The notes under the pieces: model-generated | The model's database searches: none | Told to the model about the DNA's origin: nothing | The model's input: the letters and a program-made list of their open reading frames with translations, nothing else | Program-made: the position numbers and the translations under genes | Shown: positions 1-64,000 of the stretch, piece after piece | Numbering within the stretch: the first letter of the stretch is position 1 | How the letters are laid out: each line of letters begins with the position of its first letter | Source: Lactobacillus sp. UCMA15818 | GTDB taxonomy: Bacteria > Bacillota > Bacilli > Lactobacillales > Lactobacillaceae | Reading direction: 5' to 3' | DNA length: 64,000 bases | Assembly (NCBI RefSeq): GCF_030400225.1 | Contig: NZ_VJYB01000007.1 | Span: 1-64,000, forward strand

Positions 1-110
1 TCAAAACTTCCGGTGAATGCAAGCATTCGGTGAAAGTTTTGCGTTCGACTTGCATGTATTAGGCACGCCGCCAGCGTTCGTCCTGAGCCAGGATCAAACT
101 CTCATTTTAA
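1..110 (-). rRNA. 16S ribosomal RNA, 5' end only
   Basis: The reverse complement contains the universal 16S start (AGAGTTTGATCCTGGCTCAG), followed by the conserved GACGAACGCTGGCGGCGTGCC segment and the start of variable region V1. The gene runs off the left edge, so only about 110 of ~1550 bases are present. The mature 5' end near 110 is set by analogy with other lactobacilli. The V1 hairpin sequence is of Lactobacillaceae type. Confidence 0.97.
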
Positions 111-259
111 AAGTTTGTGACTCTTTAATTAATTATTTACTAGCGAATTGACTTCGCAAATGTTTGCTCTTGTACTAAACAAGAGACCCTACACATTTGA
201 TTTGTCGAAACTTTGTTCAGTTTTCAAAGGTCTACATAATTGCTTAACACAACTATTCA

Positions 260-288
260 ATAATATCATCATCGTTCATTAAAGTCAA
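260..288 (-). promoter_or_regulatory. rrn promoter P2
   Basis: On the minus strand a -35 TTGACT (288-283) and a -10 TATTAT (265-260) are separated by 17 nt, about 150 nt before the mature 16S start. The leader between them carries the AT-rich sequence and the GACCTTTGAAAACTGAAC motif common in lactobacillar pre-rRNA leaders. It is the downstream one of two tandem rrn promoters. Confidence 0.85.
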
Positions 289-379
289 TAACTTTTTTTG
301 AATAAAAATACCTGTAGAACTAATAAATATTCAAATATTTACTTTAGCTAAGTATTCATATCTTTCAACGACAACAAAT

Positions 380-408
380 ATAATACCAATTATTACACTA
401 CACGTCAA
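380..408 (-). promoter_or_regulatory. rrn promoter P1
   Basis: On the minus strand a -35 TTGACG (408-403) and a -10 TATTAT (385-380) are separated by 17 nt. It lies exactly 120 bp upstream of P2. Tandem P1/P2 spaced about 100 bp apart is the normal design of Firmicute rRNA operons. The flanks are AT-rich, as expected for UP-type elements. Confidence 0.8.
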
Positions 409-544
409 GAAGTTTTTTTATTTATTCCAAATACTTCTAAATTACATTTATATCCGCTAAAAAAGATAAATGTACTACCTCTTTATAATAACTCTGACTC
501 ATTGAATACTATCAATAATTTCACTTAATTATCGTTGAGCTAAG

Positions 545-739
545 TACAGCGGCACAGTATTCAAACATAAGAAAAGATACTGTACTAATACAGATACTTT
601 TAGTACTAACTTGGGCCTGTGAATGAAGTATATAACTATGAACAACTCAAAATAAATAATTACAACCTACCAAACGTATTTGCGTGTAGTCAATAAAAAG
701 GAACCAGACTAAAAGTTAAATTTTGATCTAGTCCCAGGG
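545..739 (+). repeat. Composite 3'-flank repeat, copy R1 (degenerate)
   Basis: The left part carries the repeat landmarks (TACTTTTAGTACTAACTTG near 594-613, then a CGTATTTGCGTG segment near 675-687). It ends in the palindromic core at 701-737, which reads as TCAAAATTTAACTTTT on the minus strand. The gene-free stretch 111-991 is otherwise explained by the rRNA leader, two rrn promoters, this repeat, the ltaS terminator and repeat R2. I see no gene in it. Confidence 0.6.
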
Positions 740-769
740 ACTTATAGTCGCCCTTAGCTTCACTTGCAG

Positions 770-823
770 CGTAAAACAAAAAGTTCTGGTATTAACTGAT
801 TTTCACCAATTAATACCAGAACT
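770..823 (-). terminator. ltaS terminator
   Basis: A 14-bp perfect stem (arms 782-795 and 810-823, AGTTCTGGTATTAA and its complement) is followed on the minus strand by a T-rich run (TTTTTGTTTT). It lies downstream of ltaS and ends that transcript. The sequence differs from the repeat-family palindrome but occupies the same position next to repeat module R2. Confidence 0.8.
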
Positions 824-835
824 AATCTTAGATTA

Positions 836-975
836 TTTATTTGTTATTGATAAATATATTCCATAAGTCAAAATTCTCTGTCCAACTTTGAGAATTACCC
901 ATAGCAACATACATTCATATTGTTCGTAATTTCGAGTTAATACACACATTTTCCTGACTTATATCCGACTTACCT
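836..975 (-). repeat. Composite 3'-flank repeat, copy R2 (long hairpin module)
   Basis: In minus orientation this is a full-length hairpin module. Outer arms ATAAGTC (962-956) and GACTTAT (869-863) pair around a longer imperfect stem. The module aligns with the copy at 23281-23400, where the corresponding arms are CAAGGC and GCCTTG. It ends just before the ltaS stop codon. Confidence 0.7.
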
Positions 976-991
976 CTCTTGGATAACTTTT

Positions 992-3046
992 CTATTTTAG
1001 TTCAGGCGCATCTGTCTTAAACAAATTTACAGTTGAACCGCCATATTTCTCAACTAGGCTAGTTCCCTTTTTCTGAGCAGCTTTTAAGTTCTTAATTCCA
1101 TCTGCATACTTGTAGCTGTAATTACTCTTATTTACCTTCTTAAATCCGGAAGGCGTGTAAAATCTTAAAAGATCACCAGTAACAATCTTATCCGATAATG
1201 ACAGCACTTTATCCGTATGGGATTGCATAGAATTAACCTGTTCCTTTTGTTCAGTAGTTAGATTTTCAACTACCTTACCGCTGCTATCATATACCTTACT
1301 CCCAATTTTTGAATATGTTGGTGAAACATAGTCACCGTCTCTAAATGCTACTGTCTGGTTCCTATTCTCCGAAAGCAAATCATTACCCAACTGAATCATA
1401 TTAGAAGAGTCAATACCCAATAAGTCTTCCAAAGTAGGCATTACATCAATTTCACCACCATAAGTATGATTAACACCACCCTTTAGCCCATTCAAATGAA
1501 TCATAAATGGTACCTTTTGGAACATTGCCAAATCATAACTTGAAACAGACTTCTTTCCCAGCAATTGTGCAATTGCTTTCTTGTGATTATTTGAAATACC
1601 ATAATGATCACCATAAACAACGATCATTGAATTGTTGTATAGACCTGATTTCTTCAAATAAGATATAAATTCGCCAAATGCTTGATCCAAATAATGTGCT
1701 GTCTGGACGTACCCGTCAACAGTCTTATCACCCGTCGTAGTCTTTGCAATAGTTTGATTTTGCTTATCTAATTCATATGGATAATGATTCGTAACAGTAA
1801 TCAGCTTTGCATAAAACGGTTGCGGCAACTGTTGAATATATTTAGTCGCCTGTTTCAAGAATATCTTATCTTTCAGACCATATCCTACACTATAATCAGT
1901 TTTTTGCTTGTAATAATCATCATCAAAGAAGTATTGATATCCCCAAGATTTATAAGTATTATCTCTATTCCAGAAACTTCCTACATCTCCATGAAAAGCT
2001 GCTGTTGAATACCCTTTTTGATCCAAAATAGCAGGTAATGCTTGGAAAGTGTTTGAAGTTCCGTATTGTGTCATCACTGAGCCAGATGGTAAACCAAATA
2101 ATGAATTCTCCAACATTGTTTCAGCATCTGAAGTTTTTCCTTGTCCTACTTGATTGAAAAAGTTATCAAAGGATAATGTACTGCTGTCAGAATAGAATTT
2201 ATTGATGTTTGGAGTAACTTCTTTTCCATCTACCTTATAATTAATCAAAAATTGTTGAAAACTCTCTAAGTGAAAAATAAAGACATTTTTTCCCTTTGCT
2301 TTACCATAATATGAAATGTTAGAAGATGATCGATTTTTCTTCAAATAAGACAACACAGATTTTAAATCATTACTGCTAGCATTTGCTCTAGTCGAACTTT
2401 CCTTATACGTCTCATAAACATTATATCCCGTATAAAAGTTTAATCCTAGATATTTTACTATATAGTTGTTATCAAATGTTCTTGTTAATAATTGTGGCCT
2501 ATTCTTCTCGGAAACAGTTATATTTAATGCAAATAGAACTACTGATAAAGCAGTAACTACCCCTGCCAACTTAAAATTCGTTTTTCTCTTATCGATTTTG
2601 ATAACTCTAAAAAGTAAAAGTAGACTTAAAATTATAAAATCTGAAAATACTAAGAAATCACTTGGCCGTATAATTTCCATAATGCTAAGTCCCAAATTAT
2701 TTGAAACTGAACCAGAGGATTTGATTATTCCCACAGATAAGAAATCTGAAAACTCTCGATAATAAAGAATATTAGCAAACAGCAACAGTGATGCTAACAA
2801 ATCAATTATCATCATAATCCAATATGATTTTTTCCCTCTAAAATATAATGCAATCCCCAAAAGTAATAATCCAAACGGAAGTGGATTCAACATTAAGATT
2901 GCCTCTTGAACCCCACCAGTAACCCCTAAACTGAACTTCGTCTGGTAAGTCCAATAAGTTTTAATCCAGAAACAAACCATTAATAAAACAAAGAAACCAT
3001 TTTTGGTGTTCAGGATATTCCTAATCTTGTTTAAGACCGACCCCAT
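992..3046 (-). CDS. ltaS: Lipoteichoic acid synthase (LtaS family)
   Basis: Polymerises glycerol phosphate from phosphatidylglycerol onto a glycolipid anchor outside the membrane to make lipoteichoic acid. The 684-residue protein has about five N-terminal membrane helices (residues 18-175) and then an extracellular sulfatase-type domain. The nucleophile is Thr305 in GKTSDAE, metal ligands include Glu261 (HLESF) and Asp480-His481 (YGDHYG), and Trp359/Arg361 match the substrate-site motif of Staphylococcus aureus LtaS. An Ala-x-Ala site near residues 221-223 could be the signal-peptidase cut that releases the enzyme domain. GGAGG lies 7 nt before the ATG, and a TATAAT box lies upstream without a clear -35. 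The glycolipid-anchor genes follow upstream on the same strand. Lactobacilli often carry paralogues, so a more specialised role is possible. Confidence 0.95.
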   Translation of the reverse strand: MGSVLNKIRNILNTKNGFFVLLMVCFWIKTYWTYQTKFSLGVTGGVQEAILMLNPLPFGLLLLGIALYFRGKKSYWIMMIIDLLASLLLFANILYYREFSDFLSVGIIKSSGSVSNNLGLSIMEIIRPSDFLVFSDFIILSLLLLFRVIKIDKRKTNFKLAGVVTALSVVLFALNITVSEKNRPQLLTRTFDNNYIVKYLGLNFYTGYNVYETYKESSTRANASSNDLKSVLSYLKKNRSSSNISYYGKAKGKNVFIFHLESFQQFLINYKVDGKEVTPNINKFYSDSSTLSFDNFFNQVGQGKTSDAETMLENSLFGLPSGSVMTQYGTSNTFQALPAILDQKGYSTAAFHGDVGSFWNRDNTYKSWGYQYFFDDDYYKQKTDYSVGYGLKDKIFLKQATKYIQQLPQPFYAKLITVTNHYPYELDKQNQTIAKTTTGDKTVDGYVQTAHYLDQAFGEFISYLKKSGLYNNSMIVVYGDHYGISNNHKKAIAQLLGKKSVSSYDLAMFQKVPFMIHLNGLKGGVNHTYGGEIDVMPTLEDLLGIDSSNMIQLGNDLLSENRNQTVAFRDGDYVSPTYSKIGSKVYDSSGKVVENLTTEQKEQVNSMQSHTDKVLSLSDKIVTGDLLRFYTPSGFKKVNKSNYSYKYADGIKNLKAAQKKGTSLVEKYGGSTVNLFKTDAPELK

Positions 3047-3144
3047 TAAACTGCCTCCATCTTCAAAATATCATTTAGACTAATTATATCCCTATTTGTG
3101 CACACAACATAAAAATAAAACTCATCTTCAATTTTTTTTAACAA

Positions 3145-3378
3145 TTAGTCATTCAATAAATCGTAAATCTCCATTGCAGCTAAATCAATATTGTCAAATT
3201 CAAATTTCTGTTTATCTGACGATTCTTCAAGAGTAAATGTGTCTGTTTCCTTATCATAGCTAACTACTCCACGTTCACGCCCATCTTTTTCAAAGCGTCT
3301 GCTCTGAACCTCATCACTTTGTTCTTTAACCATTGCATCTAAACGTGAAATTATTGCTGTCAATTGTGAAATCTCCAT
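3145..3378 (-). CDS. ykuJ: YkuJ family small protein
   Basis: A 77-residue acidic cytoplasmic protein matching the YkuJ/DUF1797 family in length and pattern, with an N-terminal helix (SQLTAIISRLDAM), a short beta region (RFEKDGRERGVVSYD) and a C-terminal FDNIDLAAMEIYDLL helix. The family is conserved across Firmicutes without an assigned biochemical role. AAGAAGGAG lies 9 nt before the ATG. It sits alone between ltaS and the glycolipid operon, with intergenic DNA on both sides. Confidence 0.85.
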   Translation of the reverse strand: MEISQLTAIISRLDAMVKEQSDEVQSRRFEKDGRERGVVSYDKETDTFTLEESSDKQKFEFDNIDLAAMEIYDLLND

Positions 3379-3744
3379 TTTAAAAAACTCCTTCTTTCCA
3401 GATTGAAAAACAATCCTTAAATGAACATAATAAATTTATTTTAACAAATAAAAATTAAACATACACGAAATATATCACTTTTATCATTCAAATAACATTA
3501 AAAAAGTTTAAAAAACATGTGTCTTAATATAAAAACAAATAAAAGAATTAATAAATCCCCCTCTTTTTAGATTGCTTTTATAATAGTCACGCATAAAAAT
3601 GTATTTTGCGGTTGCCATTCAATTTACAAATCTCCCTTAAAATAATTTCCAATAGTTGATGCAATAATTTTAATCTGATTAACTCCTGTTTTCAATATCA
3701 TTTTATTCGATTTTGATTAAGCCCTCTACCCTCCAGCTCAATAG
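3379..3744. other. AT-rich gene-free stretch
   Basis: This lies between ykuJ and repeat R3. It holds the ykuJ ribosome binding site and presumably its promoter, for which I could not find a convincing -35/-10 pair. I see no open reading frame with a ribosome binding site and no recognisable RNA. Confidence 0.5.
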
Positions 3745-3830
3745 AAAAAGGGCTGATTCAAAATTTAGCTTTTAAACCAACCCTCAATATATTACAAACA
3801 ATCGTGTTTCATAAGTCAAAATTCCCCTGA
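3745..3830 (+). repeat. Composite 3'-flank repeat, copy R3
   Basis: A palindromic core (3749-3784, GGGCTGATTCAAAATTTAGC with a complementary right arm) is followed by a remnant of the long module (ATAAGTCAAAATTCCCC, 3811-3827). It lies downstream of the flippase-like gene and can end that transcript. Confidence 0.6.
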
Positions 3831-3910
3831 ATACGAAAAAGCCCCTCATCTTTAGAAAGCTCCCTGATTCCACAAAGACTGTCCAACAGAGGACGAGTTA
3901 ATTCAAAAAA

Positions 3911-4924
3911 TTATTTTTCTCTACTTTTAGGTGGGATAATCAATGCAATCATCCCAAGAAGCATTCCAAAGTAATAAGTCACAAAGCGCCACAAAATCAT
4001 GGCTAATACTAACTTACTAGAATTGGCTATAAATGTTGAGAAGATCATTGAAAAACTATACTCTGCCCCTCCTGAACCACCCGGAATTGGGAACAGCGAA
4101 ATAACCATTACAATAAGGATATGCAGTGTAATGACTAATAATATTTGAGCATGCGAAACATTCAATGCTAACAAAATAAAATAGGGTATCACATAATAAA
4201 AAGATAACTGAACAAGAGTCAATAGACTTATTTTCAGTAATAGCTTCCAATTACCCTTCAGGCGCACACTTTCCTCATAAAAATTATCAATTTTTTCATC
4301 AATCGCTTTTTCCCATTTCATGTAGCGTTCAGAATTAGAGAACCATTTGACAGGCTTAAACAACAGCTTAACTAATTTCTTAGTAAAGTCATACCAGTAC
4401 ATTACCAATAATAGTGCCAATATAACTACTAAATGCACTACAAATCCAAAAATAAATAAAATAGACAAGGCATGCATCTTGTCTGCTATCAAATGAAAAC
4501 CGATGAATAATGCAAATACAAAATTAATAACAATCATTGACTGATATACCACAAATTTCATTAAAAGAACTGATGTTGCTCTCCCTGCATCAATACCAGA
4601 TTGTAGGAGTGCAAACAATTGTGCGGGTTGTCCTCCAGAAGAAAAGGGGGTAATTCCATTAAAAAGTTGTTCAATCAAAGGTATTCTAACAGTATCCCGC
4701 CAACTAAATTTAGATCCTTCACGATGTAATAGTATTTTGACCACAACAGCTTCAATCAATAATGATAGCCCCATACTTGCAAATGCAACTAGCAACCAAC
4801 CCCATTTAAGCGAAGAAACATCATGCATTAATGAACCGAATGAAATATCGCGCAAAGAGAATCCTAAAATAATACTCCCAAAGATAAACATCAACAATAA
4901 GACAATTTTATTTTTCTTTGTCAT
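3911..4924 (-). CDS. Flippase-like membrane protein (YbhN/MprF N-domain family)
   Basis: A 337-residue polytopic membrane protein of the lysylphosphatidylglycerol synthase TM-region family (UPF0104/COG0392), which corresponds to the flippase half of MprF without the aminoacyl-transfer domain. About eight helices are visible, and the family pattern FNGITPFSSGGQPAQ sits near residues 88-102, with PIPGGSGGAEYSF in the last third. Its ATG overlaps the stop of the upstream glycosyltransferase (ATGA), so it is translationally coupled. In this position it probably moves the glycolipid or a related lipid across the membrane for LTA assembly, which is inference from context. Confidence 0.85.
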   Translation of the reverse strand: MTKKNKIVLLLMFIFGSIILGFSLRDISFGSLMHDVSSLKWGWLLVAFASMGLSLLIEAVVVKILLHREGSKFSWRDTVRIPLIEQLFNGITPFSSGGQPAQLFALLQSGIDAGRATSVLLMKFVVYQSMIVINFVFALFIGFHLIADKMHALSILFIFGFVVHLVVILALLLVMYWYDFTKKLVKLLFKPVKWFSNSERYMKWEKAIDEKIDNFYEESVRLKGNWKLLLKISLLTLVQLSFYYVIPYFILLALNVSHAQILLVITLHILIVMVISLFPIPGGSGGAEYSFSMIFSTFIANSSKLVLAMILWRFVTYYFGMLLGMIALIIPPKSREK

Positions 4925-5949
4925 CCCTTCACCATCTCAGTCTGCTGACAGTAAAAGTCGTACCATATTTTAGCTAGATTATCCTCTGAATAAAAGTTCG
5001 AAGCACTTAATGACTTTTGACACATTTCATTAATTAATTCAGACTTATTTGCCAAATTCCTTAAAATCACCTCAAATTCAGCGACATCTTTGCCAGACAG
5101 ATAATATCCCTTCAAGATGACCTCGTATAATTCAAGTGACCGCAATACGACAGGTGTCCCTGTGCTGAAAGCTTCTAATATACTCATCGGAAAAAGCTCG
5201 TTGTATGATGGTAACAAAAAGACATCAGCTGCATTATAATAATCATTCATCTGTATGCGATCAACTATTCCTGGAAAAATAAGATTCTTTGGAGGATTAT
5301 CAACAACCTTCTTAAGCTCATCATATCCATCCGTAATTTTTCCAAAAGAAAAACCTCCGACCCATACGAACTGAAATTCTGGCAACTTCTTAGCGAGTTC
5401 AATAAAATCAGGAACACCTTTACGTTCCTGAACTTGTCCAACTCCAAGTATAACGAATTTATTCTGAGCAATTCCAAGTCTTTCTCTAATCTTTATTTTT
5501 CCTTCAGTATTTTGAGAAAAAAAGACATCTCGCGAAACAAAATTAGGAATATACGTGATTTTATCTTTTGAAATTCCATATTTTTCAAGATCTTTTATAA
5601 AAATCGGGTTGACAACCACCAAATGATCCATTCTACGATAAAATGCAATTACATAACGATAAACAACTTTTTTAATAATCCAAGGCAACTTCAAACTGCC
5701 CTCTAGTGTCTCGGGTAAAAAATGGACATATCCAATTTTTCGACCTCTCCCTGGAAAGAAGGTTGTCAAAAAGAAGAGCGGATCAATCGTATGATAATGG
5801 CTGATATCAGACTTGCTAAATTTATTAATTGATATTTCTAACTTTCCTGATAACTTTTTGCGCAACAATCCGATTAGCTCTGTATACGCACTACCAACCC
5901 CTTGCCCCTTTACTTTCGTGGCAGAAGAAAACATCTGAATCTTCAACAT
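4921..5949 (-). CDS. GT4 glycosyltransferase, probable second glycolipid-anchor enzyme
   Basis: A 342-residue GT-B fold enzyme of family GT4. The C-terminal nucleotide-sugar site shows the EX7E-type motif around NELFPMSILEAFSTGTPVV, and GVGQVQERKG marks the start of the second Rossmann domain. It resembles LafB-type enzymes, which add a second sugar to monoglucosyl-diacylglycerol to make the disaccharide anchor of lipoteichoic acid. AAGGGAG lies 7 nt before the ATG. It is 16 nt downstream of the partner glycosyltransferase and overlaps the flippase gene. The exact sugar, glucose or galactose, cannot be read from sequence. Confidence 0.8.
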   Translation of the reverse strand: MLKIQMFSSATKVKGQGVGSAYTELIGLLRKKLSGKLEISINKFSKSDISHYHTIDPLFFLTTFFPGRGRKIGYVHFLPETLEGSLKLPWIIKKVVYRYVIAFYRRMDHLVVVNPIFIKDLEKYGISKDKITYIPNFVSRDVFFSQNTEGKIKIRERLGIAQNKFVILGVGQVQERKGVPDFIELAKKLPEFQFVWVGGFSFGKITDGYDELKKVVDNPPKNLIFPGIVDRIQMNDYYNAADVFLLPSYNELFPMSILEAFSTGTPVVLRSLELYEVILKGYYLSGKDVAEFEVILRNLANKSELINEMCQKSLSASNFYSEDNLAKIWYDFYCQQTEMVKG

Positions 5950-5965
5950 CTTAAAACTCCCTTAA

Positions 5966-7150
5966 TCAGCCCGTTTCGCTAGAATGACTAGTTTCACTTT
6001 CCTTACCATACAATGCTTTACAATCGGCGTAGAACTGTAATATTTTCTCGCCAAAATTGTCTGCAGAAATAGAAGTTAATTTGGACCTTAGTTTATCTTG
6101 ATTAATTTGTTCCTTACTTTTATCCAAGTAAAAAACAATTTTATCAATTAATTCATCTTTGTTGCTAAAAGTTCCACCAAAATCTCTATCACTCAACAAC
6201 TCATCAGTATATGGACTATGCGTAGCTACAACACGTAGTCCAGACGCCATAGCTTCAATATAGGTCAAACCCTGCGATTCAGAAATAGAAGTTGAGACAA
6301 ACAAATCAGCTGTATGATAATAATTAGCAACCTCTTCATTATCTACCTCACCGGTAAAAATGACAGCTGATTCTAATTTCAAATCAGTAACTTGTTGTTT
6401 TAAAGATTCCATAGCTGGACCATCACCAACAATTAATAGTTTTACATCCGGTATTTTTTTTAATACTTCAGGTAAGACATTTATCAATCTATCAATGTTC
6501 TTCTCATAAGCTAGTCTGCTTAATGTCAACAATATTGGTGTATCACTCTTAAAATTATATTTTTCACGTAAGTCTAAATCGGCTGTAACGTCCTCAAACT
6601 TCTTAATATCAACACCTGTTGGAATCACTGTCACAGGAGTCTTAATCCCATATCGATCCAAAGTATCCAAGACTCTTTCACTTGGTGCAACAATCCCAGT
6701 CATATGGTAACAAAATGTACGTGACATCTGCTTCACATGATATGGCTTCAATAACTTACCCTTAGCGACATAATGTAAATAATCCTCATACATTGTGTGA
6801 TAGGTATGGATACATGGAATCTTCAGGTTTTTAGCAACAAATTTACCAATCCACCCCATCGAAAATTCTGTCTGAGTATGCACAACATCCAACTCCAGAT
6901 CCCTTGCAACCTGATAAGCCCTAAACAGACCTCTGACTGCAATTCGTCGATCAGTGAATGAAATGAAAGGTATGCTGCTAAATCTAAAGATGTTTCTTTC
7001 GTATTGATTAGGCTCGACATTTGGATCAGTCGTTGTAAAAATGTACACATTGTGCCCATGTTGTTCCAACTGTTCACGTAATGTTTTAACAGAGGTAGCT
7101 ACGCCACTGACTTGCGGAAAATAAGTATCCGTAAAAATCCCAATATTCAC
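5966..7150 (-). CDS. 1,2-diacylglycerol glucosyltransferase (LafA/alpha-MGlcDAG synthase type)
   Basis: A GT4 enzyme that probably transfers glucose from UDP-glucose to diacylglycerol, the first step of the LTA glycolipid anchor. It shows the family N-terminus IGIFTDTYFPQVSGVATS, the HTQTEFSMGW and HTYHTMYEDYLHY segments, and the EX7E donor-site motif in ESQGLTYIEAMASG. The GTG at 7150 is chosen over the ATG at 7156: AAGGGGG (7163-7157) lies 6 nt before the GTG but directly abuts the ATG. This is the first gene of a three-gene operon with the second glycosyltransferase and the flippase-like protein. UDP-glucose would come from galU at about 25.5 kb. Confidence 0.88.
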   Translation of the reverse strand: MNIGIFTDTYFPQVSGVATSVKTLREQLEQHGHNVYIFTTTDPNVEPNQYERNIFRFSSIPFISFTDRRIAVRGLFRAYQVARDLELDVVHTQTEFSMGWIGKFVAKNLKIPCIHTYHTMYEDYLHYVAKGKLLKPYHVKQMSRTFCYHMTGIVAPSERVLDTLDRYGIKTPVTVIPTGVDIKKFEDVTADLDLREKYNFKSDTPILLTLSRLAYEKNIDRLINVLPEVLKKIPDVKLLIVGDGPAMESLKQQVTDLKLESAVIFTGEVDNEEVANYYHTADLFVSTSISESQGLTYIEAMASGLRVVATHSPYTDELLSDRDFGGTFSNKDELIDKIVFYLDKSKEQINQDKLRSKLTSISADNFGEKILQFYADCKALYGKESETSHSSETG

Positions 7151-7184
7151 GAGCATCCCCCTTAATAATTAATAGTCATTGTTA

Positions 7185-7213
7185 ATTATATTGGTTCCGC
7201 CAACTTAATGCAA
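7185..7213 (-). promoter_or_regulatory. Promoter of the glycolipid operon
   Basis: On the minus strand a -35 TTGCAT (7213-7208), a 17-nt spacer and a perfect -10 TATAAT (7190-7185). The start point would leave only a ~15-nt leader before the ribosome binding site at 7163. Confidence 0.8.
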
Positions 7214-7403
7214 TGATTCCTCAATTTTTCATTAAAAATCATTTTTAATCTTAATAGTTTTTTTACTTAATCTTCAAATTCAAATAAAATAACGCATACG
7301 AATTTGTACTTTAGCAAGCAATGCTGATACTAAATTAAAAAATAGCGTACATCTATCTTCCCATTAGTAATTCAAGGTTGCAAAAAAAATTTTGTCTGAT
7401 CAG

Positions 7404-7464
7404 CCTTATTTATCAAGAATAAGCAAAGAGGCTAGATCAAAATTTAACTTTTGACCCAGCCCCT
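7404..7464 (+). repeat. Composite 3'-flank repeat, copy R4 (core palindrome)
   Basis: The palindromic core at 7428-7464 (GAGGCTAGATCAAAATTT and TTGACCCAGCCCC) is preceded by TTATTTATCAAGAATAA, the end of the long module. It lies immediately downstream of ptsI and probably serves as its terminator. The rest of the 330-nt gap (7214-7403) is AT-rich and featureless to my reading. Confidence 0.7.
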
Positions 7465-7479
7465 AAAATGAACTATCTA

Positions 7480-9201
7480 TTACTTAGTAAACTCTTTAAC
7501 TAAAGAAATAACTTCTTCAGTTGTTTCACATTCACTAACTGCTTTTTCAGCTAATTTTTTCATTTTCTCTGTATCTAACTTTTTCATTAAACTACGTGTC
7601 TTAAGGATAGAAGTTGCACTCATTGAAAATTCATCAAGACCGAGACCTGCTAAAATAGGTACAGCAATCTGATCGCCCGCCATCTCGCCACACATTCCGG
7701 TCCACTTACCTTCTGCATGTGAAGCATCAATAATATTCTTAATAAGACGTAAAATTGATGGATTATAAGGCTGATATAAATAAGAAACACGTTCATTTCC
7801 GCGGTCAGCAGCCATAGTATATTGAATCAAGTCATTGGTTCCAATACTGAAGAAATCAGAATACTTAGCTAATTTATCAGCAATCATCGCTGCTGCAGGA
7901 ATTTCCATCATCATACCAACTTCAATGTCGTCCGAGACGGGTTTCCCAGCTTTAACAAATTTAGCCTTTTCTTCCTCAAAGATAGCTTTAGCATCTTTAA
8001 ATTCCTTTATTGTAGCAATCATTGGAAACATAATTGCTAGACGCCCATAATTAGATGCACGCAACAAAGCCCTTAACTGCGTCCTGAAAATATCTTGCTT
8101 ATCCAAACTAATACGAATAGCACGATATCCTAAGAATGGATTCATTTCTTCTGGCAACGGCAAATAAGGTAATTCTTTATCGCCACCAATATCCATTGTA
8201 CGAACAACAACTTGTTTACCATTCATACCTTCAACAGCTTGTTTATATGCCTCGAATTGATCATCTTCACTAGGAAATTCGCTTGCATCCATGTACAAAA
8301 ATTCTGAACGGAACAAGCCGACAGCTTCGGCACCATTATCAGTTGCACCTACAACATCCTTCGGTGTACCAATATTAGCCCCCAAAATAAATTGCTTACC
8401 ATTTGCTGTAAGCGTCTTAGCATCCTTCAATTCTTTCCATTCAGCTTTTTGCTTAACAAAATCAGAAGCCTTATCTTCATACTTCTTTAATTCTTGATTA
8501 GAAGGTTCAATAATCGCTTCGCCTTCAATGCCATCGATGATAACAGTTTGATCCTCTTTAATTGCGGTAGTAGCATTGCCTGAACCAACAATAGCAGGAA
8601 TTTCAAGGGTCCGAGACATAATAGCTGAATGCGATGTCCGTCCACCTATATCAGTGATAAACCCCTTTACAAAATTCCTATCCAATTGTGCTGTATCGGA
8701 TGGAGTTAAATCATGTGCCACAATCACTACTTCTTCATTAATCAGAGCAGGATTAGGCAACGTAACTCCTAGTAAATGGCTCAAAACACGTTTAGTAACG
8801 TCTCGAATATCGCCCGCACGTTCTTTCATATAGGCATTATCTGTCATACCCTCAAACATCGCGATAAAACCATCGGTTACTTCTTTTAAGGCTTCCTCGG
8901 CGTTAACTTTGTCATTTACAATCTTGTCCTTGATGTTTCCAAGCAATTCAGGATCAGATAAAATTGTTAAATGTGCCTCAAAAACTTCTGCTTCTTCTGC
9001 ACCTAAATTTGTAGCAGCCTTCTCTTTGATAATCTTGAGATCAGCTTTTGCAGCTTCAACCGCATCGTCCAACCGCTTAGTCTCAGCTTCTGTATCTTCA
9101 ACAGAACTTTCGGAAAACGATAAATCTGGTTGAACGAGCATATATGCTTTTGCTGTAGCGATACCATCACTCGCAGCAATACCCTTCAACATTTCAGACA
9201 T
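7480..9201 (-). CDS. ptsI: Phosphoenolpyruvate-protein phosphotransferase, PTS enzyme I
   Basis: Takes phosphate from PEP and passes it to HPr, the first step of all PTS sugar uptake. The 573-residue length is normal. The phospho-accepting His191 lies in [10 protein letters not shown], and the C-terminal PEP-binding domain shows [25 protein letters not shown], the [16 protein letters not shown] motif and the conserved Cys in GMCGEMAGD. Its ATG overlaps the ptsH stop (TAATG), so the two are translationally coupled. It forms a ptsHI operon with repeat R4 as likely terminator. Confidence 0.98.
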
Positions 9202-9467
9202 TATTCTGCAAGTCCTTCCTTTGTCATTGCATCAGCAATTGCTGCAAGTGCATCTGTTTCATCTGCACCATCAGCATTAATTGTAACATCAGCATTTTGA
9301 CCAACGCCAAGTGACATAACACCCATGATTGATTTCAAGTTAACAGATTTTTCTTTGTAGGTCAAAGTAATATCTGAATTAAACTTGCTTGCTGCCTGCA
9401 CCAAAAGCGTTGCTGGGCGAGCGTGAATACCTGTTTCTGCGATAATGTGAAATTCTTTCTTTTCCAT
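9201..9467 (-). CDS. ptsH: Phosphocarrier protein HPr
   Basis: An 88-residue carrier that relays phosphate from enzyme I to the sugar-specific EIIA domains and, when phosphorylated on serine, acts as CcpA co-repressor. His15 in GIHARPA is the EI-phosphorylated site and Ser46 in [11 protein letters not shown] is the HPr-kinase site, so both metabolic and regulatory roles are intact. It is the first gene of ptsHI. Confidence 0.98.
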
Positions 9468-9518
9468 GTCTAGTCGAACTCCTTTACGTTATAAATAAAG
9501 TATTTTAAGAACTCATCT

Positions 9519-9555
9519 GAAAATGAAAACGTCTCAAGAACACGTTTTCATTATA
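9519..9555 (-). promoter_or_regulatory. ptsH leader: inverted repeat/cre-like site and possible -10
   Basis: TGAAAACGT and ACGTTTTCA form a 9-bp inverted repeat with a 9-nt centre (about 9524-9550). The minus-strand half TGAAAACGTGTTCT fits the CcpA cre consensus at 12 of 14 positions. A TATAAT (9555-9550) directly abuts it, but its -35 is poor. An alternative pair, TTGTAT-17-TAACAT, lies farther upstream. CcpA control or a leader hairpin are both possible. Confidence 0.4.
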
Positions 9556-9672
9556 TAGTGACAGAATCGCTCCTACTAAGAGTAAATGTTAGCATGAATC
9601 AAATTACAATACAAGTTTTACAATAAAATTTTTTTGAACTTTTTTACTGTTATTTGCTGGTGTCAATCCCGT

Positions 9673-9852
9673 TTATTTTTCAAAATGATAGGTAATCTCA
9701 CCATTATGGCTTGCTTCCCCAACTACTCTTTTCCTCTGTGGAAAGTTCATAAACGCTTCTTGAAAATTCATAAAATTATCAGTTGTTATTTTAATTTCTT
9801 CAAGTTCACCATCAGCTAATTTTTTCAACTTATCTGTAAATATTTCTGCCAC
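9673..9852 (-). CDS. Small conserved-looking protein of unknown function (59 aa)
   Basis: I do not recognise a named family. The likely start is the GTG at 9852, because AAAGGG (9866-9861) lies 8 nt upstream; the longer frame opening at 9939 has a hydrophobic lead that overlaps the clpE promoter. The 59-residue product is cytoplasmic and charged, reading VAEIFTDKLKKL at the start and KRVVGEASHNGEITYHFE at the end. It is transcribed divergently from clpE. No promoter was located with confidence. Confidence 0.6.
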   Translation of the reverse strand: MAEIFTDKLKKLADGELEEIKITTDNFMNFQEAFMNFPQRKRVVGEASHNGEITYHFEK

Positions 9853-9927
9853 ACTATCATCCCTTTCTTTGCATAATCTATGATACATACTTACTTCAAA
9901 AAAAACAAATAAAAAAAGGCTTAATGC

Positions 9928-9956
9928 TTGAACTAGCACTGAAAAGTTAGTATACT
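9928..9956 (+). promoter_or_regulatory. clpE promoter
   Basis: The -35 TTGAAC (9928-9933), a 17-nt spacer and the -10 TATACT (9951-9956) form a good sigma-A promoter. The start point would fall inside the CtsR operator just downstream. Confidence 0.85.
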
Positions 9957-9965
9957 ACTTTCAAA

Positions 9966-9982
9966 GGTCAAAGATGGTCAAA
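9966..9982 (+). promoter_or_regulatory. CtsR operator
   Basis: A perfect heptad direct repeat GGTCAAA-GAT-GGTCAAA matches the CtsR consensus (A/GGTCAAA-NAN-A/GGTCAAA). It overlaps the expected transcription start of clpE. CtsR represses clp genes and is inactivated by heat or protein stress, so clpE should be stress-induced. Confidence 0.93.
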
Positions 9983-10026
9983 TATATTTTTGACTTATTT
10001 ATCTCAAGAAAGGTAGTGAGTTCTTA

Positions 10027-12234
10027 ATGCTATGTCAAAATTGTAAAAATAATCCAGCAACAATTCATCTTTCTACAAGTCTCAATGGGCAGCAAACATC
10101 GATTGACCTTTGTCAAAACTGCTACCGCGCCTTAAAGGAGCAGTCTCAAAAAAATGGTGAGGATAATGCTTTGCAGGATCCTTTTGGCTTTGGGAGTCTT
10201 AATGATATCTTCCGTTCACTTGGAGATGGATCAACCCCTACTCAACAAGCACAACAAGGTGTGCCACAATCTGCTCAATTTTCTGATAATGGTGGAAGAA
10301 GACGTGGTAATGGTGGAATCCTAGCACAGTTTGGCTTGGATTTGACGAATGAAGCAAAAAATAACAATATCGATCCCGTAATTGGTCGTGATAATGAAAT
10401 TTCACGGGTAATCGAGATTTTAAACCGAAGAACTAAAAATAATCCTGTATTGATAGGTGAAGCCGGTGTTGGTAAAACCGCTGTTGTTGAAGGATTAGCA
10501 CAAAAAATTGTTGATGGCGATGTCCCACAAAAATTGCTAAATAAGAGGGTTATTCGCTTGGACGTTGTCTCTTTAGTTCAAGGTACTGGGGTACGTGGTC
10601 AATTCGAACAAAGAATGCAGCAATTAATGAATGAGTTGAAACAGAATCAGAATGTTATTCTTTTTATTGATGAAATTCATGAGATTGTAGGTGCTGGTAA
10701 CGCTGAAGGCGGCATGGACGCTGGAAATGTATTAAAACCTGCTCTGGCACGCGGAGAACTTCAATTAGTAGGTGCAACAACTTTGAATGAATATCGTACG
10801 ATTGAAAAGGATGCCGCACTTGCTCGCAGACTTCAACCAGTACAAGTTGATGAACCATCTATTAATGAAACTATCAAAATACTTGAAGGTATTCAAGCTA
10901 AATATGAAGCATATCATCACGTCCACTACACTCCTGAAGCTATTAATGCAGCAGTTACCTTGTCTGATCGTTATATTCAAGACCGCTTTTTGCCAGATAA
11001 GGCCATCGACTTGCTTGATGAATCAGGTTCACGCAAAAATTTGACCATTCAAGCAGTTGATCCCAATGTTATTGAACAGAAAATTAAAAACGCACAAGGG
11101 CAAAAACAAATTGCGTTAAAGGCAGAAGACTACGAAAAGGCTGCCTATTATCGTGACCAACTAAACAAGTTAAGCTCAATGAAAGAAACAAAGGTTGATT
11201 CTGAAAATTCTCCAATAATCACTGAAAAAGATATGGAAAAAATTATTGAAGAAAAGACAAATATTCCAGTAGGAGAATTACAAGAAAAAGAGCAAACACA
11301 GCTGAAAAACTTAGCTGTTTCCTTAGATTCTCATATAATTGGGCAAAAAGATGCTGTCAACAAGGTTACTCGGGCAATTAGGCGTAATCGCGTTGGCTTT
11401 AATAAGTCAGGCCGACCAATCGGTTCTTTCTTATTTGTAGGACCCACTGGTGTAGGAAAAACCGAGACAGCAAAACAACTGGCAAAAGAGCTTTTTGGTA
11501 CAACAGATTCGATGCTTCGTTTTGATATGAGCGAGTATATGGAAAAGCATTCAATCTCAAAATTGATTGGTTCACCTCCAGGATATGTTGGCTATGAGGA
11601 AGCTGGTCAATTGACTGAACAGGTTCGTCGTCATCCGTATAGCTTATTATTACTCGATGAAGTCGAAAAGGCACATCCTGATGTGATGCATATGTTTCTG
11701 CAAATACTCGATGATGGTCGTCTAACTGATTCGCAGGGCCGAACAGTTAGCTTTAAAGATACTATTATCATCATGACTTCAAATGCAGGAAGTGGAGATT
11801 CTGTTGCGAGTGTCGGATTCGGTGCTGCTGCTACTGGGAATACACACTCTGTGTTGAATAAGCTTAACAAGTATTTTAAACCTGAGTTTTTAAATCGTTT
11901 TGATGATATTATTGAATTTAATGCACTCAACAAAAAAGATTTAGTCTCTATTGTATCGTTGATGTTAAATGATGTTAATTCGATGATGGCTCACCAAGGA
12001 CTTTCACTAAGTGTAACGGATGATGTTAAAGACAAGCTCGTTGATTTGGGTTACAGTCCTCAAATGGGAGCACGCCCACTTAGACGTGTTATTCAGGAAC
12101 AACTTGAAGACAATATTGCAGATTACTATTTGGAACATCCAAGTGCAAAGATCTTTGAAGCAAAACTTACTGATGACCAAATAAAAATTGATTCACCTGA
12201 AATTGCTAACATTACTAAACAGACAAAAAAATAA
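10027..12234 (+). CDS. clpE: ATP-dependent Clp protease ATP-binding subunit ClpE
   Basis: A Hsp100 unfoldase that feeds damaged or regulatory proteins to ClpP and acts as a disaggregase in stressed Firmicutes. The N-terminal zinc finger typical of ClpE has Cys3, Cys6, Cys29 and Cys32. The first AAA+ module has Walker A GEAGVGKT near residue 155. A UVR-type coiled segment follows ([17 protein letters not shown]), and the second AAA+ module has GPTGVGKT and the [15 protein letters not shown] loop. 735 residues is normal for the family. Expression is under the CtsR operator at 9966-9982. A strong intrinsic terminator follows. Confidence 0.97.
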
Positions 12235-12244
12235 ACTTTAATCG

Positions 12245-12280
12245 AAAGGAAATGCAAATTCACTTACATTTCCTTTTTTT
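12245..12280 (+). terminator. clpE terminator
   Basis: A 10-bp stem AAAGGAAATG/CATTTCCTTT with a 12-nt loop is followed by a run of T. Confidence 0.88.
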
Positions 12281-12288
12281 ATAGCATT

Positions 12289-12317
12289 TTGCTATATTAT
12301 ATGTACCATTTTATATT
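12289..12317 (+). promoter_or_regulatory. Probable promoter of the DUF1827 gene
   Basis: TTGCTA (12289-12294), a 17-nt spacer and TATATT (12312-12317). An overlapping TATAAT lies at 12317-12322. It follows directly after the clpE terminator. Confidence 0.5.
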
Positions 12318-12363
12318 ATAATAGGAGTATAAAAATAATTAGCATTAGCAAGGGGGTTTTATA

Positions 12364-12639
12364 ATGCATCTAATAGACGTTAGTAGTAGTTACTCAAGAA
12401 AGATAAAACAAGAACTTGCACATTCTATTAACCATTTCATCAAAATTTACACACTTGGCAACACGCGTGTAGTCTTCAGAAAAAATGCAACGACCAGCGA
12501 GATTGTTATTTCTAATAAGATACGTGGGATTACTGAAGAAGAAATTAATTTTGTACTTGAAAAACTAACAAACTCATCAATTGCTGATGTAACAATTACA
12601 ACTGGTAATAGAGTTGTCGATATTTCATTTAAAAATTAA
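12364..12639 (+). CDS. DUF1827 family protein
   Basis: A 91-residue cytoplasmic protein starting MHLIDVSSSYSRKIKQEL. The opening, the GNTRVVF strand and the closing RVVDISF strand match my recollection of the DUF1827 family found in lactobacilli and enterococci. No function is known. AGGGGG lies 8 nt before the ATG. It follows clpE but has its own promoter, and it lies 46 nt before the MucBP/SH3-like gene, so these two may be co-transcribed. Confidence 0.7.
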   Translation: MHLIDVSSSYSRKIKQELAHSINHFIKIYTLGNTRVVFRKNATTSEIVISNKIRGITEEEINFVLEKLTNSSIADVTITTGNRVVDISFKN

Positions 12640-12685
12640 AAATGATATTACAATCTTTTCCATTTGTTTCTAAGGCGGTGCATTT

Positions 12686-13753
12686 TTGAAATTTCCTAAG
12701 TTCATTAAGAATTTATTATCACGCGATTCAAAAAGAAAATATGCAAGAAAGACAAGTAAGAATGATGTTACATCTGCACAGAAGGAGAAGGATCTTTCTG
12801 AACGACAATTCGTAGAACAATCTGAGAGTAAGAAATCCGTCGAAATTGCAAGGAAGTCTTCATACAAAAAAAAAGAATTTCAAGATTCAGTCTTGCTAAT
12901 TATCTATACAGATGAAGATGCAAACGAACTGGCTACACCACAAATTGTTAGTGGACATCTTGGTGAGAAAATTAATTATCGGATTAAACCTCTTGAAAAT
13001 TTTGACCTGATTAATTTTAAGGGATTCACAAAAAATTACGTTAGCCCCTATGCAGTTTTGACTCTGGTATTCCATAAAAAAACAGCAGGCTCGATATGGA
13101 TTTTCTATAGAGATGCCGATACAAACGAACTAATTTTATCACCCAAATTATCTAAGGGCTATCTAGGAGATGCGTATCAGCTATATTCACCTTCTATTCC
13201 AGAGTACAGCCTACTAAATGTCAAAGGATCAGTTCGAGGAATTCGTTCTTTAGGAAGTTCTTCTCTAACATTTTTCTATCGCCGACGGGCATGGCTTGCA
13301 AACGAGCCGGCTTTTCTCTATTTTAAGATGCAAAGCTCGGTACCTGTATATGATGCTCCAGGTGGAAAGCGACTTAAAATCAACCTATCTCCACAAACTA
13401 TTTGGAAAACCTTTACGGTTATTACAACAGCAGAAAATACAAAATGGTATTGTATTGGTGGTCCCTTATGGATTGTTTTTAACAGTACACTTATGTCTAT
13501 ATCCACAGCTGAAATTACCATTGAACCTCCTGTCCATGGTGCTGCCAAACTTGCTATGTTCATTGACGCTACTGTGGACTATATTGTTGATAAATCTGTT
13601 AATCTCTATGATAGACCTTTTGGTAAGATATCTGGCACACTCAAACACGGAACTAAAATTAGACTTGAGTATTCATCCACCTCCGATGAAGTCACATGGT
13701 ATAGGTTAACCAATAGTCTCTGGCTTCCTAGTCAGTATATTCTATTCAAGTAA
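12686..13753 (+). CDS. MucBP-repeat protein with SH3-like C-terminus, function unknown
   Basis: A 355-residue protein. Residues 1-65 are highly charged (Lys/Arg/Ser rich) without a signal peptide or clear membrane segment. Two MucBP-like repeats follow, near 68-130 (VLLIIYTDEDANEL, ending LTLVFHKK) and 133-202 (GSIWIFYRDADTNEL, ending LTFFYRR). The C-terminal 150 residues look like two SH3b-type modules (VPVYDAPGGKRL and VNLYDRPFGKISGTL, each with a later Trp-Tyr pair). The start is a TTG with AAGGCGGTG 5 nt upstream. MucBP and bacterial SH3 domains normally act outside the cell, so the missing export signal is odd. It could be a cytoplasmic or non-classically exported adhesin-like protein. 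Confidence 0.7.
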   Translation: MKFPKFIKNLLSRDSKRKYARKTSKNDVTSAQKEKDLSERQFVEQSESKKSVEIARKSSYKKKEFQDSVLLIIYTDEDANELATPQIVSGHLGEKINYRIKPLENFDLINFKGFTKNYVSPYAVLTLVFHKKTAGSIWIFYRDADTNELILSPKLSKGYLGDAYQLYSPSIPEYSLLNVKGSVRGIRSLGSSSLTFFYRRRAWLANEPAFLYFKMQSSVPVYDAPGGKRLKINLSPQTIWKTFTVITTAENTKWYCIGGPLWIVFNSTLMSISTAEITIEPPVHGAAKLAMFIDATVDYIVDKSVNLYDRPFGKISGTLKHGTKIRLEYSSTSDEVTWYRLTNSLWLPSQYILFK

Positions 13754-13835
13754 AAAACCTTGTATCCATCAGCGCTTCGAATCTAATTATCTCGAAATCA
13801 AAATTAAGTGTTTTACCATAATTTTAGCTTACAAA

Positions 13836-13894
13836 AATTAAAGAAGGAACCAGTCAAAAGTAAATTTTGATTCAGTTCCTTCTTTAATTTTTTT
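13836..13894. repeat. Composite 3'-flank repeat, copy R5 (bidirectional terminator)
   Basis: A 13-bp perfect outer stem (13838-13850 with 13875-13887, TTAAAGAAGGAAC/GTTCCTTCTTTAA) encloses the family core TCAAAAGTAAATTTTGA. A T run follows on the plus strand. It sits between the convergent MucBP/SH3-like gene and prfC and can end both transcripts. Confidence 0.8.
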
Positions 13895-13924
13895 ATGTTT
13901 ATTTAAACTAAAAGTTCAACTTTT

Positions 13925-15502
13925 TTATAGTTTGGCTGACAACTTCACATCTGGATATTTGTTAGCAAACCAACGTTCAGAAAATTCATTTTCAAACAAA
14001 AATAACGGTAATCCCTGTCGATCTCTCACTAATATATTTCGAGAAGATGACATCTTCTCGTCTAACTGTTCTGGATCTATCCAGCGTGCAATTTTCTTGC
14101 CCATAGGTATCATTACAACTTCAGAATGGTACTCGTTCAACATTCTAAATTGAAAAACCTCAAATTGAAGTTGACCAACTGCACCCAAAATATAGTCACT
14201 TGTACTATAGCTCTGATACAATTGAACAGCACCTTCTTGAACAAGTTGCGCAATTCCTTTATGAAACGACTTTTGCTTCATTACATTTTTAGCAGTAACT
14301 CTTACAAAAATCTCAGGAGTAAACTGAGGTAGTTTTTCATACTGTATTTTATGTTTTCCAGCAAAAATAGTATCTCCTATTTGAAAATTACCAGTATCAT
14401 ATAGACCTATAATATCACCAGCAACCGCTGTCTCTAACGTTTCTCTGGAATCCGCCATAAATTGTGTAGAATTCGATAACCTTATTTTCTTTAAATCACG
14501 TGCTAATGTGACATCCATCCCTCTTTCAAACTCACCTGCGCAAATGCGTACAAAAGCAATTCGATCACGATGATTAGGATTCATATTAGCTTGTATTTTA
14601 AAAACAAATCCTGAAAATTCCGTAGAAGTCGGACTAATTCTCTCACCTTCTTCATCCTTATGTGCGATAGGAGCAGGAGCAAATTGCAAATACGCATCTA
14701 AAAATGTTTTTACACCGAAATTAGTCAAAGCAGAACCAAAGAAAACCGGAGTAAGATTACCAGCAGCAATCTTTTCTTTATCCATTTGGTTACCAGCATC
14801 TTTTAGCAATTCAACTTCTTCAAGAACCTGACGATAAATGCTTTCTTCTTTTAACGAATTGTCTCCGATTAATTCGCCATTTTCATCTAATTCCAGATAG
14901 CTTTCTCCCTGATCTTCCTTGCGATATAACTCAATTCGATGATTGAAAATATCGTAGAGTCCCTTCAGACCTTTTCCCATCCCGATTGGCCAGTTCATTG
15001 GGAAAGCACCTATACCTAAAACTTCTTCTAGCTCCGCAACTAATTCCAGCGGATCTTTTCCATCTCTATCTAACTTATTAATGAATGTAAATATCGGAAT
15101 TCCACGCATTTTACATACTTGGAAAAGTTTCTTTGTCTGGGGTTCAATCCCCTTTGCAGAATCAATTACCATCACAGCAGAATCAACCGCCATTAAAGTT
15201 CGATACGTATCCTCAGAAAAATCTTCATGTCCTGGTGTATCCAAAATATTAATGCGTTTATCTGCATAATCAAACTGCATTACTGAACTTGTAACAGAAA
15301 TCCCGCGCTTTTTTTCAATCTCCATCCAATCAGACTTTGCAAAACTCCCTGATTTTTTTGCTTTTACAGTGCCTGCCTTACGTAAGACGCCGCCAAATAA
15401 TAACAGTTGCTCAGTTATAGTAGTCTTCCCTGCATCAGGATGAGAAATAATTGCAAACGTTCGCCTATTATTAACTGCCCCTGCCAAGTCTTGAATATTC
15501 AT
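13925..15502 (-). CDS. prfC: Peptide chain release factor 3
   Basis: A translational GTPase that recycles RF1/RF2 from the ribosome after peptide release. The G1 motif SHPDAGKTT, the G2 region around [11 protein letters not shown]3 DTPGHEDF and G4 NKLD are all present. 525 residues matches the family. GAGGG lies 6 nt before the ATG. The CNNM/CorC-type gene lies 300 nt upstream on the same strand, close enough for one transcript. Confidence 0.97.
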
Positions 15503-15527
15503 AATTTCCCTCTTTCATTTATTAGAT

Positions 15528-16811
15528 CTAAACCTTTTTTTCACGTTGAACATGTGCGATTGCTAACGCAGGAGTAAGTTCAACTTTAATCTCCATGATA
15601 CGGGAATCATCAACTTTTTCGGTTATTAACTTAACCCCCTCAATATCGACACTTTCATAACTGCCATCCTCTGGTATATACCCAAGTTTTGCAATCATAA
15701 AACCAGCTATGGTGTCCACATCATTCATTTCAAAGTTTGTCCTAAATTCATCATTGAAGTCATCTAATGATAACTTACCTTGTACGATAAATTCACTGTC
15801 AGAAATCTTATGATAGTCTTGTTCTGGTTGATCCGATTCGTCGTCTATTTCCCCCACTATCTCTTCTAAAAGATCCTCTAATGTGACCAATCCAACAACT
15901 CCACCATATTCATCAAAAAGGATTGCCAATTGATTCTGCGTTTTTTTCATTTCAAACATTACTTCATCAATTGCCATAATTTCAGGTATAAATAAGGCTG
16001 GCTGCATGACTTTCCTGATAGTTATGTGATCAAATCCTTGTTCACGAGCAGTTTTTAATATATTTTTTATATGCACAATTCCAACGATATCATCCTTGGC
16101 TTCATTATAGACTGGAATTCTTGAATACTGCATCTGTAATATTGCATCAATATTCCGATCATTATCATTTTGAATATCAATCATGAAAGCATCTGTTCGT
16201 GGGACCATGACTTCCTTTGCCACTTTTTCATGCATCGAAAGAACTCCTTTGATCATATCAAAGGCCTCTGGTTTTAATGTATTTTCTTCATTCTCAGGAG
16301 AAATTAGCGCTCCTAATGCCTCAACGGAAGTGATGTTATCTTGTGATTTAATATCAGAAATATTTTTTCTATCTGAGATCACTACATTATGCAATTTTTG
16401 AAATGGTATAAAAAGATAACTTAGCATGACTGTATATCTCAGAAAATGTAAAAAGAACTGCAAATTATTCTTTCTATATATTCTTTCAAATACATCTGCT
16501 ACAAAAATTGGAAAAGCTGTTATTACCACACTGACAGCAAAAAAAACTAGCACATTATTTCCAACTACGACCAACTTTAACTTGCTAATTGCAGTTACAC
16601 TTAACAATGCCCCCATAACCAACAAAAAAACAAGCGAAAAATCAGCTCCTATTTTAACATTTTTGAAAGAAGTTATTTTCTCATTATGCTGTTCCATTCT
16701 ATAAAAAAGTTGGTAGTTTCTGATAACACTTAGAATTATTCCAGCGCTAAAAAGTGAAACTATAGCAATACCCATAAGTAACGAACCAACAAGCCCAGGC
16801 TCTGAATTCAT
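15528..16811 (-). CDS. CNNM/TlyC (HlyC/CorC) family membrane protein with CBS domains
   Basis: An integral membrane protein in the family linked to Mg2+/Co2+ efflux and loosely called hemolysin. A DUF21-type membrane region of about four helices (residues 5-150) is followed by the conserved KEVMVPRTD segment and a CBS pair (SRIPVYNEAKDDIVGIVHIKN, then FDEYGGVVGLVTLEDLLEEIVGEI). A C-terminal CorC/HlyC transporter-associated domain ends the protein. The ATG at 16811 is chosen over the TTG at 16829 because GGAGAG lies 10 nt before the ATG and overlaps the TTG. Transport function is inferred from the family only. Confidence 0.88.
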   Translation of the reverse strand: MNSEPGLVGSLLMGIAIVSLFSAGIILSVIRNYQLFYRMEQHNEKITSFKNVKIGADFSLVFLLVMGALLSVTAISKLKLVVVGNNVLVFFAVSVVITAFPIFVADVFERIYRKNNLQFFLHFLRYTVMLSYLFIPFQKLHNVVISDRKNISDIKSQDNITSVEALGALISPENEENTLKPEAFDMIKGVLSMHEKVAKEVMVPRTDAFMIDIQNDNDRNIDAILQMQYSRIPVYNEAKDDIVGIVHIKNILKTAREQGFDHITIRKVMQPALFIPEIMAIDEVMFEMKKTQNQLAILFDEYGGVVGLVTLEDLLEEIVGEIDDESDQPEQDYHKISDSEFIVQGKLSLDDFNDEFRTNFEMNDVDTIAGFMIAKLGYIPEDGSYESVDIEGVKLITEKVDDSRIMEIKVELTPALAIAHVQREKKV

Positions 16812-16891
16812 TTTATATTTTCTCTCCAATTGTTAAAAAGTTAATATTAATTCCTGATTATATAACATACACTCTTTATCCGCAATCATGG

Positions 16892-18355
16892 TTATTTTGG
16901 AACTCGAATAACATTTCCTGCTTTTAAATCACTATTTGAAGTAAAACTATTAATTTTCATAATATTATCAACAGTTGTATCGTACTTATTCGCTAAAGCT
17001 TCCAAAGTATCACCACTTTGAACATTGATTGTTTGTGTATTGTCCTTTAACTTTTGTACACTTTCACTTGAGGCTTTTGCACTGGATTCGCTAGCCGCTT
17101 TTGCGCTTGATGCACTTTCTGAACTGGCTAAGCTAGCTGCTCTCGCTGCTTTTTCTTTTTTCGTTGCAACTTTTTTAGAAGAACTTTTGCTATTGGCTGC
17201 AGCCGTAGATTTAGCTTCTGACTTACTTTTTTGCTGACTTTCAGCCTTTGAACTAGCCGTAGATTTACTATTATTTTGTGCAATACTATTTTGCATGTAA
17301 TCCCAAGCACTTTCCTTAGCAAAAGCTAAATCATATATACCACCACCAAGTAATAATAGAACTATGATGCAAGCAATAATTTTCAATCTTCTACTTTTTT
17401 TCTTTGTTCGCTTAATAGTAGCTTTTTCCTGATTTTTTTTATCTGTAAGCAGCTTAACTGGGTCAGCACCACGTTCATTATAAAAAGCATTACGCATTTT
17501 TGGCTCATCTTTTCGTGTAAACCCATTTTTGAACTGTTCAATTTTAAACTCTTCATATACAGTACTTACATCAAAAGATTGACGTTCAACTTGTTTCTTG
17601 GCCAAATAATCTGTTTTTTCTGACGCAGTTAACGATTGCAGCCAACCAAAAGAATACTCATATTGCACCATAATCTCACGGGTTGAACCAAAATCTTGCA
17701 CTTCACCAAATTCTAGCCAAAGTGTCCGTTCACAAAAGCGCTCAATATTAACAACATTAATGTCAGAGATAACAAAAGATACACCAGCGTCCTTCAGGCT
17801 TTGAATTTTATCGCTTACCTTTTTGAAGAATGCAAGGTCAAGACTGCCAAAAATACTATCAATTAAAATAAGTTCCGGTTTAACAAAAAGTGCAATTGCT
17901 ACTGATAATCTAGCGTATAATCCAGTAGAAAAGGTTTTTACAGGACAATATAGCCATTCTCCTAAATCACTAAAGTTGATAATTGCATTTATTATATGAT
18001 TTGCCTTAAATTCATCTAAATTTGCAGAAGAAACAACGTGCTTAATGTTTTCTAATCCAGTAATATTCCTATCCAGACCATATCTTGTTGTTGCTACACT
18101 AGTATGCGCCTCCATCGTGATAAAACCTGTTGTCTGTTTTTCTTTTCCAGCCAAAATATCTATTAAGACTGTCTTTCCTGCACCATTATTGCCTAGGAGA
18201 CCAATTGCTTCACCTGGACTGATGCTAAGATTAATACCCCTCAGTTCCCAAAAATTTTTACTTTCGCTTGCCGACAGCTTCGACTTAACGATATCTTTTT
18301 TTTCAGTAAGCAGTGGTGTACTTTTTGTAATATATTTTAATTCTATTTTTTTCAT
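16892..18355 (-). CDS. TagH-like teichoic-acid ABC ATPase fused to membrane anchor and LysM, probably catalytically altered
   Basis: Residues 1-240 resemble TagH, the ATPase of the TagGH teichoic-acid exporter. Walker A GNNGAGKT (55-62) and the signature-like STGLYAR (143-149) are present. The Walker B aspartate is followed by Ser167 (LILIDSIFG) where TagH has the catalytic Glu, and no His lies at the switch position (FVISDINVV). A positively charged region, one membrane helix (about 326-345), a Ser/Ala/Lys-rich extracellular linker and a C-terminal LysM (about 440-487) follow. No TagG permease is nearby. The ATG at 18355 fits GGGTGA 4 nt upstream better than the TTG at 18367. It may be a nucleotide-sensing or structural subunit rather than a motor. 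Confidence 0.8.
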   Translation of the reverse strand: MKKIELKYITKSTPLLTEKKDIVKSKLSASESKNFWELRGINLSISPGEAIGLLGNNGAGKTVLIDILAGKEKQTTGFITMEAHTSVATTRYGLDRNITGLENIKHVVSSANLDEFKANHIINAIINFSDLGEWLYCPVKTFSTGLYARLSVAIALFVKPELILIDSIFGSLDLAFFKKVSDKIQSLKDAGVSFVISDINVVNIERFCERTLWLEFGEVQDFGSTREIMVQYEYSFGWLQSLTASEKTDYLAKKQVERQSFDVSTVYEEFKIEQFKNGFTRKDEPKMRNAFYNERGADPVKLLTDKKNQEKATIKRTKKKSRRLKIIACIIVLLLLGGGIYDLAFAKESAWDYMQNSIAQNNSKSTASSKAESQQKSKSEAKSTAAANSKSSSKKVATKKEKAARAASLASSESASSAKAASESSAKASSESVQKLKDNTQTINVQSGDTLEALANKYDTTVDNIMKINSFTSNSDLKAGNVIRVPK

Positions 18356-18441
18356 AATTTCACCCAAGACTTTTCTGTTTCATCTACTGCTATGTTACAA
18401 GATACTAAATTCTACGTCAATTTCAATAAGATCATCTTAAA

Positions 18442-19578
18442 CTATTCATGAGAATTATTTTCTTTCTTATTTAACAGATAGATATCTCTGAAATATTTAA
18501 TTACAACTTTTAAAACTGCATAAAAAGGTATTCCTAAAATCATTCCCATAAGTCCGGCTAGATTACCAGCAACCAATAATAATACAATGATTGTTAGGGG
18601 ATGAATGTCAAGAGTTTTCCCAATTACATTCGGATAAATTAGGTTTCCATCAACCTGTTGGACGGTGATACACACGATAATAACTAGCATGACCATTTTA
18701 GGTGAAATTGAAATTGCGAGTAACAAAGCCGGTAAGACCCCGAAGTACGGTCCTAAATATGGAATGAGATTGGTAAAGGCAGCCATTACTCCCAATAAAA
18801 GAGCATATGGCATCCCTATCATAAAATATCCTAATGTGGTAAAAGTCGCTACAAAGGTACATTCAATAAATTGTCCTGCAATATATTTTGAAATTGTTTC
18901 ACCCATTTTTCTCAATAGTGTTTCAACTTGTTTACCATGCTTATTAGGCATAAGTTTTTGAATATTTGGAATCAGTCGATGCCCATCCTTCAACATATAA
19001 AATAACATGAACGGAACGGTTAAAACTGTCACTGTAATACTCGTTACCATTCCAATTATCGAACCAAGACTCTTCGTGACAGTACTTAAAAAGCCCTCAA
19101 CATACTTCAACAGATTTTTTTCTACGGTACCGATATAACTACTTATGTTTAACTGTTTCACCCACTCTTGCTGTGAAAAATCATCATAATAGCGATTTGT
19201 CATTTTTTGCACTGCTCTAATATAGTCAGGCGAATTTGAAATGAGTTGTCCAATCTGTGACACCAATATTGGAATCAAAAAGGCTAACGCAGCTGCAACG
19301 ATGGCTATTAACAATAAAAATACGATTGCTACCGAACAAGTTCTGTTCAAATAAAACTTGCCTATTTTAATTTTCATTAAAGATTTAACCAGCGGCTCCA
19401 ATAGATAATACAAAAAACCAGAAATTATTACTGGGACAAATAAAGTTGAGATGAATGTTCCTACAGGCTCAAAAATAAAGCTTATCTTTGTACAAATCCA
19501 GATTAAAGTTGCAATCAAGAGAGCCTCAATTGTAACATATATTAATTTTGAGTTTTTTAATTTTTCAAACATTATCAT
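18442..19578 (-). CDS. AI-2E family transporter (PerM/YhhT type)
   Basis: A 378-residue polytopic membrane protein of the UPF0118 family. It has two N-terminal hairpins, a central extracellular segment (about 90-150), the family pattern VPFMLFYMLKDG, and a C-terminal block with PYLGPYFGVLPA and NLAGLMGMILGIPFYAVLKV. Members export autoinducer-2 or exchange ions, and the substrate here cannot be told. Two in-frame ATGs (19578, 19572) follow GAGG; the second has the better spacing. Confidence 0.88.
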   Translation of the reverse strand: MIMFEKLKNSKLIYVTIEALLIATLIWICTKISFIFEPVGTFISTLFVPVIISGFLYYLLEPLVKSLMKIKIGKFYLNRTCSVAIVFLLLIAIVAAALAFLIPILVSQIGQLISNSPDYIRAVQKMTNRYYDDFSQQEWVKQLNISSYIGTVEKNLLKYVEGFLSTVTKSLGSIIGMVTSITVTVLTVPFMLFYMLKDGHRLIPNIQKLMPNKHGKQVETLLRKMGETISKYIAGQFIECTFVATFTTLGYFMIGMPYALLLGVMAAFTNLIPYLGPYFGVLPALLLAISISPKMVMLVIIVCITVQQVDGNLIYPNVIGKTLDIHPLTIIVLLLVAGNLAGLMGMILGIPFYAVLKVVIKYFRDIYLLNKKENNSHE

Positions 19579-19621
19579 TCATCCTCATATATTATTTGTT
19601 AACCTTATTTTCTCCTTTTGC

Positions 19622-19700
19622 TTTATAAAACATTTTTTTATTCGGAGTCGAGAAAAAGGCCAGATCAATATTTAACTTCTGACCCAGCCCCTCTCAGTTA
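19622..19700. repeat. Composite 3'-flank repeat, copy R6
   Basis: The end of the long module (TTTTTTTATTCGGAGTCGAG) leads into the core palindrome at 19655-19694 (GGCCAGATCAATATTT and TCTGACCCAGCCCC). It lies just downstream of ntdP and is followed on that strand by TTTTTCTC, so it works as the ntdP terminator. Confidence 0.75.
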
Positions 19701-19711
19701 CAATTCAACGT

Positions 19712-20257
19712 TCACATGCGCCGCGACAATTCTAAATAGCGATTATACCAGATTCTGATGTATTCTTCAGAAAAAGGACCCTTCTGGTTATCAATCCAAT
19801 CAACAAGTGTAAGTACATTGTGTTTTAGAATTTTGTCTGTGTCTTTTGAATAATTCCATTTAGCCCCATGTTCTTCATACTCATCCACATCAAGCAGCTT
19901 CTTCTCCCCATTTGGGAAAACCTTGACATCTAGATCATAATCGATATATTTTAATGCTTCACGGTCTAAAATTGCTGGCGAAGCAAGATTACAATAATAC
20001 GAAATTCCATTGTCCCTGATCATAGCAATTATATTAAACCAGTAATGCTTATGAAAATAAACTAGCGCTGGTTCACGCGTAACCCAACGTCGCCCGTCAG
20101 ATTCAGTTACAAGCGTATGGTCATTACAACCAATCAGAGCATTTTCACTAGTTTTAAGTACCATTGTATCCCGCCATGTTCGATGCAAACTACCGTCGTG
20201 TTTATAACTTTTGATGGTGATAAAATCACCTTCTTTTGGTTCTCTTGCCTGATGCAT
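19712..20257 (-). CDS. ntdP: Nucleoside tri-/diphosphate phosphatase NtdP (DUF402)
   Basis: A 181-residue enzyme of the DUF402 family that hydrolyses nucleoside tri- and diphosphates (Staphylococcus aureus Sa1684 and Bacillus YgaC group). Conserved family segments are nearly complete: [51 protein letters not shown], and the metal-binding [25 protein letters not shown]. Repeat R6 follows as terminator. Confidence 0.9.
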
Positions 20258-20285
20258 GGTTAAAACCTGCCTTCTATAAACACAA

Positions 20286-20343
20286 GGTGTAACTCACACC
20301 GTTATCACTATCTATTATATCAAACTTCTTCGATAAAGCCCAA
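20286..20343 (-). promoter_or_regulatory. ntdP promoter and leader hairpin
   Basis: On the minus strand TTGGGC (20343-20338), an 18-nt spacer and TATAAT (20319-20314). The leader then holds a small hairpin GGTGT/ACACC (20286-20300) before the ribosome binding site. Confidence 0.5.
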
Positions 20344-20427
20344 AAAAAATTAATTATTATTTTTAATTCACCACCATTTTGCTTGGAAATTATTAAACTT
20401 AAATTTCAATACACTAAATTGTATTTT

Positions 20428-21822
20428 TTACCTTCTAGACAACTTAACGACTGCTTCACACCTTGCTGTTTGCGGAAACATATCAATTGATTGAATATAG
20501 TCAACATAATAGACCTGGGTAAGTTCCTTTAAGTCACGTGCAAGCGTTGATGGATTGCAAGAGACATATACAAATTTTCGCGGCTTAGCTTTTAAAATTG
20601 TTTTAATTAGCTTTGTATCCATGCCTGTTCGCGGTGGATCAACTACAAGCGCGTCAAAAGCAAAACCATTTTGCTGCCATTCTGGAATTAAATTTTCTGC
20701 TCTTCCAACTGTATACAAGAAATTATTTTGTTTATTTAATTTGGCATTAAGCTTTGCATCCTCAATTGCTTCAGGAGTTATATCCATCCCACGAATTTCA
20801 TTAGTCTCATTTGCTACAAACAGACCAATCGTTCCTACACCACAATACGCATCAATCAGTTTCTCTGCTTTGCCCAAAGCAAGCGCCTTTTTTACCTCCT
20901 CATACATTTTTTGTGTTTGATAGGGGTTCAATTGGAAAAATGCTCGTGCTGATAATTTAAATTCAACATTGCCTAATTTTTCCGTAATGTATTCATTACC
21001 ACTGAGCAACTTGGTTGTCTTTCCCCATACTAATGAGGTCTTGCCCTTATTTATATTTTGTAAAACAGAAGTAACCTCAGGCAAATTGTTATTAATTTCT
21101 TCGAAAAGAAATCGCTTCTTTGGTAATTTCTCTGAATTTGTAATAAAAACGACTTGCACCTCTCCAGTCGCAAATGACTCCCGAACAACAATTGTCTTTA
21201 TAATTCCAGAATTATTTTCTTCATCATAAATAGGTATCTCCAAATTTTCAAGATACTTACAAATTTTCCTAATTACTTTCATTGTTAATGGTCTTTGAGT
21301 GCTAAAAGTCGGCAAGTCCACTAGGTCATGTGTCCCTCTTTTGTACAATCCCGCAATTACTTTTCCTTCAATTGTTTTTCTCACTTGAAACTGTGCCTTA
21401 TTTCGATATTCAAATGGATGTTTCATTCCAATAGTTGGTAGAAGCTTGAATCTCTGATATCCTTGTGGTTTGAACTTTTCTAATGCTTGTGCAAAAACAT
21501 CTTTCTTAAATTTTAATTGTTCTTCATATTTGAGATGTTCTAGCTCTATTCCGCCAACATCATAATTATCTTTCTTCTCAATCCTGTAAGGACTTTTTGT
21601 TCTAATCTGATGAATTTTAGCAGTCGCATACTTGCCATTATCTTCTACAACTTCCGCCACAACCACTTCATTAGGCAATGCTCCTTCAACAAAAATAACT
21701 TTGTGTTTAAAATATCCGATTCCTTCACCATTAATACCTAGTCGCTTAATTGTTAACGGAAACCTTTTCCCAGAAACTAACAGATTTTGTCCACTATCTT
21801 GATTTCTTTTCTTATATTGCAT
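20428..21822 (-). CDS. 23S rRNA (uracil-C5)-methyltransferase, RlmD/RlmCD (TrmA/RumA) family
   Basis: Methylates uracil C5 in 23S rRNA using S-adenosylmethionine. It has an N-terminal TRAM domain (GINGEGIGYFKHKVIFVEGALPNE), the SAM-binding DAYCGVGTIGLFVA, the VVDPPRTGMD motif and the catalytic cysteine in VSCNPSTLARD. The cysteine motif that normally binds a [4Fe-4S] cluster is missing: the segment reads DVGGIELEHL where iron-sulfur members have CGGCxLQH. ATG 21822 is chosen over TTG 21837 because GAGGAG sits 7 nt before the ATG and inside the first codons of the longer frame. The target, U747/U1939 or both, cannot be decided. Confidence 0.9.
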   Translation of the reverse strand: MQYKKRNQDSGQNLLVSGKRFPLTIKRLGINGEGIGYFKHKVIFVEGALPNEVVVAEVVEDNGKYATAKIHQIRTKSPYRIEKKDNYDVGGIELEHLKYEEQLKFKKDVFAQALEKFKPQGYQRFKLLPTIGMKHPFEYRNKAQFQVRKTIEGKVIAGLYKRGTHDLVDLPTFSTQRPLTMKVIRKICKYLENLEIPIYDEENNSGIIKTIVVRESFATGEVQVVFITNSEKLPKKRFLFEEINNNLPEVTSVLQNINKGKTSLVWGKTTKLLSGNEYITEKLGNVEFKLSARAFFQLNPYQTQKMYEEVKKALALGKAEKLIDAYCGVGTIGLFVANETNEIRGMDITPEAIEDAKLNAKLNKQNNFLYTVGRAENLIPEWQQNGFAFDALVVDPPRTGMDTKLIKTILKAKPRKFVYVSCNPSTLARDLKELTQVYYVDYIQSIDMFPQTARCEAVVKLSRR

Positions 21823-21857
21823 TACAAAACTCCTCAACTTACATTCTTAATTGCTTA

Positions 21858-21866
21858 ATTATATCA
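21858..21866 (-). promoter_or_regulatory. Extended -10 promoter of the rRNA methyltransferase gene
   Basis: TGATATAAT on the minus strand is an extended -10 with no good -35. It lies about 35 nt before the start codon. Confidence 0.45.
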
Positions 21867-21899
21867 TTTAATCTTTTTCGCTCATATGTTGTGACTTAC

Positions 21900-22469
21900 A
21901 TTATCTAAAGTACCGAGCTTCCAGAAATAAGCATAACATATGTTAATTTAAAGTCCGATATATTTATGTTATTATTTGGTGATGGGAGATATACGCATGT
22001 TAAAATACAATCGAACCAATGTTTATGACTTTAATTTCCATTTAGTGTTTGTCACTAAATACAGAAAGAATATTTTTACCAATGAACAAGCTAGAAGTGT
22101 TATGAAAGACATCTTGTACACAATAGCAAACAATAACAATACTGAAATTGAATATATTGAGGTTATGCCTGACCATGTTCATATGATGTTAAGTTTTTCT
22201 CCAAAACAGACACCCAGTTCCATTGTTAAGTCTTTTAAAGGAACTTCAGCTAGAGAGTGGTTTAAACAGTTTCCAGAAACAAAAGAACAGCTTTGGGGAG
22301 GACATCTATGGTCGCATAGCTATTTTATGAGTACTTTAGGAAATGTTTCAAAAGAAGTAGTTGCTAAATATATTGAAAATCAATTAACAGAATACAATTC
22401 TGGTCGGTCAAGACACTAATTTATCTTACGATTAAAATCATAATTTTTCTTAGTTACCGACCCTATAAA
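21900..22469 (+). mobile_element. IS200-type insertion sequence (left end approximate)
   Basis: The right end is suggested by a hairpin whose arms are GGTCGGT (start near 22402, in the last codons of tnpA) and ACCGACC (22456-22462), followed by CTATAAA. The same right-end sequence recurs without a transposase at 49792-49816, which supports the boundary near 22469. The left end is not resolved; a palindrome around CATATG near 21930 and AT-rich DNA precede tnpA. IS200 elements make no target duplications, so none were sought. Confidence 0.65.
21997..22419 (+). CDS. tnpA: IS200/IS605-family TnpA, Y1 (HUH) transposase
   Basis: A single-strand DNA transposase that cuts and joins at hairpin ends. 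The 140-residue length is normal for TnpA of IS200. The HUH motif is HVH in MPDHVHMMLSF, and the catalytic tyrosine is in SKEVVAKYIENQ. The frame is intact, so the enzyme may be active. GGGAG lies 8 nt before the chosen ATG at 21997. No tnpB accompanies it, so this is an IS200-type element. It lies between the rRNA methyltransferase and recX. Confidence 0.93.
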   Translation: MLKYNRTNVYDFNFHLVFVTKYRKNIFTNEQARSVMKDILYTIANNNNTEIEYIEVMPDHVHMMLSFSPKQTPSSIVKSFKGTSAREWFKQFPETKEQLWGGHLWSHSYFMSTLGNVSKEVVAKYIENQLTEYNSGRSRH

Positions 22470-22489
22470 AAAACTGAAAGGAATTTATT

Positions 22490-23281
22490 ATGCCCAGAAT
22501 CTTAACAAAAATTCAGGCTCAAAAAAAGCCAGGTCGATTCAACCTTTTCATAGATGGTAAATACATCTTCTCAGTCTCAGAAACAGTCTTAGTTGAAAAC
22601 CACCTTCATAAGGGACAAGAGCTCACTGATGAATTAATTGCACATCTAATTAGTTCTGAAGGTTTCTCTAAAATATATCAAAAAGCTTTGAATTATCTGA
22701 GTTATCAATTAAGAAGTGAAAAAGAAATTGATAATCATTTAAAAAAAACCTCTGATGATATCTTATTAATTGAAAAAGTAAAAGATAAACTTCGCGCTTA
22801 TAATCTCTTGGATGATACAAAATATGCTGCCAGTTATGTAAGAACGATGGTCAACACTTCAGACAAGGGATTCAACGTCATTAGAAATAATTTACGAACA
22901 AAAGGTATCTCAGAAAACAATATTGAGCAGGCAAAGCTTGATTATGATTCCACCAAAGTGACCGCCAAATTAGAAGCTTTAATTCCAAAACTCATCCATC
23001 AGTATCGGAATCAACCATCAAAAATACGTATTCAGAAAATCAAGCAACGACTTATTGCAAAGGGATATAATACTACAGAATTTGTAGATATCCTTGCTGC
23101 CGACTATTCTAACGATTCAGATCATGAAGATGAACTTTTGTTGAATAATGTAGAAAAACTTTGGAATAAATATAATAACAGCCATCTCACAGATTCTCAG
23201 AAAAAACTAAAAATAAAGCAAACTCTTTATCGTAAAGGGTTTGCTTTAGACAAAATCACTAATAAACTTGATGAACTTTAG
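22490..23281 (+). CDS. recX: Recombination regulator RecX
   Basis: Binds RecA and modulates its filament and coprotease activity. The 263-residue length is typical of lactobacilli, which have the long form. The N-terminal RILTKIQAQKKPGRFNLFIDGKY segment and repeated three-helix modules (ALNYLSYQLRSEKEIDNHL, then IRNNLRTKGISENNI, then IKQRLIAKGYNT, then IKQTLYRKGFALDKI) are visible. AAGGAA lies 7 nt before the ATG. The IS200 right end stops about 20 nt upstream, so its native promoter may have been displaced. Confidence 0.93.
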   Translation: MPRILTKIQAQKKPGRFNLFIDGKYIFSVSETVLVENHLHKGQELTDELIAHLISSEGFSKIYQKALNYLSYQLRSEKEIDNHLKKTSDDILLIEKVKDKLRAYNLLDDTKYAASYVRTMVNTSDKGFNVIRNNLRTKGISENNIEQAKLDYDSTKVTAKLEALIPKLIHQYRNQPSKIRIQKIKQRLIAKGYNTTEFVDILAADYSNDSDHEDELLLNNVEKLWNKYNNSHLTDSQKKLKIKQTLYRKGFALDKITNKLDEL

Positions 23282-23444
23282 AGTGTGACACAAGGCGAGA
23301 AAATTTGAGTACTAACTAAAATTATGAACATAGCATGCTCTTTGCTATGAGTAATTTGAAGTTAGACGGAAGATTTTGCCTTGCGGAACACGTTTAATCA
23401 GAGTGCGACATAAAGCGGGAAAATTTGAGTACTAACTAAAATTA
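23281..23444. repeat. Composite 3'-flank repeat, copy R11 (best long hairpin module, tandem)
   Basis: A complete 120-nt module (23281-23400) is followed by a second, truncated copy from 23401 that matches its first 44 nt at 40 positions. The module folds as nested arms: CAAGGC (23291-23296)/GCCTTG (23378-23383), CTAACT (23312-23317)/AGTTAG (23360-23365), AAATTA (23319-23324)/TAATTT (23352-23357) and CATAGCA (23329-23335)/TGCTATG (23343-23349). It fills the gap between the convergent recX and yihY stop codons. The short palindromic core is absent here. Confidence 0.8.
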
Positions 23445-24296
23445 ACTTTCAACTTTTTTCTTAATATATTCTTTTAACTTTGCTTTCTTAACTTTAATTT
23501 CCTTATAAAAATATTTTTCAAGTGATGCATTCAACACCGCACCTATCATTATGATCCATCCAGAATAATTGAGCCAAAACAGTAACACGATGAACGTTCC
23601 AATTGTTCCATAACTAAGTACAGACTTAGCAAAATAATGTACATAGATAGAAAATCCTTGTGCCAATGCAATCCACCCCAGTGTTGCAACTGTAGCTCCC
23701 GGTATAATTAAATGTAGATGCAACTTAGCATTTGGAAGAAAATAATAAATTAGACTTATTATAAAAAATAGTCCCAGCAAGGTAACTGGCCATTTCAATG
23801 TACTGAAAATATTTCCTAACTCTCTTGGTAACTGAAAAATAGGTGTTAAATATTCAAGGATTGTTTGTCCAAAACTGAATAGTAAAATAATTGCAATCAT
23901 TAAGAAAATGAAGATCAATGTTAAGAAAAAAGAAATAATTCTGGCAGTAATTGCGCTTTGTGACTCCTCGACCCCATATGTCTCATTAAAAGCCAGTTTA
24001 AGTGCATTAACACCTCGACTCGTTGCCCATAATGCTACAAGAGCACTCACAGAAATCAAACCGCCGCTGCTGTGATCTAAGAAAGAAATTATAATCGGAT
24101 ATAATGTTTTATAAATTGTCGCTGGAACTGCCGATTCTAAGTACACTAAAACTGTAGAAGCCTTGATATTTAGAAGTGGTAGCGTATTTCCAAGCAAAAT
24201 TATCGATGGAAAAATTGCTAGCAAGGCGTAATAAGCAATAACAATTGAAGTGTTATTAATATTAATACTAGAAGATCTTTTTATTAAGTCTTTCAC
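23442..24296 (-). CDS. YihY/BrkB family inner membrane protein
   Basis: A polytopic membrane protein of the YihY (formerly RNase BN-like) family with about six helices and conserved features AYYALLAIFPSII, the LWATSRGVNALKLAFNETYGVEE loop and YYFLPNAKLHLHLIIPGA. The substrate is unknown. The GTG at 24296 is the canonical choice but its AAGGA lies only 4 nt away. A stronger GGGGGAG (24345-24351) precedes an ATT at 24338 by about 6 nt in the same frame, which would add 14 residues that fit the family's N-terminal helix. The start is therefore uncertain. Confidence 0.85.
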   Translation of the reverse strand: MKDLIKRSSSININNTSIVIAYYALLAIFPSIILLGNTLPLLNIKASTVLVYLESAVPATIYKTLYPIIISFLDHSSGGLISVSALVALWATSRGVNALKLAFNETYGVEESQSAITARIISFFLTLIFIFLMIAIILLFSFGQTILEYLTPIFQLPRELGNIFSTLKWPVTLLGLFFIISLIYYFLPNAKLHLHLIIPGATVATLGWIALAQGFSIYVHYFAKSVLSYGTIGTFIVLLFWLNYSGWIIMIGAVLNASLEKYFYKEIKVKKAKLKEYIKKKVES

Positions 24297-24444
24297 AACT
24301 TCCTTAATTGCAATAGTATTAAATTCTCTTTTTCTAATTTTTTACTCCCCCTGTTCGTTTGCTAATTATAGCACGGTAGGAATTAAAAATTAATTACTAA
24401 GGACTGAACAACAATCTATTTAAAAAACACACCGCCTTAATTAT

Positions 24445-24996
24445 TTAGTCAGTGCTAGAGGTCCGCGATGAATTCGTGCTTGACGATCCTGTGCTTGTTG
24501 GAACTCTTAGAGTCGTCCCAGTAGAAATAGTCCCTGTACTCAAATTATTAATGGTCATCAATCTGGTAACTGTCGTTCCATACTCATTGGCAATAGTGGA
24601 CAATGTATCACCTGCCTCAACTACATAGCTCTTGTAAGTTGAAGAGGTTGTTGCAGCAGTTGAGTTCATCGCTTCACTACTTGATACCCCACTACTTTTC
24701 TTATTTACTTCTGAACTACTCGACTTGCTGCTTCCAGAAGTATCTGTTGTTGAGCTTTTTTGACTGCTCTCGCTATCAGATGCACTAGCTTTGCCATACT
24801 TTTTTTGAGCAATACTCTGCTGCTTTTGATACTCTACTTTTTGTGATTTTACACTATCGCTGAAGACACCTGTAAACTTATCTCGGATAAATGTATTAGT
24901 CCCCCCTAAGATACAAATAGCAACCACCACGATTATGGTTATCAATCCCCATAATACTTTTTTGTTCGTCCTAGTATGGCTTTTTTTTCTAGCCAT
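24445..24996 (-). CDS. Membrane-anchored LysM protein
   Basis: A short basic cytoplasmic tail, one membrane helix (about residues 16-34), a Ser/Thr-rich extracellular linker and a LysM domain (YVVEAGDTLSTIANEYGTTVTRLMTINNL) near the C-terminus, followed by a Ser/Thr tail. LysM binds peptidoglycan, so the protein probably tethers the membrane to the wall. The layout copies the C-terminal half of the TagH-like protein at 16892. ATG 24996 is chosen over 25002 because GGGGG lies 7 nt upstream of it. No enzymatic domain is present. Confidence 0.85.
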   Translation of the reverse strand: MARKKSHTRTNKKVLWGLITIIVVVAICILGGTNTFIRDKFTGVFSDSVKSQKVEYQKQQSIAQKKYGKASASDSESSQKSSTTDTSGSSKSSSSEVNKKSSGVSSSEAMNSTAATTSSTYKSYVVEAGDTLSTIANEYGTTVTRLMTINNLSTGTISTGTTLRVPTSTGSSSTNSSRTSSTD

Positions 24997-25080
24997 TCTC
25001 ATACCCCCAATAAATAATTTCTAAAAAAGTTTCCAAAGTTAATTATCAGATATATCTTAAATAAATTCAATAAAAATATG

Positions 25081-25116
25081 AAAAAAGATTCGTCTAAAAA
25101 AACGAATCTTTTTTTG
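25081..25116 (-). terminator. galU terminator
   Basis: The stem AAAGATTCGT/ACGAATCTTT has A and T runs on its two sides, so it can act on both strands. It lies 10 nt past the galU stop. Confidence 0.85.
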
Positions 25117-25125
25117 CTTCAAACT

Positions 25126-25998
25126 TTATTTCAATTTTTTGGATAATTCCTTAATGTAAGCAATTAAGTCATCCTTAACTTCAGGATGCTCAAGACCAAA
25201 CTGGATTGAAGTTTTTAGATAGCCAAACTTGTATCCAACGTCAAACCGCTCACCCTTAAATTCATGTGCAAATACCCGTTGAATTTTATTTAGCCTATCA
25301 ATTGCATCCGTTAATTGAATTTCATTACCTGCACCTGGTTTTTGCGTTTCTAACATTCCAAATATCTCAGGTGTCAAAAGATAACGTCCAATAATTGCAA
25401 GATCACTAGGAGCTTTGTCAACATCCGGTTTTTCAACAAACTGCTTTACATCAAATAGCCCCTTGCTCGTTTCGGAACCCGGATCGATTACCCCATACTT
25501 ATTAACTTCTTCGTGGGGAACACGCATTACAGCAAGTGTTGAAGCATGTGTTTGATCGTAGCGGTCAATTAGCTGCTTAGTCAATGGAACCTTATCCCTC
25601 ATCAAGTCATCACCAAGCATCACGACAAAAGGCTCATTTCCTACAAAGTCTTTTGCCATCAAAACAGCATCGCCAAGTCCTCTAGGATGTGACTGTCGAA
25701 TAAAGTACAGGTTAATATCTGTTGTTTGCTCAACAAGTTTTAATAATTCAGTCTTCCCTTTTTCTTTAAGATTTTGTTCTAATTCAGGAACGGAATCAAA
25801 ATGATCTTCAATTGGTCGCTTACCTTTTCCAGTTACAACTAAGATATCTTCAATTCCAGATTTTTTTGCCTCTTCCACAATATATTGGATTGTTGGCTTA
25901 TCAATTATGGGCAACATTTCCTTAGCAAGTGCCTTAGTTGCTGGTAAAAAACGAGTTCCCAAACCAGCAGCAGGGATAACGGCTTTTCTAACTTTCAT
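25126..25998 (-). CDS. galU: UTP-glucose-1-phosphate uridylyltransferase
   Basis: Makes UDP-glucose, the donor for glycolipid anchors, teichoic-acid glucosylation and polysaccharides. The nucleotidyl-transferase start [20 protein letters not shown], the VMLGDDLM metal-site motif, FVEKP and the [12 protein letters not shown] segment are typical. 290 residues is normal. It is a single-gene unit with its own promoter and terminator. It should supply the two GT4 enzymes at 4.9-7.2 kb. Confidence 0.97.
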
Positions 25999-26031
25999 AA
26001 GTACTAGCTCCTTCTTATACGCTTTTCTACG

Positions 26032-26059
26032 ATTATAACACTTATTCTATTCGTAACAA
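26032..26059 (-). promoter_or_regulatory. galU promoter
   Basis: TTGTTA (26059-26054), a 16-nt spacer and TATAAT (26037-26032) with an extended TGT just before the -10. Confidence 0.7.
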
Positions 26060-26119
26060 TTATCAGCAATTTTTGTTATCAGCAGAATAACAAAATCTAT
26101 TTTATAAAAAAAATTAACA

Positions 26120-26908
26120 TTAATCAAGCAAATATTTTTTATCAAATTCTGGATCTTGTGAAGTTAAAATTTTAGGACCATCTTCGGTGATTACAAGTGT
26201 ATGTTCAAATTGGCATGACAGACTTCCATCGGCTGTCCGTGCAGTCCAGCCATTTGGATCATCCATCTCAGCTCTCCATGTTCCCATATTAATCATTGGT
26301 TCAATAGTGATAGTCATTCCTGCACGCAGTCTCAGTCCTTTTCCAGCTTCGCCGTAGTGTGGGACACTAGGATTTTCATGCATCGTTGGCCCAATTCCAT
26401 GACCGATAAAATCACGAACATCACCATATCCATTAACATCTTCAGTATAGTGTTGAATCACAGCACCAATATCACCAATTCTTTTTCCAACTTGGGCCTG
26501 TTCTATACCTAAATAAAGTGCTTCTTTTGTTACTTTCATCAAGCGGTCAATCTCTGGCGTTGATTTTCCCACAACATAACTCCAACATGAATCGCTCATC
26601 GCACCATGATAATTGACAACAGTATCAACCTTGATTAAATCTCCATCCTTCAAAATCAGCCCTTTTCTTGGGAAACCATGACAAATCTCATCATTTATGC
26701 TAATACATGTTGCATACTTATAACCCTCAAAACCAATTTGTTCAGGAATTGCACCGTTATCTTTAAAGTACTTACGTGCAAATTTTTCAATCTCCCAACT
26801 AGAAATTCCTGGCTTAATAATATCTCGCAATCCGACATGCATCCCTGCAAGAATTGCACCCGACTTTGCCATTTCTTTAATTTCTCGTGGTGATTTCAAT
26901 GTAATCAT
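26120..26908 (-). CDS. map: Methionine aminopeptidase, type I
   Basis: Removes the N-terminal methionine from nascent proteins. The five metal ligands are recognisable: Asp in KVDTVVNYHG, Asp in AMSDSCWSYVVG, His in FIGHGIGPTMHE, Glu in ITIEPMINMG and Glu in CQFEHTLVI. 262 residues matches the form common in lactobacilli. GGAGG lies 8 nt before the ATG. It is divergent from the flavodoxin gene, with a 134-nt shared promoter region. Confidence 0.95.
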   Translation of the reverse strand: MITLKSPREIKEMAKSGAILAGMHVGLRDIIKPGISSWEIEKFARKYFKDNGAIPEQIGFEGYKYATCISINDEICHGFPRKGLILKDGDLIKVDTVVNYHGAMSDSCWSYVVGKSTPEIDRLMKVTKEALYLGIEQAQVGKRIGDIGAVIQHYTEDVNGYGDVRDFIGHGIGPTMHENPSVPHYGEAGKGLRLRAGMTITIEPMINMGTWRAEMDDPNGWTARTADGSLSCQFEHTLVITEDGPKILTSQDPEFDKKYLLD

Positions 26909-26940
26909 AATTCTTTGCCTCCAATTTAATATACATATCT

Positions 26941-26971
26941 ATTATATCCTAAATTTAGCATAATGTTTCAA
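26941..26971 (-). promoter_or_regulatory. Probable map promoter
   Basis: TTGAAA (26971-26966) and TATAAT (26946-26941) on the minus strand, with a rather long 19-nt spacer. Confidence 0.45.
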
Positions 26972-26997
26972 TTACTTTAAATGCAAATATAAAGTTC

Positions 26998-27006
26998 TGT
27001 TATAAT
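26998..27006 (+). promoter_or_regulatory. Extended -10 promoter of the flavodoxin gene
   Basis: TGTTATAAT is a perfect extended -10; no good -35 is present. The start point would fall about 20 nt before the ribosome binding site. Confidence 0.55.
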
Positions 27007-27042
27007 AACTAGTGATAGATTACTGAAAGAGGGTCAATATGA

Positions 27043-27495
27043 ATGACTAAAGCTAAGGTTGTATTTGCTTCAATTACCGGAAATAATGAGGACATTGCTG
27101 ATATTGTGACAGAAAAATTGGAAAAAAAGAACATCACTGTCGATATTGAAGAAATCTCACAGTGCGATCCATCTGATTTTGAAGATGTCGATTTGTGCAT
27201 TGTTGTACCCTATACATATGACGAAGGTGCACTTCCTGATGAGGGAATTGACTTTTTTGAAGAATTAGAGAACCTCGACCTAACAGGAAAAATTTATGGA
27301 GTTGCAGGCTCTGGTGATACTTTCTATGGTGAATATTATTGTGTTGCTGTTGACAAATTTGCGGCAGCTTTCGAAAAAACAGGCGCTACCAAGGGTACTA
27401 CAAGTGTAAAAATAAACCTAGCTCCAGACACAGAAGAAGCCTTGCAACAATTGGATGTTTTTGTAAATGAGTTGGCAGCAAAAATAAGTAAATAA
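27043..27495 (+). CDS. Flavodoxin
   Basis: A 150-residue FMN protein for low-potential electron transfer. The phosphate loop ASITGNNEDIA near residue 9 is followed by the acidic core expected of flavodoxins (DVDLCIVVPYTYDEGALPDE) and the GVAGSGDTFYGEYYCVAV loop with aromatic flavin contacts. GAGGG lies 9 nt before this ATG. An earlier ATG at 27039 has 5-nt spacing but opens only a three-codon frame (ATG AAT GAC TAA) that overlaps the real start. Confidence 0.92.
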   Translation: MTKAKVVFASITGNNEDIADIVTEKLEKKNITVDIEEISQCDPSDFEDVDLCIVVPYTYDEGALPDEGIDFFEELENLDLTGKIYGVAGSGDTFYGEYYCVAVDKFAAAFEKTGATKGTTSVKINLAPDTEEALQQLDVFVNELAAKISK

Positions 27496-27539
27496 TCTTT
27501 TCTGTACTTATTAGTTAGTTTTTTCTAGGAGGAGTTTCT

Positions 27540-30407
27540 TTGACATTCTCATTTACTAAAAAAAATAATTTGAAGTTGTACTTGCAATATACTGCAATTT
27601 TTGCTCTTATTGCTTTTTTTGTGTATGGTACATATTTTGTTACCGGTCACTCTCTAATCTGGCATCTAGATGGTGCACAACAACATCTTCCATTGTTAGA
27701 AGAGTTTCGTAAAACACTGCTCAACATACTAAGACACCCCTTTTCACCTTGGCCTCAATGGTCATTCAAGCTTGGACTTGGTGGGGATATTTTCCAAATT
27801 AATGCTTACTATGTTACAGGTGATCTTTTTAATTATTTGATTTTATTATTTCCAGCTTCCAAAATTATTTTTGCATATCAATTTTTAATTATACTGCGGC
27901 TATATTGTGTTGGCCTTATTTTTTGTTATTTTGCATCTCATTTTTCTTTTAAAAACACAATAATTCTTTCTGGAACAGTTGTCTACTTATTCAATGCATT
28001 CTTGCTTTATGCTAATATTGCCCAGCCTTTCTTTTCCATCCCTTTTATGATTTTCCCATTATTAATACTTGGAATTGAGCGTGTGTTGCAGCAAAAATCA
28101 ATTTGGCCTTTAACATTCGCTTTTTGCTGGATGCTTTTTAGCAATTTTTATTTTGCCTATATTCTAGGATTTGGTGCACTATTATATTTGGGACTACGCT
28201 ATCTAATAACTTATCGCAAAAAAATAGGATTTTTCAAAACTTTTTTCAAGCTGGGATTAAGTACAATCATCTCACTTTCCATAACCGCTATTTTATGGGT
28301 TCCAGAGATGCTGGCTGTCTTTTCATCTACACGCAGTAATGCCCCTTTCGTAAACGGCTTACGCCTTTATCCACTTTACTATTACCTTGCACTGCCTTCA
28401 CAATTAATTAATGGCGGCAATCGTAATTTCTATTTCTGGAGTGCCTTGGGATTTGCCAGTATCAGTTTTTTTGCAATTGTCTTTATTCTTATCAAGATAA
28501 AGAATTATCCGTTGCTGGGTACAAGTTTTATTTTAGGTTTAATAATGCTATTGTTTCCACAATTTGGCGCACTATTTAACGGTCTAACTTCTCCCTCTAA
28601 TCGTTGGACTCTAATGCTATCACTCCCAATTGCGATTTCAGTCTGCATATTAATTGAACAACTTGATAAGTTAACGCATAAAACAAAATTAACTTTAACT
28701 TATTGTCTTGCAATATATAGCTGCTGGATTTTTTTTACTTACTTCTTTCAGAATGATGAGAAGCTTTTTATTCCAATGGCCTTTTTATTTATTAGTTATG
28801 GCTTTTTAATCTACTACTCAAGTGGGCAAAAGAATCATTCTAATTATGCTTTTCTAGCCTTAATTGTAGTCAATGTTATTTTCAACGCTATTTATTTTGA
28901 AGCTCCTTATAATGGTGGTTATTCAAACGAAATGCTTCCTCTCAAAAGCTTCGAAAAACTTATTAAAACAAGGTATGCTGGTTTGGATAAGGATATAAAG
29001 TCATCCAATTCATATCGCGTTTCAACCATTAGTCAAAATTATAACTTAGGTAACAGTTTCCATATGTACAATGCACAGCCTAATAAATTAAATTCAATTA
29101 CCTCATATTATTCATTACAAAATGTTAACGTTGGTGATTTTGCTCGCAAAATGCAAAACTCACAATACGAAGCAAATATTCCAATTAGTCAGTTCAGTGA
29201 CAGAACTGTCCTAAATAACTTTTTAGGTGTCAGATATATTTTTGCCCAAATAAACCAGCAAAATTCAGCTAAGATTCCAGTTAATTACCTGCCCGAAAAA
29301 GCCTCAACTCGGTCAACAAGTGGAAGTGACAATCAATCAGACAGTAATGACACGCAAACTATCCGCTATAGAACCAAACAAGCTTTTCCACTTATCTATT
29401 GGCAAAATACTGTCATTGATTCTAAGCAATTAAAATCAATGACAACAACTGCTAAGGAACGTGCGTTAGCATCTGGAGTACGTGTAAGTAATTCAATAGC
29501 TAAACACTATCCCAAAGCAAAATTAACAAATGACACACAAGAACTCGAATACTATCTCGTTTCCAGTCGTGGCAACATTGTAAGTACATCCAATCTTGAA
29601 CATTTAGACAGTACGGAAACCTACAAAATTATCTTGAAGAATCCAGGTAATTATAAAGACAGTGAATTGCATATTGAACTTAGCAATATCAAATATCATC
29701 AATTATCACTAACAAATCAGATTCAGATTGAACAAATTAAGCAGGCCACACTTACTTCAAATGGGATTATTACTAATAATGACAGCTATAATTACTACCG
29801 CTACCTTCGCTATCACATTCTAAATGGTTCGCCTGATAACAGCTTTAGCATAAAGGTTTCTTCGAGTCTAGGAACAGAAAGCATTACCCAGCCCAAGCAA
29901 TCAGAATTGTCATTTTATAAGACCGTAACATCTGGCGTGCTAAATCTAGGATACTTTACTTCGACTCCCAAGTATTTTACTTTAACACCATCCAAATTGG
30001 GAACATATGATTTCAAGCTTAAAATTGTTGCTGAAAAATTGGGAAAAACGTATAACAAAGAAGTTGCAAAAATTCAAAAAAACCGCTTAAAATCGTTGAA
30101 GTTCTCCAAAAATAATATTACTGGTACAATTAAAACTATTAAAAATGGAATTTTAACTTCATCAATTCCATTTTCTAAAGGTTGGAGTATCTATGATAAT
30201 GGTAAAAGATTAAAAGCTATTAAGACAAATACAGGATTTTTAGGAGCACAACTCCAATCTGGATCTCATCACATTCAATTAATCTACTCCACTCCCGGAT
30301 TGAAGAGTGGTAAATTAATATCGGTAATTGGCACCATTTTGACAATCACATCATTATCTTTACTTATTTTAATTAGAAAACTATTTTTTCACAAAACAAA
30401 AAAATAG
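27540..30407 (+). CDS. YfhO family membrane protein (GT-C-like)
   Basis: A 955-residue protein with about 12 N-terminal membrane helices (residues 13-455), a long extracytoplasmic region (about 470-925) and a final membrane helix near 930-948. The family markers HSLIWHLDGAQQHLPLLEEFR and LGLGGDIFQINAYYVTGDLFN are clear. YfhO homologues are GT-C-type enzymes implicated in glycosylating lipoteichoic acid or other surface polymers with lipid-linked sugars. The start is TTG with AGGAGG upstream. The hydroxyacid dehydrogenase gene follows after 21 nt, so the two are probably co-transcribed. The exact sugar is unknown. Confidence 0.88.
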   Translation: MTFSFTKKNNLKLYLQYTAIFALIAFFVYGTYFVTGHSLIWHLDGAQQHLPLLEEFRKTLLNILRHPFSPWPQWSFKLGLGGDIFQINAYYVTGDLFNYLILLFPASKIIFAYQFLIILRLYCVGLIFCYFASHFSFKNTIILSGTVVYLFNAFLLYANIAQPFFSIPFMIFPLLILGIERVLQQKSIWPLTFAFCWMLFSNFYFAYILGFGALLYLGLRYLITYRKKIGFFKTFFKLGLSTIISLSITAILWVPEMLAVFSSTRSNAPFVNGLRLYPLYYYLALPSQLINGGNRNFYFWSALGFASISFFAIVFILIKIKNYPLLGTSFILGLIMLLFPQFGALFNGLTSPSNRWTLMLSLPIAISVCILIEQLDKLTHKTKLTLTYCLAIYSCWIFFTYFFQNDEKLFIPMAFLFISYGFLIYYSSGQKNHSNYAFLALIVVNVIFNAIYFEAPYNGGYSNEMLPLKSFEKLIKTRYAGLDKDIKSSNSYRVSTISQNYNLGNSFHMYNAQPNKLNSITSYYSLQNVNVGDFARKMQNSQYEANIPISQFSDRTVLNNFLGVRYIFAQINQQNSAKIPVNYLPEKASTRSTSGSDNQSDSNDTQTIRYRTKQAFPLIYWQNTVIDSKQLKSMTTTAKERALASGVRVSNSIAKHYPKAKLTNDTQELEYYLVSSRGNIVSTSNLEHLDSTETYKIILKNPGNYKDSELHIELSNIKYHQLSLTNQIQIEQIKQATLTSNGIITNNDSYNYYRYLRYHILNGSPDNSFSIKVSSSLGTESITQPKQSELSFYKTVTSGVLNLGYFTSTPKYFTLTPSKLGTYDFKLKIVAEKLGKTYNKEVAKIQKNRLKSLKFSKNNITGTIKTIKNGILTSSIPFSKGWSIYDNGKRLKAIKTNTGFLGAQLQSGSHHIQLIYSTPGLKSGKLISVIGTILTITSLSLLILIRKLFFHKTKK

Positions 30408-30428
30408 TTTATCAAGGGAGGCTCATTT

Positions 30429-31361
30429 ATGAATAAAATACTACTATTAGGTGACTTGGTTCCACAAGCCAAACAAAGGATTTCAGATTTAGGCTATGAC
30501 TTTACTTTATTACCCAACGCTCAGGCTTTTGATCAACTTGTACCGCAAGAATTCTCTGCATATGAGGGAATAATCGTGCGCAACATTGAGCCTGTTGATC
30601 CGAGATTTATTACCGCATTACCAAATTTAAAAATTATCGCGCGTAATGGAGCTGGTACCGATAACGTTCCACTTAAATTAGCAACTGATATGAATATTTG
30701 GGTCTCTAATACTCCGGGTGCTAACGCTCAAGCCGTCGCTGAACATAGCTTAGCACTTGCAATCTACTTACTAAAAGGCTTGGGCTATAACAAGATGAAT
30801 AGGAAAAATGATTTATCACCAGCGACAGGTACAGAACTGCATGGAAAAACTGTAGGAGTTGTGGGTTGGGGATTCATCGGTAAAAAATTTGCTGAACTGA
30901 TGTCTGCGTTAGGTGCGCACGTTATTTTTTATAATCGTTCAAAAAGAGAATCAACTTATGCTAAGCAGGTCAGCTTAGATGAACTATTTTCAACAAGTAA
31001 CATTATCTCACTTCATCTCCCAGTAACATCAGATACAAAATATATGATTACCGATGAAGTTATCAAGAACACCAAAAAGCAACCTATCTTACTTAATACA
31101 AGTCGTGGTGAGCTAGTTAGAAATTCTGTTTTGCTTAAAGGCTTGCAGCGGGGCTTGTTAAGTGCCGTGGGCTTGGATGTATACGATAATGACGAAATTT
31201 CACTTGAAAAACTAATCGCTGATCCTAATGTAATTATTACAAATCATTCTGCTGCACTGACTACCGAAAGCCTTGAAGCAATGGCATTCGGTGCAATTGC
31301 TAACGTTGATGCAGCGATTAAACACGGAAAACCGCTAAACCCAGTTAATACACTTGCTTAG
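30429..31361 (+). CDS. D-isomer-specific 2-hydroxyacid dehydrogenase (SerA-like)
   Basis: An NAD-dependent oxidoreductase of 310 residues. The nucleotide motif VGVVGWGFIGKK (about residues 141-152) and catalytic Arg in LLNTSRGELV, Glu in VYDNDEI and His in ITNHSAALT are present. The domain order matches 3-phosphoglycerate dehydrogenase-like enzymes without the ACT domain. The substrate could be phosphoglycerate, a 2-ketoacid or glyoxylate/hydroxypyruvate. GGGAGG lies 7 nt before the ATG. Confidence 0.85.
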   Translation: MNKILLLGDLVPQAKQRISDLGYDFTLLPNAQAFDQLVPQEFSAYEGIIVRNIEPVDPRFITALPNLKIIARNGAGTDNVPLKLATDMNIWVSNTPGANAQAVAEHSLALAIYLLKGLGYNKMNRKNDLSPATGTELHGKTVGVVGWGFIGKKFAELMSALGAHVIFYNRSKRESTYAKQVSLDELFSTSNIISLHLPVTSDTKYMITDEVIKNTKKQPILLNTSRGELVRNSVLLKGLQRGLLSAVGLDVYDNDEISLEKLIADPNVIITNHSAALTTESLEAMAFGAIANVDAAIKHGKPLNPVNTLA

Positions 31362-31406
31362 TCATATGCTTTAATTTACATCTATAGTTAAAATTAAATA
31401 ACAAAT

Positions 31407-31530
31407 GGGGTCTGTGACAAAAGTTAACTTTTGTCACAGACCCATTATTATTTATTACGAATAAACTTATTTTATAAGTCAAAATTCTCCGTCTAACTCG
31501 AAGTTTCCTCGACTTATATCACACTCATTT
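31407..31530. repeat. Composite 3'-flank repeat, copy R7 (perfect 36-nt palindrome plus short module)
   Basis: 31408-31443 is a perfect 36-nt palindrome: the left half reads GGGTCTGTGACAAAAGTT and the right half is its exact complement. A shortened long module follows in minus orientation, with outer arms ATAAGTC (31474-31480) and GACTTAT (31511-31517). It lies between the convergent hydroxyacid dehydrogenase and DUF1054 genes, acting as a terminator for one or both. Confidence 0.85.
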
Positions 31531-31538
31531 TTTTGATA

Positions 31539-32156
31539 TTAATCTCTAACTATACTACTCATTGCAGCCTGATAAACAGGGACTAATTTCGCAAAAACAT
31601 TATACATTGTAGTAATGAACTCTTCACTGCCATTTTTTTTAAAATATTCTTTGGGAAAAACTTTTCCAATTTGAAATTCACCTTTTTTTATATTTTCCCA
31701 TCTTTTCAGATCTTCAATCAGATTTACACTTCCAACTTTTTCAGTCTTACTTTTAGTATGATCGAGTGACACATCAAAATCTTTTGGCAGAGCAAATATT
31801 TTTTCTGGATTATTGACAAATGCAGCAGCCATTTTTTCTTCTCCCTTGGGATTATCAATAAATGACAACCACAGTGCAAGATAGTCTTTATTGACTGCTA
31901 TTTGAAAATGTGGTTCCATTTTGTATCCTCTTTTTTGTTGGCTAAATGCGCACCATGTGATTTCTGGAGCGTACTTTGTTCTTCTCCGATGTTGTGCCAC
32001 ATGTGCGTAGAACTCTTTGCCACATTGTGACTCAAAGAAAGGAATCAGCTTTCCCGCTAGTACCTTAAATTCTGGCTGCACATTTTCTCTAATAACCTGC
32101 ATTCTCTCATCAAGTCCTTGTACTAGGAAGACGTTAAAAAATTCCTTTGCTATCAT
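31539..32156 (-). CDS. DUF1054 (YktB/UPF0637) family protein
   Basis: A 205-residue soluble protein of unknown function found across Firmicutes. The family segment FYAHVAQHRRRTKYAPEITWCAFSQQKRGYKMEPHFQI is complete, and the C-terminal half includes the DHTKSK motif. AGAGG lies 9 nt before the ATG. It is convergent with the hydroxyacid dehydrogenase gene across repeat R7. Confidence 0.88.
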   Translation of the reverse strand: MIAKEFFNVFLVQGLDERMQVIRENVQPEFKVLAGKLIPFFESQCGKEFYAHVAQHRRRTKYAPEITWCAFSQQKRGYKMEPHFQIAVNKDYLALWLSFIDNPKGEEKMAAAFVNNPEKIFALPKDFDVSLDHTKSKTEKVGSVNLIEDLKRWENIKKGEFQIGKVFPKEYFKKNGSEEFITTMYNVFAKLVPVYQAAMSSIVRD

Positions 32157-32184
32157 GCATACCTACCTCTTATTTTGTAATTAT

Positions 32185-33966
32185 CTATTCAAATACCATT
32201 TGATTAACATACAGATTGTAATAGAAGCCCTTTTCCTTCAGCAATTTTTGATGGGTCCCCCGTTCTATCACTATTCCATCTTTTAAAACAATAATTTCAT
32301 CTGCTTCCACGATTGTTTTAAGACGATGAGCAATGACAAAACTTGTTCTGCCAGCAATCACGTTATCCATCGCCTTTTTAATCTTTTCTTCTGTAACCAT
32401 ATCAACATTTGAGGTTGCCTCATCTAAAATTAAGAAACTAGGATCAGTTAACAATGTTCTGGCAATACTAAGTAATTGTTTCTGACCCACAGATAATACA
32501 GAATTTTCATCATTGACCTTGGTTTCGTATTTGTCTGGTAAGCTCTCAATATAGTCATGAATATGTGCCTGTTTTGCCGCAGCAATCATTTGCTTATCAG
32601 TTGCTTCTGGTAATCCAAATTTGATGTTGTCTGCAATTGTCCCTGAAAATAGAATTGAGTCCTGTAATACGATTCCAACATTTTTACGTAGAGAATGCAG
32701 TTCAAAATCTTTTACATTTGTTCCGTCAAATAGAACTTCCCCATTTGTTACATCGTAAAAACGATTCAACAAATTCATCACAGTCGTTTTACCTGAGCCA
32801 GTTGGTCCAACTAAAGCAACCATCTTGCCCTTTTTCACAGCAATATCAATTCCATGTAAAATTTCTTTCCCGCTGTTGTATTCAAAGTGAACGTTTTTCA
32901 GCGCGACATCCTCATTAATCTTCAAAAGTTCACGTCCGTCTTTATTTACTTGCTCTTCGGGTTGTTTTAGCACATTACTCAATCTTTTAGCACCCGTTAA
33001 TGCCAATTGCAGCATGGAATACATGGATGTAATCTGCGTAATAGGTTGAAAGTATTGCTGTGAATACTGTACAAATGTAACTACTAAACCCAGCCCAACA
33101 GCCTTGCTTACATCACCATTGATTACCATCCAAGAACCATATGCTATGACAATTGCCAAGTTAAGCAGTGACAATCCCTGCATTAATGGGAAAAGCATCC
33201 CTGAATATAGTTGCCCTTTAAACGTCGACTTCCGCACACGTTCATTTAAACTCTTGAAACCTTCCACAGACTTTTCTTGAAGTCCATTGGTGATAATTAT
33301 TTTTTCACCATTAATTTGCTCATTAATATACCCGTTTAACTGACTGATTTCATCTTGCTGATTATCAATGTAATACCTTGCCTTCCGAATAACAAAAAAA
33401 GCAATTAAAACCACAATTGGTGTTAAGGCGACAGTCGCCCATGCCAGCTTCACATTCAATGAAAACATCATCCAGATGACCCCTATGTAGAGTACTACCT
33501 GTGAAATCAATTCGAAAATCGCTTGATTCATCGCATTAAAAATGTTATCTAAATCGGATGTAAACAATGATAGAATTTTACCATCTTGGTGTCTATCAAA
33601 ATAGCTGATCGTCATCTTTTGCAGCTTGCTAAACAATCCGCGTTGCATCTTATTAGTTGATAAGGCATTTATCCGAGAGATCAACAAGCTTGAGATCAGC
33701 ATGGTACATATTGATAAAAGATAAAAACCCAGTATCATCCAAAGTGCATTGTGAAAGCTGTCTAAGGATGCCTCTTGATGAGTTGCCGGATTCATATAGG
33801 CAACTAAATATCTGCTGAGGTTTGTCATAGCTTTTCCAAGATAAACTGGTGCTTTTATCTGTGCCCAAGTAGAAACAATTGTTAATGCTACAACAAAGAG
33901 CAACCCTTTCCAGTAAGGTTTTAAATAATGTTTGAAATATGCAATTGATAACTTAAAATCCTTCAC
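32185..33966 (-). CDS. ABC exporter half, catalytically complete partner
   Basis: A type IV (former type I) exporter with six membrane helices (residues 1-320) and a C-terminal ATPase. Walker A GPTGSGKT, Walker B with catalytic Glu (LILDEATSNVD) and His in VIAHRLKT are intact, but the signature is SVGQKQ rather than SGGQ. It pairs with the gene just upstream, whose ATPase has the opposite defects, as in LmrCD and BmrCD. The GTG start overlaps the upstream stop (TAGTG). The substrate is unknown; multidrug or lipid/peptide export is likely from the family. Confidence 0.9.
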   Translation of the reverse strand: MKDFKLSIAYFKHYLKPYWKGLLFVVALTIVSTWAQIKAPVYLGKAMTNLSRYLVAYMNPATHQEASLDSFHNALWMILGFYLLSICTMLISSLLISRINALSTNKMQRGLFSKLQKMTISYFDRHQDGKILSLFTSDLDNIFNAMNQAIFELISQVVLYIGVIWMMFSLNVKLAWATVALTPIVVLIAFFVIRKARYYIDNQQDEISQLNGYINEQINGEKIIITNGLQEKSVEGFKSLNERVRKSTFKGQLYSGMLFPLMQGLSLLNLAIVIAYGSWMVINGDVSKAVGLGLVVTFVQYSQQYFQPITQITSMYSMLQLALTGAKRLSNVLKQPEEQVNKDGRELLKINEDVALKNVHFEYNSGKEILHGIDIAVKKGKMVALVGPTGSGKTTVMNLLNRFYDVTNGEVLFDGTNVKDFELHSLRKNVGIVLQDSILFSGTIADNIKFGLPEATDKQMIAAAKQAHIHDYIESLPDKYETKVNDENSVLSVGQKQLLSIARTLLTDPSFLILDEATSNVDMVTEEKIKKAMDNVIAGRTSFVIAHRLKTIVEADEIIVLKDGIVIERGTHQKLLKEKGFYYNLYVNQMVFE

Positions 33967-35690
33967 TATGCTTGTCCTCCTATCCGTGAAAGCTGTGCAG
34001 CATATATTTCTTGATAAATTGGTGAACTCTTTAATAATTCCGAGTGTGTCCCTATTCCAACTAACTCCCCATTATCAAGCACTAAAATCGTGTCTGCTTT
34101 TATTACTGAAGATATTTTTTCAGCAATCATAAAGACTGTTGTCGCTTGCATCTTACTTTCAAGCGCCTTTTGCACCAATTTCTCAGATTTTGCATCCAAT
34201 GCAGACGTTGAATCATCAAGAATTAATATTTGAGGCTTTCCAATGATTCCCCGTGCAATTGACAACCTTTGCTTTTGGCCACCAGAAAAGTTGGCCGAGC
34301 GCTCCTCAACATGATGTTTTACACCATCCTCATATTTATCGACAAACTCCTTAGCCTGAGCTACGTCTAGTGCCCATTCCATCTCTTCATTTGTTGCATC
34401 AGCTTTACCTTGTTTTAAATTGTCTGCGATTGTACCGGAAAAAAGAATAGATTTTTGTAAAACAAAACTAACGGTTGTACGTAATGTTGCTGCAGTAATT
34501 GTCTGTAAATTTTTACCGCCAATCTTAACGCCACCTTTTGTTGGGTCATATAAGCGCGCGATCAACTGTGCCAAAGTTGTTTTACCAGATCCTGTAGAAC
34601 CAACAATTCCGACAAAACTACCAGCTTTAATTTTAAATGAAACGTTTTTTAAAGAATCATCATTAGCATTGGGGTAAGCAAAACTAACATTCTCAAATTC
34701 AACATCTGAGGTTAAAGAATTTTCATCTGAGCTGGTATTGAACACAACATCAGGTTTTGTTTCTAATACCTCTTTGACACGTTTTAATGCAATCATTCCT
34801 CTAGATGCCATTGTCATTGTCATCGCACCAATTATGATAGCAAACATTAATTGCATCAGATAAGAGATAAAGGACGCAATTGCTGCTAAATCATTTGGAT
34901 GGCTTACAATTTTTGCTCCAATAAAATAAACTGCTAGTAAAATCATCAAATTTGAAATTAACATAAAAGCAGGAATCAATAATGAAAATAAGTATCCAAT
35001 TGTCAAATTCAAATTTTTCAGTTCATCTGCTGTCGCCGCAAATTTCTTGGTTTCATTTTTTTCTTGGTTGAATGATTTAACAACCCTAATACCCTGCATT
35101 GATTCCTTAGCAACTGTATTCATCTGATCCAACCACTTTTGAAATCTTCCAAACAAATTACCCATATGCGAGAAAACAGCACCTGTTAACGATAATATCA
35201 ATAGAATCATTACAATTTCAATCCACCATAATCTAGGAATTGTAATAATTCCCAAGATAAACGCCCCCACAAAAAGGATTGGAATTCGTAGTATTTGTGT
35301 CAACATTGTCATAACTAGGTTCAAAATCTGATTCATGTCATTGATTAATCTCACAACTAAACTACCAGCTGAAAATTTTTCAATATTTCCAAAAGAAAAT
35401 TTTTGAACTTTAGCATATAAATCTGCTCTTAAATCTGTGGTAACTGACTGTGCGACTTTAGCAGAAAAAAATGTACTTGCAATCCCCGCAACGATTCCGA
35501 CTAGTGCTAAAACAATCAGCTGAATTCCATAGTCATAGACCTCATTACGATTATTTGCAATGATCGCCTTCATAATTGTTTGTAAAAGCTTAGGCTGCCA
35601 TAAGGTGCTTCCGGCAAGTACAATTACCGAAATAACGGCACCAATTATTGATAGATAATTATTTTTCAAATAGGGTTTTAAAATTCCCAT
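33966..35690 (-). CDS. ABC exporter half, degenerate-site partner
   Basis: Six membrane helices then an ATPase domain with Walker A GSTGSGKTT and a perfect FSGGQKQRLSIAR signature. Walker B has Asp instead of the catalytic Glu (LILDDSTSALD), and the switch His is replaced (MIAEKISSV). This is the usual degenerate half of a heterodimeric exporter; together with the downstream gene one site is consensus and one is not. ATG 35690 is preferred over TTG 35708 because GAGTGA lies 8 nt upstream. It is the third gene of the LytTR operon. Confidence 0.9.
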   Translation of the reverse strand: MGILKPYLKNNYLSIIGAVISVIVLAGSTLWQPKLLQTIMKAIIANNRNEVYDYGIQLIVLALVGIVAGIASTFFSAKVAQSVTTDLRADLYAKVQKFSFGNIEKFSAGSLVVRLINDMNQILNLVMTMLTQILRIPILFVGAFILGIITIPRLWWIEIVMILLILSLTGAVFSHMGNLFGRFQKWLDQMNTVAKESMQGIRVVKSFNQEKNETKKFAATADELKNLNLTIGYLFSLLIPAFMLISNLMILLAVYFIGAKIVSHPNDLAAIASFISYLMQLMFAIIIGAMTMTMASRGMIALKRVKEVLETKPDVVFNTSSDENSLTSDVEFENVSFAYPNANDDSLKNVSFKIKAGSFVGIVGSTGSGKTTLAQLIARLYDPTKGGVKIGGKNLQTITAATLRTTVSFVLQKSILFSGTIADNLKQGKADATNEEMEWALDVAQAKEFVDKYEDGVKHHVEERSANFSGGQKQRLSIARGIIGKPQILILDDSTSALDAKSEKLVQKALESKMQATTVFMIAEKISSVIKADTILVLDNGELVGIGTHSELLKSSPIYQEIYAAQLSRIGGQA

Positions 35691-35717
35691 ATAAACATTC
35701 ACTCCCAAAAATAGTTA

Positions 35718-36419
35718 TTAAATATACTTAATTTTTAATTCTGCTAGATTCAAATTCCCACTGAGATATATTTTCTTCTCAAAAACATTTCCTTCTTCTT
35801 GTGCAGTATTAACTTCGCTCAATACACTGTTGATATTGACAGAAATCTTCCATTCTTTAGGGAAGAACATTATTATTTCACTTAATGAGCCATTAATAAA
35901 TATATTTGCTTCATTCCCTTCAATTTGGACATTATCAAAATAAACTTTTAAAGATGCAAGCCGCGCATCAATGGCAACTTGCTCAAGATTGTTTGCCTTG
36001 ATATACCTAACACTGCTGGACATACTCTCATTGATTTTTATTTTCTTTTCAGAGGTATCCGTCTCAAGTGAACTTATTTTGTGTTTCCAATTCCAATACC
36101 ATTTTCTATTCTTGCCAAATGATTTAAAGATCATTGACAACCCCGCGCTCACTAAGAATGCAGCTAAAATAATCGTCCATGTTCCTAATCTTTCAATCCC
36201 TAATTCTTTGGCATAAAGGATTACCAAAAGTGCTATTGAAAAGACACTTTGTGAAATTCTCCTGTATACCATCCCCTGTACCAATAAAAATATAAACAAC
36301 ACAGTCAATACAATTGTCCAAAATTTAAACTGAAAGCTAATAATTTCTAATTTTGTTGAAACAAGTAATATTGCAAGTATCAAAATTATAATTCCTAAAA
36401 AGAAGCGTTTTGCTCTCAT
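35718..36419 (-). CDS. LiaF-like membrane protein
   Basis: A 233-residue protein with about four membrane helices (residues 6-105), a basic linker (KNRKWYWNWKHK) and a C-terminal beta-rich domain of the LiaF/cell-wall-active-antibiotic-response type (ANIFINGSLSEIIMFFPKEW, ending in LSGNLNLAELKIKYI). LiaF proteins restrain envelope-stress sensors. It lies 3 nt after the LytTR gene and just before the ABC exporter, so it probably tunes expression of the exporter in response to envelope signals. Confidence 0.8.
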   Translation of the reverse strand: MRAKRFFLGIIILILAILLVSTKLEIISFQFKFWTIVLTVLFIFLLVQGMVYRRISQSVFSIALLVILYAKELGIERLGTWTIILAAFLVSAGLSMIFKSFGKNRKWYWNWKHKISSLETDTSEKKIKINESMSSSVRYIKANNLEQVAIDARLASLKVYFDNVQIEGNEANIFINGSLSEIIMFFPKEWKISVNINSVLSEVNTAQEEGNVFEKKIYLSGNLNLAELKIKYI

Positions 36420-36422
36420 ATT

Positions 36423-36872
36423 TTATTTTTCCCTACTTTCTAATCTTTTTTTTACATCCTTAAAATATTTTCGCGAAACATATATTTGTTTATAAGACTC
36501 ATGAAACGCAACCAAGTTTCCTGTTAAACTACGTGTTAGCGTGTATACTTCATCCAAATTAATAATTGCCGATTTCGAGATTCTCATGAAATTTTGCGGT
36601 AACAACTTTTCAAGCTCATACAATCTTAAGTGTGTTTCAAATAAATCAGTTTTTGTATGTGCATTTACACTTCTCTCATCAGTTTCAAAAAAGAGTATAT
36701 TAGAACTGCTTATATGAAATTCTGCTATTCCTTGAAATAATTTAATTTTTTTGTTGATAACCTTTCTTGAAATTTCTTCATACAATTTTTTAATATCATC
36801 AGTTTGTCTAGCAGCCCGAATAACCACTTCAGTTTCTTCAACCGCTTCATCAATTTCTACTCTAATCTTCAT
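36423..36872 (-). CDS. LytTR-family transcriptional regulator (stand-alone)
   Basis: A 149-residue regulator whose C-terminal ~95 residues are a LytTR DNA-binding domain (SNILFFETDERSVNAHT, RLYELEKLLPQNFMRISKSAIINLDEV, YVSRKYFKDVKKRL). There is no receiver domain. Stand-alone LytTR regulators are often paired with a small membrane protein that controls them, here the LiaF-like product. First gene of a four-gene operon ending in the ABC exporter. AGAAGGGAAAG precedes the ATG. Confidence 0.88.
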   Translation of the reverse strand: MKIRVEIDEAVEETEVVIRAARQTDDIKKLYEEISRKVINKKIKLFQGIAEFHISSSNILFFETDERSVNAHTKTDLFETHLRLYELEKLLPQNFMRISKSAIINLDEVYTLTRSLTGNLVAFHESYKQIYVSRKYFKDVKKRLESREK

Positions 36873-36894
36873 ACGCTCTTTCCCTTCTAGTTAA

Positions 36895-36955
36895 GTACAC
36901 CATATGTCGTTAAAAAGGTAAACTGATTTTACGCAAGTGGTCGTTTTTTTTGTTT
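36895..36955 (-). promoter_or_regulatory. Candidate promoter and LytTR binding region
   Basis: The minus strand holds two AACGAC words about 36 nt apart and a weak pair TTTACC-17-TGTACT. Direct repeats of this kind upstream of a LytTR gene fit autoregulation. The rest of the 300-nt gap belongs to the divergent glycerate promoter. Confidence 0.3.
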
Positions 36956-37093
36956 AAAGTGATTATTCTAATAACATCGACTTAACTTTTTAAAAAATTG
37001 TGATTAAATTAGCTTATAAAAATAAAAAATAAATAGGTACTTTTAACGCATATATTTTATTACAAACACTTATCCAGCAACACACAAAAGGGC

Positions 37094-37128
37094 TTGTAAT
37101 TATTATCACATATGAGTACAATGTACTC
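37094..37128 (+). promoter_or_regulatory. Glycerate operon promoter with operator palindrome
   Basis: -35 TTGTAA (37094-37099), a 17-nt spacer and -10 TACAAT (37117-37122). A perfect 15-bp palindrome GAGTACA-A-TGTACTC (37114-37128) covers the -10, so a bound repressor would block the polymerase. Confidence 0.65.
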
Positions 37129-37172
37129 TGTTGTTTATTTTGATGCTTTTTTCACAATTAGGAGGTTTTTAA

Positions 37173-38480
37173 ATGAGTTCCTCTCTTACGATTTCTTGGT
37201 GGGCTGCATTAATCGGTTTGGCGATTGCCATTATTTTAATTTTAAAAAAGGTTAACCCTGTTTATTCACTGATTTTAGGTGCCATAATCGGTGCCTTACT
37301 TGGTGGTGCAAACCTAGTCCAAACAATTAATATTTTAATTCAAGGTTCACAAAGTGTTATGGGCACAGTTTTACGTGTCCTTGCAGCAGGAATGTTAGCC
37401 GGCGTCATGATGGAATCAGGAGCCGCTGATACGATTGCCCGCGCAATTGTCACTAAACTAGGTGATCGCTTTGCACTTTTTGCATTATCCCTAGCCACAA
37501 TGGTCATTACAGCCGTTGGCGTTTTCATCCCTGTCGCTGTTCTAATAGTTGCACCGATTGCCCTAGAAGTCGGACAGCGCATGCATATCTCAAAGTTATC
37601 CTTACTAATCGCGCTTTCTGGAGGTGGAAAAGCAGGTAACATAATTTCGCCTAATCCCAACACAATTGCTGCTGCAAAGGGATTCAACCTGCAGTTAAGT
37701 CAAGTTATGGTTGCTGATTTAATCCCTGCCATTTTAGCACTTGCAATGACAATTTTCATCGCAAACTTGCTTAAGAAAAAAGGGACGATGATCACAGACC
37801 ATGATTTTGAATTACCTAGTAGTTCAAAATCTCTCAAACAATTGCCAACTTTGAAAACTGCACTTGTAACTCCCTTAGTAGCGGTTGTCTTGCTATTATT
37901 AAATCCAATTGGTTCCCTTCTCCATATTACTTTTCTAACTAACTTAAACTTAGATGCGCTCTACATACTCCCCTTTGCCGCTATTATTGGTACGATTGCT
38001 ATGAAACAGAGCAATAAAATTCGTGAATATGCAGCCTCTGGGATAAATCGAATGACGGATGTTGTTTTGATTTTAATCGGTGCTGGTACAATTGGAGCGA
38101 CCATTACCTCTTCAAACTTACCAGAACAAATCATTAATTTGATTAAAATTAGCCATATTTCAGGTGTTTTACTTGCACCATTATCAGGAATCTTAATGGC
38201 AGCAGCTTCTGCTTCGACTTCAACAGGTGTTATCTTGGCAACAGGATCATTTTCAAAAGCAATCCTAGGATTTGGAGTTACTCCGCTTGCTGCAGCTGCT
38301 ATGGTTCATACAGGAGCAATCGTAATTGACCAACTTCCCCATGGTAACTATTTTCATGTCACTGCAAATGCAATGCATATGGACATCAAAGAACGTTCAC
38401 GGTGTATCCTTTATGAGTCTATCATAGGACTTACAGCTATGGTAGCTGCAACAATTATTTTTGGTTTTCTAAAATTTTAA
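37173..38480 (+). CDS. GntP-family permease, probable glycerate/gluconate:H+ symporter
   Basis: A 435-residue transporter with about 12 membrane helices and the GntP-family pattern ALSGGGKAGNIISPNPNTIAAAKGF, with ASASTSTGVILATG and DQLPHGNYFHVTANAM near the C-terminus. It imports gluconate-type sugar acids; the adjacent glycerate kinase makes glycerate the best guess. AGGAGG lies 7 nt before the ATG. The kinase follows after 15 nt. Control is probably through the palindrome over the promoter. Confidence 0.9.
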   Translation: MSSSLTISWWAALIGLAIAIILILKKVNPVYSLILGAIIGALLGGANLVQTINILIQGSQSVMGTVLRVLAAGMLAGVMMESGAADTIARAIVTKLGDRFALFALSLATMVITAVGVFIPVAVLIVAPIALEVGQRMHISKLSLLIALSGGGKAGNIISPNPNTIAAAKGFNLQLSQVMVADLIPAILALAMTIFIANLLKKKGTMITDHDFELPSSSKSLKQLPTLKTALVTPLVAVVLLLLNPIGSLLHITFLTNLNLDALYILPFAAIIGTIAMKQSNKIREYAASGINRMTDVVLILIGAGTIGATITSSNLPEQIINLIKISHISGVLLAPLSGILMAAASASTSTGVILATGSFSKAILGFGVTPLAAAAMVHTGAIVIDQLPHGNYFHVTANAMHMDIKERSRCILYESIIGLTAMVAATIIFGFLKF

Positions 38481-38495
38481 GTGAGGTTTTTAAAC

Positions 38496-39641
38496 ATGAA
38501 ATTTGTCATTGCTCCAGATTCATTCAAAGGAAGTCTAACAGCTAAAGAAGTTGCTTTGGCCATAAAAAAAGGCATTTCGAAAATTTTTCCTACAGCCGTT
38601 TTTGAACTTGTCCCAATGGCTGATGGCGGCGAAGGAACTGTCCAATCTCTCGTCGATGCTACAAATGGTACCATTATTTCGAAGGAAGTCACCGGCCCTC
38701 TCGGGAAAAAAGTAACTGCAAATTATGGCTTGCTTGGAAATTCTAAAACTGCTGTAATTGAAATGGCCGAAGCAAGTGGGATTGGCTACATTAATAAGAC
38801 AACAGCCAACCCACTAATTACAACTACTTTTGGAACAGGCCAGTTAATTCTTGACGCTCTTGATCACAATGTGGAAGAAATTATTCTTGGCATCGGTGGT
38901 AGTGCTACAAATGATGGCGGTGCTGGAATGGCTCAGGCTATTGGTGTCCATTTGCTAGACTCAAAGGAAAAAGAATTACCATTTGGTGGTGCAGCCTTAA
39001 TACGGCTTGCTAAAATCGACACCCAAAATATCGATTGCCGTTTAAGTAAGGTCAAGATAGTGATTGCATCCGATGTTACTAATCCATTGACTGGTAAAAA
39101 TGGTGCCTCCGCAGTTTTTGGCCCACAAAAAGGAGCAACTGCAAAAATGGTACAGCAACTAGACGAAAGTTTGGTTCATTACTCAAAAATGTTGCAGAAA
39201 TATCTGAAAAAAAATGTGGCAGCATTGCCCGGGGCAGGTGCAGCAGGCGGATTAGGTGCAGGACTATTAGCTTTTACTACAGCACAAATGAAACACGGAA
39301 TTGATATCGTTGTGGATTATTCAAACTTGAAAAATAAAATACAGGATGCAGACTTCATCATCACTGGTGAGGGTGGAATTGATTTTCAAACTAAATATGG
39401 TAAAACACCATTTGGAGTTGCGCAAACTGCTAAAAGTATTTCTCCCAACTCTCCTGTAATTGCTCTTGCTGGATATGTAGGTAAAGACGTCGATGCTTTG
39501 TACCAAGACAATGTAATAGATGCTATTTTTTCAACCGTCTCTGGTGCTAAAAGTCTAGAATGTGCATTTAAAGATAGCGAAGCAGACATTGCACAAACTT
39601 CTGAAAATATTGCACGTCTAATTAACACTCTCAAGTCCTAG
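38496..39641 (+). CDS. Glycerate kinase (GlxK/GarK type)
   Basis: Phosphorylates D-glycerate, probably to 2-phosphoglycerate, feeding lower glycolysis. The family start MKFVIAPDSFKGSLTAKEVA, MADGGEGTVQSLVDA, GIGGSATNDGGAGMAQA, LPGAGAAGGLGAGL and FIITGEGGIDFQTKYGK are all present. 381 residues is normal. ATG 38496 is chosen over GTG 38481 because GTGAGG lies 9 nt upstream of the ATG. It forms a two-gene uptake and activation unit with the permease. Confidence 0.95.
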   Translation: MKFVIAPDSFKGSLTAKEVALAIKKGISKIFPTAVFELVPMADGGEGTVQSLVDATNGTIISKEVTGPLGKKVTANYGLLGNSKTAVIEMAEASGIGYINKTTANPLITTTFGTGQLILDALDHNVEEIILGIGGSATNDGGAGMAQAIGVHLLDSKEKELPFGGAALIRLAKIDTQNIDCRLSKVKIVIASDVTNPLTGKNGASAVFGPQKGATAKMVQQLDESLVHYSKMLQKYLKKNVAALPGAGAAGGLGAGLLAFTTAQMKHGIDIVVDYSNLKNKIQDADFIITGEGGIDFQTKYGKTPFGVAQTAKSISPNSPVIALAGYVGKDVDALYQDNVIDAIFSTVSGAKSLECAFKDSEADIAQTSENIARLINTLKS

Positions 39642-39734
39642 AACTTAAAATACTGATTTTGGTACAAGAATTCTCGCGTCATTATTGGATTTTTGGTAAA
39701 ATATTACTAACAAGTAATACGGAAGGAGTCATCT

Positions 39735-40574
39735 ATGCCAAAAAACCTCAGCAAAAGACCAATAATTAATTTTTTGATACTTGTCGTGGCACTTGAAATA
39801 ATAGTTATCTCTATCAATTTTTTCTACTCACCAATTGAGGTTGCAGCAGGTGGGGCAACTGGAATTGCAATCTTGTTGAACGCTTCTTTTGGGATTAATA
39901 CAGCAATTTCAGTCCTAGTAATAAACATCATTATGATTATTTTGGCTTTCTTCTTTTTAGAGAGAGAAGTTGTTCAAAAAATTACATTGGGTAGTTTACT
40001 GTTACCCTTTTTCATGTATCTAACACCTAGTTTCAAGATTGTTGATGACTCTCTCCTCGCGGTTATTATTGGTGGAACAATTTTTGCAATTGGAATTGCA
40101 ATGCTCTATCGCATTGATGCTTCTAGTGGTGGAACAACTGTGCCACCGCTAATCATCCGTAGGTACTTTCATATCAACACTGCGATTTCACTCCTAGTTA
40201 TTGATTTTATTGTAACCTTCTTTAATATTTTTACGATGGGATTGAATGCCTTCTTTTTAGCCGGTTTTTCGTTAGTCATTACTTCTATGGTAATGCGCTA
40301 TATAGAGACAGGCTTAGATCACAAATTTCAAATTCAAGTCATGAGCCTCCATAAAACAAAGGAAATTCAGGCAATGGCTCTCAATGTCGATCACAGCCTG
40401 ACCGTATATGATGTTCGCGGCGGTTATAGTGACAACCAAAAAGCAATACTGATGCTCGTTGTCGACAATCAAAGCTATGGCCCATTACTGCGCGCAATTC
40501 ATGCAATAGATCCTGAAGCTTTTATCGTTACTTCTAATGTCGTTAAAGTTCATGGTGGTCGCCTAGGGCTTTAG
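39735..40574 (+). CDS. YitT family membrane protein
   Basis: A 279-residue protein with five membrane helices in the DUF161 region (AAGGATGIAILLN, SSGGTTVPPLIIRRYF) and a C-terminal cytoplasmic DUF2179 domain (HSLTVYDVRGGYSDNQKAILMLVVD, DPEAFIVTSNVVKVHGG). Function unknown; the DUF2179 domain resembles PII-like ligand-binding folds. GGAAGGAG lies 7 nt before the ATG. Confidence 0.9.
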   Translation: MPKNLSKRPIINFLILVVALEIIVISINFFYSPIEVAAGGATGIAILLNASFGINTAISVLVINIIMIILAFFFLEREVVQKITLGSLLLPFFMYLTPSFKIVDDSLLAVIIGGTIFAIGIAMLYRIDASSGGTTVPPLIIRRYFHINTAISLLVIDFIVTFFNIFTMGLNAFFLAGFSLVITSMVMRYIETGLDHKFQIQVMSLHKTKEIQAMALNVDHSLTVYDVRGGYSDNQKAILMLVVDNQSYGPLLRAIHAIDPEAFIVTSNVVKVHGGRLGL

Positions 40575-40591
40575 TATATTTATGTTATTAC

Positions 40592-40697
40592 AAAAAAGAA
40601 GCAACTATGCCAAAAAATGAATCACTTCTCAAAAAGTTATACCGAAATATCTATTTTTGGGGAGGATCATTACACAGGACATAGTTGCTTCTTTTTT
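40592..40697. terminator. Long-loop bidirectional hairpin between yitT and the hisC-like gene
   Basis: An 18-bp perfect stem (40592-40609 with 40680-40697, AAAAAAGAAGCAACTATG and its complement) encloses a 70-nt loop. Inside, CCAAAAA (40610-40616) pairs with TTTTTGG (40654-40660). A and T runs flank both sides, so it can terminate the convergent yitT and aminotransferase transcripts. The loop is much longer than in ordinary terminators. Confidence 0.7.
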
Positions 40698-40701
40698 AAT
40701 T

Positions 40702-41811
40702 TCAAATAATTTCAGCCAATTTATTAAGCAAGAAATTATTTTCTTCTTTCCTTCCAATCGTTATTCTCACATACTCGGGATAGCCCCAAGCATCACATTC
40801 ACGAATGATAACTCCCTTTTCCATGAGCTGTTCACATAATGCTGCAGAATAATAACCATCAGGTAACTTTGCAAAAATAAAATTTGAACTTGATGGAATA
40901 ACTGTAAATCCTTTTTCACTCAAAGCAGCACTCATTCGTTCACGTTCTTCTAAAATAAACTCTTTTATCCTATTTGCTTGTTCCTGATCCTCTAATAAAG
41001 CAGCTTTCGCAGCAAAAAGTCCGGTTCGGTTTACACAAAATGGTTCCGTAATTGTATCAAACGCACTAATCACTGGTGCTTGAGCCATAATGTAGCCAAC
41101 TCGAGCTCCAGCCATCCCGTAGAACTTAGAGAAAGTTCTAATAACAATTAATTTCTTATTCTTCAAAAGTTCCACTATCTCAGGACGCTGATCCTCATCT
41201 ATAAAGTCAGCATATGCTTCGTCTAACACGACCCATACATCCTCGCCAACATTTTCGATGAACCGTTCAATCTCTTTTCTATCATTGATTACTCCAGTTG
41301 GGTTATTAGGATTGCACATCCAAATTAATTTTGTCTTATCAGAAATACTTTCTTGCAAGGCTTCCAAGTCATACGTGAAATCTGCTTTTACTGGAATCTC
41401 TTTGATACTTGCTCCCATCAAGATTGAAACTTCTCGATATAAACGATATGTTGGCTTAGCAACTAAAACCTCATCACCCTCATCGATTAATAATCTAGCC
41501 ACTGTTTCAATTACATTGCCGGCCCCACTCCCTAATGCAACATTTTTGATTTCCAAATTATTAATTTTAGCGAGAACTTCAGTTAATTCTACATAATCAT
41601 CTTCAGGATAACGATTAATTACTTTTAAACTTTCCTGCATAGCCTTTTTTGCATTCTTATAAGGACCAAATGGATTTTCATTCGAACCTAGCTTAACAAC
41701 TTTATCCAATCCGTATCTTCTTAACACCGACGCTTCTGTTTCACCAGCTATATATGGCTTACAATCATTAACTTGTTTCCGTAAGTTCAAATACATTACA
41801 CGCTCTTCCAT
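40702..41811 (-). CDS. Histidinol-phosphate aminotransferase-like enzyme (HisC family)
   Basis: A fold-type I PLP aminotransferase of 369 residues. SNENPFGPY, the MCNPNNPTG motif, VLDEAYADF and the PLP lysine in RTFSKFYGMAGARVGY identify the HisC/aromatic aminotransferase group. No histidine operon is nearby, so it may act on aromatic or other amino acids. ATG 41811 is preferred over TTG 41823 because GGAGG lies 5 nt upstream of it. Confidence 0.85.
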   Translation of the reverse strand: MEERVMYLNLRKQVNDCKPYIAGETEASVLRRYGLDKVVKLGSNENPFGPYKNAKKAMQESLKVINRYPEDDYVELTEVLAKINNLEIKNVALGSGAGNVIETVARLLIDEGDEVLVAKPTYRLYREVSILMGASIKEIPVKADFTYDLEALQESISDKTKLIWMCNPNNPTGVINDRKEIERFIENVGEDVWVVLDEAYADFIDEDQRPEIVELLKNKKLIVIRTFSKFYGMAGARVGYIMAQAPVISAFDTITEPFCVNRTGLFAAKAALLEDQEQANRIKEFILEERERMSAALSEKGFTVIPSSSNFIFAKLPDGYYSAALCEQLMEKGVIIRECDAWGYPEYVRITIGRKEENNFLLNKLAEII

Positions 41812-41837
41812 GATGACCTCCAATTTTTAAAAAAATA

Positions 41838-41908
41838 ACAAACACGTTTATTCGTAATAAATAGAGAGACTAAATCAAAATTTAACTTTTGACCTTGCCT
41901 CTCTCTTA
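41838..41908. repeat. Composite 3'-flank repeat, copy R8
   Basis: The end of the long module (CACGTTTATTCGTAATAA) leads into the core palindrome at 41863-41907 (AGAGAGACTAAATCAAAA and a matching right arm ending TGCCTCTCT). It is downstream of the aldehyde dehydrogenase and probably ends the 49.4-41.9 kb operon. Confidence 0.75.
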
Positions 41909-41937
41909 TTGCATCTGGTCTGCGTTTATAAAATCAC

Positions 41938-43305
41938 TCAATTAAACACAATTATCTTTTCATTAGCAAATTCATAGAGCCCTAAGTCACTCATTTCTCG
42001 ACCATAGCCAGAATGTTTTACTCCACCAAATGGCAGTTCCGGATATGCCCCAGACGGACGGTTAATAAAGACTTGCCCTGTTTCAATCTCAGAGGCAACA
42101 ACATGTGCTCTTTCTACATTCTGCGAATATACTGCCCCAGCTAGTCCAAAGAAAGAATCATTAGCCAACTCAATCACGTCTTCATCGTTAGAGACAACAT
42201 AAACTTGTGCCACTGGTCCAAAAAATTCTTGGTAATAGGCCGGATTTTCGGGTTTAATATTAGTTAAAACAACTGGTTTAAAGAAATACCCGTTGCCTTG
42301 AACAGAGCCACCTCGAACTAAAACATCAGCACCATTTGCAACAGCATCTTCCACCTGCTTTTGAAGTCCTTCAACTGCATCTTTTGAGGATAATGGTGCT
42401 AATTCAGTATCTTCAGCTAGTGGGTCTCCTAATTTAATGTTAATAAATTTCTGCTTTATACCTGCAATAAATTTTGCAGCAACAGCTTTTTCTACAATGT
42501 AGCGCTTAGCTGAAGTACATACTTGACCTGCATTCCGCAACCGCGCACCAACAGCATCGTTTATTGCCAATTCAAGATCCGCATCATCAAGTATTACAAA
42601 CACATCACTACCGCCAAGTTCCATCGTCGATTTAATCAGACTTTTGCCTGCTTGTCCAGCAATTATCCGCCCCGCATCTTCAGATCCTGTTAAAGCAACA
42701 CCTTGTACCCTCTCATCCGCAATAATCTCAGCAATTTGATCATGTGACACAAAAAGATTAGCAAATGCACCAGCACCAAGATCTGCTTCTATTGCCAAAT
42801 CTTCGAGTAATTTTGCACATCCTGCAACAATTCCTGCGTGCTTGAGAACAACTGGGTTCCCTAACAAATAGTTAGGTGCTAAAACTCTTATGACTTGTGA
42901 ATACGGAAAGTTCCAAGGCTCAATGCTTACAACTATCCCAATCGGATGATGTTCCAAAAGTGCCTTTTTGCCAGCTGCATATGCATAAGGCTTAGGTTCT
43001 AGTAAGTCTGGTCCTTGTTCTGCATAATAACGAGCTAAATTTGCACACAACAAAATCTCACCTTTACCCTCAGCAACTCTTTTTCCCATATTAATTGCAG
43101 CTTCTGTTGCTAATTTATCTTGATTTTTCTCAAGTATTGCAGCAAATTCCAACAATTTTTTTGCTCTTTCCGAAACTGAGACCTTTTTTTGAGCCTTATA
43201 AAAATTTTGGGCTTGATCCAAGCGTTCTGCAATCTCACCATTAGACATCAACTCATATTCCTTTACCACTTTACCAGAGTATGGATTGATAACCTTATAT
43301 GCCAT
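41938..43305 (-). CDS. gabD: NAD(P)-dependent aldehyde dehydrogenase, succinate-semialdehyde type
   Basis: Oxidises an aldehyde such as succinate semialdehyde to the acid. The catalytic Cys is in NAGQVCTSAKRY, the general-base Glu in MELGGSDVF, and VSIEPWNFPYSQ, ALTGSEDAG and QEFFGPVAQVY complete the family pattern. 455 residues matches the short GabD/Sad class. ATG 43305 has AAAGGGG 7 nt upstream and is chosen over the ATG at 43323, which lies in the upstream stop. As the last gene of the catabolic operon it would finish the aminotransferase product. Confidence 0.88.
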   Translation of the reverse strand: MAYKVINPYSGKVVKEYELMSNGEIAERLDQAQNFYKAQKKVSVSERAKKLLEFAAILEKNQDKLATEAAINMGKRVAEGKGEILLCANLARYYAEQGPDLLEPKPYAYAAGKKALLEHHPIGIVVSIEPWNFPYSQVIRVLAPNYLLGNPVVLKHAGIVAGCAKLLEDLAIEADLGAGAFANLFVSHDQIAEIIADERVQGVALTGSEDAGRIIAGQAGKSLIKSTMELGGSDVFVILDDADLELAINDAVGARLRNAGQVCTSAKRYIVEKAVAAKFIAGIKQKFINIKLGDPLAEDTELAPLSSKDAVEGLQKQVEDAVANGADVLVRGGSVQGNGYFFKPVVLTNIKPENPAYYQEFFGPVAQVYVVSNDEDVIELANDSFFGLAGAVYSQNVERAHVVASEIETGQVFINRPSGAYPELPFGGVKHSGYGREMSDLGLYEFANEKIIVFN

Positions 43306-43322
43306 ATTACGACCCCTTTCCA

Positions 43323-44603
43323 TTACTGAGTTAGACTTTTTGCTACACTTCGATCAATGATCTCTAATGCTTTATCAATAACATCATACGAAACTATCAA
43401 GGGTGGAATGAAACGAATCACATTATGAAATACTCCACAATTCAACAAAATCAGGTGCTCGTTCAATGCTTCTGCTCTAATTTTTGTAACCAACTCCGTA
43501 GCAGGTTCATTAGTTTGGGGATTTCTAAATTCTACACCAATCATTAATCCCAAGCCACGAACACTACTGATTACATCATATTTATTTGCCAGCAATTCTA
43601 GTTTTTCTTTGAAATAGGTACCCTTCTGTCGTACATTTCCCAGGAAATCATCATTCATAATATCCAAAACCGCATTTCCTGCAGCACACGCAAGCGGATT
43701 CCCACCAAATGTACCTCCATGTGCTCCTGGTTCCCATTGATCCATATATTCTGATTTTCCAATTACTGCACTCAAAGGAATTCCATTTGCAATTCCTTTT
43801 GCAGAAGTCAAGATATCGGGTTGAACTCCATAATAGTCTTTTGCAAACAAGTGGCCCGTTCTGCCATAGCCACTCTGAATCTCATCAAAGATCAATAATA
43901 TGCCGTGCTCATCACAAATTGCTCGTAATTTTTCTAAGAATGTTTTAGGAGCTGGTAAATAGCCACCTTCTCCTTGAACTGGCTCAACAACAATGCAGGC
44001 AACCTGAGATGGTGCCAAAACACTATGAAAGAGATTCTCCAACTGAGTTACACATCTTGCAACCTCATCATCAACACTCAATTTCGAATTGTAAACATCT
44101 GGAAAGTCAACATGATAAACTGGCGGCAATACGCCTTCATAGTTCTTACGATACTGTGCATTTGAAGCTGTCATCGCAGCCGTCAGAAGCGTTCGTCCAT
44201 GGAATGAACTTGTAAATGCAATTATTCCATTTCTCTTTGTAACACTCAATGCGAGTTTCACAGCTCCTTCATTAGCTTCAGCACCACTGTTAGAGAAATA
44301 GACTTTATAATCTTCTCCCACTCTTTTCACTAATTTTTCAGCCAATTCAATGTATGAAGGATAATAAACGACATTGTGCCCGCCATGCACAAGTTCATGC
44401 AACTGTTTTTCAACTGCCACAACAACTTTGGGATTATTATGTCCGCAATTAACAACGCCTACTCCAGCTGCAAAGTCGAGATATTGTTCGCCATCTTCAG
44501 AAGTAAGATAGACCCCTTTTCCTTTTGTTACACCGAGTTTTGTTGACCTCTTCGCAACAGGAGGCAATACTTCTAATGAACGTTCATATAAAGACTTAAC
44601 CAC
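43323..44603 (-). CDS. gabT: 4-aminobutyrate-type aminotransferase (class III)
   Basis: A PLP-dependent omega-amino-acid aminotransferase that would convert GABA or a related amino acid to its semialdehyde. FSNSGAEANEGAVKLA, AFTSSFHGRT, VVEPVQGEGGY, LIFDEIQSGYGRTG and the PLP lysine in LTSAKGIANGIPLSA are clear. GTG 44603 is preferred over GTG 44621 because GGAG lies 8 nt before it. It is directly coupled to the aldehyde dehydrogenase. It could also act on ornithine, putrescine or beta-alanine. Confidence 0.85.
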   Translation of the reverse strand: MVKSLYERSLEVLPPVAKRSTKLGVTKGKGVYLTSEDGEQYLDFAAGVGVVNCGHNNPKVVVAVEKQLHELVHGGHNVVYYPSYIELAEKLVKRVGEDYKVYFSNSGAEANEGAVKLALSVTKRNGIIAFTSSFHGRTLLTAAMTASNAQYRKNYEGVLPPVYHVDFPDVYNSKLSVDDEVARCVTQLENLFHSVLAPSQVACIVVEPVQGEGGYLPAPKTFLEKLRAICDEHGILLIFDEIQSGYGRTGHLFAKDYYGVQPDILTSAKGIANGIPLSAVIGKSEYMDQWEPGAHGGTFGGNPLACAAGNAVLDIMNDDFLGNVRQKGTYFKEKLELLANKYDVISSVRGLGLMIGVEFRNPQTNEPATELVTKIRAEALNEHLILLNCGVFHNVIRFIPPLIVSYDVIDKALEIIDRSVAKSLTQ

Positions 44604-44624
44604 ATTATCCACTCCATTCACGGT

Positions 44625-45365
44625 CTACATCACTTTAGATAAAAATGATTGTGTCCGCGTATTTTTAGTTTCTTCAAAAATATACTTTGGATTACCACTA
44701 TCAGCAATCTTTCCCTTATCCATAAATAAAACTTTATCTGCAACATTTTGAGCAAAAGACATCTCATGAGTAACGATAATCATCGTCATCCCATCAGCCG
44801 CCAATTTTTCCATTACACCCAGTACTTCTCCAACCACCTCTGGATCAAGTGCGGAGGTGGGTTCATCAAATAACATGACTTCGGGATTCATGGCAAGTGC
44901 CCGCGCAATTGCTACACGTTGCTGTTGTCCTCCTGATAACGATTGCGGATATGCATCTGCCTTTTCAGACAATCCAACCTGCTTCAATAAAGAATGCGCA
45001 TGCTCAATTGCTTGCTTTGGCGTATCTACTCTCAGCTTAACAGGCGCAAATGTAATATTCTCAAGAACAGTCTTATTTGGGAAAAGATTAAATTGCTGAA
45101 AGACCATTCCCATTTTTTGTCTGAGTGCCCGTAATTTATCTTTGCTGGCACTATTTAGTTCCTCCCCTTCAAAGATAACATTTCCGGAATAATCACCTTC
45201 AAGTCTGTTTAGACATCTTAACAAAGTACTTTTCCCACCACCAGATGGTCCTATCAAAACAACCTTCTCTGATTTTCTTACTGTAAATGAAATATCCTCA
45301 AGAACAACATTATCCGCATAAGCTTTTTTCAAGTTCTTTACTTCAATAATATTTTCTTCTGCCAT
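44625..45365 (-). CDS. Polar amino-acid ABC transporter ATPase
   Basis: A 246-residue GlnQ/HisP-type ATPase. Walker [11 protein letters not shown]-loop [12 protein letters not shown], signature LSGGQQQR, Walker [13 protein letters not shown] and switch His in VTHEMSFA are intact. It powers the permease and binding lipoprotein encoded just upstream. The aminotransferase gene follows after 21 nt. Confidence 0.95.
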
Positions 45366-45377
45366 TGGTTGCCCTCC

Positions 45378-46064
45378 CTAATTACTCTGTATATATTTGC
45401 GACCCATTCTTCTTTCTACTATTTGCATTAGCTGAGAAAGAACAAAAGTGAGCACAAAATAGATAATTGCCGCAACGATTAAAGGAGGAACAAAATTATA
45501 CAAGGTTCCACCTACTCCAAGGGCTTGCGCTGTAACTTCTTGGACACCAATGTAAAACAGCACTGAGGACTCTTTGACTAATGAAATAAATTCATTACCT
45601 AATGCAGGTAAGATATTTCTAACTGCTTGAGGTAATATAATCGAAAACATTGTTGTTCTTTCACTCAATCCTAATGATATTCCTGCTTCAGTCTGACCCT
45701 TTGAAATTGAAATAATACCTGAGCGGAAGATCTCAGCTGTATATGCGCCAGAATTTATTCCCAATGCAATTGACCCGGGAATAACTCTGTCCAATCCAGA
45801 ACCCAAAAACTGAATCTGTGGCACGGCTAATACATTAGAAAGTGTATAATAAATCAACATGACTTGAATCATTGCTGGCGTTCCACGAACAATCGCAATA
45901 TAAACGCGTGCAATATAAGAAAGAGCCTTGATCTTCGATAGCCGGAACATTACAAAAATGAGGCCCAAAAGGATGCCGATAACGATACCGATTATTGAAA
46001 TTAAAATTGTTTGCGCAGTTCCTTCAAGAAAAACTGGATAGTACTGCTTTAAAAAATCGAACAT
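45378..46064 (-). CDS. Polar amino-acid ABC transporter permease
   Basis: A HisM/GlnP-type permease of 228 residues with about five membrane helices and the EAA loop (GQTEAGISLGLSERTTMFSIILPQAVRNILPALGNEF). ATG 46064 is chosen over GTG 46073 because AAAGGG is 8 nt before the ATG and abuts the GTG. It sits between the binding protein and ATPase genes. Confidence 0.93.
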   Translation of the reverse strand: MFDFLKQYYPVFLEGTAQTILISIIGIVIGILLGLIFVMFRLSKIKALSYIARVYIAIVRGTPAMIQVMLIYYTLSNVLAVPQIQFLGSGLDRVIPGSIALGINSGAYTAEIFRSGIISISKGQTEAGISLGLSERTTMFSIILPQAVRNILPALGNEFISLVKESSVLFYIGVQEVTAQALGVGGTLYNFVPPLIVAAIIYFVLTFVLSQLMQIVERRMGRKYIQSN

Positions 46065-46086
46065 TGTCTTCACCCTTTACTTTTGA

Positions 46087-46917
46087 CTACTTACTGTATT
46101 TAGTTTGTATTTTTTCAGCCTGCTTAAATAATTTTGTCATTTCCCCACTCTTTTGTAACTTTGTAATTTCCTTATTTACTCTCTTAAGCAGGGCTTTATC
46201 ACCTTTTCTAAGGGCAACATTAACTTGACGATATTGCTTAGGTGTTGTTAATTTAACTTTTGCAACTGCATATTTATCTGGATATTGTTTTAAATAATTA
46301 TTCGCAATTTCATTTTCAACAATCACTCCATCCAACTTTCCTTCAGAGAGCTCAGTTGTTAAACTAGTTACCAGACTTTCTGTAACTAAATTACTATTTT
46401 TTAACTGTGTTTGCCCAATTTCTTGTTGTGTCGTGGATTGTTGTGCACCTACTTGTTTACCTTTTAATGAAGAAATAGAATTATATTTATCAGCATCTTT
46501 CTTTTGAACTAATAAAACATTTTCAACCGTATAATAAGATTTTGAGAAAGCAACTGCTTTTTTACGTTGATTTGTCGAAACCATTCCAGCAAGTATCAAA
46601 TCAATTTTGTTACCCTTTAATTCAGAAATTAAAGACGAAAATTCAGTATTCTCAATCTTCAACTTAACGTGCAAGTCGTTAGCTATCTTTTGTGCAATCA
46701 ACATATCATATCCAACAATCTGTTTCTTTCCATTTTTTACTATTGGAAATTCAAATGGTGCATAGTCAGCAGATGTTCCAACGACCAAAGTTCCCTTATC
46801 CTGAATTTTCTTAACACTATTATCAGAACTCGAACTGCTACTGCAACCCGCTAGTATCAATCCTAAAGCAAGTGTTGCTCCAATAACTCCCAATCCCTTT
46901 TTGAATCCTTTTTTCAT
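46087..46917 (-). CDS. Amino-acid ABC transporter substrate-binding lipoprotein
   Basis: A family 3 solute-binding protein. The signal peptide ends in the lipobox LILAGC (lipidated Cys25), then a Ser-rich spacer and the ligand domain (GTLVVGTSADYAPFEF, VGYDMLIAQKIANDL, FSKSYYTVENVLLV). Neighbouring genes suggest the ligand is arginine, a guanidino compound or another omega-amino acid, but the sequence alone does not tell. GGAGGGG lies 7 nt before the ATG. Confidence 0.93.
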   Translation of the reverse strand: MKKGFKKGLGVIGATLALGLILAGCSSSSSSDNSVKKIQDKGTLVVGTSADYAPFEFPIVKNGKKQIVGYDMLIAQKIANDLHVKLKIENTEFSSLISELKGNKIDLILAGMVSTNQRKKAVAFSKSYYTVENVLLVQKKDADKYNSISSLKGKQVGAQQSTTQQEIGQTQLKNSNLVTESLVTSLTTELSEGKLDGVIVENEIANNYLKQYPDKYAVAKVKLTTPKQYRQVNVALRKGDKALLKRVNKEITKLQKSGEMTKLFKQAEKIQTKYSK

Positions 46918-46935
46918 AGTAAACCCCTCCAGTTT

Positions 46936-47775
46936 TTATATACGATCTAGCGGAAATGTCATACAATGTGGTCCCCCACCTGCTTTTAAAGTTTCAGTAA
47001 TATCTAATTCGATTACCTCCATTCCATGTTCACGCAAGGCATTGTTCACATCTTTATTTTGTTCCAATGACAAAACTCTATGTTGGCCTAAGCTTTCCAA
47101 GTTGCACCCATGTTGAAATATTGCTTCTTCAGGGACTTTAATAATTTCGATCTTTAATTTCTTCAGTAGCTCCTTAAATTCGATTGGTAACCCCTCTTCG
47201 TATGCGACTGCTAGATTGTCATCAACCAGATTAAAGCACATATCTAAATGCAAGTATCGTGAATCTGCTGGTACAGGATAGACCTGGTACCCAAGAGGTT
47301 TTAGTCCCTCTTTCAACTCGTTAAATCCCTCCATATTGGTTCTTTCGATTATTCCGACCGCAATTATATCTTCTCGTAAAAAAGCAAAATCACCACCCTC
47401 AAAAAGTCCTTTTTTTACTTCTAAGAGTTTAGGAATTCCTAGTTCTGCCATTTTTTCTTCATATGCTGCATGCTCCGCATAACGTAATGGTTCCTTGAAA
47501 TTACCTAATATATATCCTTCCTTTACACATCCACCAAAATCGCGTGCAAAAACCGAATTAGTCATGCTCTCTTGAGGTGTCAGCTGCTCGACTTGCACAT
47601 CTGCTTTTGCGTAAGCATCTAGTAACTGCTGATATTCGTCTAGCAGCTTTGCCTTATCTAATGGTTGATCTTGATATTTTTTTGAAATTTCATTAATTGG
47701 TGCAGCCTCATCCAAAAAAGTAGGAGGACAGGTTAAAACTTTTTTTAATACCGCTGTTCCATTTCTTACAAACAT
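46936..47775 (-). CDS. DDAH/arginine deiminase-fold guanidino hydrolase
   Basis: A 279-residue pentein-fold enzyme. FARDFGG and FEGGDFAFL are substrate-site segments, the catalytic His is in RYLHLDMCFN and the nucleophile Cys in GGGPHCMTFPLD. It is shorter than arginine deiminase and resembles dimethylarginine dimethylaminohydrolase. It should hydrolyse a guanidino group of arginine, methylarginine or another guanidino acid; which one is not clear. ATG 47775 is chosen over TTG 47802 because AAGGAG lies 10 nt upstream. It lies 15 nt after the M20 hydrolase. Confidence 0.82.
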   Translation of the reverse strand: MFVRNGTAVLKKVLTCPPTFLDEAAPINEISKKYQDQPLDKAKLLDEYQQLLDAYAKADVQVEQLTPQESMTNSVFARDFGGCVKEGYILGNFKEPLRYAEHAAYEEKMAELGIPKLLEVKKGLFEGGDFAFLREDIIAVGIIERTNMEGFNELKEGLKPLGYQVYPVPADSRYLHLDMCFNLVDDNLAVAYEEGLPIEFKELLKKLKIEIIKVPEEAIFQHGCNLESLGQHRVLSLEQNKDVNNALREHGMEVIELDITETLKAGGGPHCMTFPLDRI

Positions 47776-47789
47776 ATCTTCTATTCTCC

Positions 47790-49433
47790 TTAATCTTGCC
47801 AAATTTTTTGAGTGTAGTTTCTAATTAGCTTAGGCAGTATTCCGAATGAATAAGGTTTATAAACCCTTTCCTTCCAAGTATGCGCACCTTTGCCATAAAC
47901 ACCAATATCAACTGCAGGAATGTTTAACTCTCGCATTTTTTCATAAGGTAACGGATATAGTTGTTCTACAAGTGGAAAATTATTCTTCATCTTTGCTATT
48001 TCTTGTGGAGTTTCATCAATCATTAAATAGCTGCTGTCCGACAAATATGGGAAGAATTGTTTCATTGTAAAATCAATTTTTTCGTTGTTTTTCTGTAACA
48101 CCTCTTCTAAATCCTGATACACCTTTGAGTCTTGTGAGATGCTGTTATGCGGACAAAATGGAGGCGCCAAGAATAAAACAACTTTGGCCTCATTATCGTT
48201 AACTTGCTGATCAAGATAGTCAATCAGCTCAAATCCAGCAGAACGCTTATCTAATTCAGGGTTACTGATGATAAAGCTGTCAATAAGTGACTGCCAATCA
48301 ATTCCCAAATCGTCCAGGTGATTAAGATATTCCTCAAAGCTGTATACATTGAGTTTGCGTGTATTGTCAACCTCTGGAAAATTCAATTTACTAAGAAATT
48401 TATTTTCGCGCTGCCTTGCTTCATTCACTAATTTTTCACAATCTGACTTAACCGCGATCTTTAACTGTTCAATGATTTCAAAAACCGGTTTCTTATACGT
48501 AAAGGTATTGAAATACATCTCAGTTACTTTTGCTGTCTGCACATTATAAAAATCCTTTTGATCACGCAACATAAGGCACGAAGATGGTAAGATTTCTTCA
48601 CCTGAAATATCTTCAACAAAATCAGGATTATTATTGATTAATAGGTTAATGCGACTTGCAATTAACGTTGAATCTATCCCAGCGTAAGTGTTACCTACAT
48701 GAGTCTCAATTCCCTTAATATAGAAACAAGTCAATGTTTTGCCAGCAGCGCCGTAATAAATATATTTCTGTGTATCACCAGCATACTTAGGACTAATAAA
48801 ATCAGTGTTGATAGCCACACTATATTGTAAATTCCATTCTTCTTGTAATCTCTTCAACTCATCTAAAGCAGCAATTACTCCACTATGATCATTTTCTTCC
48901 ACACAATTACCCATGAACAATAAATTACCTTCTTGAAGCTCTGGGTGTTCACTGAAATATAATAAATTAACAATATTTACAGCGTCTCCGCTTTTCATAT
49001 CTAGCGCACCCCTACCGAAAAGCCAATCTCCCGTGTCTGCATCATTTTGAACTTCGCGATCACTATCATAATTTGTAAAATATTGTTCTAGATAAGTCGG
49101 ATCCAGTGCTTTCTCCTTAATTGATCCAAAGTCTTCCAAACCAACAGTATCGAAGTGAGAATGATATAAGACTGTTTTTTGAATCCCTTCTTTACCGAGA
49201 AACGCAAAAATATTTTTTCTTCCTAATTCATCCCCCTTAATCTTCTGTGTCCAAACCCACTCAGGATGTTTCTTGAAAACCGTAAAGGTTCTAAGGATTT
49301 TTTCAAGTTTCTCCACTAAAACAACTTCACCTTTTGTTCCGTTGACACTTTTTGTGGCGACTAATTCTCGTGTTAATAACTCGATTCTCTGTTTTTCATC
49401 TGGAATTGTTTCTAAATCAAATGCTGACTTCAT
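47790..49433 (-). CDS. M20 family hydrolase, RocB-like
   Basis: A 547-residue metallohydrolase of the M20 family, in the long form of Bacillus RocB (arginine utilisation). The metal ligands are in YHSHFDTVG, RGALDMKSG and the EEN segment (NCVEENDHSG). A dimerisation insert lies in the middle. RocB itself has no settled reaction. It is the first gene of the 49.4-41.9 kb operon, right behind a near-consensus promoter. Its genomic company suggests deacylation or peptide-bond cleavage of an arginine-type substrate. Confidence 0.85.
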   Translation of the reverse strand: MKSAFDLETIPDEKQRIELLTRELVATKSVNGTKGEVVLVEKLEKILRTFTVFKKHPEWVWTQKIKGDELGRKNIFAFLGKEGIQKTVLYHSHFDTVGLEDFGSIKEKALDPTYLEQYFTNYDSDREVQNDADTGDWLFGRGALDMKSGDAVNIVNLLYFSEHPELQEGNLLFMGNCVEENDHSGVIAALDELKRLQEEWNLQYSVAINTDFISPKYAGDTQKYIYYGAAGKTLTCFYIKGIETHVGNTYAGIDSTLIASRINLLINNNPDFVEDISGEEILPSSCLMLRDQKDFYNVQTAKVTEMYFNTFTYKKPVFEIIEQLKIAVKSDCEKLVNEARQRENKFLSKLNFPEVDNTRKLNVYSFEEYLNHLDDLGIDWQSLIDSFIISNPELDKRSAGFELIDYLDQQVNDNEAKVVLFLAPPFCPHNSISQDSKVYQDLEEVLQKNNEKIDFTMKQFFPYLSDSSYLMIDETPQEIAKMKNNFPLVEQLYPLPYEKMRELNIPAVDIGVYGKGAHTWKERVYKPYSFGILPKLIRNYTQKIWQD

Positions 49434-49463
49434 CTTATCACTTCATTCTCTTAATTTAATCGA

Positions 49464-49492
49464 ATTATAATTTATATATTTCTTTACGTCAA
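49464..49492 (-). promoter_or_regulatory. Promoter of the RocB-like operon
   Basis: TTGACG (49492-49487), a 17-nt spacer and TATAAT (49469-49464) on the minus strand, almost perfect. Farther upstream, TGAAAACGCATAAA (49556-49543) is a weak cre-like word, and another TATAAT lies near 49575. Confidence 0.8.
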
Positions 49493-49729
49493 CAAACATC
49501 ACATTAGATTTTTTAATACTCATCTCGTGAAAAAAGGACATTTTTATGCGTTTTCACTTCTCATATTCATCTTTAAATACTATTATATAAGGATCGTTAC
49601 AATTGGAACCGTTTACTTTTGAATTTATAAAAAAAAGTATTATTGACTATTTATTTTCTTTCAAAATAAATTTTTGCTATATGCTTAGTTTTACCAACCC
49701 GTTTTTTTATTATTCATTAGAAAATGAAT

Positions 49730-49765
49730 AGAAAAAATGACACCAGATGTTGCTCTCTGGTGTCA
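49730..49765 (-). terminator. gtrA terminator
   Basis: Stem TGACACCAGA (49738-49747)/TCTGGTGTCA (49756-49765) with an 8-nt loop and a T run on the minus strand. It is downstream of the GtrA gene. The rest of the 410-nt gap holds the RocB promoter and the solo IS200 end. Confidence 0.82.
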
Positions 49766-49791
49766 TTATCTTTCACGCTTAAAAACATAAG

Positions 49792-49816
49792 TTTTCTTAG
49801 TTACCGACCCTATAAA
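49792..49816 (+). mobile_element. Solo IS200-type right-end remnant
   Basis: A 25-nt sequence (it includes GTTACCGACCCTATAAA) is identical to the right end of the IS200 element at 22445-22469, with similar bases before it. No transposase is near. It is probably the scar of a second element or a copied end. It lies between the gtrA gene and its terminator. Confidence 0.6.
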
Positions 49817-49844
49817 CTACGAAAAAATTATAATATAGAAAATA

Positions 49845-50261
49845 TTAATGAATTGTTTTCTTAAAAATATACCACTTACTGAAGAAATAGTTAGCAGCAA
49901 CCACAATAACATTATCAATTATTTTGACCAAAAGTGGATTCCATCCTAATAAAGAAATCCCTACCCAAGTAATCACGATATCCAGCACTAATGTTACCGA
50001 TCTATAGAAAAAAAATGCACCTGACTCGTGTAAAGATTCTTTAAGAGTCCCAAACGGTGTCTTAAATACCCATAGCTTATTGGAAATATACGCAACAAGA
50101 ACCGAGACGAACCACGCAATCACATTCCCGACTTGGTAATTCAGACCTTGTAAATGCCAGATTTCAAATATTCCGATATTAATTACAGTTGTTGCTCCAC
50201 CCCAAAAAAGATAAGCAATAACCTGTTTGTATTTTTCAAAAAGCTCAATTAACTTATTCAT
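49845..50261 (-). CDS. GtrA family protein
   Basis: A small membrane protein of 138 residues with four helices, of the GtrA/DPMS family. Members carry polyprenyl-phosphate sugars across the membrane for surface polymer glycosylation. The FWGGATTVINIGIF and ANYFFSKWYIF segments are typical. ATG 50261 has GAGG 6 nt upstream and is preferred over TTG 50273. It could serve the GT-C-like YfhO protein at 27.5 kb, but that is inference. Confidence 0.9.
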   Translation of the reverse strand: MNKLIELFEKYKQVIAYLFWGGATTVINIGIFEIWHLQGLNYQVGNVIAWFVSVLVAYISNKLWVFKTPFGTLKESLHESGAFFFYRSVTLVLDIVITWVGISLLGWNPLLVKIIDNVIVVAANYFFSKWYIFKKTIH

Positions 50262-50345
50262 GATAAACCTCAACTAAAAATGATTTTAATAGTACCTGTA
50301 TAATTGTACTACAGAAATCCATACTAACCTAGACCCCTTTGTGAT

Positions 50346-52166
50346 TTAGAAGGCACCGCCACCGGATCCACCCCCAAAGCCGCCAGACGAACCACCACTG
50401 AAGCCGCCAGAACCGCCACTAACGGAACTATTATAGTTCGTAATTGCAGAACTCATACTTGTTGTCATTGTATCGTTGAAATTCCAATTTCCACCAAGCA
50501 AAATTGGATAATAGACACCCATCGTAGTGAGTTCAGCTGTCGCAAAATTAATTTTCAGCGCATTTATTACCTTCTTTGCCAATCCTAATGAAACTGCATA
50601 AGGTAAAATTTGTTCCCACAACACTAGGTCACCAACTTTTTTCATATCAAAATTTCCGATATCATTAAGCATTCCTCTGAAACACATAATCTGATACTTT
50701 AGTGCCTGTCCTTTTTCAGAATATGGTGCATGTGACCGATAATAATGGATACAGGAAAATACAAAAACAGCATACAAAATTACTAAGAAGCCACATACAA
50801 TAAAGTTGTTTGCTAATAAAAACAATGTAGTCACTGTGACTAATGTTGTGACGATTAGCCATGCTAAGGCTTTCTTCCTCAAACTTATATTCTGCTTATC
50901 CTTATATTCTATTTTATCTGCATCCTCCATAACCTTTTGTTGCCACAAAGAATATGCAGTAAAGAGCCTCTTACCTTCTTTTTTCTTCTTACCAAACTTC
51001 TTTAATTTAGACAACGTGAATTGATTCCCATCTCCGACAGTATTAAACAGGACTCTAAAGATACTATAGTCTCGAACAAGATTAGTATCTTTCAAAATAA
51101 CGTTAAAATCCTTCTTCTTTTTGCTTGATTCTTCTATTTCGATTTGGTGATTAGCCGCTAGTTCTAACATAAATGCACTAAAAGCAGCAGTATCTGGTTT
51201 CTTATCCCGATATATGACTTGTGTAACCTCGGATGAAGGACTTGGAATCTCATATGAATGAACAATTGGGCGCAACTTTTTGCTTTTATTTCCGGGATTC
51301 ATATAACTCCATATAAACCATAAAAGAATTAAGATAATTATAAGAAAAAGCATAATTTTCTTAAAAAAGGATTTGTTTTGTTCTTGACGCTTCCTTTTTT
51401 CATTTGCTTCCATGACCAATGTCCGCTCTTTTTTCTGGATAGATTTTAAAGCATTTTGCTCACTAGTATTTTGATTTAGTGCAGTCACGCTTGTTGGAAA
51501 AACAATATGACTTTCAATAAAAGTATTAGCGGGATTCCTTCTCAATGAGATTTTTACATTTCCCTGTTTCTTGCTCACTATCGTCTTGCCGCTTAACTCT
51601 CCATGTGTCCAAGCTTGCAACTTTGTAATATTTTTTTGAGGCAACACAATCTTAATCTTGACATTATTGAGTGCAACATCCCAATGAGCCCCGATTATTT
51701 TCCAATTTAATTCAGCTGTATCTTTATAATTTTTGACTACCCCATGTAATAAATAATGATAAACAAAGGTCACTTCTTTGTTCGCAACACTGTGATAGAC
51801 TTTTAGCTTTAACTGATTTGCTGATTGTATCTGAGAAAAAGTATTGTTACTTTTCTTAACAGACAATGGAATCTTCTCTACATTGCCATCTTCAATCGTC
51901 TCAACGCTTACGTTGGAAACACCACTAATTCCTTTAATATCTTGGTTATAATAGACCCCATGAAAAGAACCGTCAAAATCATATTTTATCTTTTGCGTTA
52001 ACCAAACATTACCATCCTTCTGAACATCTGCATTCACATCATAGCTTTTAATATCAAAACCGTCAGCACTGACATTAACAGCACCCGCGATAATTCCGAT
52101 AATAAAAAACAAGATTAATATCAGTATTCTTTCAGATATTTTCACCGTACCTTTTTGTGTCTTCAG
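50346..52166 (-). CDS. DUF2207 family membrane protein with Gly-rich tail
   Basis: An exported membrane protein of about 606 residues: N-terminal signal/anchor helix, extracellular DUF2207 domain (about residues 30-250, with DFDGSFHGVYYNQDIKG), one helix near 270-290, a cytoplasmic region, two helices near 450-490 and a C-terminal Gly/Ser-rich tail ending GGGSGGGAF. Function unknown. The start is uncertain: GGGGGAG sits where a TTG at 52181 would begin, the codon 6 nt after it is CTG (52166), and GTG 52145 is a second choice with weak AAAGG. Confidence 0.75.
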   Translation of the reverse strand: MKTQKGTVKISERILILILFFIIGIIAGAVNVSADGFDIKSYDVNADVQKDGNVWLTQKIKYDFDGSFHGVYYNQDIKGISGVSNVSVETIEDGNVEKIPLSVKKSNNTFSQIQSANQLKLKVYHSVANKEVTFVYHYLLHGVVKNYKDTAELNWKIIGAHWDVALNNVKIKIVLPQKNITKLQAWTHGELSGKTIVSKKQGNVKISLRRNPANTFIESHIVFPTSVTALNQNTSEQNALKSIQKKERTLVMEANEKRKRQEQNKSFFKKIMLFLIIILILLWFIWSYMNPGNKSKKLRPIVHSYEIPSPSSEVTQVIYRDKKPDTAAFSAFMLELAANHQIEIEESSKKKKDFNVILKDTNLVRDYSIFRVLFNTVGDGNQFTLSKLKKFGKKKKEGKRLFTAYSLWQQKVMEDADKIEYKDKQNISLRKKALAWLIVTTLVTVTTLFLLANNFIVCGFLVILYAVFVFSCIHYYRSHAPYSEKGQALKYQIMCFRGMLNDIGNFDMKKVGDLVLWEQILPYAVSLGLAKKVINALKINFATAELTTMGVYYPILLGGNWNFNDTMTTSMSSAITNYNSSVSGGSGGFSGGSSGGFGGGSGGGAF

Positions 52167-52190
52167 TATAATCTCCCCCAAATATAACTT

Positions 52191-53096
52191 TTATTGCTGA
52201 ATTTTATTTATTATTTCATCGCAGATCTTATGGCTTAAATAAACGTTTTTCTGCCGCAAATCACTTGATGTCATCGTCTTGACTGATGTTATAAAGTTAG
52301 CCACCATCTGCTCAAATCCTCTAACATAAAGCGGGTTATCCCAATCATCAAAAGAAAATGTCTCATTGCTATTTTCGTGATATATCTTCAATTGTGCAAG
52401 ATTTTCCAGTACATAGGTTCCTGTACTGCTCGTCACTTCGTATAATTCCCGGTTAGAACCGCTATTTAAATCCATTGTCAGATTAACAAGTGTCTTTGCA
52501 GTCTCTATTGTCAACGTGATCATCTCCAGCTTACCCGCATTTTGAATGATCTTACTATTAGTTTGAATGATTTTATCATCAAGCAAATAAACTGCCGTAT
52601 CGACAAGATGAATGAAAAGATCATAAATCATAAATTTTGGATCGCTAATTGCATTGACCCGATTTTTCTGCAATGAAATAATTCTTTTATTTTTAACTTT
52701 CTTTAACCGCTCAACCATTGGAGCAAACCGCCTATTAAACCCAATCATTAATATTTTAGATTGCTTTAATGCCAGCCTTTGTAGTTCTTTAACTTGCTTT
52801 ATGTTCTCACTAGCCGGCTTATCTATAAAAACATGAATCCCCTTTTCTAAGCATTTTCTAGCGAGTTTATAATGAGCAGCTGTTGCACTGTGGATAAAGC
52901 AAGCATCAATATTTTGCGCAACAAGCTCATCAACAGTTTTGACAGTTTTCGTCAAATTATACTGTTTCGTTAGTTTGTTTCGGACTTCTTCATTTCGCGT
53001 TGCAAAAATAAAATCTGCTTGATCTCTGATTTTTGAATACGTTGGTAAATAGGCTTTTTGCGCAATATTGCCTAGTCCAACCACTCCTATTTTCAT
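52191..53096 (-). CDS. Gfo/Idh/MocA family oxidoreductase
   Basis: An NAD(P)-dependent sugar or myo-inositol type oxidoreductase of 301 residues. The nucleotide motif GVVGLGNIAQKAYL is at the N-terminus, DKPASENIKQ marks the conserved EKP-like site (here DKP), and DLFIHLVDTAVYLL is the His-containing catalytic region. The substrate is unknown. It is a separate unit upstream of DUF2207, with GGAGG 9 nt before the ATG. Confidence 0.85.
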   Translation of the reverse strand: MKIGVVGLGNIAQKAYLPTYSKIRDQADFIFATRNEEVRNKLTKQYNLTKTVKTVDELVAQNIDACFIHSATAAHYKLARKCLEKGIHVFIDKPASENIKQVKELQRLALKQSKILMIGFNRRFAPMVERLKKVKNKRIISLQKNRVNAISDPKFMIYDLFIHLVDTAVYLLDDKIIQTNSKIIQNAGKLEMITLTIETAKTLVNLTMDLNSGSNRELYEVTSSTGTYVLENLAQLKIYHENSNETFSFDDWDNPLYVRGFEQMVANFITSVKTMTSSDLRQKNVYLSHKICDEIINKIQQ

Positions 53097-53244
53097 TAAT
53101 TACAACCTCCTTCAAAATTTCGTTCTCATTCTTATACTTAAAGCCTATCATATTTGACCGCTATATAATATTTTAGTTTTTAAAATAATTCTTTGCTGTA
53201 CTTTCGTAAAAGAAAACGAATTCCTTTTAAATTATTTTTATACA

Positions 53245-53296
53245 TAAAAAGCGAAATAGGTCATTCATCCTAAAGATGCACTCCCCTTTTCGCTTA
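53245..53296 (-). terminator. Terminator of the Puu-like operon
   Basis: Stem AAGCGAAA (53249-53256)/TTTCGCTT (53288-53295) with a 31-nt loop, followed on the minus strand by TTTT. It lies just downstream of the APC permease. Confidence 0.7.
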
Positions 53297-53314
53297 ACTA
53301 TCTCATTTAAAATA

Positions 53315-54637
53315 TTAACGTTTCTTCTTTGGTATAAAAAAGCCGATTATTACCCAAATAAAGACAATGTATGGGAATATGTTCATCGGCCACGCTGGAA
53401 TTGGCCACAAGTTGCTATAAATAGGAAAAGCCATTAGTAAAATTGCAACCAGCGGTATAAATAAAAGGAAAAGATTATTATTACCCTTTTTCCGAAAGAA
53501 TGCAATTGCTCCAACACTGACTAAAACATAAACCAATAATAAAGCAATCACACCAATTGTCCCTAAATAATTATAATAATTTCCAGCGCTAACTCCAATT
53601 CCAATCCCAATTATTGCATAGAAAATCAATGACAGTATAGTTATCAAATCAAGTGCATGGACCGGTGTCTTTTTTGTTCCCTTTAGCTCACCCATCCAAG
53701 ACATCAGATATCCCTCTTTTGCTAGTGCTTGAATCATAAAGGCTCCAGCATTCAAAGCACCGAAGTAACAGGCAAAATAACTGGTAACAGAAGCAAAATC
53801 TATAAAAATTGCCATCCAAGTTCCAACGTATCTAATTGATAAGTAATTCAAAGGAGCCGCTGAATTTTGCATTTTAACAATATTAGAAGTTCCAAAACCA
53901 ATGATTTCTGTGTAGCTAACAACAAAATAGAAAATCATTGCAAAAACAACAGATCCAAAAATTGCAACAGTAATAGCTTTAGCAGGCTTCTTTGCTCTTG
54001 GTACAATTGTTGCTGCCCCTTCAAAACCCGCAAATGACATCAGGGCAAAAATCATCCCTGCTCCAATCCCAGAAACTGTTCCATTTGCTGGATCCAGCGG
54101 TTTGGAGGTAATTCCAGCATCGCCGCCTTGAAACAATATTGCTGCTGTCAAAATAATCAAAGCACCTACTGCAAACAGCTCCAAAATAATAGCAAATTTC
54201 GTAGAAAATTCAATTCCAAGGTGACTCAACGCTCCGCCAATCAACAAAACAGCAATCACATATAAAGGGATAGGAAGATTTATATCAAAATGCTTAAAAA
54301 AAACGTTCAAGAAATTGCCAACGACCGCCGAACTACTGAATGCAAATGTCACGTATGTTAAAACAAGTAGCCATCCAGAAATAAAACCGGTTTTTTCTCC
54401 TAAGGCTTTGGCATTATACGCATAGGCTGATCCTTCCCCTTCAATATTTCTCCCTAAGGTGACAAAAGAAATCCCAACAAATAATATGCCTATGCCCGCC
54501 AGCAAGAATCCGAGTGGTGCAACAACTCCTGAACTTGCTACTGCTCCGGCTGTATTAAATGCCATTGCTCCAGTTGGTGCTAACATAGCTACTGATAGTC
54601 CCATGACCTCTAATAACGATAATCTTTTATTTTTCAT
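53315..54637 (-). CDS. APC family amino-acid/amine permease
   Basis: A 440-residue permease with 12 membrane helices. The APC pattern MLAPTGAMAFNTAGAV near residue 18, EGEGSAYAYNAKALG and SFAGFEGAATIVPRAKKP are present. It probably imports the amine or amino acid handled by the three upstream enzymes. The ATG overlaps the end of the amidohydrolase gene by 11 nt, so translation is coupled. Confidence 0.92.
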   Translation of the reverse strand: MKNKRLSLLEVMGLSVAMLAPTGAMAFNTAGAVASSGVVAPLGFLLAGIGILFVGISFVTLGRNIEGEGSAYAYNAKALGEKTGFISGWLLVLTYVTFAFSSSAVVGNFLNVFFKHFDINLPIPLYVIAVLLIGGALSHLGIEFSTKFAIILELFAVGALIILTAAILFQGGDAGITSKPLDPANGTVSGIGAGMIFALMSFAGFEGAATIVPRAKKPAKAITVAIFGSVVFAMIFYFVVSYTEIIGFGTSNIVKMQNSAAPLNYLSIRYVGTWMAIFIDFASVTSYFACYFGALNAGAFMIQALAKEGYLMSWMGELKGTKKTPVHALDLITILSLIFYAIIGIGIGVSAGNYYNYLGTIGVIALLLVYVLVSVGAIAFFRKKGNNNLFLLFIPLVAILLMAFPIYSNLWPIPAWPMNIFPYIVFIWVIIGFFIPKKKR

Positions 54638-55763
54638 TTTCCCTTTTGTTTCTCGCTTTCAAATATAAATTAGTACTGGTTTGATAACAAATCATTCTAA
54701 TCCATTGTTCTTTTTGCTCGGTTGGAACATCCTTCAATTTAGTAAAATGTTGAATTAATGCTTCCTTAAACCTTTTGGCTGCTACACCATACATCTCAGG
54801 ATAGGTACTTGCATCAGATGCAAATAAGTAGCGTGAGTATGGTGCCAGCTCAAGTGCCTCATCTAAGACCCGTACGACTGAAGCAGGCCCTAATGGATTA
54901 ATCAAAGAAGTATCAAAATATACGTTTGGAAACACACTGGCAAGATACCCTGCTTCACGATGATATGGATAACAATGTAATAAGACAACTATTAGACCTT
55001 TCATACTCCATTCATTCAAAAAAGAGCGCATCAATAATGGATCTCCTTCAAACATATCTGTATCCGCATCACCATACCCAACATGAAACTGCAAAGGCAT
55101 TTTCTGTGCAACTAAAAGAGGTGCAAGATTCCATAAAATAAAACAGATGAGTGTTGCATCAGTCAAACGCGTCCTTCCGGATTCTTTCCAGCTAGTGAAT
55201 GCCTTCATGGCATCTGCCACAGCCACCTTTTTGAGTCTAAGACCAAAACGATATGCAGCAATCGACTTAAATCCTACAAATCCATTTTTCTTAGCATCTG
55301 CCACATCTGTCGTTAAAGCTTGCCACCATTTTTCAAAACTATTTTCTTTTTGCATCCAGCTTTCTGCATGCGTTTCTATTCGATAAATTGTATAGACTGT
55401 GACACTCGTTATTTCCTGTGTTTCTGCTATGCTTGTTACAGGATCATTTGGAACAAAACCTGTATCGATTAGTAGCATTTGGTAATTATAGTGTCTAAAA
55501 ATTGAACGGTTATATTCTATATATTCTTGCTTGGTAAAAGGTTGCAAGAAATTCTGATCGTTTTTTTTATAAAAATGCTTTGCCTCTTCCTTGAATGTCC
55601 ACCAAGCCAGCCTATTTTTTGTATCTTCGATAGGATAACTATTAGCAGCTTCAGTCGAAACCTGAGCTAGTCGTGTTTCTCTGTCTTTAGCCTTCGCACT
55701 TATTAAATAGTGACAATGATGGTCCAAAAGCGGCATTGATTGAACAAATTCTGCTAAATCCAT
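54627..55763 (-). CDS. FluG-like amidohydrolase linked to glutamine synthetase homologue
   Basis: A 378-residue TIM-barrel metal hydrolase. Metal-site motifs are LLDHHCHYL (HxH-type, residues 13-21), QFHVGYGD, LLHCYPYH and FASDAS. In fungi and plants the same kind of domain is fused to a glutamine-synthetase domain in FluG and nodulin-type proteins. Here the two are adjacent genes. It may hydrolyse a gamma-glutamyl amide or a related compound, but no activity is proved. GGAGG lies 5 nt before the ATG. Confidence 0.8.
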   Translation of the reverse strand: MDLAEFVQSMPLLDHHCHYLISAKAKDRETRLAQVSTEAANSYPIEDTKNRLAWWTFKEEAKHFYKKNDQNFLQPFTKQEYIEYNRSIFRHYNYQMLLIDTGFVPNDPVTSIAETQEITSVTVYTIYRIETHAESWMQKENSFEKWWQALTTDVADAKKNGFVGFKSIAAYRFGLRLKKVAVADAMKAFTSWKESGRTRLTDATLICFILWNLAPLLVAQKMPLQFHVGYGDADTDMFEGDPLLMRSFLNEWSMKGLIVVLLHCYPYHREAGYLASVFPNVYFDTSLINPLGPASVVRVLDEALELAPYSRYLFASDASTYPEMYGVAAKRFKEALIQHFTKLKDVPTEQKEQWIRMICYQTSTNLYLKARNKRENEK

Positions 55764-55771
55764 TTTTCCTC

Positions 55772-57124
55772 CTAGTATATGTCGCGATGTTCTGCTGCTA
55801 TTTCTTCAGCAGTTTTATTTTCGAAATAAGCAATATCAGCTTGTTTAACTTTAATGTAAGTTTCAATCCCAAGCTTTGAGAAAGTTTTGATCATTACGGA
55901 GTCTTTTTTTAAGGCAGCAAGGGCATCACCCAAAGACTGTGGCAAGCGATTAATTTTCTTTTCTCTCCTCATATCTTCAGTCAGCGTTTCTGGTGCAACA
56001 TCAACCGGTGTCAAAGGTGCTTTTTTATTCTTAAGCCCCTCTAAGCCAGCACTAAGAATTCCAGCTAGGGCCAGATAAGGGTTAGCAGTTGCATCACTTG
56101 CCTTTAATTCAATATTCATTGAATTTGTTCTGTCTCCTCTAAAAGTTGAAGGAATTCTAATTGCCACCTCTCGGTTATCCTTGCCAAACGTTGCATAAGC
56201 AGAACTCCAGTGACCTGGTTGCAGTCTTTGATAGGAGTTGACTGTTGGACAAGTAAGCGCGAGCAGCGCATCGATATGCTGCAACAGTCCACCAACAAAG
56301 TAATAACCAATTTGACTTAATTCCAATTGGTCATCCCGGTTATACAGAACATTCGTGCCATCCTTCCATAACGACATGTGGATATGGGCACCGTTAGAAG
56401 CAGATTTCAAATTCGGCTTGGGAGCAAATGTTGCATATAATTCATTATCTGCGAAAAATTTTTTTATGACTCTCTTCAATCTAATCTCATTATCACCCGC
56501 TGTCAGTGGATCTGTTGGTGCAATTGGCAACTCATGCTGTCCTGCACCTGCTTCTGGATAGTATTCAACTGGATCTATTCCAACTTTGCGCAAGTTTTTA
56601 ATAAGTTTTGGAAGAAAATGATATGTATTATCCATTGCTTCAGCCGCAAAGCAGATTTTGGGATTATAAGGTTCCAATGAATTATCTGTTTTTTGATACA
56701 AGGTAAATTCATTCTCATAGGTCATTTTTATCTCAAAACCAAGCTTTTTATATTCAGCCACAACAGCTTGGAGGGAAACACGCGGATCAAATTCCATCTT
56801 ACAACCATCTTGATCCCGATAATCGCACATCATTGTCGCAACAGTTGGTGCATAGGGTAATATCTGTAATGATCTTAAATCTGGAACGAGCCGGTATTCT
56901 CCGACTGCATTCATACCTTCAATAGAAACAATCTCATCACGCATCGTTGAAGCTGGCATTGCCTTTGTAATCCCCGTACCGGAACTCAAATGGTTTCCTA
57001 TTTCAGAAAGGAAGATCGTCTTTCCGCGAGGAATTCCAGTATAGTCTACATAAATAAATTCCAGAAGCTCAATCCCTTGTTCATCCAAGTGATCAATTAT
57101 GTTTTTTGTATTTTCTCCTAGCAT
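55772..57124 (-). CDS. Glutamine synthetase homologue, PuuA-like (gamma-glutamyl-amine ligase)
   Basis: An ATP-dependent ligase of the glutamine synthetase type III/PuuA-like group (450 residues). ENEFTLY, EAGAGQHELP, NGAHIHMSL, NSYQRLQPGHWSSAYATFGKDNREVAIRIP and the last ELKASDATANPYLALA match the non-GlnA branch. In that branch the substrate is usually an amine (putrescine and others) joined to glutamate. True GlnA is not excluded but context favours amine use. ATG 57124 has GAGG 7 nt upstream. The gamma-glutamyl hydrolase is 10 nt upstream of it. Confidence 0.85.
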   Translation of the reverse strand: MLGENTKNIIDHLDEQGIELLEFIYVDYTGIPRGKTIFLSEIGNHLSSGTGITKAMPASTMRDEIVSIEGMNAVGEYRLVPDLRSLQILPYAPTVATMMCDYRDQDGCKMEFDPRVSLQAVVAEYKKLGFEIKMTYENEFTLYQKTDNSLEPYNPKICFAAEAMDNTYHFLPKLIKNLRKVGIDPVEYYPEAGAGQHELPIAPTDPLTAGDNEIRLKRVIKKFFADNELYATFAPKPNLKSASNGAHIHMSLWKDGTNVLYNRDDQLELSQIGYYFVGGLLQHIDALLALTCPTVNSYQRLQPGHWSSAYATFGKDNREVAIRIPSTFRGDRTNSMNIELKASDATANPYLALAGILSAGLEGLKNKKAPLTPVDVAPETLTEDMRREKKINRLPQSLGDALAALKKDSVMIKTFSKLGIETYIKVKQADIAYFENKTAEEIAAEHRDIY

Positions 57125-57134
57125 ATTTTTGCCT

Positions 57135-57878
57135 CTATTTTTCTTTGGCTGCACGCGCTACAAAATCTGTGAACAACTTGAACTGTACTTCGTCATTTTG
57201 CCATAAATTTTCTGGATGCCATTGAACAGCAAGAATTTGATGATTGTTCTCAGATTCAACCGCCTCAACAATTCCGTCGGGAGATATTGCAGCTACTGTT
57301 AGTCCCTCTGCAACTTGTTTGACTGCTTGATGATGTCTCGAATTCACCACAGAATTCTCTCCCAATAAATCATTCAAGTGTGTCTTTTCTTCTATCTTGA
57401 CATGATGAGTTTTGAAATGACCCAAAGTTGCTTGCGCATGTTGGATTTTCACATTTGGATTTTGTGCTTCTAAGTCCTGATATAGTGTTCCACCTAGAGC
57501 AACATTCAAGATTTGAATCCCACGACAAATTCCCAATATTGGTTTCCCAACTTTTAGCGTTTCTTTTATTAACGCAATTTCAAATTTATCCTTAATCCCA
57601 AGAGTCATACCAATCTCTGGGATAGGTTCTTCACCATAAAATAATGGGTCAACATCTGGTCCACCTGGAAGTATTAATCCATCAATCGTTGCAATTATAC
57701 CTTGAATTGAATCTTCAACATCCGTGAACTTTTCAGGGAATGGCAGAATAATTGGAATCCCACCTGCCGCATAAACAGCTTCTTTTATATCATGTGGAGC
57801 ATATACCAAATAATCTCCAGGCATTCTTGGATTTGCCTCAATTAATTGGTCACTAGGTATTCCAATAATTGGTTTCAT
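57135..57878 (-). CDS. Class I glutamine amidotransferase-like gamma-glutamyl hydrolase, PuuD-like
   Basis: A peptidase C26 enzyme of 247 residues that removes gamma-glutamyl groups, as PuuD does from gamma-glutamyl-GABA. The nucleophile Cys is in ILGICRGIQILNVALGG and the His-Glu pair in VQWHPENLW. LILPGGPDVDP is typical of the group. It is the first gene of the four-gene operon. AAGGAAGG lies 9 nt before the ATG. Confidence 0.9.
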   Translation of the reverse strand: MKPIIGIPSDQLIEANPRMPGDYLVYAPHDIKEAVYAAGGIPIILPFPEKFTDVEDSIQGIIATIDGLILPGGPDVDPLFYGEEPIPEIGMTLGIKDKFEIALIKETLKVGKPILGICRGIQILNVALGGTLYQDLEAQNPNVKIQHAQATLGHFKTHHVKIEEKTHLNDLLGENSVVNSRHHQAVKQVAEGLTVAAISPDGIVEAVESENNHQILAVQWHPENLWQNDEVQFKLFTDFVARAAKEK

Positions 57879-57905
57879 AAGTGATACCTTCCTTTCTATA
57901 AAGCT

Positions 57906-57950
57906 TGATATTACTTATCATATCATAGTAACAAATTAAATTAATTACAA
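57906..57950 (-). promoter_or_regulatory. Promoter of the Puu-like operon with inverted repeat
   Basis: TTGTAA (57950-57945), 17 nt, and TATGAT (57927-57922). An inverted repeat TGATAT-N8-ATATCA (57906-57925) overlaps the -10 and expected start point, so it is a candidate operator. Confidence 0.7.
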
Positions 57951-57966
57951 CTACCAATTATTAACT

Positions 57967-58142
57967 CTGTTCAACATAAGACAGTAGACTTTTAGTACTA
58001 ACTTGAAATTAAAAACACAGCATGCACTTTGCTATGAATTTCAAAGCTAGCCGAGAAATGCTAATTCATGGAAGACAACTCATTGATCCAGTCTCAAAAA
58101 CAAAAAAACTGAATCAAAATTTAATTTTTGACCCAGTTTTAT
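57967..58142 (+). repeat. Composite 3'-flank repeat, copy R9 (module plus core)
   Basis: The long module starts near 57967. The inner arms CTTGAAATT (58002-58010) and AATTTCAAAG (58037-58046) pair, where the copy at 23281 has AAATTA/TAATTT. The core palindrome is at 58107-58140. It is downstream of the small gene at 58228 and fills most of the 348-nt gap to the Puu-like promoter. Confidence 0.75.
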
Positions 58143-58227
58143 CTGATAATTCTGTATAAATTATTTTTATTTAGTTAGTAAAATACAAATCTTAAAGCGG
58201 ATTGTCTGTAATTATTTTAGCTTACAG

Positions 58228-58437
58228 TCAGTCAAGGACATTATAGTAATTAAATAAGTCAATAATCGTTGTCCCCTTAAAATCTTCTATTGGTTTCCCA
58301 TCAAGTAACACTTCAATAATTTGATAGTAATCCTGTAAATCAGGAACTTCAAGCTGTTGACGAGCAACAAATTGGTCAGCTGAATTATACTTGATTTCTT
58401 CTTTAATCCCTTGATTAAAATATTTAATAATTAACAT
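58228..58437 (-). CDS. Small protein of unknown function (DUF4649-like?)
   Basis: A 69-residue acidic protein starting MLIIKYFNQGIKEEIKY, with QDYYQIIEVLLDGKPIED in the middle. It faintly resembles DUF4649 proteins of streptococci; this is a weak match from memory. The ATG at 58437 has GAGTG 6 nt upstream and is preferred over the TTG at 58455. It follows pyruvate oxidase closely (21 nt) and may be in its transcript. Confidence 0.6.
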   Translation of the reverse strand: MLIIKYFNQGIKEEIKYNSADQFVARQQLEVPDLQDYYQIIEVLLDGKPIEDFKGTTIIDLFNYYNVLD

Positions 58438-58458
58438 CGTCATCACTCTTTTCAATAA

Positions 58459-60213
58459 TTAGTTTTCGATTTGTTCTAAAATACTTGAAAGCGCTGGCTG
58501 AGCTTCCTCACTAATATCATATTGCTTTCTATATGTTTCAACCATATCTTTGCCAAAAATATTTTCATCCACCGTTACGAAGCTCGTATCAATTGGATCC
58601 ACATTCTTGATTTTTGCATCAATTACAATTGGTTTTTTATTGCCACTCACCTGTAACTCACTAATTTTTTTCATAGTATCGTTTAACTCTGCAAGGCTGG
58701 ATACCGTAAATCCAATTGCACCCATATCCTTTGCCATGTGTGCCCAATCTGCACCCAATAAATCAATTCCATAAAGTGCTTGCTGTGCCATCAGCTTTTC
58801 ATGCTGAATAAATCCAAACGCCTTATTCTCAAGTACTACATTGATAACTGGTAAGTTATATTTAACTTCTGTCAATAAATCTGGCATTACCATTGCGTAT
58901 CCACCATCTCCTGAAATCGTCCAAACCTCACGCTCCGGATAGCTGAGCTTACCAGCAAGACCTGCTGGCAATCCAAAACCCATTGTGCCATACCATGCCG
59001 ACATCGAGAACTTTTGCTGCTTGTCAAATGGTAATTGACGAATTGCCCATTCTGTGTTGTTGCCAACATCAAGACCAAAGACCGCATTATCACTCGAACT
59101 CTCTTTAATCGCGCGCATGACACCTTCTGCACTCAAGCCCCTTTTGTCATCGGAAGCAAGCTCATCTAACCAGTTATCCCAATTTTGTTTATTAATTTGT
59201 AACGCCTTAAGAAATGCACGTTTTTCAACCGAAAAATCAGCTTTCAATAATTCTTCTAAAAATAGTTTAGCATCTGATAAGACCGTAATCTCCGCATCTC
59301 TTTGCTTACCTAAATCGGCAAGATTATTATTTACCTGAATGAACTTAGCAGTCTCTGGTAAGTATCTTGCAAATGGAAAATTAGTTCCAACAAAAAGCAC
59401 TAAATCACTCGTTAATCCTGCTTCAAAGGCTGGTTTTGTACCTAAACGCCCCCATGAACCCATAAAATTTTTGTGACTTGTTGGCATCACGCCCGTTGCT
59501 GGTGCTGTTGATAAGACTGGTAATCCAAATTTTTCTGAAACTGCTACAACTTCTTTACGTGCACCATAAGCACCTTTGCCAACCCACAAAATTGGATTTT
59601 TTGCCTCCTTTAAAGCACTCAAGACAGTCTCAATATCTTCTTGCTTTGGGACAACTTGGGTTGTGATTGCCTTTAGTGGTTTCGTCTTAAAACCATTAAA
59701 TTCAATTTCTTGTCCTGATAAATCATCTGGAACAATCACAACAGAAACAGATTTTGTTGCATATGCAGAACGAATCGCTTCATCAACCACATAAGGTATC
59801 TGATCTGCACTAACAACTTGCTTATGAAATGCTGCAACGTCCACAAAGATTGGATCCTGGTTCATTTCTTGAAAGAAGTTTGTATTCATAACTCCTGTTG
59901 CAGATTGTCCAACAATTGCTAAAACAGGTACATGATCCATCTTTGCATCATACAATCCATTCAACAAATGGACCGCGCCAGGTCCAGCAGAGCCAAAGCT
60001 AACACCTACTTTTCCAGTTAGCTTAGCATCAGCTGCAGCTGCAAGTGCTCCTGTTTCCTCATGTCTAACTTGAATATAGTTTAATTTTGCTTTTTCTTTA
60101 TAAAAACCATCAACTGTATTATTGATTGAATCCGCAGTAATACCATAAATGTGGTCAACATCCCAATCAACCAATACTTTTGCTAAAGCTTGTCCTGCTG
60201 TCATTTTTGTCAT
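58459..60213 (-). CDS. pox: Pyruvate oxidase
   Basis: A ThDP/FAD enzyme that turns pyruvate, phosphate and O2 into acetyl phosphate, CO2 and H2O2. 584 residues is normal. RHEETGALAAAADAKLTG carries the ThDP-activating Glu, the middle FAD domain has GTNFPFARYLPE, and the ThDP motif GDGGYAMVMPDLLTEVKYNLPVINVVLENK is complete. It yields ATP via acetate kinase when oxygen is present and makes peroxide. ATG 60213 has GGAGG 8 nt upstream and is chosen over TTG 60228. Confidence 0.95.
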   Translation of the reverse strand: MTKMTAGQALAKVLVDWDVDHIYGITADSINNTVDGFYKEKAKLNYIQVRHEETGALAAAADAKLTGKVGVSFGSAGPGAVHLLNGLYDAKMDHVPVLAIVGQSATGVMNTNFFQEMNQDPIFVDVAAFHKQVVSADQIPYVVDEAIRSAYATKSVSVVIVPDDLSGQEIEFNGFKTKPLKAITTQVVPKQEDIETVLSALKEAKNPILWVGKGAYGARKEVVAVSEKFGLPVLSTAPATGVMPTSHKNFMGSWGRLGTKPAFEAGLTSDLVLFVGTNFPFARYLPETAKFIQVNNNLADLGKQRDAEITVLSDAKLFLEELLKADFSVEKRAFLKALQINKQNWDNWLDELASDDKRGLSAEGVMRAIKESSSDNAVFGLDVGNNTEWAIRQLPFDKQQKFSMSAWYGTMGFGLPAGLAGKLSYPEREVWTISGDGGYAMVMPDLLTEVKYNLPVINVVLENKAFGFIQHEKLMAQQALYGIDLLGADWAHMAKDMGAIGFTVSSLAELNDTMKKISELQVSGNKKPIVIDAKIKNVDPIDTSFVTVDENIFGKDMVETYRKQYDISEEAQPALSSILEQIEN

Positions 60214-60275
60214 AATAGTTTCCTCCAAGTAAATATTTTTCTTTCGTAATTGTTACCTTTTTTATCACATCATCT

Positions 60276-60305
60276 ACTTTAACACTTTTTAAATTGCTTT
60301 GCAAT
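60276..60305 (-). promoter_or_regulatory. pox promoter with palindrome at -35
   Basis: TTGCAA (60304-60299), 17 nt, and TAAAGT (60281-60276) with TGT just before the -10. ATTGC-TTT-GCAAT (60293-60305) is a palindrome over the -35. No clear cre site was seen. Confidence 0.6.
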
Positions 60306-60324
60306 AGTAAGCTTATTTTTTTAA

Positions 60325-60370
60325 ATCAAAAAGACCAGGTCAAAAGTTCATTTTCGACCTAGCCTTTTAA
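60325..60370. repeat. Composite 3'-flank repeat, copy R10 (core palindrome)
   Basis: A core palindrome (60333-60364, GACCAGGTCAAAAGTT with a matching right arm) flanked by A and T runs. It lies between the 3' end of the ABC exporter operon and the pox promoter. The rest of the 327-nt gap, 60371-60541, is AT-rich without features that I could identify. Confidence 0.7.
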
Positions 60371-60541
60371 TTAGCTATACCTGTGTTTTCCAAAACCAAA
60401 ACTATCAAACTAACTTTCCATTATTCATAACAAAAATTTCGTTATGTTTGCAATTTTAAGCTCATATTAGTATGATACCAACTTATGTTAACACATAAAA
60501 TTTTTATAATTTGTTACTTTTTTTGTTTCTAATTATAAAAA

Positions 60542-62332
60542 TTAGTTATTTAATACGTTTTGTGTCGTTTGCAGCTGATACATCTCATAATATTTACCAT
60601 GCCTTGCCAGAAGTTCATCATGCGTTCCACTTTCAGTAATTCTTCCATCATCCAGAACCAAGATCTGGTCGGCATCACGAATTGTTGATAATCTATGGGC
60701 AATAACGATTGTTGTTCTACCAGCCCTCATCTGCTTAAGACCTTCTTGAATCAATAATTCTGTTTGTGTATCGATATTGGCAGTTGCTTCATCCAATATC
60801 AAAATCTTTGGATTTCTAACAATTGTTCTCGCAAAAGACAATAACTGTTTCTCACCAGCCGAATATGTTGCTCCGCGCTCTATTACCTTTGTATGATATT
60901 TTTTTGGTAGTTTTTCTATAAAATGGTCGGCGTGGACAAACTCCGCTGCCTGCTTAATCTGTTCATCAGAAACATTTTGGTCAAACATTCTGACATTTGA
61001 TGCAATATCGCCATAAAATAGAAATGAATCTTGTAATACCAACCCAATCTTCCGTCGTAATTCCTTCGTGCTGAATTCCCTGATATCGGTCCCGTCAATC
61101 TCAACTTTTCCCTTAGCAAACTCATAGAACCTCATTAAAATATTAATCGTTGAACTCTTGCCGCTACCAGTATGTCCAACTAGTGCAATTGTTTGTCCGG
61201 GGTCGACCTTAAAACTGATGTCTTTCAAAACATTTTTACCAGATTCATAAGCAAAAGTAACATCTTTAAACTCAATCTTGCCGTCAGTAATCTGACTATC
61301 GGAGTTCTCATTTTGAATTGGTGCTAATGTCTGATCATCCATAATTCGCAAAATACGGCTTCCTGCTACCATTCCATCTTGAAAGACGGTTAATGAATTC
61401 ATTACATCAGACATTGGATTAAAAAAGCTTTGTAAATATGACAAGAAAGCATATATTACACCCGCCTGCACGAAATTCGTCGTCCCATTTATTCCAAAGG
61501 CTCCTAATGTAATCACTTCAGAAAAAATAAACAATAAAGTTATAACCGGATTAAGTAGTAATGAATTTACCTTGATCATTGCTAATCTCATCTTAAGATA
61601 GTCTTCGTTTGTTTTCTCAAACTCGTTTAAAATTCTTTTTTCCTGTCTAAATTGCTGAATGATACTCATTCCCAACAAATTCTCACTTAGTTTCGCATTA
61701 ATTTCACTTAGATACTCTCTCATCTGACGATATATTTTTGAACTATATAATTGATAATATATAATTACTACGATCACAATTGGCAAAAACAACAAGATTA
61801 TTAACGCCAACTTCATATTTGTAAAGTACATAGCTACGAAAGCCGAAGCACTTGAAAAAAGAGTCACAATTAGAGTTAAAAAGAGCATCCAAAAATCAAA
61901 TAATGTTTTGGTATCATTAGTAACTCTCGAAACTATCGAACCTGCAGGTACTTGATCAAAGTAATGCATCCCCAAACGATGCAGCTTTGCAAATAATTTA
62001 ACTCTAATCAATTCAAGTGTACGTTCTGAACCCATCGAATAACAGAAGTTCTGAAAAAACTGTGTGAATGCCTTAATAATCGTCCCTAAAAAATAGAGTC
62101 CCGCAAAAAAGAACATTATATTCAAAGTTGCATTCTTACTAGTAAGAAAATGATCCATGTAGAATTGCAGTAGCTTTGGCAGCAATATATTGATCACACT
62201 CAAAAAAGCCGCAAAAATTATTGCGGTAACAAACTGCCACTTAAATTCTACCGCAAATGGTAGCAATCGTTTTAAAACTATAAATTGTTCCTTCAAACTC
62301 ATAGTCTTTGCCCATGCTGATTTTCTTTCCAC
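60542..62332 (-). CDS. ABC exporter half, catalytically complete partner
   Basis: A 596-residue exporter subunit with six membrane helices and an ATPase domain. Walker A GHTGSGKS, Walker B LILDEATANID with catalytic Glu and the switch His in VIAHRLST are present. The signature is SAGEKQ, a non-consensus form, as in YheH-type halves of heterodimeric exporters. The GTG start overlaps the upstream stop (TAGTG) and has GGGGGAG 7 nt before it. The substrate is unknown. Confidence 0.9.
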   Translation of the reverse strand: MERKSAWAKTMSLKEQFIVLKRLLPFAVEFKWQFVTAIIFAAFLSVINILLPKLLQFYMDHFLTSKNATLNIMFFFAGLYFLGTIIKAFTQFFQNFCYSMGSERTLELIRVKLFAKLHRLGMHYFDQVPAGSIVSRVTNDTKTLFDFWMLFLTLIVTLFSSASAFVAMYFTNMKLALIILLFLPIVIVVIIYYQLYSSKIYRQMREYLSEINAKLSENLLGMSIIQQFRQEKRILNEFEKTNEDYLKMRLAMIKVNSLLLNPVITLLFIFSEVITLGAFGINGTTNFVQAGVIYAFLSYLQSFFNPMSDVMNSLTVFQDGMVAGSRILRIMDDQTLAPIQNENSDSQITDGKIEFKDVTFAYESGKNVLKDISFKVDPGQTIALVGHTGSGKSSTINILMRFYEFAKGKVEIDGTDIREFSTKELRRKIGLVLQDSFLFYGDIASNVRMFDQNVSDEQIKQAAEFVHADHFIEKLPKKYHTKVIERGATYSAGEKQLLSFARTIVRNPKILILDEATANIDTQTELLIQEGLKQMRAGRTTIVIAHRLSTIRDADQILVLDDGRITESGTHDELLARHGKYYEMYQLQTTQNVLNN

Positions 62333-64000
62333 TAGCTATCTCCCCCTTCCATTTGCTGTTCTAACTGCTGCATCTTATAGGTCTGTTCGTACCAGCCCTG
62401 TTCACTAATTAAGCTTGTGTGTGTCCCTCGTTGATCAATTCTGCCATCTTTAATTACTATTATTTCTTGTGCACTCACTACGCTACTCAAACGACTTGCC
62501 ACTATTATCGTTGTCTTATCTGCACGCAATTCCTTCACCCGCTTAAGAATATGATTCTCCGTCTTAGCATCAACTGCTGACAATGAATCATCCAAAATCA
62601 GTATTTCTGGATTCAGTATTAGGGCTCTGGCAATTGCGAGTCGTTGTTTTTGCCCACCCGAAAGAGAAATTCCCTGTTCTCCAACTTGTGTTTGATATCC
62701 ATCCGGTAACTTCAAAATATCATCGTGTAAATCAGCAATAAATGCTGCTTTTTCAACTTCTGCAATACTCGCATCCGGTTTAGCAAACCTGATATTCTCC
62801 AAAACAGTCGTAGAAAAAAGAATACTGTTTTGCGGGACATACCCAATAGAGGGTAAATAAGTATCTAACTTATAGTCCCTAATATCAATATCACCGACCT
62901 TGATACTTCCATCATAACTATCAAATTGTCGCAAAAAAAGTTTCAAGATAGTCGATTTTCCGGCCCCAGTCTTCCCCACAATTCCAAGAATCTGTCCACT
63001 TTTTATTTTAAATCTAATCTGCTTTAATCCCATTTCATTAGAATCGGGATACTTAAACTCCGTAATCTCATAATTCACATTTCCATGAGGTGCTTTTGTG
63101 ACAGGATTAAAGGCTTCTGTAATCTTGCTTCTCTCAGCAAGCAGTAATTGAATTCTGTTATAGCTTGCACTACCCAACTCAATGATATTAAACAGTCGAC
63201 CAATTGCGAACATTGGCCATATCAAGATTCCAATATAAGAAATAAAGGAGACCAACTGTCCAATCGTAATCGTATTATTAATTACAAAATGTCCACCAAG
63301 TATTATGGTTGCCACATAAGCCAATCCGATTATTAAACTTGTCATTGGATCAAAGAGTGAATCCAAAAAATTGGCTCGACGATTAGCCCTGATTACTTCT
63401 TTCACATGCACATCAAAGTCTTTAGTATCTTCCCGTTCTTGTCCAAGCGCCTTGATGACTTTTATTCCTAGGATACTTTCCTGGGTTTTATTATTAATAC
63501 TTGAAAACTCTGACTGTGCCTTATCATATGCACTGTGAATTATGTTGCCCAGAACTCGTGACAGCATCGCCAGCAATGGCAACGGGATAATTGCTATTAG
63601 CGTTAAGCGCCAGTTAACAAAAAACATCATTGCCACAATTGTTGAAATGCCTGTAATTATTGAGTCTGCAAATGTTAAAATTCCTACACCTGCAACTTGC
63701 TGAACAGCGGTAATATCATTCGTTGCATGAGCCATCAAGTCACCAATTCTATATTTTTGATAGAATGTCTCGTCCATTGCTGCAAAATGAGTAACCAATC
63801 TTGTACGCATCGTTTTTTCGAGTAAAGCAGAACTTCCCCAAATATAGCTTCGCCAAAAATACCTGAATAAGTACTGCCCAACTCCGACCAGTGTTAAAAC
63901 CGTCAAGAAAAAAATCAGTTTTTGCGCTGTTAACCGATGTTGCTGAATGCCATCTATTAGACTACCAATTATTTTTGGTGGAATAATATTGAGTATGGCA
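62332..64000 (-). CDS. ABC exporter half, degenerate-site partner (cut by window end)
   Basis: The frame stays open to the right edge; residues before 63906 (NIIPPKIIGSLIDG and the following) are exporter sequence, so the true start lies outside. It has the ATPase motifs GKTGAGKST and LSGGQKQRLAIAR. Walker B has Asp in place of Glu (LILDDSLSAVD) and the switch His is replaced by Ser (VASRLSSV). It pairs with the downstream gene as a heterodimer of YheI/YheH or LmrCD type. Confidence 0.9.
   Translation of the reverse strand, partial: AILNIIPPKIIGSLIDGIQQHRLTAQKLIFFLTVLTLVGVGQYLFRYFWRSYIWGSSALLEKTMRTRLVTHFAAMDETFYQKYRIGDLMAHATNDITAVQQVAGVGILTFADSIITGISTIVAMMFFVNWRLTLIAIIPLPLLAMLSRVLGNIIHSAYDKAQSEFSSINNKTQESILGIKVIKALGQEREDTKDFDVHVKEVIRANRRANFLDSLFDPMTSLIIGLAYVATIILGGHFVINNTITIGQLVSFISYIGILIWPMFAIGRLFNIIELGSASYNRIQLLLAERSKITEAFNPVTKAPHGNVNYEITEFKYPDSNEMGLKQIRFKIKSGQILGIVGKTGAGKSTILKLFLRQFDSYDGSIKVGDIDIRDYKLDTYLPSIGYVPQNSILFSTTVLENIRFAKPDASIAEVEKAAFIADLHDDILKLPDGYQTQVGEQGISLSGGQKQRLAIARALILNPEILILDDSLSAVDAKTENHILKRVKELRADKTTIIVASRLSSVVSAQEIIVIKDGRIDQRGTHTSLISEQGWYEQTYKMQQLEQQMEGGDS

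Follow-up and report, generated by a model that had tools for sequence, protein, structure and literature searches.

The repeat between recX and yihY is a worn copy of a genus-wide mobile element of Liquorilactobacillus that very likely replaces the hairpins it enters

A hairpin repeat at the recX–yihY locus

We analyzed a window of 64,000 nucleotides from Lactobacillus sp. UCMA15818, in which the convergent genes recX and yihY enclose a hairpin repeat and a second, truncated copy of it (Table 1). The recX stop codon TAG (23279–23281) is completed by the first two bases of the first repeat copy, and in genomes G006 and G007, which are free of the element at this place, recX ends GAGCTGTGA and GAACTGTGA, respectively. 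The second copy ends on the yihY stop codon (TTA, 23442–23444), as the first-pass annotation had it. That annotation described a module of nested arms repeated every 120 nt, and the period proved exact (23280–23324 and 23400–23444 are identical at 41 of 45 positions) and the hairpin real, but the module is not the whole unit, since it lacks a second hairpin (hp2) that most intact copies carry beside the first (hp1). The three other copies that it cited, around 836, 31406 and 57974, are genuine profile matches to the same family. In all, the profile search places ten loci of the family within the window, and the first copy is 81–90% identical to other copies. The array at recX–yihY is also present at the orthologous site of genome G005.

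Upstream of recX lies an IS200/IS605 tnpA gene (21976–22419, forward strand), whose right-end sequence is repeated at 49775–49816. The stretch upstream of recX has no alignment in G005, so the tnpA region is probably a separate insertion.

Table 1. Genes and repeat copies in the 64-kb window
Feature	Position	Strand	Evidence
recX	22490–23281	+	ORF; TAG stop completed by the element's first bases
First copy: left end (AGAGTGTGACACAAG), whole hp1 and spacer, no hp2	23281–23400	+	nhmmer 104 bits, model 3–123
Second copy, 44 nt, then truncated; abuts/overlaps yihY stop	23401–23444	+	41/45 identity, profile match
yihY-like gene, convergent with recX	23442–24296	-	ORF
Degenerate copy, hp1 through start of hp2	836–970	-	nhmmer 77.5 bits
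3′ half of a copy, hp2 included	3748–3827	-	nhmmer 38 bits
Copy without the first 40 model positions, hp2 present	7331–7464	+	nhmmer 51 bits
3′ fragment, hp2 included	19616–19692	+	nhmmer 26 bits
Fragment with 3′ half of hp1 and hp2; hp1 internally shortened	31406–31502	-	nhmmer 58.5 bits
3′ fragment, hp2 included	41841–41903	+	nhmmer 38 bits
Near-full degenerate copy, hp2 present	57974–58138	+	nhmmer 64 bits
Near-full degenerate copy, hp2 present	60332–60488	-	nhmmer 44 bits

Anatomy and ends of the element

The full unit is about 170 bp long and consists of GGGAGTGTGMCATAAGTC, the 110-nt hairpin hp1, a short spacer and the terminator-like hairpin hp2, which ends CAGCYCC. Intact copies begin GGGAGTGTG(A/C)CATAAGTC; hp1 spans model positions 5–114, with the apical stem CATAGC/GCTATG, and is joined through the spacer TTTATNCGGAATAAATAGA to hp2, a GC-rich hairpin (for example, GGGGCTGTGACAAAATTTAACTTTTGTCACAGCCCC), the right arm of which forms the right end of the transposon. 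Among species, hp2 varies through paired changes, and in the species of the window the transposon end, which is the right arm, persists beside a decayed left arm. Internally deleted derivatives, such as GGGAGTGTATCATAAGTCGATAAAATTTAACTTTTGATACCTTCCC at 1644320 of G005, also keep both ends. In two copies from the window's genome, L023 and L025, 10 bp of target are duplicated at the insertion (TTTTTTGATT and TTTTTCTTTT, respectively). Each of these sequences is single at the empty G005 site, as expected of clean insertions, and from the two target duplications we place the ends at GGGAGTG and CAG(TTCC/CCCC). Short, non-coding and dispersed in many copies (170 bp, with 61 near-full copies in a single chromosome), the element has the build of a MITE. 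It has no Rfam match at the gathering threshold, with weak, chance-level ones alone at a permissive threshold, and none in the phage records searched.

Copy number, spread and mobility

The repeat is abundant far beyond chance. At least 42 BLAST matches were found in the window's genome, and the profile search identified 191 copies or fragments, 61 of them near-full, in the G005 chromosome, where a few insertions are counted twice because the last ~30 kb of the contig repeats its start as an assembly overlap (G005:C3:1-30411 and 2209590-2240000 carry identical insertions that are offset by a constant 2209589, and the ends look redundant). The family is present in 11 of 14 Liquorilactobacillus genomes and absent from 3. 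To this genus we also assign the window's genome, an exact 27-nt core having matched loci in L. satsumensis, L. sucicola and L. mali. Outside the genus, 201 sampled genomes of the bacterial family yielded nothing beyond short or weak matches; those in G104, G129, G032 and G025, which belong to other genera, cover either the 3′ part with hp2 or hp1, which suggests that distant relatives of the element may exist in other genera of the family. One copy resides on a mobilizable plasmid region common to L. hordei and L. nagelii from water kefir, and these matching regions read as a possible route of horizontal spread. On two plasmid records (L325, L326; NZ_CP018177.1, NZ_CP018181.1), an annotated IS1182 transposase gene lies 665 bp downstream of the plasmid-borne element.

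The recX–yihY array, present in the window's genome and in G005, is absent from G006 and G007. L. mali (G006) has undergone a burst of copies that are 91–96% identical to the query copy. In G007, a relative with 94% identity at the recX–yihY locus, seven of the burst sites have no hp1. Comparison with the complete G005 chromosome revealed further sites of this kind. With presence and absence at orthologous sites seen at recX–yihY, in the G006/G007 pairs and in the pairs between the window's genome and G005, the element is almost certainly mobile. The repeat that we started from does not stand alone as an RNA module; it is an eroded member of a mobile family that occurs genus-wide and in high copy in Liquorilactobacillus.

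Tandem pairs and self-nesting

L158/L188 is a direct case of nesting: the G007 allele comprises an old 3′ fragment with hp2, and the G006 allele comprises that fragment followed by a complete new element. Seven of ten distinct same-strand junctions fall at model positions 132–136, where the resident hp2 begins (P ~8 × 10−8 for a 5-nt slot in 100), and several element pairs in L. satsumensis are spaced 133–137 nt apart. New copies appear to land in resident ones because hp2 is itself a good hairpin target. The tandems are pairs with junctions mostly at hp2, which is not the pattern of a tandem minisatellite. The 120-nt period of the window reflects another junction, GTTTAATC/AGAGTG, near position 121, common to copies of that sub-type; it would fit an insertion slightly upstream, in a small hairpin of the spacer. 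The most plausible account of the partial tandem is that a later copy, 23401–23444, landed in a resident one, the first copy.

Paired changes and the question of an RNA fold

The first-pass annotation had argued from paired changes between copies for either selection on structure or hairpin-based mobility. One of its examples, CAAGGC/GCCTTG against ATAAGTC/GACTTAT, is a true double change of two pairs; the other, AAATTA/TAATTT against the copy at 57967, does differ, but partly through a register shift and not as a clean paired substitution. Across 125 distinct copies (mean identity 77%, pairing taken from the fold of the consensus), hp1 contains 63 doubly changed cells over 49 pairs, compared with 29 ± 5 in column shuffles; however, registers slid along the hairpin as controls give 62–81 such cells, as many as the proposed pairing, so the double changes are not specific to it and are weak evidence for selection on RNA. 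G·U states are favored over A·C at 27 of 36 informative pairs (P = 0.004), a count that includes consensus wobble pairs; normalized G·U rates differ little from those at unpaired sites, and the excess is small. The 175 doubly changed cells of hp2 far exceed those of hp1, and hp2 is also the transposon end. In L104 of L. satsumensis, the apical stem has become a perfect palindrome (TTACTCATAGC...GCTATGAGTAA). A perfected palindrome is a mark of template switching in DNA, a process by which paired changes arise with no selection involved. An RNA fold may be under selection, although nothing requires it, and paired changes within repeat hairpins do not necessarily imply an RNA function. The claim of hairpin-based mobility, on the other hand, is supported by presence and absence at orthologous sites, defined ends, target duplications and replaced target hairpins.

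The repeat might nonetheless be a structured RNA, either a cis-regulatory 3′ element or a small RNA with its own terminator, with a fold under selection and dispersal by duplication. The very stable fold, the terminator-like 3′ end, the sense bias behind genes and the slight surplus of G·U would all suit such an RNA. We nevertheless consider it improbable, given that copies are decayed and truncated everywhere, that the burst in L. mali is lineage-specific, that orthologous sites differ in presence, that Rfam gives nothing above chance level and that slid registers match the hp1 counts.

Probable replacement of target hairpins

Where related genomes have an allele free of the element, another hairpin usually occupies the corresponding site, and several of these hairpins are intrinsic terminators. 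The displaced inverted repeats include GTCAACACAATCGTGTTGAC (L166), GACAGTGATGCACTGTC (L015), ATGTTCAACTATCTAATTGAACAT (L178) and AGAGGGACTAGGTTCAAAAGTTAACTTTTGAACCTGGTCCCTCT (L174), among others. When the folding energies of 14 displaced segments, with limits drawn by eye on the alignments, were compared with same-length random intergenic DNA and with DNA just after stop codons, 9 reached P < 0.05 against both backgrounds (Fisher combined P = 2 × 10−9 and 2 × 10−8, respectively, for the 14 segments), and no significant hairpin was found in the remaining 5. Two insertions duplicated their target rather than replacing it; target duplication is absent at most sites. The flanks of all 138 copies are not significantly palindromic by pair shuffling (44 of 500 shuffles reach the observed value), and those of the IS1182 copies described below are matched by 51 of 2000 shuffles. 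In the first test, the A-rich left and T-rich right flanks shared by all copies raise the null and account for part of the outcome. Among near-full copies, the right flank is T-rich in 64%, as against 31% of random intergenic DNA. Their median distance past the stop codon of a same-sense gene is 33 nt, and the upstream gene is in sense for 45 of 61 (background 48%, P = 9 × 10−5). From the displaced segments, we consider it very likely that the element replaces target hairpins.

Could the element instead have reached its sites through homologous recombination between terminator hairpins, or template switching between them, and not by transposition? An hp2-like hairpin already exists in the element-free allele at four of the seven G006/G007 sites, and the perfected palindrome in L104 points the same way, but the target duplications at two sites and the unrelated hairpins replaced at L166 and L015 need no homology, and the ends of the element are constant. 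This route is even less probable than a structured RNA, and transposition into hairpins remains our preferred reading.

An IS1182-family transposase as the probable agent

An IS of 1796 bp, whose 19-bp ends are identical (GGGGCTGTGCCATAAGTCC), is present in the G005 chromosome in ~18 complete or almost complete copies; it encodes a protein of 548 aa assigned to the IS1182 family by NCBIfam (306.7 bits, cut-off 270). The left end of the element, GGGAGTGTGCCATAAGTCG, is identical to the IS1182-type end at 16 of 19 positions, at the very end itself, and the right arm of hp2 at 13–16 of 19; the element thus has terminal inverted repeats related to those of a resident IS (13–16 of 19), with partial identity and no similarity seen between the two beyond the ends. 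Several IS1182 copies occupy AT-rich palindromes or adjoin the 3′ part of the element, in the place of hp2. IS1182-type sequences occur in 10 of the 11 element-bearing genomes and in none of the 3 element-free ones (Fisher P = 0.011, the species not being independent), the exception being G009, which has the element and no IS1182 match. No match to the IS1182 protein turned up in the 215 kb examined of the window's own genome, which elsewhere carries one full IS1182 copy and several at contig ends. One IS1182 copy (G005:C3:2151852-2153648) differs from the others in lying between direct repeats of 21 bp (TAGGTTGATATCTTTTCCAAT), which implies that the family can also duplicate its target.

PMC4923244 describes IS1272 and TnSha1 as entering hairpins, terminators included, with deletion of the stem-loop, and PMC5678879 likewise reports replacement of inverted repeats by IS1272, a member of the IS1182 family. 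Judging from the resemblance of the ends and from co-occurrence, an IS1182 transposase is the probable agent that mobilizes the element in trans. Neither the papers listed in one literature search nor the MITE review that was searched yielded a description of an IS1182-type MITE. A REP/RAYT-like system, with the repeat moved by an IS200- or REP-associated tyrosine transposase such as that at 21976–22419, is very improbable and was rejected: the Y1 transposase gene lies 860 bp away and REPs are likewise high-copy hairpins, but its protein is of the IS200/IS605 type (148.7 bits, cut-off 55) and, at 50.2, falls short of the cut-off of 80 for the REP-associated model, the tnpA's own end recurs at 49775 without the element, and the chemistry misfits 10-bp duplications and replaced hairpins.

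The repeat as a landing site for an IS3-family element

The repeat is itself the landing site of an IS3-family element of 1473 bp with the ends TGAAGTGCC...GGCAGTACA, which is present in 16 distinct copies in the G005 chromosome. All 16 are inserted in a single orientation at one position of the repeat, between GTGTGACATAAG and AAGTCGGG; one is interrupted by an IS1182 copy, one has lost its right flank by deletion, and 13 of the 14 intact copies are flanked by a 3-bp AAG duplication. Contigs of the window's genome end at the identical junction between the IS3-family element and the repeat. The loci include L108–L117 on G005:C3, and L010 and L014 in the window's genome. Relics of the IS3-family element also occur, two of them in reverse orientation; L. 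sucicola and G003 hold relics.

Proposed mechanism and relation to known systems

We propose that the element is a ~170-bp MITE composed of hp1 and the terminator-like hp2, the right arm of which would serve as the right transposon end, and that an IS1182-family transposase most likely moves it in trans. It would enter DNA inverted repeats, chiefly intrinsic terminators just past stop codons, usually removing the target hairpin and substituting its own hp2. With hp2 in place of the old terminator, termination may be kept, a prediction to which we give somewhat better than even chances. New copies would also land in a resident hp2, producing hp1–hp1 tandems with periods of ~120–137 nt, the partial tandem of the window included. 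We hold the joint reading, a non-autonomous, IS1182-mobilized MITE that replaces hairpins and nests in itself, with considerable confidence. The chances are about equal for and against a broader proposal, namely, a class of 'terminator-swapping' MITEs that would home to intrinsic terminators by structure and not by sequence, delete them and supply their own terminator as a transposon end; insertion would then be nearly harmless, and the element would over time rewrite the terminator set of the genus, reuse itself as a target and offer a safe landing site to the IS3-family element.

If the proposed mechanism is correct, structure-guided hairpin replacement would be the driver of a high-copy MITE as well as of IS1272 and its transposons, for which it has been reported so far, and swapping transcription terminators for a working copy would be a way for a selfish element to spread. 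The element would provide a tractable, food-associated system for studying how IS1182 transposases recognize hairpins, as well as a case of layered parasitism, with IS3 inserted into a MITE inserted into a terminator.

The closest parallels of the element in behavior are IS1272 and TnSha1 of staphylococci (IS1182 family; PMC4923244, PMC5678879). They enter inverted repeats and terminators, and the stem-loop of the target is lost; their ends are inverted repeats, and a target duplication is mostly absent. Unlike these, which carry a transposase gene, the element is 170 bp long and non-coding, ends on the right in a terminator-like hairpin, inserts into its own copies and at two sites duplicated 10 bp of target. 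SPRITE, BOX and RUP of Streptococcus pneumoniae are likewise short, non-coding, dispersed repeats of a Gram-positive host; SPRITE resembles a terminator, and elements insert in one another, whereas the portions of PMC3049150 and PMC10969869 compared here, by description and not by sequence, do not describe hairpin replacement for them. Finally, REP/PU, the target of IS1397 and ISKpn1, is also a high-copy palindromic repeat that serves as a specific target of IS3-family elements, according to PMC1525189, but in our case a terminator-like MITE of lactobacilli, itself mobile, is the target, and the IS3-family element enters its left terminal repeat with a 3-bp AAG duplication.
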